Positions 1-48,132 of a DNA stretch of 48,132 nucleotides are shown here, in pieces (the stretch's first letter is position 1; the number at the start of each line of letters is the position of its first letter). The stretch is from Rhodospirillaceae bacterium SYSU D60007. GTDB taxonomy: Bacteria > Pseudomonadota > Alphaproteobacteria > Reyranellales > Reyranellaceae. The notes beneath the pieces were generated by a model, which saw only the letters and a list, made by a program, of their open reading frames with translations, made no database searches and was not told the origin of the DNA. A program made the position numbers and the translations under genes. The stretch covers positions 1 to 48,132 of the forward strand of contig QOCQ01000031.1 in assembly GCA_003574685.1 (NCBI GenBank), written 5' to 3'.

Positions 1-76
1 TGTGCTATCTGTTGTCATGGCGTGATCTCCGCCGGCGCGCTAACGCCGGTTGTTGCTTGTTGGTCCAAGCCGGAGA
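1..76. other. Left edge; possible 5' end of a gene leaving the window
   Basis: This short stretch holds a hairpin-like GC core around 31-51. On the minus strand an ATG at 18-16 is followed by five open codons (reading MTTDST) up to the window edge, with a GGAG about ten bases upstream. This could be the start of a gene running off the left side, but six codons prove nothing. Composition is less GC-rich than the rest of the window. Confidence 0.2.
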
Positions 77-463
77 TTACGCCTCCTTCAAATTCCAACC
101 ACTTCCGCGACAGCACCGCTGACACTCCACAGGCGTTGTCAGGAGTTCTCGGAGTCGCCGATTTAGGGCCTCTATATCTACCCGTACCTTGTTATGGCCC
201 GCAGTCCTGTGCTTGTCATGAACACCAAACAGGATGATGCCGCCGTATGTATTGAAGAATGCGCATATCAGCCGAACAACACCGCCGAAGTAAGCGTCCG
301 ACTTTGAGAAAGGGAACTGATCCTTATAGTCCCAATGCAAACCTTCCTGGATCTCAAATATCGTTCCGCTTTCATCCATCAGTTGGCGGAACAAGTCGTC
401 GCCGTTCGTAGGCAGGGAGTTAGCACGGATCGCTTGTATGATTGCTTCTTGAGCTTGCTTCAT
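77..463 (-). pseudogene. Truncated AlbA_2/Schlafen-type putative DNA-binding domain protein
   Basis: The 128-residue product resembles only the N-terminal part of AlbA_2 (Schlafen AAA_4-like) proteins, which are often fused to STAND-type NTPase modules in defence-related genes. The region reading FEIQEGLHWDYKDQFPF and then FFNTYGGIILFGVHD is the typical core, at about residues 36-85. Similarity stops after LLTTPVECQ; the last dozen residues look unrelated and a stop follows, so most of the usual protein is missing. I prefer the ATG at 463 to the GTG at 469 because a G-rich run lies just upstream on this strand. Base composition is poorer in GC than the neighbours, which suggests acquired DNA. 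I call it a remnant; a short functional domain protein is the alternative. Confidence 0.6.
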
Positions 464-469
464 TGTCAC

Positions 470-669
470 CCCCCCAACCCTGCGTATGCGGACTGCCTTC
501 TCACGGATCTAGGGAGTCTCATCGTCCGCCCGTCTCTGGCGGCTGCAACACACACGCATCTAATAAAGCAGCTTACCTCAATTGCCGACCAAAACTCCAC
601 AGTTCCGTACACGACTCGTCGATCTCGTCTAGATCACGGACTCGACCTAAGTTAGGTGCAGTTATTGAA
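470..669. other. Non-coding gap between AlbA_2 remnant and TerC-like gene
   Basis: This 200-base stretch has no convincing gene on either strand. It contains stop codons in most frames and has lower GC content than the DNA to its right. It should hold the promoter of the minus-strand remnant; no clear consensus promoter, tRNA or attachment site is visible. Confidence 0.5.
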
Positions 670-2001
670 TCAATGAGCACCAGTCCACGTGCCGCCCGCT
701 GCACCCGACAGCGTAGCCTCCTCCCCGGGGAACGCGGCGATTTCGCGCAGGATGTCGTCCGGCGTGACGACGCCTTCGACCGCGCCTGAATCGTCGAGGA
801 TCAGCGCCATCTGCACGGGCGCGCGGCGCAGGCGCTCCATCAGGTCAAGCAGGCCCATGCTGCCCGGCGCTTGCACAGGCTGATGCAGGGCGCGCACAGC
901 GTCGATCCGGCCCTGCTCCAGCAGATCGGCCAGCAGGTCGCGGGTCAGCGTCACGCCCAGAACGCGATCGAGGCTGCCACGCGCCACTGGCAGACGCGAC
1001 CGCCCGGCGGTGAGCACCATGCGGCGCTGCTCTGTCTCAGGCGCATCAGCATCGAGCCAGACCACGCGCTCGCGCGGCGTCATCACGCTGCGCGCGGTGT
1101 GCTCCGCGAGGCTGATCACGCCGCGCACCATGGCGCGCTCCTGCGGCCTGAACGGCGCCTCGCCGCCGCCCTGCTCGATCAGCGGCGCCAGCATGTGATC
1201 GGCCTCGGGCGAGGGTGCGCGGCCGCCCAGCAGGCGCAGCACGGCGGCCGCCGCGCGCTGGCGCGGACTGATCGACATCAGCCGGCGCCGCAGCCGGCGC
1301 TGGCCGATCTGGTTGAGCGCCTCGATCATGATCGAGAAGGCAATGGCCGCGTAGAGATAGCCCTTGGGGATGTGGAAGCCCACGCCCTCGACCACCAGAC
1401 TGAAGCCGATCATCAGCAGGAAGCCCAGGCACAGGATCACCACGGTGGGATGGCTGCTGACGAAGTCCATCAGCGGCCGGCTGGCCAGCATCATCACCAG
1501 CACGGCGATCACGACCGCGATCATCATCAGCGACAGCTCGCGCACCATGCCCACGGCCGTGATGATGGAGTCCAGCGAGAACACCATGTCCAGCACGATG
1601 ATCTGCGCGATCACCTGCCAGAACACCGCTTGCGCAGCGCCGGACGCGCCATGTCCCGTTGTTCCCTCCAACCGCTCGTGCAGCTCCGTCGTGGCCTTGA
1701 ACAGCAGGAACACGCCGCCGCCGATCAGGATCAGGTCGCGGCCGGAGATGTCCATCTCCAGAACGGTGAACAGCGTGTCCGTCAGGGACGCCAGCCAGGC
1801 GATTCCGGCCAGCAGCGCCAGCCGCATGAAGAGGGCGAGTCCGAGGCCCATCACGCGCGCCCGCTGGCGGTTCTCCGGCGGCAGGCGGTCGGTCAGGATG
1901 GCGATGAAGACCAGGTTGTCGATGCCCAGCACGATTTCGAGTACGACAAGCGTGGCGAGGCCGAACCAGGCGGTGGGATCGGCCATCCAGTCCAGCGGCA
2001 T
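670..2001 (-). CDS. TerC family integral membrane protein with C-terminal CBS domains
   Basis: The 443-residue protein starts with a TerC domain (about residues 10-235) of seven or so membrane segments, including the signatures [17 protein letters not shown] and [17 protein letters not shown], whose acidic residues are thought to bind metal. A basic linker leads to a CBS pair (about residues 300-425; [13 protein letters not shown] and GVVTPDDIL). It resembles the E. coli YoaE/YegH type but ends after the CBS pair, without the CorC/HlyC domain of that family. TerC proteins act in the cytoplasmic membrane and several are linked to manganese export and metal or tellurite tolerance; the substrate here cannot be read from sequence. 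It stands alone, divergent from the next gene. Confidence 0.88.
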
Positions 2002-2239
2002 CGGCAGGATCCGGGGGGAGTGACACGGACAACAGCAGAATGATGGCCCGGCGCGAAGGTTCCGTCACGTGCACGCGCAGGATTTGTGGCCACGATGGAC
2101 CCCTCCTCTCTCCGCCTTCGCAGGGAAAGGGCAAAACGGACCAGAGCACGGGCCTTGGTTTCGACATGATTGCGCGACACCACGCAAGCGGGGGAGCAGG
2201 CCGACAACGATCGGCACCATGCGCGCGAGTTGCCGCCTG

Positions 2240-3607
2240 ATGTCTCTTTCCGATCTGTCGCTGGACTGGGCTTCTCTTCTCTGGATCGCCATTGCGATCG
2301 CCGTGCTGTACCTCGCGCGCGAGCCGGCGCGGGCGCTGATCCACAGCCTGTTCCATCTGCCGATCGCCTTGCTGCGCCTGCTGGGCCACGCGGCGGCGCG
2401 CTGGGCGCAGGCCTGTGCCGGGCGGCACCGCGCCCTGCTGGTCCACCTGCACGCCGAGGAGCTTGAGGCCTACATCGAAGGCCGTCGCCGGCGCGCGGCA
2501 AGCGCCTTGCGCGCCTGCCTGCTCGGTTACCCCATGCTGCACCACCGTCTCAGCCGTACACTCGATCAGATCGAGCACAGCCAGGGCGACGCGCTGCCGG
2601 TTACCGTCACTCCGCCGATGCCACTACCGGCCGAAGCGGGCATGGGCGGCGCCTCTGTTCCGACTGCAACCGCACCGCCGGCGGCGGCGCCACCGTTGCT
2701 GAGGGCGCCGGGGCGCCGCCTGCGGATGACGGCGCTGACGCGCATCGCGCGGCGGCTGACGGCGATCCACAACGATGTCGCCGCGCTGCGTGACATGGAC
2801 CGGCGAGTCGAGACGGCGAGCCGCGACGTTACGAGTGGCGTTGCCGAGTACAGATCGCTCCTGACCGGCGAACCGCGGCGCGATGCGAGCAGTGGCCGCT
2901 CGGCGCTCACCCTGGTGCTGGTCGGCCTGCTGGTGGCGCTGGCCGCCTTCGCGGGTGTCGCGCTCAACTTCCGCCTCATTGCCCGGCCGCTGTCGGAGAT
3001 CGTGGGCGAAGGCTTCCAGGTGTTCGGTTATCCGCTGTCCGATGTGCTGGCGCTGGGCATCATCCTGGTAGAGATGGTTGTCGGCGCGATGTTCATGGAC
3101 TTCATCGGCGTGACGCGGCTCTTTCCGGTCGCCGACCGGCTGGACGACCGGCTTCGCCGCCTGCTCGCGATCGCGACGGGGACCATCATCCTGGCCTTTG
3201 CGCTGATAGAGGCGAGTCTTGCGCTCATTCGCGAAGACATCGTGCAGCTCGAGCGGCAGCTTTCTGTTGACGCCGGCACCGTTGCCCCGCCGACCGACAC
3301 GGCCACAACGCTGGGCTGGCTGCCGCAAGTCGTGCAGGCGTCGCTCGGCTTCGTGATGCCGTGGATGCTGGCGCTGGTCGCAATCCCGCTGGAGCAGCTC
3401 CTGAAGTATGGTCGCGTGGCGCTCCAGGCGGTGGGCGCCGCCCTGTTCGGCGGGCTGGCCGCCATCATGCGGGTGCTCGCCGGATTGCTGGCCGGCCTGC
3501 GCACGGTGCTGCTGCGCTTCTACGACCTCATCATCTTCCTGCCGCTCTTCGTGGAGCAGCGCATGAACCGCATCGGCACGGCGCGACGCGACCGGAGGTT
3601 TCCCTGA
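2240..3607 (+). CDS. Multi-pass membrane protein of unknown function, partner of VWA lipoprotein
   Basis: I do not recognise a named family. The 455-residue product has an N-terminal membrane segment (about residues 9-25), a basic, partly helical cytoplasmic-type region (about 30-215) with a proline-rich stretch near 120-150, and then four to five hydrophobic segments between about 220 and 445 (for example LTLVLVGLLVALAAFAGVAL and LALGIILVEMVVGAMF). The start was set at 2240 because the segment MSLSDLSLDWASLL begins there; an ATG at 2219 would add seven residues. Its stop overlaps the start of the next gene (TGATG), so the two are almost surely co-translated. The pair may form an envelope sensor or assembly module, but that is inference. 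Confidence 0.8.
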   Translation: MSLSDLSLDWASLLWIAIAIAVLYLAREPARALIHSLFHLPIALLRLLGHAAARWAQACAGRHRALLVHLHAEELEAYIEGRRRRAASALRACLLGYPMLHHRLSRTLDQIEHSQGDALPVTVTPPMPLPAEAGMGGASVPTATAPPAAAPPLLRAPGRRLRMTALTRIARRLTAIHNDVAALRDMDRRVETASRDVTSGVAEYRSLLTGEPRRDASSGRSALTLVLVGLLVALAAFAGVALNFRLIARPLSEIVGEGFQVFGYPLSDVLALGIILVEMVVGAMFMDFIGVTRLFPVADRLDDRLRRLLAIATGTIILAFALIEASLALIREDIVQLERQLSVDAGTVAPPTDTATTLGWLPQVVQASLGFVMPWMLALVAIPLEQLLKYGRVALQAVGAALFGGLAAIMRVLAGLLAGLRTVLLRFYDLIIFLPLFVEQRMNRIGTARRDRRFP

Positions 3608-4281
3608 TGCTGACGCGCCGGCGCATGATAATCCTGTCGGCAGGCGCCGCCGGCATCGCCGCCTGCGACAGCCTGCGCGAGCCCAATGTCGCGCTTTACG
3701 TGCTGCATGACGTATCGGGCAGCTACTTCCGCGAGCTGCCGCGCAACCTGGCGCAGATTCCGGCATTGACCGCGACCCTGCGTGCCGGCGACTACGTGGC
3801 TTTCGCCCGCATCGATAGCTGCAGCTTCAGCAACGATGCGATCGTCATTCCGGGCCAGCGCATCTCGGACGTACCCTCGCGGCGGGTGACGCAGCTTCTT
3901 GCGCTGAACCGCGCGCTTCAGGCCTACGGCAAGTCGGCGCGGCGCACGGAGCACACCGACATTCGCGGCGCCCTGCTCCAGGCGGTGCAGCAGCTCCAGG
4001 CGGTCAAGGCCGCGCGGCGCCAGATCGTGATCTTCTCCGATCTCGATGACGATCTGCCGCCCGAATGCCGGCGTGATGCGCGCCTTGTTCCGGATCTGCG
4101 GCAGATCGATGTTTTCGCGGTAAACGTCATCAAGCTGCCCGAGGATAATCGCGATCCGCAGCGCTACTTCTCTCGCCTCGCAACATGGAAGAGGCTGGTC
4201 GAAACGGGCGGCGGCACCTGGACGGTAGCGCCTGATGTCGCCGCCGTAGCAGACCAATTGCGCACGCGACTGACGGCATAA
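3607..4281 (+). CDS. Putative lipoprotein with von Willebrand factor A-type domain
   Basis: The 224-residue protein starts with a short basic and hydrophobic leader ending in a lipobox-like IAAC, with the lipidated cysteine expected at residue 20. The rest reads as a VWA fold: the metal-site motif D35-V-S-G-S39 (DxSxS), a threonine at 117 in HTDIRGAL, and an aspartate at 145 in IVIFSDLDDD give a complete MIDAS set. VWA domains bind protein partners through a divalent cation, so this is likely an envelope adhesion or assembly factor. It overlaps the upstream membrane-protein gene by one base and probably works with it. No specific family name is recognised. A leader peptide of the Tat type is a weaker alternative, since the N-terminus is RRR. 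Confidence 0.75.
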   Translation: MLTRRRMIILSAGAAGIAACDSLREPNVALYVLHDVSGSYFRELPRNLAQIPALTATLRAGDYVAFARIDSCSFSNDAIVIPGQRISDVPSRRVTQLLALNRALQAYGKSARRTEHTDIRGALLQAVQQLQAVKAARRQIVIFSDLDDDLPPECRRDARLVPDLRQIDVFAVNVIKLPEDNRDPQRYFSRLATWKRLVETGGGTWTVAPDVAAVADQLRTRLTA

Positions 4282-4344
4282 GGCGGATCGCAGCCGCGCG
4301 TGCCGTTGACCGCCCACGCCGGCGGTGTCCTAATCTGCTGCCAC

Positions 4345-5526
4345 ATGAACGATGTCTCCCAGACGCTGGCTCCGGCCGATCCGCTCGCGCAGGCGCGCGC
4401 GCTGGCGCCGCGCATCGCGGCGTCGTCTGACGAGATCGAACTGACGCGGCGCATTCCCGAGCCGCTGCTGTCGGAACTGCATGCCGCGCGCCTGTTCCGC
4501 ATGTTGCTGCCGCGCTCGGCCGGCGGCGATGAGGTCGAACCATGGGTCTACCTGGATGCCGTTGAGGAGATAGCGCGGCACGACGGCTCGGTGGCGTGGA
4601 ACATCTTCGTCGCCAACAGCTCGGCGCTGATCGCGCCCTTCCTGCCGGCGGAAAGCGCGCGCTTCATCTATGCCGATCCGCGTGCGCTGATCGCCTGGGG
4701 TCCGCCCAACAAGTGCCGCGCCCATGCCGTGCCGGGCGGCTACCGAATCAGCGGCCAGTGGGATTTCGCTTCAGGCTGCCGGCAGGCCAACTGGATGGGC
4801 GCGCACGCCCTGGTCATCGAGCCGGACGGCAAGCTGCGGCTGAATGCTGCCGGACGGCCGACGGTACGCACGCTGCTGTTTCCCGCCGAGCAGGCCGAGC
4901 TGATCGACACCTGGAACGTAATCGGGCTGCGCGGCACGGCCAGTGACTCCTATGCCGTGAGCGAACTGTTCGTGCCGGAGGCCTTCAGCGGCACGCGCGA
5001 GGACCCGAGCCTGCGGCGCGAGCCGGGACGGCTCTACGCCTTCACCATGCAGGGGCTTTATGCCGTCGGCGTCGCGGCCGTCGCCCTGGGGCTGGCCCGC
5101 GCCATGCTGGACGGCTTCGTCGCGCTGGCCGCGCGCAAGACACCGCGCAACCTCGCGCGGCTGGCCGACGATGCGATCGTGCAAGCGGACGTGGCACGCA
5201 TGGAAGCGCGGCTGGGCTCTGCACGGGCGTATCTGGTCGAGACACTGATGTCGGTCTGGCGCACGGCAGGCAGCGAAGCATCCATCGACGTGCCGGCACG
5301 CGCCCGCGTACGCCTGGCCTGCACCCATGCAATCCACAGCGCCGAGGCCGTGGCCGACGCCGCCTACAAGGCGGCCGGTACCGACGCGATCTTCCCCGGC
5401 AGCGCCTTCGAGCGGCGCTTCCGCGACATGCATACGCTCTCGCAGCAGATCCAGTCGCGCCGCGCGCACTACGAAACCATCGGCCAGGTCCTGCTCGGCA
5501 TCGAGCCGAACGGCCTGTTCCTCTAG
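4345..5526 (+). CDS. Acyl-CoA dehydrogenase family flavoprotein (HsaA/HpaB-like monooxygenase type)
   Basis: The 393-residue protein has the three-part acyl-CoA dehydrogenase fold: an N-terminal helical part (1-120), a middle beta domain with the flavin-facing segment GYRISGQWDFASGCRQANW (about 130-150), and a C-terminal helical bundle (about 230-390). The sequence pattern, including an ISGQW(D/N)FASG motif and the WNVIGLRGTASDSY segment, is closer to the flavin-dependent hydroxylases of this superfamily (HsaA, DszC, pigment hydroxylases) than to true fatty-acyl-CoA dehydrogenases. The catalytic glutamate of the latter cannot be assigned. The substrate is unknown. The start at 4345 gives a normal N-terminus; the gene stands alone, 63 bases after the VWA gene. 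Confidence 0.82.
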   Translation: MNDVSQTLAPADPLAQARALAPRIAASSDEIELTRRIPEPLLSELHAARLFRMLLPRSAGGDEVEPWVYLDAVEEIARHDGSVAWNIFVANSSALIAPFLPAESARFIYADPRALIAWGPPNKCRAHAVPGGYRISGQWDFASGCRQANWMGAHALVIEPDGKLRLNAAGRPTVRTLLFPAEQAELIDTWNVIGLRGTASDSYAVSELFVPEAFSGTREDPSLRREPGRLYAFTMQGLYAVGVAAVALGLARAMLDGFVALAARKTPRNLARLADDAIVQADVARMEARLGSARAYLVETLMSVWRTAGSEASIDVPARARVRLACTHAIHSAEAVADAAYKAAGTDAIFPGSAFERRFRDMHTLSQQIQSRRAHYETIGQVLLGIEPNGLFL

Positions 5527-5697
5527 CCCGGATTTCTCAAACTCCAACGCATCAATCCTCGCTGGTAGCGCGCCACTCCAGTGGCGCCTCGCCGGCAGCG
5601 AAGCGGAGGGCGACCAGCGACGTGTGCACAGGACCTGGATGATGGCGGCGTTAGCACGCCGCCGGCGCCACTGGAGTGGCGCGCTCCCGGCAAGGCA
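5527..5697. repeat. Repeat family C, copy 1: paired inverted hairpins
   Basis: This intergenic element contains a 21-base arm at 5568-5588 and its perfect reverse complement at 5664-5684; each arm is itself a hairpin (GCGCCACT and AGTGGCGC around a two-base centre). A third hairpin, GGCGGCG/CGCCGCC, lies at 5643-5662. The whole block, including the lead-in around GGATTTCTCAAACT, recurs at 18842-19008 with a few changes. It lies between convergent genes and may end transcription in both directions. Confidence 0.85.
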
Positions 5698-5715
5698 CGG
5701 CTTGAGAGATGTAGA

Positions 5716-6516
5716 TCAGTCGCCGCCGCTGCCGCCCAGCACGATGATGGTGGGCCGGGCCGGCAGGCTGGCCTTGGCGATGTCGATGGTGCGCTTGTCC
5801 GGCCAGACGGCCTCGTGACTGTCTGCGAGCAGGCCAATCAGCCGCTCGACCTGGTTTCGGCCCCAGTAGTGCATGGGCAGCACGACCTGCGGCTCGATCT
5901 GGCGGATCACGTCGAGCATCAGCGGCACGCCCATGGTGTAGGAGCCGTCGATCGGCACCATCAGCACATCGATGCGGCCCAGTTGCTTGAGGTGCTCCGG
6001 CTCCAGCCGGTGATGCAGGTGGCCGAGATGGCCGATGCACAGCTCGCCGATGCGGAAGCCGAAGATGGAATTGCCGTTGCGCCGCACGCCACCGCCCCAG
6101 TCGCGCACATTCGTGGGCACGTTCCAAACCTGGACATCGCGCAGGGTGATGTCGTGCTCCATCAGATCGCGCCCGCCCTCGGCCCAGCCACGCAGCACGT
6201 GGGTGACGCCCGGTTCGATCTCGTCGCTGTAGTGCGTGCCATGGGCGTTGTTCATGGTCACGATGTCGGGCCTGCGGCCATAGCCGTTCACGCCGTTGTA
6301 ATCCGTGATCACCCGCACGCCCTGCGGCGTCTCGATCATGTAGCTGGCGTGGCCCAGAAACGTGATCCGCGCCGCGCTGGCGGTGCGCAGGTCGACCTGA
6401 TGCAAAAGCGGCGCGGTCGCAACGTCTTTGGTGCAACGCGCCAGGGCTTCGGGTGCCATTGCCAGAGCGACCAGGGCAAGGAGGGCAAGCAGTGGGCGGG
6501 CAGCAACAGCAGACAT
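5716..6516 (-). CDS. Exported MBL-fold (metallo-beta-lactamase superfamily) hydrolase
   Basis: The 266-residue protein begins with a clear signal peptide (about residues 1-27, ending ALA) and is probably periplasmic. The body resembles UlaG-like MBL proteins: ITFLGHASYMIET at 51-63, the helix start GHLGHLHHRL near 165, and PMHYWG near 220. The metal site is unusual: where the family has HxHxDH this protein has H92-G-T-H95-Y-S-D98, so metal binding may differ or be reduced. The last residues IIVLGGSGGD form a glycine-rich tail. It is flanked by repeat element C downstream and by 267 bases with family A repeats upstream. The substrate is unknown. Confidence 0.8.
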   Translation of the reverse strand: MSAVAARPLLALLALVALAMAPEALARCTKDVATAPLLHQVDLRTASAARITFLGHASYMIETPQGVRVITDYNGVNGYGRRPDIVTMNNAHGTHYSDEIEPGVTHVLRGWAEGGRDLMEHDITLRDVQVWNVPTNVRDWGGGVRRNGNSIFGFRIGELCIGHLGHLHHRLEPEHLKQLGRIDVLMVPIDGSYTMGVPLMLDVIRQIEPQVVLPMHYWGRNQVERLIGLLADSHEAVWPDKRTIDIAKASLPARPTIIVLGGSGGD

Positions 6517-6562
6517 GCCAAACCTCCAGGCTGGATGCAGGCTCCTCAGTGTATCACTTCAA

Positions 6563-6582
6563 CCTTCCCCCGGAGGGGAAGA
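6563..6582. repeat. Partial copy of repeat family B
   Basis: The segment CCTTCCCCCGGAGGGGAAG is a hairpin like the left arm of the full family B copy at 44230, but the partner arm is missing and the hairpin has lost a base. It lies in the gap between the MBL gene and the DUF815 gene. Confidence 0.5.
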
Positions 6583-6677
6583 ACCATGACGGCACTCGCC
6601 CAGCTCCATATGCGAACCTGATTATCCGCCTGGCTCCGCTGCAAGAAGGCGGGGCGAGGTACAACGCCCGGAAAGAG

Positions 6678-6763
6678 CCTTCATGGTGAGCTTGTCGAAC
6701 CATGAAGGCGTCGCGGAGTCGCCGGTGCCGCACGCTTCATGGTTCGACAAGCTCACCATGAAG
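6678..6763. repeat. Repeat family A, copy 1: perfect 29-base inverted pair
   Basis: The 29 bases at 6679-6707 are the exact reverse complement of 6735-6763, separated by 27 bases. Each arm is also a hairpin on its own (CTTCATGGT and ACCATGAAG). Related pairs are at 38174 and 41282, and a half-copy is at 13100. The element lies 20 bases beyond the stop of the minus-strand DUF815 gene and could fold into a large transcript-end structure. Confidence 0.9.
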
Positions 6764-6783
6764 CGACTTTTGCAGCCGCAGGC

Positions 6784-7644
6784 CTACTCCAGCCGCTTGC
6801 CCAGGCGGCCGGCGAGGTCCTGGATGAACTGCCAGGCGACGCGGCCCGATCGGGCGCCGCGGGTCACCGACCACTCCACGGCCTCCTTGCGCAGCGTCTC
6901 TGCATCGATCTGAAGGCCGTAGCGCCGGGCATAGCCTTCGACCATCGCGAAGTAGGTCGGCTGGTCGGCGTTGTGGAAGCCCAGCCAGAGCCCGAAGCGG
7001 TCCGACAGCGATACCTTCTCCTCGACCGCCTCGCTGGGGTTGATCGCGGTCGAGCGCTCGTTCTCGATCATGTCGCGCGACATCAGGTGGCGGCGGTTGG
7101 AGGTGGCGTAGAACAGCACGTTCTCCGGACGCCCCTCGATGCCGCCCTCAAGCACCGCCTTCAGCGACTTGTAGGCGGCATCCTGGCCATCGAAGCTGAG
7201 ATCGTCGCAGAACAGGATGAAGCGCCGCGGGGCGGTGCGCAGGATGGACAGCAGCGCGGGCAGCGACGGGATGTCCTCGCGATGGATTTCGACCAGCGCC
7301 AGGGGCCCGGGCGTGCCGCCCAGCCGCGCATTGACCGCGGCATGCACGGCCTTCACCAGCGAACTTTTGCCGCAGCCGCGTGCGCCCCACAGCAAGGCGT
7401 TGTTGGCCGGCAGGCCGCGCGCGAAGCGCAGCGTATTGTCCAGCAGGATGTCCTTCTGGCGCTCGATGCCCTGAAGCAGCTCGATATCGACGCGGTTGAC
7501 CTCTGCCACCGCCTCCAGGCTGCCGGCGGCATGCCAGACGAAGGCGTCGGCCGCGGTCGCGTCGATCGCCGGCCGCCGCGGCGGCGCCATCCTTTCCAGC
7601 GCCTGGACGATGCGATGCAGCAGCGGTTCGAGCGGTTCGGTCAT
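6784..7644 (-). CDS. DUF815 family AAA-type ATPase
   Basis: The 286-residue protein is a P-loop ATPase of the DUF815 family. A Walker A motif, GARGCGKSS, lies at residues 87-95, and a Walker B-like stretch, FILFCDDLSF, follows near 145. The sensor-type region VLFYATSNRRHLMSRDM near 180 and the pattern PSEAVEEKVSLSDRFGLWLGF near 200 are typical of this family. The biochemical role of DUF815 proteins is not established. The gene is divergent from yajC with 207 bases between, and I recall DUF815 ATPases near yajC-secDF in other alphaproteobacteria, which hints at an envelope or secretion link. Confidence 0.88.
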   Translation of the reverse strand: MTEPLEPLLHRIVQALERMAPPRRPAIDATAADAFVWHAAGSLEAVAEVNRVDIELLQGIERQKDILLDNTLRFARGLPANNALLWGARGCGKSSLVKAVHAAVNARLGGTPGPLALVEIHREDIPSLPALLSILRTAPRRFILFCDDLSFDGQDAAYKSLKAVLEGGIEGRPENVLFYATSNRRHLMSRDMIENERSTAINPSEAVEEKVSLSDRFGLWLGFHNADQPTYFAMVEGYARRYGLQIDAETLRKEAVEWSVTRGARSGRVAWQFIQDLAGRLGKRLE

Positions 7645-7757
7645 ATCGGCTGGCCTTGCAGGCTGGTGTGGCGGCGGCCGGCAAACTAGCGATAAAGCCT
7701 TGAAGCCGAAAGCGATTTAACCTATGCGCGAAGCCCGCGGCAGGGCTGTCTTGCGCG

Positions 7758-7785
7758 TTGCAATGCGGGGGCGCACGGGTATAGT
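7758..7785 (+). promoter_or_regulatory. Candidate sigma70-type promoter of yajC-secD-secF
   Basis: TTGCAA at 7758-7763 and TATAGT at 7780-7785 are separated by 16 bases and point towards yajC, 66 bases before its start. Both boxes are good matches in a GC-rich setting. No experimental support. Confidence 0.5.
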
Positions 7786-7851
7786 CCGGCGTCCTTTTTC
7801 AGGCCCGCCGCCGGTGCGGCGAGACCACGACCCAGCAGACAGGAGCACGGC

Positions 7852-8295
7852 ATGTTCATCTCGCAGGCGTACGCCCAGGGCGGCGGAGGCAGTGGGGCGG
7901 ATATGTTCACCCAGCTCCTGCCGCTGATCCTGATTTTCGTCGTCTTCTATTTCCTGCTGATCCGCCCGCAGCAGAAGAAGGCGCGCGAGCATCGCGAGAT
8001 GCTGGCAGGCGTCAAGCGCGGCGACCGCGTCATCACCGGCGGCGGCATCATCGGCCTGGTGACCAAGGTGATCGGCGACAATGAGGTGCAGGTAGAGATT
8101 GCCGACGGTGTACGCGTGCGGGTGGCCAAAAGCACCATCTCCAACATCCTGACGCGCGGCGAGCCGGTCAAGGGCGGCAAGGACGACGACGCGGCGGAGA
8201 AGCCCATTCTGGAGAGCCGGCCTGCCAATGACCCCGTCCGCGCCGGCGGCGGCGGTCTGCTGGGCAATTTGTTCGGCGGCAGGAAGAAGGAATGA
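7852..8295 (+). CDS. yajC: Preprotein translocase subunit YajC
   Basis: YajC is the small membrane partner of the SecDF complex, which helps the Sec translocon pull proteins across the cytoplasmic membrane. The 147-residue product has one membrane segment (LPLILIFVVFYFLLIRPQQ, about residues 23-41) with the hallmark RPQQKK right after it, followed by the conserved core KRGDRVITGGGIIGLVTKV. The tail (about residues 100-147) is charged and glycine-rich and longer than in E. coli, as is common in alphaproteobacteria. It is the first gene of a yajC-secD-secF operon. Confidence 0.97.
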   Translation: MFISQAYAQGGGGSGADMFTQLLPLILIFVVFYFLLIRPQQKKAREHREMLAGVKRGDRVITGGGIIGLVTKVIGDNEVQVEIADGVRVRVAKSTISNILTRGEPVKGGKDDDAAEKPILESRPANDPVRAGGGGLLGNLFGGRKKE

Positions 8296-8347
8296 CGCTG
8301 GCCCGCCTCCAGGTTCATCCGATGTCGAGGCCGCGCCGAGAGTTCGC

Positions 8348-9976
8348 ATGCTGAATCTTCCCCGCTGGCAGAACTGGACCATAACCGGCGTCACCCTGCT
8401 CTCGCTGCTGCTGGCTCTGCCCAACCTGCTGCCCGGAGCGGTGCTGCGCTACCTGCCGAGCTGGTATGCCAACAACGTCATCAATCTCGGCCTCGATCTG
8501 AGCGGCGGCGCCCATCTGCTGTTCGATGTCGATATCCGCAGCGTGGTGCGCCAGCGGCTGATCGATCTGTCGGATAGCATCCGCATCGAGTTGCGCAAGC
8601 AGCAGCTCCAGGCACGGGACATCACGAGCGACGGAACCGCCCTCACCCTCACCCTGCGCGAAGGCACTGATGCGGCCCGGGTGGCGCAGGTCATCCGAGA
8701 TATCGAGCCGGGGGTGCTTGATGTCACCAACCCGTCGCCCACCACCCTGCGCGTCGCCTATACCCAGCAGGAGCTGACCCAGCGCCGGCAGCAGGTGCTC
8801 GATCAGTCGATCGAGATCGTGCGTAAACGCGTCGACGAGACCGGCACCAAGGAACCCACCATCCAGCGCCAGGGCGACGAGCGCATTCTGGTGCAGGTGC
8901 CCGGAGTCGAGAACCCCGACGAGCTGATCAAGCTGATCAGCACCACGGCCAAGATGGAGTTCCGGCTGGAAGGCGTCGGCGCCACCATCCTGCGTCCCAC
9001 CAAGGAGGGCTGGGACCAGGTCTGGCCCGAGCTCGCCGCGAGCGAGCGCTGGCAGAAGGAAACCAACAAGACGCTGATTGCCGAGGAGATCTGCCGCCGC
9101 CAGCCATCCGCCTGTATGCCCGTCAGCCGTCGCGTGGTGGTGAGCGGCGAAGAGCTGACCGACGCGCAGGCGACCTTCGACCAGCAGACCAACCGGCCAA
9201 TCGTCAGCTTCAGGTTCACCACCAGCGGCGGGCGCGCTTTCTGCCGCGCCACCACAGACAATGTCGGCAAGCCGCTGGCCATCGTGCTCGACGAGCGCGT
9301 GATCAGTGCGCCCGTGATCCAGTCGTCGATCTGCGGCGGCAGCGGCATCATCACCGGCAACTTCACGGTGCAGCAGACCAACGAGCTGGCGCTGCAGCTT
9401 CGCTCTGGCGCCCTGCCCGCGACATTGACCGTGATCGAGCGGCGCACCGTGGGCGCCGACCTTGGTGCGGATGCCATCCGCGCCGGTACCATCGCGGCGA
9501 TCGTCGGCACGGTGCTGGTCATCGCCTTCATGTTCCTCGCCTACGGGCCGATCTTCGGCGGCTTCGCCAATCTCGCCATGGCCGTGAACCTGCTGATGGT
9601 GTTCGCGGGCATGTCGCTGCTGGGTGCCTCGCTGACCTTGCCGGGCATTGCCGGCCTCGTGCTGACCGTGGGCATGGCCGTCGATTCCAACGTGCTGATC
9701 TACGAGCGCGTGCGCGAGGAGCAGGATCTCGGCCGGCCACCGATTTCAGCGCTGACGGCAGGCTATGAACGCGCCCTGTCGGCGATCATCGACGCCAACC
9801 TCACAACGCTGATCGCAGGTATCCTGATGTTCGGCTTCGGTTCGGGACCAATCAAGGGTTTCGCGACCACGTTGTCCCTTGGCCTGCTGACCTCGATGTT
9901 CAGCTCCATCATCTTCACCCGCATGGTGCTGGGCCTCTGGCTGCGCCACCGCCGCACCAAGGCTCTGGTGATCTGA
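8348..9976 (+). CDS. secD: Protein translocase subunit SecD
   Basis: SecD forms, with SecF, the proton-driven motor that completes protein export by Sec. The 542-residue protein has a first membrane segment near 12-30, the family motif GLDLSGGAHLLFDVD near 44-58, a periplasmic P1 head region, and five C-terminal membrane segments with the motif AVDSNVLIYERVREE. The ATG at 8348 was chosen because MLNLPRWQNW is a normal SecD N-terminus; the frame stays open further upstream but overlaps yajC. The periplasmic head carries several cysteines (ICRRQPSAC, AFCRAT, SICGGSG) that could form disulfides. secF follows after seven bases. Confidence 0.96.
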   Translation: MLNLPRWQNWTITGVTLLSLLLALPNLLPGAVLRYLPSWYANNVINLGLDLSGGAHLLFDVDIRSVVRQRLIDLSDSIRIELRKQQLQARDITSDGTALTLTLREGTDAARVAQVIRDIEPGVLDVTNPSPTTLRVAYTQQELTQRRQQVLDQSIEIVRKRVDETGTKEPTIQRQGDERILVQVPGVENPDELIKLISTTAKMEFRLEGVGATILRPTKEGWDQVWPELAASERWQKETNKTLIAEEICRRQPSACMPVSRRVVVSGEELTDAQATFDQQTNRPIVSFRFTTSGGRAFCRATTDNVGKPLAIVLDERVISAPVIQSSICGGSGIITGNFTVQQTNELALQLRSGALPATLTVIERRTVGADLGADAIRAGTIAAIVGTVLVIAFMFLAYGPIFGGFANLAMAVNLLMVFAGMSLLGASLTLPGIAGLVLTVGMAVDSNVLIYERVREEQDLGRPPISALTAGYERALSAIIDANLTTLIAGILMFGFGSGPIKGFATTLSLGLLTSMFSSIIFTRMVLGLWLRHRRTKALVI

Positions 9977-9983
9977 GACACCG

Positions 9984-11180
9984 ATGTACAAGCCCATCCG
10001 CCTGCTGCCGCGCAAGACGAACATCGACTTTCTCGGCAAACGCGTGCCGGCGCTCGTGCTGTCGACAATCGTCAACATCGCAGCGATCGTGCTGGTGTTC
10101 ACCGTCGGCCTCAATTTCGGCATCGACTTCCGCGGCGGTATCGCGATCGAAGCCAAGTCCCTGAAGGGCGATGCCGACCTTGCCGAAACCCGGCGCATTA
10201 CCAGCGGCCTGGGACTGGGCGAGGTTTCGCTCCAGGAGTTCGGGGCCAGTGACACGATCCTGATCCGCATCCAGCGCCAGGAAGGCGGATCCGAGTGTGT
10301 CGCCAACGCCAGCCGCCTGCTGGCCAAGGCGATGGGCCAGGGCTGGGGCGTGCGACCGGTGGCCGACGCGCAGTCCGGCAATCTGGAGATGACCGCGCCT
10401 TCCAGGATCGGGGAGGAGCAGGCTCGCGCTGCGGCCAGGGCACTGGGACTGCCCGACAATCTGGTGCAGTCCGGTCCGACACCGACTGTCGTGACCCTGG
10501 AACGGGACCAGCGCGACGAATGGTGCCAGCAGGTGGCCATTCTGGTGGCACGGGATGCGCTTTCGAGCACCTACGAATTCCGGCGGACGGAAGCTGTCGG
10601 ACCCAAGATCGGCAGCGAGCTGCTGACGGCCGGTCTGATCTCGGTCGGCCTGACCCTGGTGGCCATCGTGATCTACGTCTGGGTAAGGTTCGAGTGGCAG
10701 TTCGGCGTCGGCGCCCTGATCGCCATGCTGCACGACGTGCTGACCACCGTCGGACTGTTTGCCATCACCCAGATCGAGTTCAATCTTGCGGCTCTGGCGG
10801 CGCTCCTCACCATCGCCGGCTACTCGATCAATGATACCGTCGTCGTGTTCGACCGGGTTCGCGAAAACCTGCGGCGATACAAGAAGCTGTCGCTGATCGA
10901 GCTGCTGAACGTGAGCACCAACGAGACGCTGTCACGCACGATCATGACCTCCGGCACGACCGCCCTGGCGATTCTGGCGCTGGTGATATTCGGTGGCCCC
11001 GTGCTCCACAGTTTCTCGATAGCCATGCTGTGGGGCATTTTCGTCGGCACCTATTCCACGATCTGGATCGCCAACGGAGCGCTGGTCTACACGAATTTCC
11101 GGCCCGACCGTATGTCCGGCGGTAACGAGAAGGACGGCCAGGACAAGACCCGCTCCCTCGACGTCCGCGCACGGCCATAG
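9984..11180 (+). CDS. secF: Protein translocase subunit SecF
   Basis: The 398-residue protein has the SecF motif LNFGIDFRGG near residues 43-52 and the membrane core VIYVWVRFEWQFGVGAL and TIAGYSINDTVVVFDRVREN. It is longer than the roughly 310-320 residues common for SecF, because the periplasmic part (about residues 85-200) is enlarged and contains cysteines (SECVAN, DEWCQQ). It pairs with SecD, whose head region also has extra cysteines, so the two may be oxidatively stabilised in the periplasm (inference). The C-terminal 25 residues are charged. In related genomes secF is often followed by the Mth938-like gene, but here two antiporter genes intervene. Confidence 0.95.
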   Translation: MYKPIRLLPRKTNIDFLGKRVPALVLSTIVNIAAIVLVFTVGLNFGIDFRGGIAIEAKSLKGDADLAETRRITSGLGLGEVSLQEFGASDTILIRIQRQEGGSECVANASRLLAKAMGQGWGVRPVADAQSGNLEMTAPSRIGEEQARAAARALGLPDNLVQSGPTPTVVTLERDQRDEWCQQVAILVARDALSSTYEFRRTEAVGPKIGSELLTAGLISVGLTLVAIVIYVWVRFEWQFGVGALIAMLHDVLTTVGLFAITQIEFNLAALAALLTIAGYSINDTVVVFDRVRENLRRYKKLSLIELLNVSTNETLSRTIMTSGTTALAILALVIFGGPVLHSFSIAMLWGIFVGTYSTIWIANGALVYTNFRPDRMSGGNEKDGQDKTRSLDVRARP

Positions 11181-11332
11181 CGGCCTCCCACCGGCTCTAC
11201 CCTGCCGGGAGCGCAGCGCTGCGGACGAGCGCGCTTGCTTGATGGTTGCCCGGTCAACCATACTGGCGAAATCGGCAGACGACTCCTTGAGATTGCCGGT
11301 TCCCGCCACTTTTCGCAGGATCTGCGCCATCG

Positions 11333-13099
11333 ATGCCGCACGAGACCCCGCTGATTGCCACCATTGTCGCGGGCCTCGGGCTTGCTTTCGTCCTCGGTGC
11401 ACTGGCTAACCGCATCCGCCTGCCGCCACTGGTCGGATATCTGCTGGCCGGTGTGCTTGTGGGGCCACACACGCCGGGCTTCGTGGCCGACCAGAGCCTT
11501 GCGTCGGAACTGGCCGAGCTCGGCGTCATCCTCCTGATGTTCGGCGTCGGCTTGCACTTCTCGCTCAAGGATCTGCTTTCGGTTCGCGCTATCGCCATTC
11601 CGGGCGCTGTCGGCCAGATTCTCCTGGCAACGGGGCTTGGCGTCCTGCTCGCGCTCGGGCTGGGATGGTCGCTGGGCGGCGGCCTGGTGTTCGGCCTGGC
11701 CCTGTCGGTGGCCAGCACCGTCGTGCTGCTGCGCGCCATGCAGGAAAGGCGGCTGATCGAAACGGAGAAGGGGCGCATCGCCGTTGGCTGGCTGATCGTC
11801 GAGGATCTGGTGATGATCCTGACGCTGGTCCTGCTGCCGGCGCTGTCACCTGTCATGGGCGGCCGCGAGGTCGCCAGCAACGAGGCCATGGCGGAGCGCC
11901 TCGCGCCCGGTTTCCTCGGCGTACTCGCACTTACCTTTGTGAAGGTCGGCGCCTTCGTGGCGCTGATGCTGCTGGTGGGACGACGGCTCATCCCCTGGCT
12001 GCTGCACGTCGTCGCCCATATGGGTTCGCGCGAGCTCTTCCGGCTGGCCGTGCTGGCCATTGCGCTCGGCGTCGCCTTCGGTTCCGCCAAGCTGTTTGAC
12101 GTCTCGCTGGCGCTGGGCGCGTTCTTCGCCGGCATGATCATGAGCGAGTCGGAACTGAGCCACCAGGCGGCGCAGGATACCTTGCCGCTGCGCGATGCCT
12201 TCTCGGTGCTGTTCTTCGTCGGCGTGGGCATGCTGTTCAACCCGCTGAGCCTGGTCGACAATCCGCTGCCGATCATCGCCACGCTGCTCATCATCATGAT
12301 CGGCAAGTCGGCAGGTGCCTTCCTGATCGTGCTGGCGTTCCGCCACCCCGTCGCCACGGCACTGACCATCTCGGCCAGTCTGGCGCAGATCGGCGAATTC
12401 TCCTTCATTCTTGCGGGCCTGGGCGTCCAGCTCGGCCTGTTACCGGAACAGGGGCGCGATCTCATCCTCGCCGGCGCCCTGCTCTCGATCGTGCTCAACC
12501 CGCTCGCCTTTGCGGTCGCCGACCGGGCGCGGCCGCTGATCGAGAACATGCGGCTGTTCGGGCACCGTCGCGAGGCCACCGCGGTGGCGGGCGGCGATGC
12601 CGCGGCGGCGGCTGACGCCGCTGTGCCGGCCGATCCCGAATTGCCAAGGCAGACGCAGTTGACGGATCATGTCGTGCTGGTTGGCTACGGACGGGTCGGC
12701 GGCCTCGTCGGCGAATCGCTGAAGGCCAGCAGCCAACCGTTCCTCGTGATCGAGGACGCCGATCTGATCGTGGCGCGGCTGCAGGCGGAAGGGATTGAAA
12801 CCATCGTCGGCAATGCCGCCGGCGCCGATATCCTGAAGGCCGCAAACCTCGGCCAGGCCAGGCAATTGCTGGTCGCCATTCCCAATGCCTTCGAAGCCGG
12901 CCAGGTGGTCCAGCAGGCCCGCGCTGCCAATCCCGAGCTCCAGATTGTCGCGCGCGCCCATTCTGACGCCGAAGTGGATCACCTCACGAGCCTGGGGGCC
13001 AATATCGTGATCATGGGCGAGCGGGAAATCGCGCTGGCCATGATCGAAGAATGGAAACGCCGCAACGCGGCGCCGCCGGACACGTCATCGGCCGCATAG
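11333..13099 (+). CDS. YbaL-type monovalent cation:proton antiporter with TrkA-N domain
   Basis: The 588-residue protein has an N-terminal Na+/H+ exchanger domain of about 12 membrane segments (residues 7-400; GYLLAGVLVGPHTPGFVAD and LGAFFAGMIMSESELSHQAA) and a C-terminal TrkA-N nucleotide-binding domain (about 440-565) with VVLVGYGRVGGLVGESL. Proteins of this CPA2 type (YbaL, KefB/KefC relatives) move potassium out in exchange for protons under control of the nucleotide domain. A closely related gene faces it tail to tail two bases away. The pair splits the usual secF-Mth938 neighbourhood. The direct substrate is not shown by sequence. Confidence 0.9.
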   Translation: MPHETPLIATIVAGLGLAFVLGALANRIRLPPLVGYLLAGVLVGPHTPGFVADQSLASELAELGVILLMFGVGLHFSLKDLLSVRAIAIPGAVGQILLATGLGVLLALGLGWSLGGGLVFGLALSVASTVVLLRAMQERRLIETEKGRIAVGWLIVEDLVMILTLVLLPALSPVMGGREVASNEAMAERLAPGFLGVLALTFVKVGAFVALMLLVGRRLIPWLLHVVAHMGSRELFRLAVLAIALGVAFGSAKLFDVSLALGAFFAGMIMSESELSHQAAQDTLPLRDAFSVLFFVGVGMLFNPLSLVDNPLPIIATLLIIMIGKSAGAFLIVLAFRHPVATALTISASLAQIGEFSFILAGLGVQLGLLPEQGRDLILAGALLSIVLNPLAFAVADRARPLIENMRLFGHRREATAVAGGDAAAAADAAVPADPELPRQTQLTDHVVLVGYGRVGGLVGESLKASSQPFLVIEDADLIVARLQAEGIETIVGNAAGADILKAANLGQARQLLVAIPNAFEAGQVVQQARAANPELQIVARAHSDAEVDHLTSLGANIVIMGEREIALAMIEEWKRRNAAPPDTSSAA

Positions 13100-13128
13100 C
13101 TTCATGGTTCGACGGGTTCGTCATGAAG
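13100..13128. repeat. Repeat family A half-copy, coding for an antiporter C-terminus
   Basis: This single arm (CTTCATGGTT...TCATGAAG) differs from the other family A arms in its middle. It begins one base after the stop of the plus-strand antiporter and contains the stop codon and last codons of the minus-strand one, whose tail KLHDEPVEP is encoded by the repeat. The repeat has thus replaced or extended the end of a gene. Confidence 0.75.
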
Positions 13129-14844
13129 CTTCTTCGGGACCGGCTCGACCTGGCTGAGAATGTGCTCGGAGATGCCGCGGGCAATTTCCTGTTCGCCCAT
13201 GATGATGAAGCTGGCGCCATATTTCTTCAGGTACTCGACCTCGGCGTCTGAATGGGCGCGCGCAATGATCTCGAGGTTCGGATTTGCCACATGGGCATGC
13301 TCGATGAGATTGCCGCTCTCGAACGGATTGGGAATGGCGCTGATCAGCCACCGTGCACTGGCAATGTTGGCGGCATCCAGCATGCCGGGCTGGGCGGCGT
13401 TGCCGGCGATGACCTCGACATTGCGCCGGCGCAGGTCATCGATGATCGCCTTGCTGTCCTCGATCACCAGGTAAGGTTGCCCCGCCGCCTCGAGCGTCCG
13501 GGCAACAAGGCTTCCGACGCGGCCATGTCCTACCAGTACCGCGTGATTGGTCAGGCTGGTCACCGGCAGCTCGGGAATCTCGGGTGCTCCCGCCATGTCC
13601 GGCGCGCCATCGGCCTCCCGGGGCCTGGGCCGCGGTACCAGGCGCTCCAGCCCGACCACCAGCAGCGGATTGAGGAAGATCGAGAGGATCGCACCAGCCA
13701 GGATGAGATCGCGGCCGGCCTCGGGCAGGAGCTTCAGCTCCACGCCGAGGCTTGCCAGGATGAAGGAGAATTCACCGATCTGCGACAGGCTGATGCCCAG
13801 CGCGACAGCAAGCGGCAGCGGATAGCGCAGCGCCGAGACGATGAATGCTGCGGCCGCCGTATTGCCGATGACGATGATCAGGAATGTCGCCCCCACCAGC
13901 AGGGGCTGCCGCAGCAGGATTGCCGGATCGAACAGCATGCCGACCGAGACGAAGAACAGCACGGCGAAGGCGTCGCGCAGGGGCAGTGTTTCCTGCGCCG
14001 CGCCCTGGCTGAGCTGGGACTCCGCCAGCGTGATGCCGGCAAAGAAGGCGCCCAGGGCAAACGAGACGCCGAACAGTTCCGCGGCGCCCAGCGCGACGCC
14101 GAGCGCGATGGCCAGCACCGCCAGCCGGAAGAGTTCGCGCGAGCCGGTGTGCGCGACGTAGTGCAGAATCCATGGTATCAGGCGCCGCCCGACCACCAGC
14201 ATCAGCGCGAAGAACGCCACGACCTTGGCGAGCGTCAGTGCCAGCGCCCCGCCCACCGTGTGCGGCGCGAGGAATCCGAAGAGGCCGTTCTCCGCGCCGC
14301 CCGGCCGTCCCTCCTGGCCGCCAAGAATGCCGGCCAGTGCCGGCAGCAGGATCAGGGCAAGGATCATCGCGAGATCCTCGACGACCAGCCAGCCGACCGC
14401 GATCAGCCCCCGTTCGGATTGCAGAAGGCGCTTCTCCTGAAGCCCGCGCAGGACTACGACCGTGCTGGCGACCGAGAGCGCGAGGCCGAACACGAGCCCT
14501 GCACCAACCGGCCAGCCCATCATCTGGGCCAGCGCGAAGCCAAGCGCCGTCACGAAGGCCATTTGACCCAGGGCACCGGGAAGGGCGATCCATTTGACCG
14601 AGAGCAGATCGTCGAGCGAGAAGTGAAGGCCCGTGCCGAACATCAGCAAAATCACGCCGAGCTCGGCAAGCTGGCGCGCAAGCTCCTGGTCGGCGACAAA
14701 ACCGGGGGTGAACGGGCCGATCAGCACGCCCGCGACGAGGTAGCCGACGATGGGCGACACCCGCAGCCGATGGGCGAGCGTGCCAAGCACCAGCGCGAGT
14801 CCAAGGCCCACGACCAGGGTCGTGATGAGGGAGGTACTCGCCAT
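13102..14844 (-). CDS. YbaL-type monovalent cation:proton antiporter with TrkA-N domain (paralogue)
   Basis: This 580-residue protein has the same plan as its convergent neighbour: an exchanger domain (VGYLVAGVLIGPFTPGFVAD; LGAFFAGITLAESQLSQGAA) and a TrkA-N domain with AVLVGHGRVGSLVARTL. Sequence is shared along the full length, so the pair arose by duplication with inversion or by joint acquisition. Differences are concentrated in the linker before the nucleotide domain and at the C-terminus, which is KLHDEPVEP encoded by a repeat arm. The likely role is potassium/proton exchange for pH or electrophile stress. It is transcribed towards its partner and could be regulated through overlapping transcript ends. 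Confidence 0.9.
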   Translation of the reverse strand: MASTSLITTLVVGLGLALVLGTLAHRLRVSPIVGYLVAGVLIGPFTPGFVADQELARQLAELGVILLMFGTGLHFSLDDLLSVKWIALPGALGQMAFVTALGFALAQMMGWPVGAGLVFGLALSVASTVVVLRGLQEKRLLQSERGLIAVGWLVVEDLAMILALILLPALAGILGGQEGRPGGAENGLFGFLAPHTVGGALALTLAKVVAFFALMLVVGRRLIPWILHYVAHTGSRELFRLAVLAIALGVALGAAELFGVSFALGAFFAGITLAESQLSQGAAQETLPLRDAFAVLFFVSVGMLFDPAILLRQPLLVGATFLIIVIGNTAAAAFIVSALRYPLPLAVALGISLSQIGEFSFILASLGVELKLLPEAGRDLILAGAILSIFLNPLLVVGLERLVPRPRPREADGAPDMAGAPEIPELPVTSLTNHAVLVGHGRVGSLVARTLEAAGQPYLVIEDSKAIIDDLRRRNVEVIAGNAAQPGMLDAANIASARWLISAIPNPFESGNLIEHAHVANPNLEIIARAHSDAEVEYLKKYGASFIIMGEQEIARGISEHILSQVEPVPKKLHDEPVEP

Positions 14845-14939
14845 CGTCGCGTTCTCTGGCCTCGCTGCTCTGATCCTTGAGGATCGTACAGGTGTGCGTT
14901 AGCCATCCGAAAGGCAGAATTCCCGACAGGACCTGCATC

Positions 14940-15332
14940 ATGCCCGAGCCCACCGACAAGACCCTGCCGACGCCTGACCCCCGCGAACGGCAGCTTATCC
15001 AGACCTACGGGCCCGGACGCTTCCGCATCAGCGACGTCGATCACACCGGCGCCGTACTCGTCTTGCCGCAGCGGACCACCCCCTGGTCTGTCGCCACGGC
15101 CGACGAGATCGCGGCGGATAATCTCGGCCCCATTATCGAAGCCACGCCGGCTGTGGAGGTGCTGGTCGTCGGCTGCGGTGCCCGCGCCAGCTTCATCCCG
15201 CCGTCCAGGCGCAGCGAACTCAGGGCCTATGGCCTGGTCCTGGAGGTGATGGACACCGGCGCCGCATGCCGGACCTACAACGTGCTGCTGGCCGAAGGCC
15301 GCCGCGTCGCCGCCGCCCTGCTCCCGCTGTGA
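14940..15332 (+). CDS. Mth938-like domain (DUF498) protein
   Basis: The 130-residue protein belongs to the Mth938/NDUFAF3-like family: the conserved core is YGPGRFRISDVDHTGAVLVL near residues 21-40, followed by VEVLVVGCGARASFIPP near 75 and GLVLEVMDTGAACRTYNVLL near 100. The mitochondrial relative NDUFAF3 helps assemble respiratory complex I; the bacterial role is not settled. In many alphaproteobacteria this gene follows secF, which supports the assignment, although two antiporter genes separate them here. The ATG at 14940 was chosen because MPEPTDKTL matches the usual short leader. It converges with the ABC gene 12 bases away. Confidence 0.85.
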   Translation: MPEPTDKTLPTPDPRERQLIQTYGPGRFRISDVDHTGAVLVLPQRTTPWSVATADEIAADNLGPIIEATPAVEVLVVGCGARASFIPPSRRSELRAYGLVLEVMDTGAACRTYNVLLAEGRRVAAALLPL

Positions 15333-15344
15333 TTGGCTGCCGCC

Positions 15345-17123
15345 CTATTCCGCGGCGCGGTCGAACTGGAGTTCGGCGAGGCGGGCGTAGAGACCGCCGC
15401 GCGCGGCGAGCTCGCGATGCGTGCCGCTGTCGACAATGCGGCCCTGGTCCATCACCACGATGCGGTCGGCCTTGAGCACGGTGGCCAGCCGGTGGGCCAC
15501 GATCATCGTGGTGCGGTTGCGCGTAAGACGGTCCAGCGCCGTCTGCACGGCAAGTTCGCTCTCGGCATCGAGCGCGCTGGTCGCCTCGTCCAGCAGCAGC
15601 ACATGGGGATCGCGCAGGATGGCGCGCGCGATCGCGATGCGCTGGCGCTGGCCGCCGGACAGCCGCACGCCGCGCTCGCCAAGGAAGGTGTCGAGCCCCT
15701 GCGGCAGGGCTTCCAGAAACTCCAGCGCATGCGCCGTCTCGGCTGCAGCGCGCACCTCGGCGTCGCTGGCATCCGGCCGGCCGTAGCGGATGTTCTCGCG
15801 GGCACTGGCCGAGAACAGCAGCGGCTCCTGCGGCACGATCGCCAGCCGGCTGCGCAGCTCGGCCAGCCGTATCTGGCTGATGTCCACGCCGTCCAGCCGC
15901 ACCTTGCCCGATTGCGGATCATAGAATCGCAGCAGCAGGCTGAAGACCGTGGTCTTGCCGGCGCCCGACGGTCCGACCAGCGCCACGCTCTCGCCCGGTG
16001 CCACCTGCAGCGAGAAATGATCCAGCGCCGCGGCGTCCGGACGAGCCGGATAGCGGAACGAAACATTCTCGAATGAAACCAGCCCGGAGCCCGGACTCGG
16101 CAGCGCCAGCGGTACCGCGGGCTCTGCCACCGGCGAGCGTGTCGCCAGCAGTTCCGCGATGCGCTCCGCGGCACCTGCCGCGCGCTGCAGATCGCCCATC
16201 ACCTCGCTGACCGCGCCAGCCGAGCCGGCCACCACCACGGCGTAAAAGACGAAGGCCGACAGGTCACCCGCGGTGATCCGGCCGGACAGCACGTCGTGGC
16301 CGCCGATCCAAAGCAGCAGACCCACGGCGCCGAACACCAGCAGGATGACGATGCCCGTCATCAGCGCGCGCTGGAAGATGCGCCGCCGCGCCGTATCGAA
16401 GGCGCTCTCCACCAGCCCGGCGAACTGCCGGGCTTCCCGCGCTTCGTGGCCAAACGACTGCACCGTGCGGATGGCATCGGTGCGCTCTGCGGCAAAGGAC
16501 GTGACATCGGCGATGCGTTCCTGGCTCTGCCGCGACAGGCGGCGCACCCGGCGGCCCAGCACGATGATGGGCACCACGGCCAGCGGCACCACGGCCAGCG
16601 CCAGAAGCGTGAGCCTGGGGCTGGTGATCACCAGCATCACCGCGCCGCCGAGGAACATCAGGCCGTTGCGCACGGCCAGCGACACCGAGGTGCCCACCAC
16701 CTGCTCGATCAGCGTGGTGTCCGTCGTGAGCCGGCTCATCACGTCGCCGGTGCGCGCCGTCTCGAACCAGGCCGGGCTCAGCTTCAGTATCTGCGCAAAG
16801 CCGTCCCGCCGCAGGTCGGCGACGACCCGCTCGCCCAGCCACGAGACGAAATAAAACCGCGAGGCCGATGCCAGCGCCAGCACCGCGACGGCAACAAGCA
16901 GCGACGCCAGCGCGTAGTCCAGCACATCGCCTCGCCCTGCCGCGAATCCCAGATCAATAAGCGCCCGCAGGCAGGCGCCGAACGCCAGAACCGTGGCCGC
17001 AGCCACCATCAGCGCCAGCAGCGCCAGCGCTACCTGCCTCCGGTAGGGCCGCAGGTAAGGAAGCAGCAGCCGCAAGGGCCGCAAGTCGCGCCGTCTTCCG
17101 GTATCCGCGGCGTCAGCCGTCAT
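15345..17123 (-). CDS. MsbA-like ABC transporter, fused permease and ATPase
   Basis: The 592-residue half-transporter has six membrane segments (about residues 20-320) and a nucleotide-binding domain (about 340-580) with Walker A VGPSGAGKTTV, ABC signature LSGGQRQRIAIARAIL, Walker B VLLLDEATSALD and the switch histidine in IVAHRLATV. It resembles lipid-A-flippase/MsbA and mitochondrial-type exporters and would work as a homodimer. The start at 17123 (MTADAADTG) leaves 16 bases after the cyaY stop; the frame is open further upstream but overlaps cyaY. Substrate unknown; the co-directional frataxin gene makes an iron-sulfur or glutathione-linked export conceivable but unproven. Confidence 0.9.
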   Translation of the reverse strand: MTADAADTGRRRDLRPLRLLLPYLRPYRRQVALALLALMVAAATVLAFGACLRALIDLGFAAGRGDVLDYALASLLVAVAVLALASASRFYFVSWLGERVVADLRRDGFAQILKLSPAWFETARTGDVMSRLTTDTTLIEQVVGTSVSLAVRNGLMFLGGAVMLVITSPRLTLLALAVVPLAVVPIIVLGRRVRRLSRQSQERIADVTSFAAERTDAIRTVQSFGHEAREARQFAGLVESAFDTARRRIFQRALMTGIVILLVFGAVGLLLWIGGHDVLSGRITAGDLSAFVFYAVVVAGSAGAVSEVMGDLQRAAGAAERIAELLATRSPVAEPAVPLALPSPGSGLVSFENVSFRYPARPDAAALDHFSLQVAPGESVALVGPSGAGKTTVFSLLLRFYDPQSGKVRLDGVDISQIRLAELRSRLAIVPQEPLLFSASARENIRYGRPDASDAEVRAAAETAHALEFLEALPQGLDTFLGERGVRLSGGQRQRIAIARAILRDPHVLLLDEATSALDAESELAVQTALDRLTRNRTTMIVAHRLATVLKADRIVVMDQGRIVDSGTHRELAARGGLYARLAELQFDRAAE

Positions 17124-17139
17124 GTTCGTCCTGCCGGGT

Positions 17140-17463
17140 TCAGCCAAGCTCGACGGCAATGCCGGTTGCCGCCTCGAGCTCCCTGGCCAGAAGCGCGATC
17201 AGCTCCTGCCCCTGCCGTGTATCGCGCCATGTCTGCGATCCGTCGTCCAAAGCGAAGTGCCACGCGCCCGACTGCGGCGATGAGACCCAGATCTGCTGCG
17301 TCGGCGCGTGCTTGTTGATCACGTAGGTGCCGCCCTCTTCGAGCGTCACGTTCAGGATGCCACCCTCGTAGTCGACCTCGGCCGCGTCGGCCAGCGCCGA
17401 CTCCATGCGCTCGGCCAGTCTGTCAAGCAGGCGCGTTGCGGTGGCATCGAAGCTCGCGGTCAT
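17140..17463 (-). CDS. cyaY: Iron donor protein CyaY (frataxin homologue)
   Basis: The 107-residue protein has the frataxin fold signature: an acidic first helix (FDATATRLLDRLAERMESALADA is the region, residues 5-27), an acidic strand start VDYEGGILNVTLEEGG, and the strand block YVINKHAPTQQIWVSSP with SGAWHFALDD. Frataxins bind ferrous iron and tune Fe-S cluster assembly with the IscS/IscU machinery. The start at 17463 gives the normal length; the longer open frame upstream runs into the promoter region of rpmE. The gene precedes the ABC exporter by 16 bases and is divergent from rpmE. Confidence 0.93.
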   Translation of the reverse strand: MTASFDATATRLLDRLAERMESALADAAEVDYEGGILNVTLEEGGTYVINKHAPTQQIWVSSPQSGAWHFALDDGSQTWRDTRQGQELIALLARELEAATGIAVELG

Positions 17464-17562
17464 GGTACTCGCCGGCAAGTCATTTAAATTCAATATGTTA
17501 GCCGCGGTATAGCAGGCGACCGGGTGGACAACAAGCGATCCGCGTGCAGGCCGTCTGAAGCC

Positions 17563-17591
17563 TTGCTCCTCGCCACCTCCTCCTATATAAG
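17563..17591 (+). promoter_or_regulatory. Candidate sigma70-type promoter of rpmE
   Basis: TTGCTC at 17563-17568 and TATAAG at 17586-17591 are separated by 17 bases and lie 26 bases before rpmE. The AT-rich CTATATAA patch is unusual for this GC-rich window and supports a promoter. Confidence 0.5.
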
Positions 17592-17617
17592 GCGCGGCTC
17601 GCACGCGGAGAGCCGCC

Positions 17618-17848
17618 ATGAAGCAAGGCATTCACCCCGACTACCACGAGCTGACGGTCGTCATGACCGACGGCACGTCGTTCAAGACCCGCTCCACCTA
17701 CGGCAAGCCGGGGGCGACGTTGCGCCTCGACATCGACCAGAAGACCCATCCGGCCTGGACCGGGGTCAACAAGGTCGTGGAACGCGGCGGCCGCATGTCG
17801 CGGTTCAAAGAGAAATTCGGCAACATCGGGCTGGCGGCCAAAAAGTAG
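17618..17848 (+). CDS. rpmE: 50S ribosomal protein L31
   Basis: The 76-residue protein matches L31 from its first residues ([19 protein letters not shown]) to KFGNIGL near the end. It lacks the cysteine motifs of the zinc-binding L31 form, so it is of the zinc-independent type seen in alphaproteobacteria. It has its own promoter candidate, and a rho-independent terminator follows, so it is a single-gene unit. The Shine-Dalgarno is GGAGAG a few bases upstream. Confidence 0.96.
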
Positions 17849-17871
17849 CGGCCGCATCATCCAACCGCCAA

Positions 17872-17902
17872 CGCCCGGCTGTTGCGCCGGGCGTTTCGTT
17901 TT
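17872..17902 (+). terminator. Rho-independent terminator after rpmE
   Basis: A perfect 8-base stem (CGCCCGGC at 17872-17879 and GCCGGGCG at 17886-17893) with a six-base loop is followed by TTTCGTTTT. It lies 24 bases after the rpmE stop. Confidence 0.85.
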
Positions 17903-17953
17903 CGGGGCCATGCCCCAAGCGATCCCGGCCAGAGAGAATGGCAAGGGGGTCCC

Positions 17954-18841
17954 ATGTCCGCATTCGAAAATCCCTGTGCTTTCGAGGTCCGCATCCTGAA
18001 GCCGGGCGACGAGCCGCGTCTCGCGGCGTTCTTCGCGCGCCATCCCGATCACACCCTGTTCCAGCGCTCGAACCTGCGCCGCGCCGGCGCGGTGGATGAC
18101 GGGCGCCGCTATGGCGGCACCTATGCTGCAGCGATGGCGGCCGACGAGGTGGTGGGCGTTGTTGCACACTACTGGAACGGCACCGTGATGCCGCTGGCGC
18201 CCGAGGGCGGCCGTGCCGTGCGCGTGCTGCTCGACGCGGCACTGGCTGCTTCGGGCCGGCCGATCACGGGCGTGATCGGCGGCTGGGACCAGGTCGCGGC
18301 GGCACTCATGTACCCGGCGCTGCGCGGCCGCGTGGCGCGGCGCTGCGACCGCGAGATCCTGTTCGCATTGCCGCTGGCGTGCCTCGCCGTGCCGCCGCTG
18401 CTGTCGGACGGCGAGGTCGCGGTCCGTCCCATGGACGACAGCGACATGCCGCTGCTGGCTGCATGGCGCGTGGAGTACCTGGTCGAGACGTTCGCGCTGC
18501 CGCGCAGCGCTGCGACCTGGGACGAGGCGCAGCGCGACATCGCCGCCTGGCATGGTGAAGGCCGGGCCTGGGTAGCCGAGGCGCGCGGACGGCCGGTGGC
18601 ATTCTCCGGCTTCAACGCGGCCCTGCCTGACGTGGTGCAGATCGGTGGCGTCTACACGCCGCCGTTCGGCCGCGCGCGTGGCTTCGCGCGCGCCGCGGTC
18701 GCCGGCAGTCTGCTGCAGGCTCGCGATGCCGGCGCCGGCCGCGCCGTGCTGTTCACCGATGTCGCCAACACGCCGGCCCAGCGCGCCTACCGCGCGCTGG
18801 GCTTCGAGCCCGTCGCCGACTGGGGCATGGTGCGGTACTAA
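17954..18841 (+). CDS. GNAT family N-acetyltransferase, two-domain type
   Basis: The 295-residue protein has a degenerate N-terminal GNAT-like half (about residues 5-150) and a more typical C-terminal GNAT domain (about 155-290). The latter shows an acetyl-CoA-binding motif around VYTPPFGRARGFARAA and a B motif, NTPAQRAYRALGF. The substrate amine is unknown; such proteins acetylate small molecules, protein N-termini or antibiotics. The start at 17954 has AAGGGGGT upstream at a good distance. No other gene shares its operon; a family C repeat follows the stop at once. Confidence 0.85.
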   Translation: MSAFENPCAFEVRILKPGDEPRLAAFFARHPDHTLFQRSNLRRAGAVDDGRRYGGTYAAAMAADEVVGVVAHYWNGTVMPLAPEGGRAVRVLLDAALAASGRPITGVIGGWDQVAAALMYPALRGRVARRCDREILFALPLACLAVPPLLSDGEVAVRPMDDSDMPLLAAWRVEYLVETFALPRSAATWDEAQRDIAAWHGEGRAWVAEARGRPVAFSGFNAALPDVVQIGGVYTPPFGRARGFARAAVAGSLLQARDAGAGRAVLFTDVANTPAQRAYRALGFEPVADWGMVRY

Positions 18842-19008
18842 CCCCGATTTCTCAAACTGCAACACGTCATTCGTCGCTGGGAGCGCGCCACTCCAGTGGC
18901 GCCTCGCCCGCCGCGAAGCGGAGGGTGACCAACGTCGTGTGCGCAGGCTTGCATGATGGCGGCGTTGGCACGCCGCCGGCGCCACTGGAGTGGCGCGCCC
19001 CCGGCCGG
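18842..19008. repeat. Repeat family C, copy 2: paired inverted hairpins
   Basis: The arms at 18883-18903 and 18977-18997 are perfect reverse complements, identical to those of the copy at 5527. The lead-in (GATTTCTCAAACT) and the central hairpin are also kept. Like copy 1 it lies between convergent genes, here the GNAT gene and ogt. Confidence 0.85.
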
Positions 19009-19031
19009 GGGAGAAGTTTGACAAATGCCGG

Positions 19032-19586
19032 CTAGACCCGTGCGTCCTGCGCATCACCCGTGTCGCGGAAGGCGGCGCCTTCGTGGGTGAGCAGCCAGCG
19101 CTTGCGGTGCAGGCCGCCGCCGTAGCCGGTGAGCGCGCCGTCGAAGCCGATCACGCGATGGCAGGGCACGACCACGCTCACCGGATTGGCGCCGTTGGCG
19201 AGGCCGACGGCTCTCACCGCGCGCGGCATGCCCAGCCGGGCCGCAAGCCCGCCATAACTCTCCGTCTTGCCGGGCGGGATGGCACACAGCGCTTTCCAGA
19301 CCTTGCGCTGGAACGGCGTGCCGCCGGTACGCCACTGAATGGCGCGCAGACTCGCAAGGTTACCGTCGAAATACGCCTTGAGCGCCTGGCGCATGCTGGC
19401 CGGTGCGCGTCGCGCAACCAACTCGACGCTGCCATATTGACGGCGCAGCAGCGTTTGCAGGCGGGCCTCGAAATCGCTCCAGTCGAGCATCCGCAGACAG
19501 CCATCATCATCGCAGACCAGAAGAGCCTCGCCGATCGGCGTCTTCAGCCGGTCCAGGTACAGACGTTCAGGCGGCGCGCCGGTCAT
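19032..19586 (-). CDS. ogt: Methylated-DNA--protein-cysteine methyltransferase
   Basis: This 184-residue suicide enzyme removes alkyl groups from O6-alkylguanine. The active-site motif VVVPCHRVIG places the acceptor cysteine at residue 142, and the conserved helix-turn-helix region around TPFQRKVWKAL and ESYGGLAARLG precedes it. The start at 19586 (MTGAPPERL) overlaps the end of the alkA frame by 20 bases, so the two genes are translationally linked. The neighbouring Ada-like protein lacks a methyltransferase domain, so this gene supplies that activity to the same repair unit. Confidence 0.94.
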   Translation of the reverse strand: MTGAPPERLYLDRLKTPIGEALLVCDDDGCLRMLDWSDFEARLQTLLRRQYGSVELVARRAPASMRQALKAYFDGNLASLRAIQWRTGGTPFQRKVWKALCAIPPGKTESYGGLAARLGMPRAVRAVGLANGANPVSVVVPCHRVIGFDGALTGYGGGLHRKRWLLTHEGAAFRDTGDAQDARV

Positions 19587-21077
19587 TCTCGGTCTCCTGC
19601 TCGATGCGCGTGGCCGAATTGTCCGCGGCCCAAAGATGCAGGGCCGCATAGGCACGCCACGGTCGCCAGCGCTCGGCCCGCGCCAGCAAGGCCGCCGGTG
19701 AGAGCCGCTGGCCATCGCCGGCCGCCATGGCCCGGAGCAGCCCGACGTCGCTGGCGGGAAACGCATCGGGTTCGCGCAGCTCGCGCATGGCAATATATTG
19801 CGCCGTCCATTCGCCGATCCCGCTCAGCGACTGGAGACGGGTGATGGCCTCCTCAAGACTTCGGCGCGCGCCGAAGATCAGAGGGTCGGCCAGCACCGCC
19901 ACCGCCAGCGCGCGCAGCGCCGCGGCGCGCGCCGCCGGCATGCCCAGCGCGGCGATGTCGGCGGTGGCAAGACGCGCCGGCGTCGGAAAGACGTGCGTCA
20001 GGCCGGTCGCGGCGCAGGCAGCGCCGGGCAGCGGCGTGCCGAAGGCCTGCACCAGCCTGCCCGCAAGACCCGTCGCAGCCATGACGGTGATCTGCTGGCC
20101 GAGGATGGCGCGTACGGCCAGCTCGAACCCGTCCCATGCGCCCGGTACACGCAGGCCCGGACGCGCCTGCACCAGCGGCGCCATCAGCGGATCCTGCGCG
20201 AGTTGCGCACCGATCGTCACGGGATCGGCGGCCAGATCGAAGACGCGACGCACGCGCGCGATGATCGCCGGCAATGCGGGAAGATGCGGGAACCGTACGC
20301 ACACCCTGACCCGCGCCGCCTCGGGAAGCGGCTCAACGGTCAACACGCCGCACGCTTCGCCAATGGCAATGCGCGTGCGTAGCGCCCGTTCGAGATCGTC
20401 TCCACGCCGGGGATGGCGCGCGCGGCGAGGAACGCCAGCATCGCCTCCCAGTCGTAGGGCGGCCGATAGGCAAGCACGACCGTCACGCCGGCGGCATCGT
20501 CGCCGGCCACTTCCGCAGGCCGGCCGCGGCGCAGCGACATTGGCGGCCGGCCGAAGAGCTGGCGGAAAGTTTCGTTGAAGCGGCGCACGCTGCCAAAGCC
20601 GGAGGCAAGAGCCACCTGCGTCATCGACAGACCGGTATCGTGCACAAGCTGCTTGGCCAGCAGCACGCGGCGCGTCTGCGCCACGGCGATCGGCGACGCT
20701 CCGAGATGCTGGCGGAAGAGCCGCCGCAATTGCCGCTCGCCCAGGCCCAGGCGTTCCGCCAGCCCCTCGACATTGGCGGCATCGAGTGCACCCGATTCGA
20801 TCAGCGCCAGCGCCCGCGAGACCGTGTTGGAGGTGCCGCGCCATGCCGCGAGATCCGGCGAGATTTCCGGCCGGCAGCGCAGGCAAGGCCGGAAGCCAGC
20901 CTCCTGCGCTGCCGCGGCCGTGGGATAGAACGCAACGTTCTCGCGCCGCGGCGTGCGTGCCGGACAGATCGGGCGGCAGTAGATGCCCGTCGTCTTCACG
21001 CCGATGAACAGCCGGCCGTCGAAACGCGGATCGCGCGTCTGGATGGCGCGGTAGCAGGCGTCGTGATCGAGGTCCAT
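19567..21077 (-). pseudogene. alkA: Ada-type regulator fused to AlkA glycosylase, split by a frameshift
   Basis: The gene codes for an Ada-type zinc domain with four cysteines (GIYCRPICPART and FRPCLRCRPE), an AraC-type helix-turn-helix (LGERQLRRLFRQHLGASPI and TQVALASGFGSVRRF), an AlkA N-terminal domain, and a helix-hairpin-helix glycosylase domain (SLSGIGEWTAQYIAM with catalytic aspartate in FPASDVGL). The frame from the start at 21077 ends at 20340, after AlkA_N has begun; the rest continues in another frame to 19567. The join lies near 20372, where the first frame reads GRYAR and the second then reads IAIGEACGVL; one base appears to be missing. The pieces fit a normal protein of about 500 residues. 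It may be a true recent pseudogene or a sequencing error in a GCGCGTGCGT run. The methyltransferase part is provided by ogt. Confidence 0.85.
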
Positions 21078-21098
21078 GAGCGGATCATCGCCCCGATC

Positions 21099-21143
21099 GG
21101 TCCCGCCGTCTCGCGGTTTTCGGACCCGCAAGACGGCGGGACC
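21099..21143. repeat. 18-base inverted repeat in the ada-alkA/TRAP divergent region
   Basis: GGTCCCGCCGTCTCGCGG at 21099-21116 is the reverse complement of 21126-21143 with one mismatch, around a nine-base loop. It lies 22 bases upstream of the ada-alkA start. It may be an operator, a mobile hairpin element or a transcript structure. Confidence 0.7.
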
Positions 21144-21362
21144 CCCGCCGGCCATGCTTTGACAGGCGCATGGCAACCATGTCACGTTGTTACGTCTCTG
21201 CGGCTTAGAGCATTTGCCGGCCGCCTCGGCCAGGCGGCCAAGTAGCCGTTGTGCGTCCCAAGCCTTGTATCGCCATACCGGCGCCAGCGCGCCGCAAACA
21301 AGCGTACGCCACGCGGCCACCCGTGTCGGGTCGGTGCGCGGGCAGACATGGGAGGACGTCAC
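21144..21362. promoter_or_regulatory. Divergent promoter region between ada-alkA and the TRAP operon
   Basis: About 220 bases without a gene. It must hold the promoters of both units, but no clear boxes are visible. A strong GGAGG at 21351-21355 is the Shine-Dalgarno of the TRAP binding-protein gene. Confidence 0.4.
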
Positions 21363-22442
<1,080 letters not shown>

Positions 22443-22475
22443 GACAGGCAGGCGGGCAAGCTGCCAACCAGCATT

Positions 22476-22504
22476 GTGCCGGCCGGTTTCACGCCGGCCG
22501 GCAC
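22476..22504 (+). repeat. Hairpin between TRAP P and M genes
   Basis: GTGCCGGCCGG at 22476-22486 and its perfect reverse complement at 22494-22504 enclose a seven-base loop. No T-run follows. Such hairpins between a binding-protein gene and its permease genes usually stabilise the upstream message or lower read-through, giving more binding protein than permease. Confidence 0.75.
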
Positions 22505-22535
22505 GCTCCGGATCTCCAGTCCGCTGAGGTGCACG

Positions 22536-24038
22536 ATGTCGCTGCAGGAACTGAGCCGTGGCGGGATACGGCTTGTCGGCGTGATCGCAATACCGCTGCT
22601 GAGCCTCGCGGCCATTGCGGGGCTGGTCATGCTGACCGCCAGCCTGCCGCTCGAACAGCGGCGCGAGCTGCTCTACCTCGCGCAGGACTATCTGCCGATC
22701 CTGATGTTCCTGACGCTGGCGATCCTGCTGTTCAGCGGCTACCCGGTGGCCTTCATCCTGGGCGGGGTGGCGCTGCTGTTCGGACTGATCGGCTATTTCC
22801 TCGGCGTGTTCAGGCTTGTCGAGTTCTTCAACTTCGTTCCGCGCATCTGGGGACAGGCGGCCGAGAACCTCGTGCTGGTCGCCGTGCCCACCTTCATCTT
22901 CATGGGCGTGGTGATGGAGCGCAGCGGCATCGCCAACGACCTGCTCTACTGCGTGCAGGTGCTCCTGAAGCGCGTCCCCGGCGCGCTCGCGCTCGGCGTC
23001 ACGATCATGGGCACGATCCTCGCGGCCATGACCGGCATCATCGGCGCCTCCGTCACCATGATGACGGCGCTGGCACTGCCCACGATGATGCGCCAGGGCT
23101 ACAGTCACGCGCTGTCGTGCGGCACCATCGCGGCATCCGGCACGCTCGGCATTCTGATACCGCCCAGTATCATGCTGATCATCATGGCCGACCTGCTCGG
23201 GGTTTCCGTCGGAAACCTGTTCATGGCGGCCCTGCTGCCCGGGCTGACACTGGCGGCCCTTTACCTCCTGTTCGTGTTCCTGACCGCATCCTTCAAGCCG
23301 TCGATGGCCCCGCCGCTGCCGCCCGACCTGCTCGCGGTGCCGAAGGGGCAGATGATGCCGCTGCTGTGGAAGGCCTTCTTCCCGCCGGTCTTCCTGATCG
23401 GCCTCATCAAGTGCTCGATCCTGTTCGGCTGGGCGGCGCCCAGCGAAGCCGGCGCTGTCGGCGCTTTCGGCGCGATGCTGCTCGCCCTGTTCGCCGGCCG
23501 GCTCAAGTACCGCTTGCTGGAGGAAACCTGCCACACATCGGCGCGCACTATTGCCATGGTGTTTTTCATCATCATCAGCGCGACCTGCTTCGCCTATGTC
23601 TATCGCTCACTGGGCGGCGACGACATCGTCGAGGATCTGATCAAGGCGGCAGGCCTGACGGACTGGGGCCTGCTGATCCTGATCATGGCCATCGTCTTCT
23701 TCCTCGGCTTCTTCCTCGACTGGATCGAGATCACGCTGATCGTGCTTCCCGTGTTCGCGCCGCTGATCGCAGGCCTCGACTTCGGCGATCACGTCTCCAA
23801 GGCCGACATCGTGTACTGGTTCGCCATCCTGATGGCGGTCAACCTGCAGACCTCCTTCCTGACGCCGCCGTTCGGCTTCGCGCTGTTCTATCTCAAGGGC
23901 ATCGCCCCGCGTGAGATCCGGATCGAGAGCATTTACAAGGGCATCATTCCGTTCGTGCTGCTGCAGCTCGTGGGACTCATCGTCGTCGTGCTGTGGCCCG
24001 ATGTCGCCCTCTGGCTGATGCACAGCGCCTATGGCTGA
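22536..24038 (+). CDS. dctM: TRAP transporter large permease subunit (DctM)
   Basis: The 500-residue protein has about 12-14 membrane segments along its whole length and the DctM patterns GYPVAFILGGVALLFG, PTFIFMGVVMERSGIANDL and ASGTLGILIPPSIMLIIMAD. It forms the sodium-driven transport core of a TRAP system with the small subunit. It lies between the binding protein and the small subunit (order P-M-Q), unlike the classical dctPQM. GAGGT at 22526 is the Shine-Dalgarno for the start at 22536. Its last eight bases overlap the next gene. Confidence 0.94.
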   Translation: MSLQELSRGGIRLVGVIAIPLLSLAAIAGLVMLTASLPLEQRRELLYLAQDYLPILMFLTLAILLFSGYPVAFILGGVALLFGLIGYFLGVFRLVEFFNFVPRIWGQAAENLVLVAVPTFIFMGVVMERSGIANDLLYCVQVLLKRVPGALALGVTIMGTILAAMTGIIGASVTMMTALALPTMMRQGYSHALSCGTIAASGTLGILIPPSIMLIIMADLLGVSVGNLFMAALLPGLTLAALYLLFVFLTASFKPSMAPPLPPDLLAVPKGQMMPLLWKAFFPPVFLIGLIKCSILFGWAAPSEAGAVGAFGAMLLALFAGRLKYRLLEETCHTSARTIAMVFFIIISATCFAYVYRSLGGDDIVEDLIKAAGLTDWGLLILIMAIVFFLGFFLDWIEITLIVLPVFAPLIAGLDFGDHVSKADIVYWFAILMAVNLQTSFLTPPFGFALFYLKGIAPREIRIESIYKGIIPFVLLQLVGLIVVVLWPDVALWLMHSAYG

Positions 24039-24822
24039 CCACAAGGACGCTTCCATGCAGAAGGACACCGATCAAGAAGCACCTGCCACGACTCCCGACA
24101 CGCCGGAGCTGCTGCGGCTCAGCGGCGCGCTGCGCGGCGTCGTCGACTGGGTCGGACGCTGGGCCTCGTGGCTGATCATCCCGCTGGTTCTGATCACCGT
24201 GGTGGACGTGGTCTCGCGCAAGCTCGTATGGACGGATGCCAACGGCCACGTGCAGGGCTTGCAGATCTGGCTGGTCGATCAGTTCGGCCGCATTTTCGGA
24301 TCGACCCTTCTGCAGGAGCTGGAATGGCACTTCCACACCGCCCTGTTTGCGCTCGTGCTGGGCTTCGGCACCATCTACAACACGCATGTGCGGGTTGACC
24401 TGGTGCGCAACAAGCTGGCCTTCCGCAAGCAGGCGTTGCTTGAGTTTGCCGGGCTCACGTTCTTCATGATCCCGTACCTGTGTCTCGTCATCTGGTTCGC
24501 CCTCGCCTATGCCCATGAATCGTATGCGGTCGGCGAGATCTCGTCCTCGACCGTCGGGCTGACGCATCGCTGGATCATCAAGAGTGTGCTGGTGTTCGGT
24601 CTCATCGTCGCGGCTTTGGCGGGCATCGCAGTGTGGCTGCAGGTGGCGGTGCTGCTGTGGGGCCGGAAGGACCGGCGCTTCCCGCTGATGACCCTCGAAT
24701 GGCCCGAGGAGGCCGGTTCCAGGCTCGAGGGAAAGGAACGTATCACGCTGGAGAACGCACCGGCCGGTCCGGAGATGCCGCCTGTGCTTGCCGCGCAGCC
24801 GCAATCCAATCCGGCGGAATAG
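24031..24822 (+). CDS. dctQ: TRAP transporter small permease subunit (DctQ)
   Basis: The 263-residue protein has four membrane segments (about residues 45-65, 105-125, 140-160 and 185-210) as in DctQ, with family features such as VVDVVSRKL after the first. It is longer than the typical 160-190 residues: there is a hydrophilic N-terminus of about 40 residues, an insertion between the first two segments (WTDANGHVQGLQIWLVDQF), and a proline-rich tail. That size matches Q subunits paired with TakP-type proteins. It starts inside the dctM stop region (8-base overlap); an ATG at 24055 is an alternative. Confidence 0.88.
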   Translation: MADHKDASMQKDTDQEAPATTPDTPELLRLSGALRGVVDWVGRWASWLIIPLVLITVVDVVSRKLVWTDANGHVQGLQIWLVDQFGRIFGSTLLQELEWHFHTALFALVLGFGTIYNTHVRVDLVRNKLAFRKQALLEFAGLTFFMIPYLCLVIWFALAYAHESYAVGEISSSTVGLTHRWIIKSVLVFGLIVAALAGIAVWLQVAVLLWGRKDRRFPLMTLEWPEEAGSRLEGKERITLENAPAGPEMPPVLAAQPQSNPAE

Positions 24823-24824
24823 CC

Positions 24825-25274
24825 ATGCAGCTCGACTGGGAGAATCTCTTCAAGCGCTACGTCGCCGACGACAGCAAGACGCCCTACTTCGTTGCGGTCG
24901 AGCGCCTGACCAGAACCCAGGCGCGCCACGAGCTGTTCGTCTACACGCTCTTCATCGGCGTCCTGTTCGTGGCGGTTGGCGTCGCCTCGATGTCAACCGG
25001 GTTGCCCCATGGCGATGCGCTCGCAGTGCCGGTCTATGCGTTTGGCGTTGTCTGGGCGGCGATCCTTTTCGGGCTCACCAGGCATGTCTGGGCCGCGGCC
25101 TTTTGTGCGACCGCTCCCGTTGCCAGCCTGCTCTACTTCCTGGTCTACGGCTTTCATCCGAACCTCGGTTCATGGGACAAGGTGCTGCTTGTCGTCATCG
25201 TGCTGGCCTGGTTGCGCTATAGCTGGCGCGTGCTTGCCATCGTCAGGACCTGGCCCGATCTGCCGCCCGGCTAG
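24825..25274 (+). CDS. Small membrane protein of unknown function in TRAP operon
   Basis: The 149-residue product is not recognised. It has a hydrophilic start (about residues 1-35, basic and acidic) and four hydrophobic stretches (YTLFIGVLFVAVGVA, VYAFGVVWAAILFGL, ASLLYFLVYGF and VLLVVIVLAWLRYSW). It begins two bases after the dctQ stop, so it is surely part of the operon. It could be an accessory membrane subunit. Confidence 0.75.
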   Translation: MQLDWENLFKRYVADDSKTPYFVAVERLTRTQARHELFVYTLFIGVLFVAVGVASMSTGLPHGDALAVPVYAFGVVWAAILFGLTRHVWAAAFCATAPVASLLYFLVYGFHPNLGSWDKVLLVVIVLAWLRYSWRVLAIVRTWPDLPPG

Positions 25275-25278
25275 CAAC

Positions 25279-25587
25279 GTGTGGCGCGCCATCCGTGACC
25301 GGCTCGTCCCCGCCTTTCCCTGGCACGTCTGTATCTTTCTCGTGGCGAACGTCGCTCTGGGCATCGCCAACGCCGTAACAGGAGGCCCGTGGTGGGCGTT
25401 CTGGCCGCTTCTGATCACGGCAATCGCTCTGGGCGTACACTATCTTGTTTGCAAGACCGCTGCCGCCGACGAACGATGGGCAGCGCAGCGTGCCGAGGAG
25501 CTGAACCTGAAATCCTACGATCGCAGCCACATCGAGAACCTCAAGTCGCGCTACCCCAACGATGCACCACCCGATCAGCGCCGTTGA
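25279..25587 (+). CDS. Small 2TM-domain protein, GTG start
   Basis: The 102-residue frame begins with GTG at 25279, four bases after the previous stop, and continues WRAIRDRLVPAFPWHVC. It has two membrane segments (CIFLVANVALGIANAV and WAFWPLLITAIALGVHYLV) and then a charged C-terminus with RAEELNLKSYDRSHIENLKSRY. This plan resembles 2TM-domain proteins of unknown role. No in-frame ATG lies near, which supports the GTG start. Operon membership is clear from spacing. Confidence 0.65.
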   Translation: MWRAIRDRLVPAFPWHVCIFLVANVALGIANAVTGGPWWAFWPLLITAIALGVHYLVCKTAAADERWAAQRAEELNLKSYDRSHIENLKSRYPNDAPPDQRR

Positions 25588-25639
25588 GCCGGCGCTGGAT
25601 GTGGCCGAATATGTCCGGGCAACAGAGAAGGCGGGCAAG

Positions 25640-26290
25640 GTGAAGCGAGTCCTGGTTACAGGCTTCGAACCGTTTGACGAGGAGTCCCTCAATCCGTCAT
25701 GGGAAGCCGCGCGCCGCCTTGATGGCTGGCAGTGCGCGGACCACATCGTTGCGGCCCGATGCCTGCCCTGCGTCTTCGGAGCGGTCCGCGAGGAACTGAC
25801 GCGCGCGCTGGCCACACTCAGCCCCGAAATCGTCATTGCCATCGGACTGGCGGGCGGACGCCCGGAGATCGCTCTGGAGAGGGTGGCCATCAACATCAGC
25901 GATGCGCGCATCCCCGACAATTCCGGCGCGCAACCGATTGACGAACCTGTGGTGGCCGGCGGCCCTCCGGCCTATTTCACGACGCTGCCGGTGAAGGCCA
26001 TCCTGCAACGGCTGCGCAGTGCCGGCCTGCCGGCGCAGGTCTCCAACACGGCCGGCACCTTTGTCTGCAATTACGCCTTCTACGTTCTGCAGCATCTGGC
26101 AGCGACATCCTGCCCGGCGGTGCGTCGGGCCGGTTTCATCCATATCCCCTGGCTGCCGGAGCAGGCCGCGCGCCATCCCGGCACGCCCAGCCTCGGACTC
26201 GAGACGGTTCTCGCCGCCTTGCGCATCGCCATCCAGACATCGATCGAGGCCGACACCGATATCCGCCTCGCCGCCGGCGCCTTGCATTAG
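25640..26290 (+). CDS. pcp: Pyroglutamyl-peptidase I
   Basis: This cysteine peptidase (family C15) removes N-terminal pyroglutamate from peptides in the cytoplasm. With the GTG start at 25640 the protein has 216 residues, the usual size, and the catalytic triad falls at Glu80 (ALERVAIN), Cys143 (NTAGTFVCNYAFYVL) and His168 (AGFIHIPWLP), the positions expected for the family. The upstream ATG at 25562 would add 26 residues that do not look like Pcp. It follows the TRAP operon by 52 bases in the same direction, so uptake and release of pyroglutamate or related acids may be linked. Confidence 0.92.
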   Translation: MKRVLVTGFEPFDEESLNPSWEAARRLDGWQCADHIVAARCLPCVFGAVREELTRALATLSPEIVIAIGLAGGRPEIALERVAINISDARIPDNSGAQPIDEPVVAGGPPAYFTTLPVKAILQRLRSAGLPAQVSNTAGTFVCNYAFYVLQHLAATSCPAVRRAGFIHIPWLPEQAARHPGTPSLGLETVLAALRIAIQTSIEADTDIRLAAGALH

Positions 26291-26574
26291 CCTGCGGGAC
26301 GCGGAGGATCCGGCGGCTCGCGCCGCGTGCGGCCGCGCGCGACGGCAGCAAGAAGGGCCTCGTGCAGCTCCTGCAGCGTGCCTTCGGTGTCCCGCCACAG
26401 CGTCTCCGGCGCATGGGCTTCATCGGCGAAGCGGCCGACAAGGCACAAAAGCTCGTGGACCTGCTGCCAGGCCTGGCCCTCCGACGCGGCGATGAATGGC
26501 AGATTGAACTCCAGCGCGTCCTCGATGTCCTCCGCCATGCGCTTGACCGCACGCGACTCCTCGCTCCGGGCCAT
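26287..26574 (-). CDS. Small hypothetical protein
   Basis: This 95-residue frame has an acidic, mostly helical composition (VKRMAEDIEDALEFNLPFIAA, about residues 10-30) and a basic, proline-rich tail (RTRREPPDPPRPAG). No domain is recognised and there is no signal or membrane segment. It ends four bases inside the pcp end on the other strand. Codon use fits the neighbours, so it is probably real, but support is limited. Confidence 0.5.
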   Translation of the reverse strand: MARSEESRAVKRMAEDIEDALEFNLPFIAASEGQAWQQVHELLCLVGRFADEAHAPETLWRDTEGTLQELHEALLAAVARGRTRREPPDPPRPAG

Positions 26575-26730
26575 GTGGTCGCCTCCAGCTCGCCGAGCAA
26601 CTCACTCTTGCAGACGGGACGAAAGGAACGCAACGCCCGCGTGAAAAAGCTGTGGCCGTCAATGGACCGGCCCCGCAACCAAATGCAGCCAAGACCATTT
26701 TCATTGTTGAAGCCAGGAATGGAGCCCGCG

Positions 26731-26943
26731 ATGGCACGCCGCGACACGCATGACGCACAGGCCCGAACCGCCCAGGCCGATGATCGCTTCGCGCCACCGC
26801 TGCAGCTGCCTGCCAGCGCATCGCGTATCGCTGCGCGCGTTCTCGATGGGCTGATCTTCATCGGCCTGATCGGACTTGGCATCCTGCTGTCAGGCTTCGC
26901 TGCCCGATTGCTGTTCGGCCCGTCGGTAACCGCGGGCCTCTAG
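26731..26943 (+). CDS. Putative small single-pass membrane protein
   Basis: The 70-residue frame has a charged N-terminus (ARRDTHDAQARTAQADDRF) and one long hydrophobic segment near its end (LDGLIFIGLIGLGILLSGFA). GGAG six bases upstream supports the ATG at 26731; an ATG at 26719 is also possible. It is not recognised and may be a decayed fragment of a larger membrane protein. Confidence 0.45.
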   Translation: MARRDTHDAQARTAQADDRFAPPLQLPASASRIAARVLDGLIFIGLIGLGILLSGFAARLLFGPSVTAGL

Positions 26944-26961
26944 TGAGGACGTGAGACTGTT

Positions 26962-26980
26962 CGGTCAGGAGTCCTGACCG
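26962..26980. promoter_or_regulatory. Palindrome upstream of the 2Fe-2S/molybdopterin operon
   Basis: CGGTCAGGA and TCCTGACCG form perfect nine-base arms around one central base. No T-run follows, so it looks more like an operator than a terminator. It lies 142 bases before the operon's first start codon. Confidence 0.5.
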
Positions 26981-27122
26981 GAAAAATTCTCGCTGCCATT
27001 TTCTCGCAATCTCCGGTGCGCAGGCCGCGGCGCTCCGGTAGATTCATGCTGCCTTCAACATCCCGCATTCAACGAGGCAAGCAATCAAACACGGTGGGAT
27101 GCGGCCACCGCAGGGAGGAAGC

Positions 27123-27596
27123 ATGGTAGCGCTCACGATCAACGGGCGTCCTCATAACGTGGACGCGCCCGACGATACACCGTTGCTCTGGGTGATCCGC
27201 GAGCAACTCAAGATGACAGGCACGAAGTTCGGCTGCGGCGTCGCGCAATGCGGCGCGTGCACGGTGCATCTTGATGGCGAGGCAGTCCGCTCCTGCCAGA
27301 TCACGCTCAAGAGCGCGGCGGGCCGCAAGATCACGACGATCGAAGGCCTGAACGGCCAGCATCCGCTGCAGAAGGCGTGGATCGCCGAGCAGGTGCCGCA
27401 ATGCGGCTACTGCCAGTCGGGCCAGATCATGCAGGCAGCCGCGCTGCTGGCCAGCAATCCCGATCCGACACCCGAGCAGGTTGTCGACGCTATGGACGGC
27501 AATCTCTGCCGCTGCATGAGCTACGTGCGCATCCAGCGCGCTGTGCTGCGCGCCGCCGCCGACATGCGTTCCGCCAAAGCGGGGAGGCCGACATGA
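27123..27596 (+). CDS. 2Fe-2S subunit of xanthine-oxidase-family oxidoreductase (IorA-like)
   Basis: The 157-residue protein carries two [2Fe-2S] clusters: the plant-type one in [19 protein letters not shown] with a further cysteine in VRSC, and the helical one in [12 protein letters not shown] with GNLCRCM. This is the pattern of the small subunit of isoquinoline 1-oxidoreductase and aldehyde-oxidising relatives. AGGGAGGA just upstream is a strong ribosome site. Its stop overlaps the start of the large subunit (ATGA), so the two are co-translated. Confidence 0.93.
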
Positions 27597-29878
27597 ACGC
27601 CATCCGCCGTAACACGGCCTCAGCCGATCCCTCTCGCCGTTCCTTCCTCGTCGGCTCGGCCGCAACCGGGCTGGTCATGGGCTTCGCCGATCCGCTGAAC
27701 GTGCTTGGCGCCGGCGAGGCGCTGGCTGCCGGCCGGCTGGCGCCCACGGTGTGGTTCGACATGGGCGCCGATGGCGTCTGCACCGTCCACGTCGCGAAAG
27801 CCGAGATGGGCCAGCATGTCGGCACCGCGCTGGCGCAGCTCGTTGCCGAAGAGCTGGAGATCGCCTGGCGCGACATGCGCATCGACTATCCCGATGCCCA
27901 TCCCAAGTACAACGATCTGGTGCTGGCGGCGCTGATCACCGGCGGAAGCTGGAGCGTCAACTTCAACTATGACGCCATGTCGCGGGCTGGCGCGGCCGGG
28001 CGGATCACCCTCGTCGAGGCGGCGGCAAAGATCATGGCCGTGCCCGCCAACGAGTGCACGGCCAAGAACTCGCGTGTCGCGCATGCCAAATCGAAGAAGT
28101 CGATGACCTATGGCGAGATCGTCGCCAAGGGCAAGGTCGACCGCACGTGGACCGCCGACGAGCTGAAGGGCATCAAGCTGAAATCGCACGCGGCGCACAC
28201 GCTGGTCGGCCAGCCGGTGCCGGCGCTCGACGTTCCGTCCAAGTCGGACGGCACGGCGAAGTTCGGCATCGATACCTTCGTGCCGGGCATGCTGTACGGC
28301 AAGCTGAAGCTGCCGCCGGTGCGCTATGGCGCCAAGGTCAAGTCGGTCGACGATTCGGCAGCGAAGAAGGTCAAGGGCTTTGTGAAGGCGGTGCCGATCG
28401 AGGACCCGACCGGCACCACATCGGGCTGGGTCGTGGCAATCGCCAACACATGGCCGGCCGCAAAGCAGGCCGCCGAGGCGCTGAAGGTCGAGTGGGAACT
28501 CGGTCCGCACACCAGGGTCTCCAGCGACAGCCTGATCGCCGAAGCCAAACGCCTGCAAGCCGACGGCTCGAAAGCCCTGCTGTGGGTCAAGGAGGGCGAC
28601 TCCGGCGGCGCACTGGGTTCCGCCAAAAATACGGTGGAAGCCGAGTACATCACGCACCTGGCGATCCATGCGCCGATCGAGCCGCAGAACGCGGTCGTCG
28701 AACCCAGGGGCGATACCTGGCATGTCTATTGCGGCAACCAGTTCGCGACCCGATCCGGCGCCATCGCGGCCGCCATCCTCGGCGTAAAGCCCGACAAGGT
28801 GGTGATGCACCAGTTCGTGCTGGGCGGCGGCTTCGGCCGGCGCCTGGACTGCGACAACATCATCGCCGCAGCGGCCGCGGCCAAGGCGGTGAACAAGCCG
28901 GTGAAGCTGATCTACAGCCGTGAGGACGACATGGCGGTCGACTTCACCCGGCCGCTCACTTACCAGAAAGTCCGCGGCGCGCTCGACGATGCCGGCAAGC
29001 TGGTGGCCATGGAGCACGATGTCGTGAGTTCATGGCCCACGGCGCGCTGGCAGATCCCCGAGTTCCTCACCGACTCGGTCGACAAGAAGGGCAAGCTCGA
29101 CAGCTTCACGGTGAACGGCAGCGATCACTGGTACTCGGTGCCCAACCACACCGTGCGCACCACGCTCAACGAGCTCGCCCAAGCGGCGACGCCCTCGGGC
29201 CAGTTGCGCTCGGTGGCGCCGGCCTGGACCTTCTGGGCAGTCGAGAGCTTCATCGACGAGGCGGCGGCCAAGGCGGGTGTCGATCCGGTCGAGTTCCGGC
29301 TCAGGATGCTCGATGGCGCGGCCAGGAACGCCAAGGGTGCCGCGCGGCTTGCCAACGCCATCCGGGTCGCGGCCGGCCGCGCCGGCTGGGGTGCGATGGA
29401 CCTGCCGAAGGGCAGCGCCATGGGCATTGCCGCGGTGAGCTCGCAGGAGCGCGCGACGGCGACATGGACCGCCTGCGTGGCGCAGGTGAGGGTCGATCCC
29501 AACTCCGGAGACGTAAAGGTCGACAAGCTCACGCTGGCCATGGATGTCGGCACGGCGGTCAATCCCGACGGTGTGCGGGCGCAGATCGAGGGCTCGGCGC
29601 TGTGGGGTCTGAGTCTGGCGCTCAAGGAAAAGGCCACCCTGAAGGACGGCCGGATCGAGCAGACCAACTTCGACAGCTACACGCCGGTGCGCATGTCCGA
29701 CGTGCCGAAGCTCGATATCAGCATCATCTCCAACGGCGAGCCGGCACGCGGCTGCGGCGAGCCCGCCGTCACCGTCGTCGGCCCCGCGATCGCCAACGCG
29801 ATCTTCAGGGCCGTCGGCGCACGGGTACGCACGCTGCCCATCACGGCCGAGGCCGTAAAGGCGGCGATGAAGACCTGA
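27593..29878 (+). CDS. Molybdopterin-binding subunit of xanthine-oxidase-family oxidoreductase (IorB-like)
   Basis: The 761-residue protein has a twin-arginine leader ([13 protein letters not shown], residues 14-26), so the complex is probably folded in the cytoplasm and exported with its molybdenum cofactor. It shows the family motifs [14 protein letters not shown] (near 405) and [20 protein letters not shown] near the end, which holds the catalytic glutamate. Such enzymes hydroxylate N-heterocycles or oxidise aldehydes and pass electrons to cytochrome c rather than FAD. The convergent diheme cytochrome c gene right after it is a credible partner. Substrate unknown. Confidence 0.93.
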
Positions 29879-29893
29879 CCGCTTGCCGGGAAG

Positions 29894-29924
29894 GGGCCGA
29901 TGGATGGCTTACATCCACCGGCCC
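29894..29924. terminator. Candidate bidirectional terminator between molybdoenzyme and cytochrome genes
   Basis: GGGCCGATGGATG at 29894-29906 pairs with CATCCACCGGCCC at 29912-29924 with one mismatch around a five-base loop. It sits between two convergent stops 49 bases apart. There is no long T-run, so efficiency is uncertain. Confidence 0.5.
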
Positions 29925-29927
29925 TGT

Positions 29928-30533
29928 TCACCTCTTCGGCCAGTGCGCCAGCATGTGCGCGAGATCGGCGATCTGTTCGTCGTTGAGGCCGGCCACGGCC
30001 TCGAGCATGGCTGCCTGTGCGCCGACGCGGCGCCCCGCCCTGTACTGTGACAGTGACCTGACCAGATAGTCCTCGCGCTGGCCCGCCAGCCGCGCCATCT
30101 GCTCGCGGCCGGAATAGTCGGGATTGTGGCACACCGCGCAGCGGCGCTCCGCAGCGATGCCCATCCCGCGACGAAAGCGGACCTCGTCCACCGGTCCCTC
30201 GGCCGGCGGTGGCGGCGGCAGCTTCGCGATGAACTCGGCGAACGCGCGCAGATCGCTGTCACTGACCTGCCGCGCGGCTTCTGTCATGGCGTCGGAAAGC
30301 GGCGTGCCGGTGCGGCGTCCCTCGCGAAACAGAAACAACTGGATGGCCGTGAACAGGACCGGCTGGCCGCCGATCGACGGCACCTCGGGCTGCTCGGAGT
30401 GGCCAACGGGTCCGTGGCAGGATGAACAGACTTCCTGCCAGCGCGCAGCAATATCGTCTGCCTGGACCGGGCTGGCGACGGCCAGGGCCGCCAGTATGAC
30501 GGCGGCGCATCGGCGGACAAAACGCCGATGCAT
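29928..30533 (-). CDS. Exported diheme cytochrome c
   Basis: The 201-residue protein has a signal peptide (about residues 1-25, ending PVQA) and two cytochrome c domains, with haem motifs C36-S-S-C-H40 and C132-A-V-C-H136. The ATG at 30533 begins a typical basic-hydrophobic leader; the frame is open further upstream but only through repeat DNA. It probably carries electrons in the periplasm, and could accept them from the molybdoenzyme encoded convergently or from the sorbosone-dehydrogenase-like enzyme upstream. Confidence 0.9.
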   Translation of the reverse strand: MHRRFVRRCAAVILAALAVASPVQADDIAARWQEVCSSCHGPVGHSEQPEVPSIGGQPVLFTAIQLFLFREGRRTGTPLSDAMTEAARQVSDSDLRAFAEFIAKLPPPPPAEGPVDEVRFRRGMGIAAERRCAVCHNPDYSGREQMARLAGQREDYLVRSLSQYRAGRRVGAQAAMLEAVAGLNDEQIADLAHMLAHWPKR

Positions 30534-30545
30534 CCTCCAATCTCC

Positions 30546-30732
30546 CCTTCTCCCCGCGAAGGCGGGGAGAAGGTGCCCGAAGGGCGGATGAGGGGCTTCG
30601 CGGCGTTGCATCAAGCGCGTGCGATGAGGATGTGAACGTGCCACTGATCGTGCCGCTGTATCTGTTGCGGCGCTGCCAAGCCCCTCATCCGGCGCTACGC
30701 GCCACCTTCTCCCCGCCTGCGCGGGGAGAAGG
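30546..30732. repeat. Repeat family B, copy 1: inverted pair of hairpins
   Basis: The left part (30546-30600) has a hairpin CCTTCTCCCCGCG/GGCGGGGAGAAGG followed by TGCCCGAAGGGCGGATGAGGGG. The right part (30678-30732) is its approximate reverse complement, CCCCTCATCCGGCGCTACGC and then CCTTCTCCCCGCCTGCGCGG. It fills the 212-base gap between two minus-strand genes. A second copy, with a longer C-run, is at 44230-44349. Confidence 0.8.
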
Positions 30733-30745
30733 ACAGAGATATCCG

Positions 30746-31969
30746 CTAGCGGCCATAGCTCACGCGGTAGATGGCTCCGGCGTGATCATCCGACACCAGC
30801 ATCGAGCCGTCCGGCAGGAACAGGATGTCCGCCGGGCGGCCGACATAGGCGTTGTTCTCCACGAAACCCGTCAGGAACGGCTCGACCGAGGTCACGCGCT
30901 TGCCGGCCGGATCAAGATAGGCAACCGCGACATCGGCATCCTTCTTCGTCCGGTTCCACGGACCATGCCGGGCGATGAAGATGGCGTTCTGGTATTTCTG
31001 CGGGAACATCTTGCCCTGGTAGAAGCGCATGCCCAGGGGCGCCATGTGCGGACCGAGCAATGCGGCGGGCTTTACGAACTCGTTACAGGAGCGGCCCCAG
31101 CCGAACTGCGGGTCCGTCATCAGGCCGGAGTGGCAATAGGGATAGCCGAAATGATCCTTGCCCGGTGCGGCCACCCGGTTGAGCTCATCCACCGGCATGT
31201 CCTCCGACAGCCAGTCGCGCTGATTGTCGGTGAACCAAAGCTCCTTCGTCTTGGGATGGAAGTCGAAGCCCACAGAGTTGCGCACCCCCTTGGCGACGGT
31301 CTCGATGCCGCTGCCGTCCAGGTTCATGCGCAGCATCACGGCGTGCTTGTCGCCCACTTCGCAGATGTTGCAGGGCGCGCCCACCGGCACATAGAGCTTT
31401 CCGTCGGGTCCGATGCGGATGTACTTCCACCCGTGATGCGCATCCCCCGGCAGCTTGTCGGTGACGACCTTCGGCTCGGGCGGCTTGTCGAGGCTGGCCT
31501 CGATATTGTCGTAGCGCGTGATCTGCTTGGGCGTCGCGACGTAGAGCGCGCCCTTGTGGAACTCAATGCCGGTCGCCATCTCGAGCTTGTCGACGATCGT
31601 CTTCGTCTCGCGCTTGCCGCCCTTGTCGGTGACCGCATAGACCTTGTTGGCGACGAACAGCGTGCTCACGAACATCGTGCCCTTGTCGCCGCGGCGCAGC
31701 GCGCGGGCATCGAGAATGCCGCTGTGCCAGACCTCCACCTTGAAGCCCGGCGGCGCCTTCAGCTTCGGCAGCTTCTCCGCCGGCGTCGGCACCGGAAACG
31801 CGGCCACCGGCGCCATCTTCAGCGCGGCATCCGTCTTGGGCCGGCCGATCGCCCACACCGGCTCGTCAGCCGGTTTTTCCTGCTGCGCCAGAACGGCACC
31901 CGACATCACCGCTACGCACAATGCCGAGGCAACAGCCAACCCCGCGCGCGCACATGATGGATCCACCAT
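30746..31969 (-). CDS. Exported sorbosone-dehydrogenase-like (PQQ-type beta-propeller) protein
   Basis: The 407-residue protein has a signal peptide (about residues 1-29, ending AVLAQ) and a beta-propeller of the glucose/sorbosone dehydrogenase type: PPGFKVEVWHSGILDARAL, DAHHGWKYIRIGPDGKLYVP, NSVGFDFHPKTKELWFTDN and VGRPADILFLPDGSMLVSDD are the usual repeat blocks. It is annotated in relatives as PQQ-dependent sugar dehydrogenase or L-sorbosone dehydrogenase; cofactor and substrate are not proven. The start at 31969 has an A/G-rich ribosome site (GGAGGAGGAA) upstream. The diheme cytochrome gene lies downstream in the same direction across a repeat. Confidence 0.85.
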   Translation of the reverse strand: MVDPSCARAGLAVASALCVAVMSGAVLAQQEKPADEPVWAIGRPKTDAALKMAPVAAFPVPTPAEKLPKLKAPPGFKVEVWHSGILDARALRRGDKGTMFVSTLFVANKVYAVTDKGGKRETKTIVDKLEMATGIEFHKGALYVATPKQITRYDNIEASLDKPPEPKVVTDKLPGDAHHGWKYIRIGPDGKLYVPVGAPCNICEVGDKHAVMLRMNLDGSGIETVAKGVRNSVGFDFHPKTKELWFTDNQRDWLSEDMPVDELNRVAAPGKDHFGYPYCHSGLMTDPQFGWGRSCNEFVKPAALLGPHMAPLGMRFYQGKMFPQKYQNAIFIARHGPWNRTKKDADVAVAYLDPAGKRVTSVEPFLTGFVENNAYVGRPADILFLPDGSMLVSDDHAGAIYRVSYGR

Positions 31970-32154
31970 GGGTCGTTCCTCCTCCTCCTCGTGCGTCACA
32001 TCGACGCCTTTTCTTGTTGGCGGCAAACACTAGCCATGTCCTTGCATGAGATAAAGCAATCTCAATTTGCGCTGGCACGCGCAAACGCCGGTTCGTGTTT
32101 GTGCTAGAACGATCACGGACCAGTCAGTTCAGGATCAGCCACAAGGACCGCTCC
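31970..32154. promoter_or_regulatory. Divergent intergenic region, sorbosone-dehydrogenase-like and CoA-transferase genes
   Basis: This 185-base gap should hold promoters in both directions. A small dyad, TGAGAT/ATCTCA, lies near 32047-32064. No clear sigma70 boxes are visible. Confidence 0.35.
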
Positions 32155-33336
32155 ATGCCCGGACCGCTGCACGGCTTTCGCATCCTCGACCTGAGCGCCG
32201 TGATCTCCGGCCCCTGGGGCACCATGATCCTTGCCGACCAGGGCGCCGACGTGATCAAGGTCGAGCCGCCCGGGCGCGGCGACTTCACACGCAGCGCCGG
32301 CAACCGAAGCGGCGGGCTTTCCGCCAGCTTTCTCAACAACAACCGCAACAAGCGCTCCATAGCGCTCGACCTGCGGCATCCCGATGGCATTGCCGTCATC
32401 AAGCGGTTGGCAAAGGGCTGCGACGTCTTCGTGCAGAACTTCCGCCCGGGCGTGGCCGAACGGCTGGGCATCGGCGAGGCGGCAATCCGCGAAGCCGCCC
32501 CCGATATCATCTATGTCTCGATCAGCGGCTTTGGCGAGAGTGGTCCGTTCGCGCACAAGCCGGTGTACGACCCGATCGTGCAGGCCCTCTCGGGACTGGC
32601 GTCAGTGCAGGGCGGTTCCGACACGGCCCGACCGCGTCTGGTGCGCACCATCCTGCCGGACAAGCTGACGGCGATCACGGCCGCGCAGGCCATCACCGCC
32701 GCGCTGCTGGCCCGCGCCCGCACCGGCGTGGGCCAGCACGTGCGGCTTTCCATGCTCGATGCCGTCGTGGCCTTCCTCTGGTCATCGGACATGGGCGGGC
32801 AGACCTATGTCGACCGCGAGGTCAGCGCCCAGCGCGCGGCCAGCTTCATCGACCTGATCTACCAGACGAAGGATGGCTATATCAGCGTCGCCGTCATGAC
32901 CGACGAGCAATGGGCCGCGTTGACCCGCGCCTTCGGCCGGCCGAAATGGCGGGACGATCCGCGTTTCGCCACCGCCGAGCTGCGCGACATCAATATCGAC
33001 GCACGCCTGGAGCTGATCCAGTCGGTGCTGGTCGAGCGCACCACCGATGACTGGATGCGAATCCTCGAAGCCGAAGGCGTGCCCTGTGCGCCGGTCCTGA
33101 CGCGCAGCCAGATGATTGCCCATCCGCAGATCGCCGCCAGCGGCATCGTGGTGGAGAACGAGCATCCACAGGCCGGCCGCCTGCGCCAGGCACGCACCGC
33201 GGCACGGTTCAGCGTCACGGCGCCCGAGCATCGCCGCGGCGCGCCGCTGCTGGGCGAGCACACGGTCGAGATCCTGCGCGAGGCCGGCTACACCGACGAC
33301 GAGATCGCGCGCCTGCGCGCGACCGCACTCGGTTAG
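32155..33336 (+). CDS. Class III acyl-CoA transferase (CaiB/BaiF family)
   Basis: The 393-residue protein moves a CoA group between carboxylic acids. It has the family start HGFRILDLSAVISGPWGTMI, then LADQGADVIKVEPP and FLNNNRNKRSIALDL, and the catalytic aspartate at residue 139 in PVYDPIVQALSGL. The C-terminal domain includes GVPCAPVLT near residue 310. CoA donor and acceptor are unknown. A second, diverged CaiB/BaiF gene is at 35257-36438, with an SDR gene and dinB between. The region has other acyl-CoA enzymes, suggesting breakdown of an organic acid. Confidence 0.92.
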   Translation: MPGPLHGFRILDLSAVISGPWGTMILADQGADVIKVEPPGRGDFTRSAGNRSGGLSASFLNNNRNKRSIALDLRHPDGIAVIKRLAKGCDVFVQNFRPGVAERLGIGEAAIREAAPDIIYVSISGFGESGPFAHKPVYDPIVQALSGLASVQGGSDTARPRLVRTILPDKLTAITAAQAITAALLARARTGVGQHVRLSMLDAVVAFLWSSDMGGQTYVDREVSAQRAASFIDLIYQTKDGYISVAVMTDEQWAALTRAFGRPKWRDDPRFATAELRDINIDARLELIQSVLVERTTDDWMRILEAEGVPCAPVLTRSQMIAHPQIAASGIVVENEHPQAGRLRQARTAARFSVTAPEHRRGAPLLGEHTVEILREAGYTDDEIARLRATALG

Positions 33337-33341
33337 GACTC

Positions 33342-34088
33342 CTACTGAATGCCGCCGTCGACCTGGATCACGGAGCCGGTGGTGAAGCCGGAATGCGGGC
33401 TGGCGAGATAGAGCGCGGCCGTCACGATCTCCTCCGGCTTGCCGCTGCGGTGCAGCGCCACGTCCTTGTTCTGCCGCGCCTCTTCCGTCCACGCCTTCGA
33501 AATGTCAGTGAGGAAGCGGCCGGGCATGATGCCGTTCACCCGCACCTTCGGCCCATACTCGAAAGCAAAGGCGGTGGTGATGGCGTTGAGCGCCGCCTTG
33601 GCGCCGGCATAGGGCGCAATGGAGGGACGTGGCCGGATGGCGCCGACGCTGCTGACATTGATGATGGAGCCACCGTCGCCCTGCGCCATGCGGCTGCCCA
33701 CCAGCGACATCAGGCGGAACGGGCCCTTGAAGTTCAGATGCACGACGCGGTCGAAGAGCTGCTCGCTGGTTTCCAGCGACGACGGCGCCAGCGGTGAGCT
33801 GCCGGCATTGTTGACGAGGATGTCGACCTTGCCGAAGGCGGCATAAGCAGCATCGACCAGGCCGGGCAGCTCGTCCCAGCGCGCGACATTGCACGCATAG
33901 GGCAGCGCCCGGCGGCCCATCGCCTCGATCGCCGCCGCCGCTTCCCTGCAGGACTCGATCTTGCGGCTGGTGATGACGATGTCCGCGCCACGCTCGGCGA
34001 AAGCCTTGGCCATCTCGAAGCCCATGCCGCGGCTGCCGCCCGTGATCAGCGCAACCTTGCCGGTGAAGTCGAACAGGCGATCGGTCAT
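33342..34088 (-). CDS. Short-chain dehydrogenase/reductase (SDR)
   Basis: The 248-residue protein is a classical SDR: cofactor motif TGGSRGMG at residues 16-23, NNAG near 90, the catalytic serine in INVSSVGA, and YAGAK near 158-162 with the active-site tyrosine and lysine. The C-terminus TTGSVIQVDGG is standard. An arginine in the first loop (SRGMG and SRKIES) suggests NADP(H) use, but this is a guess. It converges with the CoA-transferase gene five bases away. The substrate is unknown. Confidence 0.9.
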   Translation of the reverse strand: MTDRLFDFTGKVALITGGSRGMGFEMAKAFAERGADIVITSRKIESCREAAAAIEAMGRRALPYACNVARWDELPGLVDAAYAAFGKVDILVNNAGSSPLAPSSLETSEQLFDRVVHLNFKGPFRLMSLVGSRMAQGDGGSIINVSSVGAIRPRPSIAPYAGAKAALNAITTAFAFEYGPKVRVNGIMPGRFLTDISKAWTEEARQNKDVALHRSGKPEEIVTAALYLASPHSGFTTGSVIQVDGGIQ

Positions 34089-34172
34089 AATCTCTCCTCC
34101 GCGCTACCTTCCGCTGCGTCCGGCCGGGATCATAGACCAGGCGGCTGCCGGCGGTTTCCACCATGCAGTCCG

Positions 34173-35252
34173 ATGGCCGAGAAACAGGTCAGAAAGATCA
34201 TCCACCTCGACATGGATGCCTTCTATGCCTCAGTGGAGCAACGCGACAATCCCGAGCTGCGCGGCCGGCCGGTCGCCGTGGGCGGCTCGCACCGCGGCGT
34301 GGTGGCCGCCGCCAGTTACGAGGCACGGAAGTTCGGCGTGCGCTCCGCCATGCCCTCGGTCACTGCCCGGCGTAAATGCCCGGAGCTGGTCTTCGTGAAG
34401 CCGCGCTTCGAGATCTACAGGGAGATTTCCCGGCAGATCCGCGCCATCTTCGCCGAGTACACGCCGCTGATCGAGCCGCTGTCGCTCGACGAGGCGTATC
34501 TGGATGTCACGGTCAACCTGAAGAACATCGCGTCCGCCACCCGGATTGCCCAGGAGCTCCGCGAGCGGATCTTCGCCGAGACGCAGCTCACGGCCTCGGC
34601 CGGCATCTCCTACAACAAGTTCCTCGCCAAGCTCGCATCGGACCACAACAAGCCCAACGGGCAATACGTCATCACCCCGGCCATGGGTCCGGCCTTCGTC
34701 GAGGACCTGCCGGTGGGCAAGTTCCACGGCATCGGACCGGTCACCGCGGCAAAGATGAACCGGCTGGGCATCTTCACGGGCGCCGATCTCAGGCAGCAGA
34801 CGCCGGCTTTCCTGCAGCAGCATTTCGGCAAGGCCGGCCCCTGGTACCATGCCATTTCCCGCGGCATCGACGAGCGACCCGTCGTGCCGGACCGCCCGCG
34901 CAAGTCCGTGGGTTCGGAAACGACCTTCGCCGAGGATCTGGTGCAGTCCTCCGACATCGAAGCGGGCGTGAAGGCCATGCTCGATGACGTCTGGGCGTGG
35001 TGCGAGAAGACCGGAACGACCGGGCGCACCGTGACGCTGAAGGTGAAGTACGCCGACTTCCGCATCATCACCCGCAGCCACACCAGCCCCGCGCCCATTC
35101 TTCTGAAGCCCGCGGCCGAACGCATCTGCCTCGACCTCGTCCGCGCCATCCTGCCAACGGAAAAGCCGATCCGCCTGCTGGGCGTTTCTCTGTCCAACCT
35201 CAGCCAGACGGCTGCCATCCCGCCTGGACAACTGGCACTCAACCTCGCTTGA
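34173..35252 (+). CDS. dinB: DNA polymerase IV
   Basis: This Y-family polymerase carries out error-prone translesion synthesis. The 359-residue protein has catalytic acids Asp13 (HLDMDAFYASVEQ) and Asp106-Glu107 (SLDEAYLDVT), the palm and thumb helix-hairpin-helix region (LPVGKFHGIGPVTAAKMNRLG), and a little-finger domain. It ends in QLALNLA, which resembles the C-terminal beta-clamp-binding pentapeptide of Pol IV. No LexA-type operator is evident upstream. The gene is set among metabolic genes with no visible operon partners. Confidence 0.95.
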   Translation: MAEKQVRKIIHLDMDAFYASVEQRDNPELRGRPVAVGGSHRGVVAAASYEARKFGVRSAMPSVTARRKCPELVFVKPRFEIYREISRQIRAIFAEYTPLIEPLSLDEAYLDVTVNLKNIASATRIAQELRERIFAETQLTASAGISYNKFLAKLASDHNKPNGQYVITPAMGPAFVEDLPVGKFHGIGPVTAAKMNRLGIFTGADLRQQTPAFLQQHFGKAGPWYHAISRGIDERPVVPDRPRKSVGSETTFAEDLVQSSDIEAGVKAMLDDVWAWCEKTGTTGRTVTLKVKYADFRIITRSHTSPAPILLKPAAERICLDLVRAILPTEKPIRLLGVSLSNLSQTAAIPPGQLALNLA

Positions 35253-35256
35253 CGCT

Positions 35257-36438
35257 TCACACCACGCCGCGCTGGCGCAGGTCGGCGATGGCCGAGTCGG
35301 CATAGCCCAGGCCGCTCAGGATAGCGTCGGTGTGCTGGCCCAGCTCGGGTGTGGCGCGCAGTGCTGCGGGCTGCGGCGCGGCGCTCATGTTGATCGGCTG
35401 GCCCACGGCCCTGATCTCGCCCAGCACCGGATGGCTGACCGGCCGGGCGATGCCGAGGTGCTGCACCTGCGGTTCGGCGAAGGTCTGGTCGATGCTGTTG
35501 ATCGGGCCGCACGGCACGCCGGCCTTGTTCAGCGCCGCGATCCAGTGCGCCGCCGGCTGCGTGCGGGTGATCGCCGCGATGCGCTCGTTCAGCGCCTTGC
35601 GGTTGCGCGAGCGCTGCGCGCCGGTGGCGTAGTCGGGATCCGCCAGCAACTCCTGCGCTGCGATGGCCTCGCAGAAGCGCTTCCACAGCCCGTCGCCCGA
35701 CGCCGCAATGTTGATATGCCCGTCCGCCGTGGGGAACACGCCGGTCGGAATACCGGTGGGGTGATCATTGCCGGCCTGCGGCGCGACCTCGCCTGCCATC
35801 AGCCAGCGCGCTGCCTGGAAATCGAGCATGAAGATCTGCGCCTCCAGCAGTGACGTGTGAACCCACTGACCGGTGCCGATCCGCTCGCGCTGCAACAGCG
35901 CCATCATGATGCCCTGCGCCAGCAGCAGGCCCGAGGTCAGGTCGGCGATCGGGATGCCCACGCGCATTGGCCCCTGCCCCGGCGCGCCGGTGATCGACAT
36001 CAGCCCGCCCATGCCCTGCGCGATCTGGTCGACGCCGGGTCGCGTCGCGTCAGGTCCGGTCTGTCCAAAGCCGGAGATGCTGCCGTAGATGATGCGCGGA
36101 TTGACCGCCCTCACCGACTCGTAGTCCACGCCCAGCCGGTACTTCACGTCGGAACGGTAGTTCTCGACCACCACGTCGGCACGCGCGGCGAGCTTCATGA
36201 AGATGGCGCGCCCCTCCTCGCTCTTGAGGTTCAGCGTCATGGCGCGCTTGTTGCGGTGCAGGTTCTGGAAGTCGAAGCCGTGGCGGCGGCTGCCGGTCGC
36301 GTCGGCCACCTCCGGGCCGGGCTGCTCGATCTTGATGACGTCGGCGCCCCAGTCGGCAAGCTGGCGCGCGGCGGTGGGTCCGGCACGATGCGCCGTCAGG
36401 TCGAGCACCGAAATGTGTTGCAGCGGCAGGCTACCCAT
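35257..36438 (-). CDS. Class III acyl-CoA transferase (CaiB/BaiF family), second copy
   Basis: The 393-residue protein shares the fold of the CaiB/BaiF gene at 32155: LQHISVLDLTAHRAGPTAAR at the start, LADWGADVIKIEQPGPE, NLHRNKRAMTLNL, and the catalytic aspartate at residue 137 in RPGVDQIAQGMGGL. The two are clearly diverged, so they probably act on different acids. The start at 36438 (MGSLPLQHIS) gives the standard N-terminus. It is divergent from the PhyH gene, and the 106 bases between must hold both promoters. Confidence 0.92.
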   Translation of the reverse strand: MGSLPLQHISVLDLTAHRAGPTAARQLADWGADVIKIEQPGPEVADATGSRRHGFDFQNLHRNKRAMTLNLKSEEGRAIFMKLAARADVVVENYRSDVKYRLGVDYESVRAVNPRIIYGSISGFGQTGPDATRPGVDQIAQGMGGLMSITGAPGQGPMRVGIPIADLTSGLLLAQGIMMALLQRERIGTGQWVHTSLLEAQIFMLDFQAARWLMAGEVAPQAGNDHPTGIPTGVFPTADGHINIAASGDGLWKRFCEAIAAQELLADPDYATGAQRSRNRKALNERIAAITRTQPAAHWIAALNKAGVPCGPINSIDQTFAEPQVQHLGIARPVSHPVLGEIRAVGQPINMSAAPQPAALRATPELGQHTDAILSGLGYADSAIADLRQRGVV

Positions 36439-36544
36439 TGTCACTTCCCTTGGAATGGTCCGCGCACGCACTATACACCAGCGGTGGACCAGGTTGACGG
36501 CATGCGGATGGCGCTCCTAGTGTCGCGTCGAAAAGGACAGCGCG

Positions 36545-37378
36545 ATGCCGAAACTCCTGTCAGATGAAGCGGTCGCCCGCTACCGGCGGGACGGCTATCT
36601 GTTTCCGGTCGATGTGATCGCGCCTGCCGAAGCGGCTGAGCTGCGCCGCCGGCTGGAGGACCACGAGGCGCAGACCGGCGGCCCCATCAGCGGCGACCGG
36701 CGCCACAAGGCGCATCTCTATCTCACCTGGCTGAACGAGCTGATCCGCCACCCGCGCATCCTGGACGCCGTCGAGGACGTGCTGGGCCGCGACCTGCTGT
36801 GCTGGAGCACCAGCTTCTTCATCAAGGAAGCCTCCGATCCGGGCTTCGTCTCGTGGCACCAGGATGCCACCTACTGGGGCCTGAGTTCGCCTGATGTGAT
36901 GACCGTCTGGGTCGCCTTCACGCCCGCCAATCTCGTGAACGGCTGCATGAAGTTCCTGCCGGGTTCCCACCGGCAACAGCTCGATCATCGCGACACCTTC
37001 GACAAGCACAACCTGTTGAGCCGCGGCCAGGAGATCGCCGTCACCGTCGATGAGGCCAAAGGCGTGCCGGCCGTCCTCGAGCCGGGCCAGGCGTCATTGC
37101 ATCACGTGCTGCTGGCGCACGGCTCGGCGCCGAACCGCTCCGGCGACCGGCGCATCGGCTTTGCCATCCGCTACATCCCGACGCACGTCCGGCAGGTCGT
37201 GGGCGAACGCGACAGCGCCACGCTGGTGCGCGGCACCGATAACTTCCATCACTTCGACCACGAGCCGCGGCCTGCGGCCGACTGCGCGCCTGACGCACTC
37301 GCCGCCCACGCCGCCATCGTCGGCCGCCAGGTGCAGGTCCTCTACCGCGGCACCGGCCACGACCATTTCCGCCCGTAA
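36545..37378 (+). CDS. Phytanoyl-CoA dioxygenase (PhyH) family protein
   Basis: The 277-residue protein is a non-haem Fe(II)/2-oxoglutarate oxygenase. The iron triad is visible: His105 and Asp107 in VSWHQDATYW, and His192 in LLAHGSAPN, with an arginine at about 203 for 2-oxoglutarate. MKFLPGSHRQQ near 135-145 is also typical. PhyH proteins hydroxylate branched acyl-CoA or diverse small molecules; the substrate is unknown. The SDR gene follows after 26 bases, so the two may hydroxylate and then oxidise the same molecule. Confidence 0.9.
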   Translation: MPKLLSDEAVARYRRDGYLFPVDVIAPAEAAELRRRLEDHEAQTGGPISGDRRHKAHLYLTWLNELIRHPRILDAVEDVLGRDLLCWSTSFFIKEASDPGFVSWHQDATYWGLSSPDVMTVWVAFTPANLVNGCMKFLPGSHRQQLDHRDTFDKHNLLSRGQEIAVTVDEAKGVPAVLEPGQASLHHVLLAHGSAPNRSGDRRIGFAIRYIPTHVRQVVGERDSATLVRGTDNFHHFDHEPRPAADCAPDALAAHAAIVGRQVQVLYRGTGHDHFRP

Positions 37379-37404
37379 GGCCGACCATCACGCAGGAGGA
37401 AGGC

Positions 37405-38160
37405 ATGCGTCTGAAGGACAAGGTTGCGCTGGTCACCGGCGCCGCCAACGGCATGGGTGCCGCGACGGCGAAGCTGTTCGCGCGCGAGGGCGCGAAGGCG
37501 GTGGTCGTGGCCGATGTTCTCGATGCGCCGGGCAAGAACGTCGTTGCCGCCATCGAAAAAGAAGGCGGACACGCGACGTACCAGCACCTTGACGTTACCA
37601 GCGAGGACGAGTGGAAGGCCGCCATCGACAAGGTGCTGGCCACCTGGGGCCGGCTCGACGTGCTGGTCAACAATGCCGGCATCAGCGGCTCGGCGGCCGA
37701 GGATCTGTTCGCCACCGACGCCTGGGACAAGCTGATGGCGATCAACGCGCGCGGCGTCTTCCTCGGCACCAAGTACGCGGTGGCAGCGATGCGCCAGTCG
37801 GGCGGCGGCTCGATCGTCAACCTGTCCTCCGTCTCCGGCATCGTCGGCCAGCAGGGCGTCCATGTCGGCTACAACGCTTCGAAAGCCGCGGTGCGGTTGC
37901 TGAGCAAGACCATCGCCGTGCAGCACGGGCGCGATCGCATCCGGGTTAATTCCGTGCATCCCGGACTGATGCCACCCATGATCACCTCGGGCCGCACCGC
38001 CGATCCCGAGACGCGCGCGAAGATGCTGAAGAGCGTGCCGCTGGGCCGCGCCGGCGAAGTCGACGAGGTGGCGTACGCCGTCCTGTTCCTCGCGTCCGAC
38101 GAATCGTCCTACGTCACCGGCACCGAGATCGTCGTCGACGGCGGCTGGACGGCCGCGTAG
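37405..38160 (+). CDS. Short-chain dehydrogenase/reductase (SDR), second
   Basis: This 251-residue classical SDR has cofactor motif TGAANGMG (residues 11-18), NNAG near 90, serine in VNLSSVSGIVG, and catalytic YNASK. An aspartate at the end of the second strand (VVVADVLDAPG) favours NAD(H). GGAGGA lies just before the start. It is the second gene of a PhyH-SDR unit, so the alcohol made by PhyH might be its substrate (inference). A family A repeat follows the stop. Confidence 0.9.
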   Translation: MRLKDKVALVTGAANGMGAATAKLFAREGAKAVVVADVLDAPGKNVVAAIEKEGGHATYQHLDVTSEDEWKAAIDKVLATWGRLDVLVNNAGISGSAAEDLFATDAWDKLMAINARGVFLGTKYAVAAMRQSGGGSIVNLSSVSGIVGQQGVHVGYNASKAAVRLLSKTIAVQHGRDRIRVNSVHPGLMPPMITSGRTADPETRAKMLKSVPLGRAGEVDEVAYAVLFLASDESSYVTGTEIVVDGGWTAA

Positions 38161-38173
38161 CAAGGTAAGTGGC

Positions 38174-38281
38174 CTTCATGGTGAGCCTGTCGAACCATGA
38201 AGGCGTCGCAGAGCGCGGTGCGGGTCGCTTCATGGTTCGACCCGGTGGATGCGAAAGCATCCACCTGTGCTCACCATGAAG
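38174..38281. repeat. Repeat family A, copy 2, with inserted hairpin
   Basis: The left arm is 38174-38202. The right arm runs 38228-38281 but is split in the middle by a small hairpin, GGTGGATGC/GCATCCACC. Copy 3 at 41282 has the same insertion, while copy 1 at 6678 does not. It fills the gap between the SDR gene and the convergent DUF35 gene. Confidence 0.85.
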
Positions 38282-38285
38282 CTGT

Positions 38286-38735
38286 CTATCGCCCGCTATA
38301 TCGCCACTGCACCAGGGTGAAGGGTGGCTTTGCGTCGTCGTGCGGTTCGAAGACGGCCTCGACCTCGGCGCCGATGCGCACGTCCTGGCGCGGATCGCCC
38401 AGCAGGTTGCCCAGCATGCGGATGCCGCCGGCCTGCGGCAGCTCGACCAGTACGACGATGTAGGGGCCCTGCTCCTTCAGCGCGGGATGCGCTGGATGCC
38501 ACGGCCGCTCCCAGCTATAGATGCGGCCACGGCCTTCGATCGTCTGCCAGCCGATGTCGAAGGACAGGCATTTGTGGCAGATCCATTCCGGACCCCACTG
38601 CCAGGTGCCGCAGGCCTTGCAGCGCTGCACGCGCAACTCGCCGCGGCGCGTGCCTTCCCAGTACGGCGCATCGAGCCCGTCATTCTCCGGCACCGGCACG
38701 GGCAGGCCGGGGCGCAGATAGGTCGCGGCCGTCAT
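38286..38735 (-). CDS. DUF35 (OB-fold/zinc-ribbon) acyl-CoA-associated protein
   Basis: The 149-residue protein has a rubredoxin-like zinc ribbon with four cysteines, QRCKACG and ICHKC (residues about 37-58), followed by an OB-fold (GRIYSWERPWHPAHP onwards). These proteins bind to and enable thiolase-like enzymes, for example in steroid side-chain aldolases and acetone carboxylation pathways. The start at 38735 overlaps the stop of the thiolase-like gene by four bases (ATGA), so the two almost certainly form a complex. Confidence 0.88.
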   Translation of the reverse strand: MTAATYLRPGLPVPVPENDGLDAPYWEGTRRGELRVQRCKACGTWQWGPEWICHKCLSFDIGWQTIEGRGRIYSWERPWHPAHPALKEQGPYIVVLVELPQAGGIRMLGNLLGDPRQDVRIGAEVEAVFEPHDDAKPPFTLVQWRYSGR

Positions 38736-39916
38736 TGCAGGGTCTCCGCGCTGCCCAGGATCATGCTCGATACCGGCGTCACCATCGGGCCCGAGATCAC
38801 CATGGAGACATGCGCATCGGGCACCTGTGCCGTGGACTCGCCGCGCAACTGGCGCACGGCCTCGACCTGCAGCTCCAGCCCGTGCATGTAGCACTCCGCC
38901 AGGTTGCCGCCGCTGGTGTTGAGCGGCAGCCGGCCCGACGGCGCGAGCAGGTTCTCCGGCACGAGGAACGCATTGGCCTCTTCGGCCGCGAAGAAACCGT
39001 GCTCGACCAGACTCATCAGCACGCCGCCGGTGAAGTTCTCATAGCTTTGCAGCACATCGACATCGGCCGGTTTCAGACCGGCCATGGCATAGAGATTCGG
39101 TGCCACGGTGGTGAAGCTCGACGTGGCGTAGAGCGGCGCGTTGTGCACGCGTGCGGCGTTGCGATGCTCCGATCCCTGCGCTGCCGCCAGCAGGTAGGCC
39201 GGCTTTTTCGGGAAATCGCGTGCCCGTTCGGCCGGCACCAGGATCAGCGCCGCAGCGCCATCATTCTCCTGGCAGCAGTCGAAGAGCCGCCACGGTTCGA
39301 CGATCCAGCGTGAGGCGTCGTAGGCCTCCTCGTTCAGCGGCTTGCCATACATCACCGCGCGCGGGTTGCGCTGCGCATGGTGGTACGAGGCGAGTGCAAT
39401 CGCCCGCTGGGCACTGGGCGCGATGCGGTTCTCATGAATGAACCGCATGGCGCGCATGGCGTAGCGCTGCGCCGGCGACATCACGCCGTAGGGCGCGTTG
39501 AATGCCGGCTCGCCCGATACCGTGCCGCCCGGCGGCGCGGCGCCGAAACGCTGGAACTGGCCCTGTGCCAGCGCACGAAACACCACGACGCAATCGGCCA
39601 TGCCGCAGGCGACGGCTGCCGCGGCGTTGGCGACCGCGCCGGAGCCGCCGCCGCCCCCGCCACCCCACTGCATGTTGGAGAAGCGCAGCTCGGGCAGGCC
39701 CAGCGCGGCGGCCAGCCGCGAGGGATCGTTGCGATCGTTGCTGTAGGAGGCGAAGCCGTCGATGCGCCGCGGCTCGATGCCGGCATCGGCACAGGCGGCA
39801 AGGACCGCCTTCAGCGCCAGCTTGAACTCGGGATCAGGCGACTTGCCGTGCCTGTAGTAGGTCGTCTCGCCGATGCCGACGATCGCCACCTTGCCGCGCA
39901 GCGTGCGTCCGCTCAT
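38732..39916 (-). CDS. Thiolase-like protein (Ltp2/SCPx type), nucleophilic cysteine apparently missing
   Basis: The 394-residue protein has the thiolase fold of the lipid-transfer/SCPx group. Where thiolases carry the acylated cysteine it has a run of seven glycines then SG (residues 85-93), and near the C-terminus the motif is NTSGGNLAECYMHG, the pattern of Ltp2-like proteins, in place of the usual GHPxGxSG. This fits an aldolase or acyl-CoA lyase that needs a DUF35 partner, which is encoded next to it. The start at 39916 overlaps the end of the amidohydrolase gene. The frame is open further upstream, but only as a shadow of that gene. Confidence 0.85.
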   Translation of the reverse strand: MSGRTLRGKVAIVGIGETTYYRHGKSPDPEFKLALKAVLAACADAGIEPRRIDGFASYSNDRNDPSRLAAALGLPELRFSNMQWGGGGGGGSGAVANAAAAVACGMADCVVVFRALAQGQFQRFGAAPPGGTVSGEPAFNAPYGVMSPAQRYAMRAMRFIHENRIAPSAQRAIALASYHHAQRNPRAVMYGKPLNEEAYDASRWIVEPWRLFDCCQENDGAAALILVPAERARDFPKKPAYLLAAAQGSEHRNAARVHNAPLYATSSFTTVAPNLYAMAGLKPADVDVLQSYENFTGGVLMSLVEHGFFAAEEANAFLVPENLLAPSGRLPLNTSGGNLAECYMHGLELQVEAVRQLRGESTAQVPDAHVSMVISGPMVTPVSSMILGSAETLQ

Positions 39917-41112
39917 TGAGCGTACCGGGCCGGCACGGCGAGCTTCAGGAAGCGCGCGGCGTTGAGGCCCAGAATATTCGCGCGGCTGGCATCCGATAGG
40001 TGACCCATGGTGCGTTCGATCGCCTCCGCCGAGTGCGGCCACGTGCCCTCGTGGTGCGGGTAGTCGTTGGCCCACATGAAGTTGCCGGCGAGCCCATGCG
40101 ACTCGGCAAGATCCAGACCGGCCTGGTCTTCCTGGAACGACGAGAAACCGCGTGTCCGGTAGTAGTCGCTGGGCAGGCCCTGCAGCTTCGGTCGCACCCA
40201 GAAATGGTGCTTGCGGTAGGCCTCGTCCATCGCATCCAGTAGCCACGGTACCCACCCGATGCCGGCCTCGATGGTGGCAAAGCGCAGACCCGGGAAGCGC
40301 TCCAGCACGCCCGAGGCGCAGAGATTGGCCACCGGCTCGATGGTCGGTGACAGCGAATGCGAGACGTAGTTCACCACCGCCCCGCCATTGCCGCGTGCGG
40401 CGCGCGGATCGCGCCCGGTCGAAACGTGGAAGGTGATCGGCAGGTCGGCATCCTGGATCGCCGCCCACAGCTGGTCGAAATGCGGCAGGTTGTAGTTGAC
40501 GTGATCGACATCGTGCGCGCCCCACACCGGCTTGCACGGCAGGGTGAGACAGCGGAAGCCAAGCTTCGCCAGCCGCTGCACCTCGGCGATCGAGCCCTCG
40601 AGGTCGCCGGTGGCAATCGCACCGGCAATGATGATGCGGTCCTTGTGCGACCCGAACATCTCCCACGCCCAGTCGTTCCACACGCGGCACTGCGCCATCG
40701 CGAACTCGGGATCGGGCGTGGCCCACATCGCCAGCCCCTTGTTGGGAAACATCAGCTCGACGTCGATGCCATCGCGGTCGTGATCGGCAATGCGGCCGGC
40801 GGCGTCGGCACCGGACTTGTTGCGCAGCGCGTCCTCGCCTTCCAGCGTCGACAGCCGCAGCCGGTCGGGGCGATAGCCCTCGGACACCCGCCACTGCACC
40901 CCGTCCTTGTCGGTGATCACGCGCGGCAGGCGCTGGTGATACTTTTTGTCCATGCGCGTCAGCCACAGATCAACGGGCTCGTTGGCGTGGCAGTCGGCCG
41001 ACACCATGAAGTACTTGCGCGCCGCATCCGGCCGCGCCGTGCGCGTCCAGCCGGTGCTGCCCGGGGTTTGCAGACGCCAGCGATTGGGCTCGTTCACCAC
41101 GATCTGGTTCAT
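39913..41112 (-). CDS. Amidohydrolase family 2 metal-dependent hydrolase/decarboxylase
   Basis: The 399-residue protein has a TIM barrel of the amidohydrolase-2 (ACMSD-like) group: metal motif D40-C-H42 in VSADCHANEP, a histidine in PITFHVSTGRD, and the final metal aspartate in MWANDYPHHEGTWPHS. Members hydrolyse C-C or C-N bonds or decarboxylate aromatic acids. The start at 41112 has GAGGAGGAAGCG upstream. It is the first gene of an operon with the thiolase-like and DUF35 genes, all overlapping by four bases, which suggests a joint pathway. Confidence 0.88.
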   Translation of the reverse strand: MNQIVVNEPNRWRLQTPGSTGWTRTARPDAARKYFMVSADCHANEPVDLWLTRMDKKYHQRLPRVITDKDGVQWRVSEGYRPDRLRLSTLEGEDALRNKSGADAAGRIADHDRDGIDVELMFPNKGLAMWATPDPEFAMAQCRVWNDWAWEMFGSHKDRIIIAGAIATGDLEGSIAEVQRLAKLGFRCLTLPCKPVWGAHDVDHVNYNLPHFDQLWAAIQDADLPITFHVSTGRDPRAARGNGGAVVNYVSHSLSPTIEPVANLCASGVLERFPGLRFATIEAGIGWVPWLLDAMDEAYRKHHFWVRPKLQGLPSDYYRTRGFSSFQEDQAGLDLAESHGLAGNFMWANDYPHHEGTWPHSAEAIERTMGHLSDASRANILGLNAARFLKLAVPARYAQ

Positions 41113-41281
41113 CGCTTCCTCCTCGCCTCGCAGCAGGCAGCCTGCCCCATCCGCCCGCGCCGTCCATAGCGCCGCAAGCATGCGAGCCCTGCAAGGCTGC
41201 GGCACATCTGTCCGCAGTGCGGAAACATCGCCTTGAGCAGCCCCGCCGGTCCTGCGCACCATCGTACCACGCTGCTATAGC

Positions 41282-41383
41282 CTTCATGGTGAGCCTGTCG
41301 AACCATGAAGGCGTCGCACAGCACGGCCGGCTTCATGGTTCGACCCGGTGGATGCAAGGCATCCACCTGTGCTCACCATGAAG
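41282..41383. repeat. Repeat family A, copy 3, with inserted hairpin
   Basis: The left arm is 41282-41310 and the split right arm 41331-41383. The insertion GGTGGATGC/GCATCCACC matches copy 2. The 292-base gap between the divergent amidohydrolase and LLM genes is mostly this element, which lies close to the LLM ribosome site. Confidence 0.85.
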
Positions 41384-41404
41384 CAATCCCAGCGGGAGGC
41401 AATG

Positions 41405-42253
41405 ATGAAGATCGGCGCGGCGATGTTCTTTACGGACTACTCCATGGCGCCCGCTGAGCTGGCGCAGGCGCTGGAGGCGCGCGGCTTCGAATCGGTGTGG
41501 GCGCCCGAGCACTCGCACATTCCGCTATCGCGCAAGTCGCCCTTCCCGCAGGGCGGCGAGCTGCCCAAGCCCTATTACGACGTGATGGACCCGTTCGTGT
41601 CGCTGACCGCCGCGGCGGCCGTCACCACGACACTGCGCCTCGGCACCGGCGTCTGCCTCGTGGTGCAGCGCGATCCCATTCAGACCGCCAAGCTGGTGGC
41701 CTCCATCGACCAGGTCTCGCAGGGCCGGTTCCTGTTCGGTGTCGGCAATGGCTGGAACGCAGAGGAGATGGCCGACCACGGCACCGCCTTCGAGACGCGG
41801 CACAAGCTCGCCCGCGAACGCATCGAGGCGATGAAGGCCATCTGGACGCAATCCAAACCTGAATATCATGGTGCGTTCGTGAACTTCGATCCGATGATGA
41901 CCTGGCCCAAGCCGGTGCAGAAGCCGCATCCGCCGGTGATCGTCGGCGGTGCGTTTCCCTGGGCCGCGCGTCGTGCGCTGCGCTACGGCAACGGCTGGCT
42001 GCCGCATCGCGCGCGCAAGCAATATCCCGACGTCGCCGCCCTGCTGCCGCAGTTCCGGCAGATGGCGGCGGAAGCCGGCCGCGACCTTGCCTCGGTGCCG
42101 GTGAGCATCTGGGGCGCCAAAGACGCCGACCAGCTCAAACGCGATCGCGACGGGGGCGTCGAGCGGGTGATCATCCAGCTCGAAACCGCGAAGGCAGACG
42201 CCGTGCTGCCCGTGCTTGATCGCTGGGCCAAGATCATTCCGACGGTTTCGTAG
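41405..42253 (+). CDS. LLM-class (F420-dependent) oxidoreductase
   Basis: The 282-residue luciferase-like protein has a TIM barrel with LEARGFESVWAPEHSHIP near residue 25, LRLGTGVCLVVQRDPIQTAK near 80 and RFLFGVGNGWNAEEMADHG near 105. These are marks of F420-type LLM enzymes rather than FMN alkane monooxygenases. GGGAGG five bases before the ATG at 41405 decides this start over 41402. It overlaps htpG tail to tail by 20 bases. F420 use is supported by the FO synthase gene at 45362; the substrate is unknown. Confidence 0.88.
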   Translation: MKIGAAMFFTDYSMAPAELAQALEARGFESVWAPEHSHIPLSRKSPFPQGGELPKPYYDVMDPFVSLTAAAAVTTTLRLGTGVCLVVQRDPIQTAKLVASIDQVSQGRFLFGVGNGWNAEEMADHGTAFETRHKLARERIEAMKAIWTQSKPEYHGAFVNFDPMMTWPKPVQKPHPPVIVGGAFPWAARRALRYGNGWLPHRARKQYPDVAALLPQFRQMAAEAGRDLASVPVSIWGAKDADQLKRDRDGGVERVIIQLETAKADAVLPVLDRWAKIIPTVS

Positions 42254-44147
42254 AACGCTCGCCCTTCGGCAGGCTGCGGGTGATCACGCGGGCTAGCCGC
42301 TCCGCGAAGGCTCGGGGGTCGGCCGGCGTCTCGCCGTCCAGCACACGCGCCTGATCCAGCAGCAGGTGCGCGGTGTCGGCGCGCAGCGGCTCCTCGACGT
42401 CCTTCAGGCGTGCCAGCGCAGTCACCAGCGCATGCCGCGGGTTGATCTCCAGGACCGGTTTCGCGGCCGAAGCCAGCCGCCCGCTGCCGGCCAGCAGCCT
42501 TTCGAGCTGCCGGTCGGGACCGGACTGTGGTGCGACGAGGCACACCGCGCTCTCGGTCAGCCGTTCGGAGGTGCGCACGTCGGAGACGGCATCGCCCAGC
42601 GTCTTCTTCACGAAGCCAACGAAATCGGCCACCGCGGGGTCCACCTCCTGTGCCGAGTCGGTGGCGGCATCGGTGCGCGGGATCATCGCGAGATCGGCCT
42701 CGCCCTGCGTGACCGAGCGGAACGGCTTGCCCTCGAACGACGGCGACATGGTCACCCAGAAGCTGTCCACCGGGTCGGCAAGCAGCAGCACCTCGACGCC
42801 GCGGGCACGGAAGCCCTCCAGATGCGGCGAGCTTTCCAGCTTCGCGGTTTCATCGCCGGCCAGATAGTAGATCGCGGTCTGGTTCTCCTGCAGGCCTGCG
42901 ATGTACTCCTTCAGCGACCGCCACCCCTGCGGCGATGCGGTGGTCCTGAACCGCGCGAGGCCGAGCAGCGCCTCGCGCCGCTCAAACGCTTCATAAAGCC
43001 CTTCCTTGATGACCGGCCCGAAGGCCTCCCAGATCCTGATGTACTTCTCGGGTTCCTTGTCGGCGAGCTTCTCCAGATCGCCCAGCACGCGATTGGTGAC
43101 GCCCTTGCGGATCGCCTCCAGGATCGGACTTTCCTGGATCATCTCGCGGGAGACGTTGAGCGGCAGGTCGGCGGAATCGACCAGCCCGCGCACGAAGCGC
43201 AGATAGCGCGGCAGGATCTCGACATCGTCGGTGATGAACACGCGCCGCACGTAGAGCTTGATCCGCCCCTTGCGCTCGGGATCGAACAGGTCGAACGGCC
43301 GCGTGCCGGGCACGAAAAGCAGCGCCGCATATTCCTGCCGACCCTCGGCGCGGTAATGCAGCGTCATCGCCGGATCGTCGAACTGGCCGGCGACGCTGCG
43401 GTAGAAATCCGTGTACTCCGCTTCGGTGATCTCGGATTTCGGCCGGGTCCACAGCGCCGCACCGTCAGCCACTTCGGCGGGTTCGCCGCCCAGCTTGTCG
43501 ATGATCGAGATGGGGACCGGAACATGCCCGGACTGCGCCCTGACGATTCGCTCCAGCGTCGGCCGGTCGGCATAGCCGGCAGCATCGGCGGACAGGTGCA
43601 GCACGACGCGTGTGCCGCGCGCCGGCGCCTGCGCAAGCTCCGCCGGGCTTACGCTAAACGTGCCCTTGCCGTCGGACGACCACAGCCACGCTTCGTCCGT
43701 ACCGGCGCGGCGCGACAGCACATCGACCCGCTCCGCGACCATGAAGGCCGAGTAGAAGCCCACGCCGAACTGGCCGATCAGGTTCGCGCCGGCTTCCTCG
43801 CCGCCCTGCATGCGCTCGAGAAAGGCGCGGGTGCCGGAGCGCGCGATGGTCCCCAGCGCCTCCACCATCTCCTCGCGGCTCATGCCGATGCCGTTATCCT
43901 CCACGGTCAACCGCCGCTGCTCCGCGTCAATGGTGAGCGTGATGCGCGGTTTGGGATCGTCGCCCAGCAGCGCCGGCGCGGCGATGGCCTCGTAGCGCAG
44001 CCGCTCGCAGGCATCGGCTGCGTTGGAGATCAGCTCGCGCAGGAAGACATCCTTGTCGGAATAGACCGAATGCACCATCAGGTGCAGCAGCCTGGCGACG
44101 TCGGCCTCGAACGGACGGCTCTGGATCGACGCGGCGTCGGCAGTCAT
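42234..44147 (-). CDS. htpG: Molecular chaperone HtpG (Hsp90)
   Basis: The 637-residue protein is bacterial Hsp90, a cytoplasmic dimeric ATP-driven chaperone. The N-terminal GHKL ATPase site shows ELISNAADACERL, VEDNGIGMSREE and LIGQFGVGFYSAFMVAERV; the middle domain has the catalytic arginine segment VDSADLPLNVSREMIQ. The C-terminal domain is complete. Its end overlaps the LLM gene on the other strand by 20 bases. No heat-shock promoter could be picked out upstream. Confidence 0.96.
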   Translation of the reverse strand: MTADAASIQSRPFEADVARLLHLMVHSVYSDKDVFLRELISNAADACERLRYEAIAAPALLGDDPKPRITLTIDAEQRRLTVEDNGIGMSREEMVEALGTIARSGTRAFLERMQGGEEAGANLIGQFGVGFYSAFMVAERVDVLSRRAGTDEAWLWSSDGKGTFSVSPAELAQAPARGTRVVLHLSADAAGYADRPTLERIVRAQSGHVPVPISIIDKLGGEPAEVADGAALWTRPKSEITEAEYTDFYRSVAGQFDDPAMTLHYRAEGRQEYAALLFVPGTRPFDLFDPERKGRIKLYVRRVFITDDVEILPRYLRFVRGLVDSADLPLNVSREMIQESPILEAIRKGVTNRVLGDLEKLADKEPEKYIRIWEAFGPVIKEGLYEAFERREALLGLARFRTTASPQGWRSLKEYIAGLQENQTAIYYLAGDETAKLESSPHLEGFRARGVEVLLLADPVDSFWVTMSPSFEGKPFRSVTQGEADLAMIPRTDAATDSAQEVDPAVADFVGFVKKTLGDAVSDVRTSERLTESAVCLVAPQSGPDRQLERLLAGSGRLASAAKPVLEINPRHALVTALARLKDVEEPLRADTAHLLLDQARVLDGETPADPRAFAERLARVITRSLPKGERSTKPSE

Positions 44148-44229
44148 GTCGGCGGAATCCCCTTTATTTTTTGGCGGCTCACCAGATGGCCCGCACGGCT
44201 GGCAAATTCAAGTGGTGCGGGCTGCGTAA

Positions 44230-44349
44230 CCTTCCCCCGGAGGGGGAAGGTGCCCGAAGGGCGGAAGGGGGATGGTGCAACAGGCACCGCGCTTGTTGAG
44301 GCATCCCCCTTCCGGCGCTGGCGCGCCACCTTCCCCCTCCGGGGGAAGG
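44230..44349. repeat. Repeat family B, copy 2: inverted pair of hairpins
   Basis: The left part (44230-44274) has CCTTCCCCCGG/AGGGGGAAGG followed by TGCCCGAAGGGCGGAAGGGG; the right part (44302-44349) is its near reverse complement, with CCCCCTTCCGGCGCTGGCGC. It occupies most of the 210-base gap between htpG and the downstream LLM gene. Confidence 0.85.
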
Positions 44350-44357
44350 AGATGTCA

Positions 44358-45311
44358 CTACATTTTCGCCAGTATCTCGCTGCGGAACTTCTGCATGTTC
44401 TGAAGCACGGCTTCGGCGGTGGCGCCGGCGAAGCCGAAATCGACGCTGGCCACGCCGATATCGCGCAGGGTGCGCAGGTCGCCGGCGATGTCCGCGGCGC
44501 TGCCCGAGAACAGGTGCCGCTCGCCGTCGCCGGCCTTCGCCGGCACACCCTCGCCATAGCGCGACACGCGCAGCGCGATGCCCACCTTCTGCGGATCGCG
44601 ACCGGCCTCCTGCGTGAGCTTGCGCAGGCGCGCGATGCCGGCGCGGAAGCGCGAGAGACTGTCGAGCGGAAAGGCGGGGTTGGTGCCGATCGGATACCAG
44701 GCATCGCCCAGCCGCGCCGTGCGCCGCAGCGCCGGGCCGCTCTCGCCGCCCACCCAGATCGGCGGATACGGCTTCTGCACCGGCTTGGGTTCCATCTTGA
44801 TGCCGCTGAAGCGCACGTGCTCGCCGGCGAAGCGCGGATCGGCGCTGGTCCACAATTCCCGGAAGGCGGCCAGGTACTCGTCTGTGACCTTGCCGCGGGC
44901 CGCGAAGTCGGGCGCGCCGATGGCCTGGAACTCCTCCTGCATCCAGCCGGCGCCGATGCCCACCGTGAGCCGGCCGCCCGAGAGCACATCGATGGTCGCA
45001 AGGATCTTGGCCGTCAGCACGGCCGGGCGGTGCGGCACCACCATCACCGACGTAACCAGCCGCAGCCGCCTTGTCTTCGCGGCGAGATACGCCACCTCGG
45101 TCAATTGCTCGTGACGATCGAAGGTGCCGCCACCGGGAAACTCGCCCGTGGCGCTGTAGGGATACTTCGCCTCGATGTCGGTGGGAATCACCACGTGGTC
45201 GCTGAACGTGGCGTAGTCGAAGCCCATGGCCTCGCCCTCAACCACAATGCGGGTGAGGATTTCCGGCGCTGCCAGCGGGCCCGCCGTCGGCGCGTTGAAG
45301 CCGATCTGCAT
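44358..45311 (-). CDS. LLM-class F420-dependent oxidoreductase, second
   Basis: The 317-residue protein resembles actinobacterial F420-dependent LLM enzymes: EGEAMGFDYATFSDHVVIP near residue 30, LATIDVLSGGRLTVGIGAGW near 120, and EPKPVQKPYPPIWVGGESG near 180. It is divergent from the FO synthase gene with 50 bases between the starts, so the enzyme and its cofactor pathway may share control. The start at 45311 has GAAGGAGAG upstream. Substrate unknown; FMN use cannot be excluded. Confidence 0.9.
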   Translation of the reverse strand: MQIGFNAPTAGPLAAPEILTRIVVEGEAMGFDYATFSDHVVIPTDIEAKYPYSATGEFPGGGTFDRHEQLTEVAYLAAKTRRLRLVTSVMVVPHRPAVLTAKILATIDVLSGGRLTVGIGAGWMQEEFQAIGAPDFAARGKVTDEYLAAFRELWTSADPRFAGEHVRFSGIKMEPKPVQKPYPPIWVGGESGPALRRTARLGDAWYPIGTNPAFPLDSLSRFRAGIARLRKLTQEAGRDPQKVGIALRVSRYGEGVPAKAGDGERHLFSGSAADIAGDLRTLRDIGVASVDFGFAGATAEAVLQNMQKFRSEILAKM

Positions 45312-45361
45312 TGCGCTCTCCTTCGATTGCGTCCGGCCGGGCGATGCTACACGATGGGGCG

Positions 45362-47731
45362 ATGGACGAGTCACAATTTCCCCCGATCGAGCGCCTGGAA
45401 CAGATGCCCTTGCCCGCGCTGCTGGCCGCAGCATCGGCCATGCGCGACCGTGGCCATGGCCGGCTGATCTCCTACTCGCGCAAGGTCTTCATTCCGCTGA
45501 CCCGGCTGTGCCGCGATGTGTGCCACTACTGCACCTTCGCGACTCGCCCGCACGCCTCGCGTCCCGCCTTCCTGTCGCCCGAAGAAGTGCTGGCCATCGC
45601 CAAAGCGGGCGCGGCGGCGGGCTGTACCGAGGCGCTGTTCACGCTGGGCGACAAGCCCGAGCTGCGCTACCGGGCGGCGCGCGAGGCGCTGGCGGCGCTG
45701 GGGCACGAGACCACCATCGGCTATCTGCGCGACATGTGCGCGCTGGTCCTGCGCGAAACCGGACTGCTGCCGCACGCCAATCCCGGCGTGATGACGCGCG
45801 AGGAGATCGCGGCGCTGCGCGAGGTGACGGCGAGCCAGGGCATCATGCTGGAGTCGACCAGCACGCGGTTGTGCGAACCCGGTGGCGTGCATTACGGCTC
45901 GCCGGACAAGCAGCCGGCCGTGCGGCTGGAAACGATCCGGCTGGCCGGCGAACTGCGCGTGCCGTTCACGACAGGCATCCTGATCGGCATCGGCGAGACG
46001 CGCGCCGAGCGGCTCGAGGCGCTGGTGGCGATCCGCGATTTGCACGCGCGCTACGGCCACATTCAGGAAGTGATCGTCCAGAACTTCCGCGCCAAGCCCG
46101 ACACCAGGCGGGCCGATGCGCCGGAGCCGGATCTGGATGACCTGCTGTGGACCATCGCGGTGGCGCGCCTGGTGCTGGGCCCCGACATGAACCTGCAGGC
46201 ACCGCCAAATCTGTCGCCGGGCGTATACCAGCGGCTGGTCGCGGCCGGGCTGAACGACTGGGGTGGCGTCTCGCCGGTGACGCCCGACCACGTCAATCCC
46301 GAAGCGCCGTGGCCCGCGATCGCGGAGCTCGCCCAACGCACCGCCGAGACCGGCAAGGTGCTGGTGAACCGCCTGCCGGTGTACCCCGCCTGGGTGCGCA
46401 ACCCCGATACGTGGCTCGCACCCGAAGTGGCGACGCGCGTACGGCGGATGAGCGACGCTGAAGGCTTCGCGCGTGACGACGACTGGGCTCCGGGCACGCT
46501 GGAGCCGCCACCGCCGGCGCCGGTCCTGCTGCCCGCCGTGGATGGCGAGCTGCGCCGCAGCGTGGCGCGCGCCGAGGCGGGCGAGCGGCTTGGTACGGAG
46601 GAAATCGTCCGGCTGTTCGCCGCGCGCGATGCCGACTACCGGCACGTCATCGCGGCCGCCGATGCGCTGCGCCGCGCCACCAGCGGCGAGGTCGTGCGCT
46701 ACGTGGTGAACCGCAACATCAATTACACCAACATCTGCTATTTCCGTTGCCGCTTCTGCGCCTTCTCCAAGGGCCGCACGCATGATGATTTGCGCGGCGC
46801 GCCCTATGACCTGGCGCTGGAGGAGGTGAGCCGCCGCACGGCCGAGGCCTGGGCGCGCGGCGCCACCGAGGTCTGCCTGCAAGGCGGCATCCATCCCGAT
46901 TACACGGGCGAGACCTATGTCGCGATCTGCCGCGCCATCAAGGCGGCAGTACCCGACATGCACATCCATGCCTTTTCCCCGCTGGAGGTGACGCAGGGTG
47001 CCGCCACGCTGGGGCTGTCGCTCAGCGACTTCCTGGCGCGGCTGAAGGCGGAAGGGCTGGGGACGCTGCCCGGCACGGCCGCAGAGATCCTCGATGATGA
47101 GGTGCGCGCCATCATCTGCCCCGACAAGGTGAACACGGCGCAGTGGCTCGAGGTGGTGCGCGCCGCCCATGCGCTGGGCCTGCGCACGACCTCGACCATC
47201 ATGTATGGCCACGTCGAGACGCCGCTTTCCTGGGCGCGCCATTTGCTGGCACTGCGTGACCTTCAGGCCGAGACCGGCGGCTTCACCGAGTTCGTCCCCC
47301 TGCCCTTCGTGCACATGGAGGCGCCAATCTACCGGCACGGGCGCGCCCGCCGTGGCCCGACCTTCCGCGAGGCCGTGCTGATGCACGCCGTCGGCCGGCT
47401 GGTGCTGCACCCGCATATCACCAACATCCAGACCTCCTGGGTGAAGATGGGCCCGGCCGGCGCCGCGATCTGCCTGCAATCCGGCGCCAACGATCTGGGC
47501 GGCACGCTGATGAACGAGAGCATCTCGCGCGCCGCCGGCACCCAGCACGGCCAGGAGTTTCCGCCGGCCGAGATGGAAGCGCTGATCCGCTCCATCGGCC
47601 GCACGCCGCGCCAGCGCGACACCCTCTACCGCCCCGTCCCCGAAGAACGCCGCACCACCTCCTTCGCCGCCACCGAGCTCGCCCCCATCATCCTGACTCC
47701 ACCCCGCAAAAGGGCAGTTGAGACAGTTTGA
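45362..47731 (+). CDS. cofGH: Bifunctional FO synthase (CofG-CofH fusion; FbiC type)
   Basis: This 789-residue radical SAM protein makes FO, the deazaflavin of coenzyme F420, from tyrosine and a pyrimidine of riboflavin biosynthesis. It has two radical SAM halves: the CofG part with cysteines 50, 54 and 57 (CRDVCHYC), and the CofH part with cysteines 459, 463 and 466 (CYFRCRFC). The tail QSGANDLGGTLMNESISRAAG is diagnostic of CofH. The fusion is usual in actinobacteria and less so in proteobacteria. No other F420 genes (cofC, cofD, cofE) lie in the window. The stop lies inside the start of the tandem repeat. Confidence 0.94.
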   Translation: MDESQFPPIERLEQMPLPALLAAASAMRDRGHGRLISYSRKVFIPLTRLCRDVCHYCTFATRPHASRPAFLSPEEVLAIAKAGAAAGCTEALFTLGDKPELRYRAAREALAALGHETTIGYLRDMCALVLRETGLLPHANPGVMTREEIAALREVTASQGIMLESTSTRLCEPGGVHYGSPDKQPAVRLETIRLAGELRVPFTTGILIGIGETRAERLEALVAIRDLHARYGHIQEVIVQNFRAKPDTRRADAPEPDLDDLLWTIAVARLVLGPDMNLQAPPNLSPGVYQRLVAAGLNDWGGVSPVTPDHVNPEAPWPAIAELAQRTAETGKVLVNRLPVYPAWVRNPDTWLAPEVATRVRRMSDAEGFARDDDWAPGTLEPPPPAPVLLPAVDGELRRSVARAEAGERLGTEEIVRLFAARDADYRHVIAAADALRRATSGEVVRYVVNRNINYTNICYFRCRFCAFSKGRTHDDLRGAPYDLALEEVSRRTAEAWARGATEVCLQGGIHPDYTGETYVAICRAIKAAVPDMHIHAFSPLEVTQGAATLGLSLSDFLARLKAEGLGTLPGTAAEILDDEVRAIICPDKVNTAQWLEVVRAAHALGLRTTSTIMYGHVETPLSWARHLLALRDLQAETGGFTEFVPLPFVHMEAPIYRHGRARRGPTFREAVLMHAVGRLVLHPHITNIQTSWVKMGPAGAAICLQSGANDLGGTLMNESISRAAGTQHGQEFPPAEMEALIRSIGRTPRQRDTLYRPVPEERRTTSFAATELAPIILTPPRKRAVETV

Positions 47732-47934
47732 GACAGGTAGACAGGCCGATTTGAGACAGGTGGAGACAGTAGACAGGTGGAGACAGGTAGACAGGTGGAG
47801 ACAGGTAGACAGGCGTGGACAGGTGGGGACAAGTAGACATGCCATTGGAGACAGTCGGAGACAGGTAGACACGCCGTCTGAGACAGTCGGAGACAGGTAG
47901 ACACGCCGTCTGAGACAGTCGGAGACAGGTAGAC
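47717..47934. repeat. Purine-rich tandem repeat (minisatellite)
   Basis: The plus strand is built of GAGACAGGTAGACAG-type units. Positions 47717-47838 hold irregular copies of an 18-base unit (GTGGAGACAGGTAGACAG). Positions 47839-47934 hold three 32-base units (47839-47870, 47871-47902, 47903-47934), the last two identical, ending AGACAGGTAGAC. It begins inside the last codons of the FO synthase gene. It is neither a CRISPR nor obviously protein-coding. Confidence 0.92.
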
Positions 47935-48079
47935 ATGGCAACGGAACAGTTCCCGTCATCCCGAGCGCCAGCGAGGGATTTCCCGCGCATGACGAGCCTG
48001 CTCTCGCAACCGGCAGAGGTGCCGTCGCGAGAAGTGTTGGAATTGGGGTGGCGGTCACCGGCGGATTGAAGGTATCGGT
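47935..48079. other. Gap with a dispersed GTCATCCCGAGCG-type element
   Basis: The first part (about 47954-47983) reads CGTCATCCCGAGCGCCAGCG and continues GAGGGATTTCC, a sequence pattern often seen between genes in many bacterial genomes. No gene is visible in the remainder. Confidence 0.4.
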
Positions 48080-48132
48080 TCATGCGGCGAGGTCAATGGC
48101 ATGATCGGAGAGCGGCTCGGCGAGGGTGAGCC
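48080..48132 (-). CDS. Possible C-terminal end of a gene entering from the right
   Basis: On the minus strand the last 16 codons before a TGA read LTLAEPLSDHAIDLAA, with GC-rich third positions as in the other genes. The start lies outside the window. The product is not recognised. Confidence 0.35.
   Translation of the reverse strand, partial: LTLAEPLSDHAIDLAA

Follow-up and report, generated by a model that had tools for sequence, protein, structure and literature searches.

The question raised by this locus is whether a gene for a fused synthase of FO, the chromophore of the rare redox cofactor F420, residing in an alphaproteobacterium next to genes for LLM-class oxidoreductases (LLM), belongs to a pathway leading to F420, and whether it has been acquired together with enzymes using this cofactor. 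The window, i.e., the whole stretch of DNA that was analysed, is the entire contig C25 (48,132 bases) of a 5.34-Mb genome assembled in 58 contigs and 99.8% complete. An earlier note on this DNA had claimed a gene of the F420 pathway in a probable alphaproteobacterium, coding for a fused CofG–CofH protein with both radical SAM sites intact, a divergent LLM gene 50 bases away, and another LLM gene nearby. We regard it as very probable that the gene belongs to an F420 module combining synthesis, recharging, and client enzymes, which is old in the Reyranellaceae, has been lost or replaced there several times, and has been passed to Bradyrhizobium. The features of the window are collected in Table 1.

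Table 1. Position of the FO synthase gene, its parts, and the adjacent LLM genes in the window
Feature	Position	Strand	Remarks
cofGH, fused FO synthase	45362..47731	+	open frame and profile matches
CofG half of CofGH			residues ~37-360
CofH half of CofGH			residues ~412-759
CofG-half radical SAM site CRDVCHYC	45509..45532	+	residues 50-57
CofH-half radical SAM site CYFRCRFC	46736..46759	+	residues 459-466
Divergent intergenic region LLM1/cofGH	45312..45361		50 bases, with the LLM1 ribosome-binding site
LLM1, TIGR03619 LLM-class oxidoreductase	44358..45311	-	probable F420H2 client
LLM2, TIGR03619 LLM-class oxidoreductase	41402..42253	+	probable F420H2 client; start uncertain, 41348-41402

The fusion is borne out by profile matches well above anything attributable to chance: CofGH of the window reaches 1169.2 bits with the bifunctional CofGH model NF006687 (cut-off 1018), 502 bits with the CofG model TIGR03550 (cut-off 213.35), and 577.9 bits with the CofH model TIGR03551 (cut-off 374.1). 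The CxxxCxxC motif is preserved at both radical SAM sites, and two such sites are found in 89/89 aligned CofGH rows. An in-frame ATG at 45344 could place the cofGH start 18 bases earlier. CofGH is encoded once in the genome, and its nearest relatives come from alphaproteobacterial MAGs, one at 86% and several titled Reyranella at 82–83%; the nearest named relatives thus lie in the Reyranella family, in agreement with the assignment of the pathway gene to an alphaproteobacterium. The neighbourhood is likewise as claimed, since the ATG of LLM1 at 45311, preceded by a good ribosome-binding site (AAGGAGAG), leaves a gap of exactly 50 bases, and the end of LLM2 is separated by 2.1 kb from LLM1 and by 3.1 kb from CofGH, htpG lying in between.

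Two further traits of the window are worth mentioning. The region close to LLM2 (32155–41262) codes for two family III CoA-transferases, two short-chain dehydrogenases, a phytanoyl-CoA dioxygenase, and an amidohydrolase, and resembles a catabolic island. A minisatellite with the core GAGACAGG/TAGACAGG (47731–47935) starts at the cofGH stop codon, about 200–400 bases before the contig end, and in genome G074 the contig also ends just past cofGH. The minisatellite was considered as a link between C25 and C21, the contig discussed below, as the orientation would allow the end of C25 to be joined to the start of C21; it was discarded, since the repeat core GAGACAG is clustered neither within the initial 19 kb of C21 nor on the two G074 contigs.

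The genes for the subsequent steps, cofC, cofD, and cofE, are all located on contig C21 of the same genome, in a run read from one strand (<cofC <cofD <cofE <FGD <LLM3), and score 122.3, 299.5, and 272.1 bits, respectively, each over its equivalog cut-off. The situation in which the genome holds no other F420 genes, named in the earlier note as one that would speak against its reading, therefore does not occur. The fourth gene of the run passes the TIGR03554 equivalog (FGD, 485.3 bits against 420) and the fifth, LLM3, passes TIGR03620 (283 bits, cut-off 219.8). The nearest solved structures to FGD are the FGD enzymes of M. tuberculosis (460 bits) and R. jostii (451 bits), both matched over nearly the full length, and the residues which we take to form the FGD1 active site, His40, Trp44, Glu109, Lys198, Lys259, and Arg283, are all kept in the alignment. 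The other reducing enzyme sought, Fno (TIGR01915), finds in this genome a best match of 21.5 bits against a cut-off of 149.8.

The kind of F420 formed can be predicted from CofC. Its best solved relative is 7P97, an enzyme of Mycetohabitans using 3-phosphoglycerate (3-PG), and this proximity was the reason to consider 3PG-F420. According to a passage of PMC8764529, Ser162 of the Mycetohabitans CofC is the residue diagnostic for 3-PG. CofC encoded on C21 has Gly at that position, on which ground 3PG-F420 was rejected, and in a set of 89 CofC sequences that includes near-copies neither Ser nor Thr occurs there (0/89; 70 Gly, 14 Ala, 4 Asp, and 1 Asn), the metal-binding aspartates being kept in 89/89. 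This points to ordinary F420 derived from 2-phospholactate or phosphoenolpyruvate (PEP) as the predicted product. CofE is a single-domain protein of 255 aa, in view of which the PEP route may be one step short, that of the dehydro-F420 reductase.

The module would work as follows. The CofH half of the synthase would join tyrosine to 5-amino-6-ribitylamino-uracil and the CofG half would close the deazaflavin ring, both by radical SAM chemistry of the kind that is established for proteins of this family. CofC would activate a three-carbon phospho-acid, predicted to be 2-phospholactate or phosphoenolpyruvate, with GTP, CofD would join the activated phospho-acid to FO, and CofE would add glutamates to give F420. 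FGD would then reduce F420 with glucose-6-phosphate, and the resulting F420H2 would most likely serve LLM1, LLM2, LLM3, and other LLM proteins of the genome in the reduction of organic substrates. One could argue that CofGH is a remnant serving nothing, or that it makes FO for a light-repair enzyme with no F420 formed. We find this scarcely credible, since the genome has cofC, cofD, cofE, and FGD, each with its family intact, and they occur together with CofGH in 55 of the 76 genomes compared.

Five markers were sought in one set of 76 genomes from the order. CofGH has a match in 57 of them (over the cut-off in 47), cofD in 57, and FGD in 56, while the LLM1- and LLM2-types, sought at E 1e-60 with paralogues counted in, are each found in 59. 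All five markers occur together in 55 genomes and none in 16; the remaining five are mixed. One of these, G001, belongs to another family and has CofGH and cofD without FGD or either LLM type. Three are 77 to 84% complete: G025 (78%) has everything except CofGH, G060 (84%) is without cofD and FGD, and G038 (77%) has the LLM types only, with LLM1 at the edge of its contig, just before the expected place of CofGH. The fifth, G022, belongs to the same family as the window, is 99% complete, and holds the LLM types with no CofGH, cofD, or FGD, a state due perhaps to a recent loss or to cofactor scavenging. Its best LLM1- and LLM2-type paralogues are at 59% and 60%, and its 37 LLM stretches place it between the F420-positive and F420-negative groups.

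CofGH is found in 4/4 genomes of the window genus and in members of five of the six genera. On an rpoB tree of 49 genomes (25 of the 76 had no match at E 1e-100, and G045, in three fragments, and G042, an odd row, were left out of the other 51), six changes of the F420 state are required, of which four or more fall on well-supported branches. These were at first read as six losses; this reading was given up, as the CofGH tree (built without L016, L028, and L045, which are too short or contain a stop) has two distant types of the protein, so that some of the changes may be gains or replacements. One F420-positive genome, G029, stands inside an otherwise F420-negative clade, placed there by a 39%-filled rpoB fragment, with contamination possible.

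The arrangement of the genes was compared among named loci, in stretches of unequal length and with queries from the window genome only. The window CofGH group comprises 15 loci (L003–L016 and L063) from Reyranella, three Bradyrhizobium records, and MAGs titled Acetobacteraceae or Alphaproteobacteria. LLM1 (≥60%) adjoins CofGH in all 15, with LLM2 beyond it in eight, and cofC, cofD, cofE, and FGD face CofGH in all seven loci whose stretch reaches cofD, LLM3 coming next in several. The facing layout <LLM1 CofGH> <cofC <cofD <cofE <FGD thus recurs in the Reyranella family and in Bradyrhizobium. In 38 of the remaining 65 named loci, cofE and cofD directly precede CofGH and are read the same way; FGD was seen in two of the 65 and LLM1 (≥60%) in one. 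In L209 (5847–7079, G075) and L210 (9877–10698, G073) a gene for an MmyB-like (MLTR) HTH protein is situated between cofC and cofGH; it is a possible regulator of the F420 module. It should also be noted that L033, a MAG titled Klebsiella pneumoniae, has a CofGH grouping with those of environmental Gammaproteobacteria; the record is probably mistitled.

When six proteins were joined for a tree, the three copies from Bradyrhizobium (L007 from a named strain, L008 and L011 from MAGs) fell inside the Reyranellaceae, next to genus g2 (100/100), and the AU test rejects a clade of the Reyranellaceae rows alone at p 9e-9, for a group chosen after the tree had been seen. This nesting indicates that the module does move laterally between lineages. 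Bradyrhizobium jicamae PAC68 (L061) has a CofGH of a type different from that of L007, L008, and L011. The distant second type of CofGH occurs in a part of the sister genus g4 (G007, G037, G050, and G053), which by the CofGH tree holds a second F420 gene set, so that either a replacement or a separate gain has evidently happened there. In the corresponding loci (L214, L213, L208, and L207) the distant CofGH adjoins cofD in the same direction and LLM1 is located elsewhere.

The tree of CofGH proposed in the earlier note, with its two distant types and the Bradyrhizobium copies within the Reyranellaceae clade, also bears on the suggestion made there that the synthase had been acquired with its client enzymes. 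A part of the suggestion stands, as the module has moved together with FGD and LLM genes (the nesting in Bradyrhizobium and the second type in g4). For the window lineage itself no donor came to light, and with the presence of CofGH throughout the genus and in most genera of the order the module looks inherited, inheritance within the family being the simpler reading. A recent gain of the whole module from outside the order could be defended by this mobility, by the second type in the sister genus, and by the occurrence of CofGH on 50 of 72,556 plasmid records, 12 of them from Sinorhizobium. We consider it highly improbable, given the distribution just described and the grouping of the window copy with its own genus (96/97).

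The cofactor of the two LLM proteins of the window calls for separate consideration, a clustering of these proteins with FMN-dependent enzymes being the other result named in the earlier note as speaking against its reading. Both pass TIGR03619 (cut-off 166.9), LLM1 with 239.7 and LLM2 with 268.1 bits. By sequence profile, the nearest solved relative of LLM1 is SfnG, an FMN enzyme (116.5 bits, against 70.6 bits for the F420 enzyme Mer); for LLM2 the monooxygenase 7BIP (69 bits) comes first and the F420 enzyme 9FP4 (62 bits) second. The nearest solved sequences, mixed and in the case of LLM1 leaning to FMN, were for this reason set aside as a guide to the cofactor. The fold is not decisive either, FMN and F420 enzymes both standing near the top: with the AlphaFold model of LLM1 (mean pLDDT 84.7, residues 41–63 unreliable), Foldseek ranks FMN enzymes first, while in a second structure aligner MsuD (FMN, Z 29.7) ties with Mer (Z 28.9).

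The pathway and FGD could thus be real and LLM1 and LLM2 nonetheless be monooxygenases that depend on FMN and just happen to accompany the F420 genes, a possibility for which the profile and Foldseek proximity of LLM1 to SfnG and MsuD and the rank of 7BIP for LLM2 speak. However, Mer ties with MsuD in the second structure comparison, LLM1 orthologues occur along with CofGH also where the genes are unlinked (e.g., in G053, G050, and G007), both LLM types are absent from the 16 pathway-free genomes, and both proteins are members of TIGR03619; FMN dependence of the two is on this evidence rather unlikely. The gene order, the joint absence from the 16 genomes, and the TIGR03619 membership together suggest that LLM1 and LLM2 probably use F420, which we hold with somewhat less confidence than the existence of the module.

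The relation between F420 and LLM proteins extends to the whole repertoire. The genome of the window has 55 LLM stretches (54 at E 1e-10), a stretch not always being a gene, as two of the 55 share one frame; 11 of them lie within 65 kb of contig C34 (83447–148649), some side by side. Of the 30 that score best, 17 exceed the cut-off of an NCBIfam family with F420-dependent in its name, one exceeds that of an FMN family, and 12 exceed none; such names are mostly inferred from co-occurrence. In 22 near-complete genomes hand-picked from the 76, the median number of LLM stretches is 57 (range 48 to at least 63, four genomes standing at this lower bound) in the 11 F420-positive ones and 25 (21–37) in the 11 F420-negative ones. 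Loose first-look counts, which were taken because scoring had covered 25 stretches per genome, and which ignore kinship and leave three genomes out, gave medians of 73 in the 57 CofGH-positive genomes and 36 in the 16 all-negative ones. With kinship controlled, F420 and the LLM1-type could be compared in four independent pairs, of which 3.5 agree and none is opposed (p 0.125), and F420 and a high LLM count in only two, both agreeing; the types A and B used in the pair comparison were hand-assigned from the coordinates of CofGH, LLM1-type, and cofD, G025 being put in B without a CofGH, and the type-B CofGH is represented on the tree by four genomes only. The pairs are consistent with an association of F420 and LLM genes and too few to serve as its proof.

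A bolder reading is that LLM2, LLM1, CofGH, CofC, CofD, CofE, FGD, and LLM3 make up a self-contained, laterally mobile F420 plug-in that unites synthesis, recharging, and the first clients, and whose gain or loss determines how large the LLM repertoire of the Reyranellaceae is. We put it forward tentatively, as a proposition with slightly less than an even chance of holding. If it holds, roughly half of the 50–60 LLM genes would persist only where F420 is made, and related genomes with and without the module could serve as a natural screen for non-actinobacterial enzymes that depend on F420.

F420 in Alphaproteobacteria is, on the strength of passages in PMC8498797 and PMC8407117, already published, and the phenomenon in general is known. 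The former reports, in the part relevant here, detection of trace amounts of F420 in two Alphaproteobacteria, with a role called minor or niche-specific, and predicts Fgd and Fno for this class; the latter, likewise in an excerpt, associates the fbi operon of S. meliloti with nodule competitiveness. A search of PubMed Central, covering CC0, CC BY, and CC BY-SA articles, returned no paper pairing Reyranella with F420 or luciferase-like monooxygenase, or Bradyrhizobium with F420 and luciferase-like, so the family-level picture of F420 in the Reyranellaceae may be unreported so far. Having the whole pathway, an FGD of their own, and in one genome some 54 LLM stretches, next to close relatives that lack the pathway, the Reyranellaceae offer a useful natural experiment at the family level. 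It makes testable outside mycobacteria which LLM enzymes truly use F420, as well as whether F420 and its users spread together as one package.

The module can finally be compared with known systems. CofGH of the window corresponds to FbiC, also a CofG–CofH fusion with two radical SAM sites, but in the window clade it adjoins LLM1 and faces cofC–cofD–cofE–FGD. The FGD matches mycobacterial FGD1 (3B4Y) over nearly its full length and exceeds the TIGR03554 cut-off; unlike FGD1, it is the product of an alphaproteobacterial gene run that also contains cofE, cofD, and cofC. Other Proteobacteria, i.e., Oligotropha, Paracoccus, and Sinorhizobium meliloti with its fbi operon, also have CofGH, CofC, CofD, and CofE, as stated in passages of PMC8498797 and PMC8407117, whereas in the window clade the two halves of the set face each other, FGD and LLM genes are included, and no Fno exceeds the cut-off. 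The abundance of LLM genes has its counterpart in F420-producing Mycobacterium, where, according to a section of PMC5300114 citing earlier work, F420 genes go with many LLM genes, and for M. smegmatis a passage of PMC8498797 gives 45 predicted LLHT; the expansion described here differs in having been observed inside a single family of Alphaproteobacteria, for which related genomes without the F420 genes are at hand for comparison.
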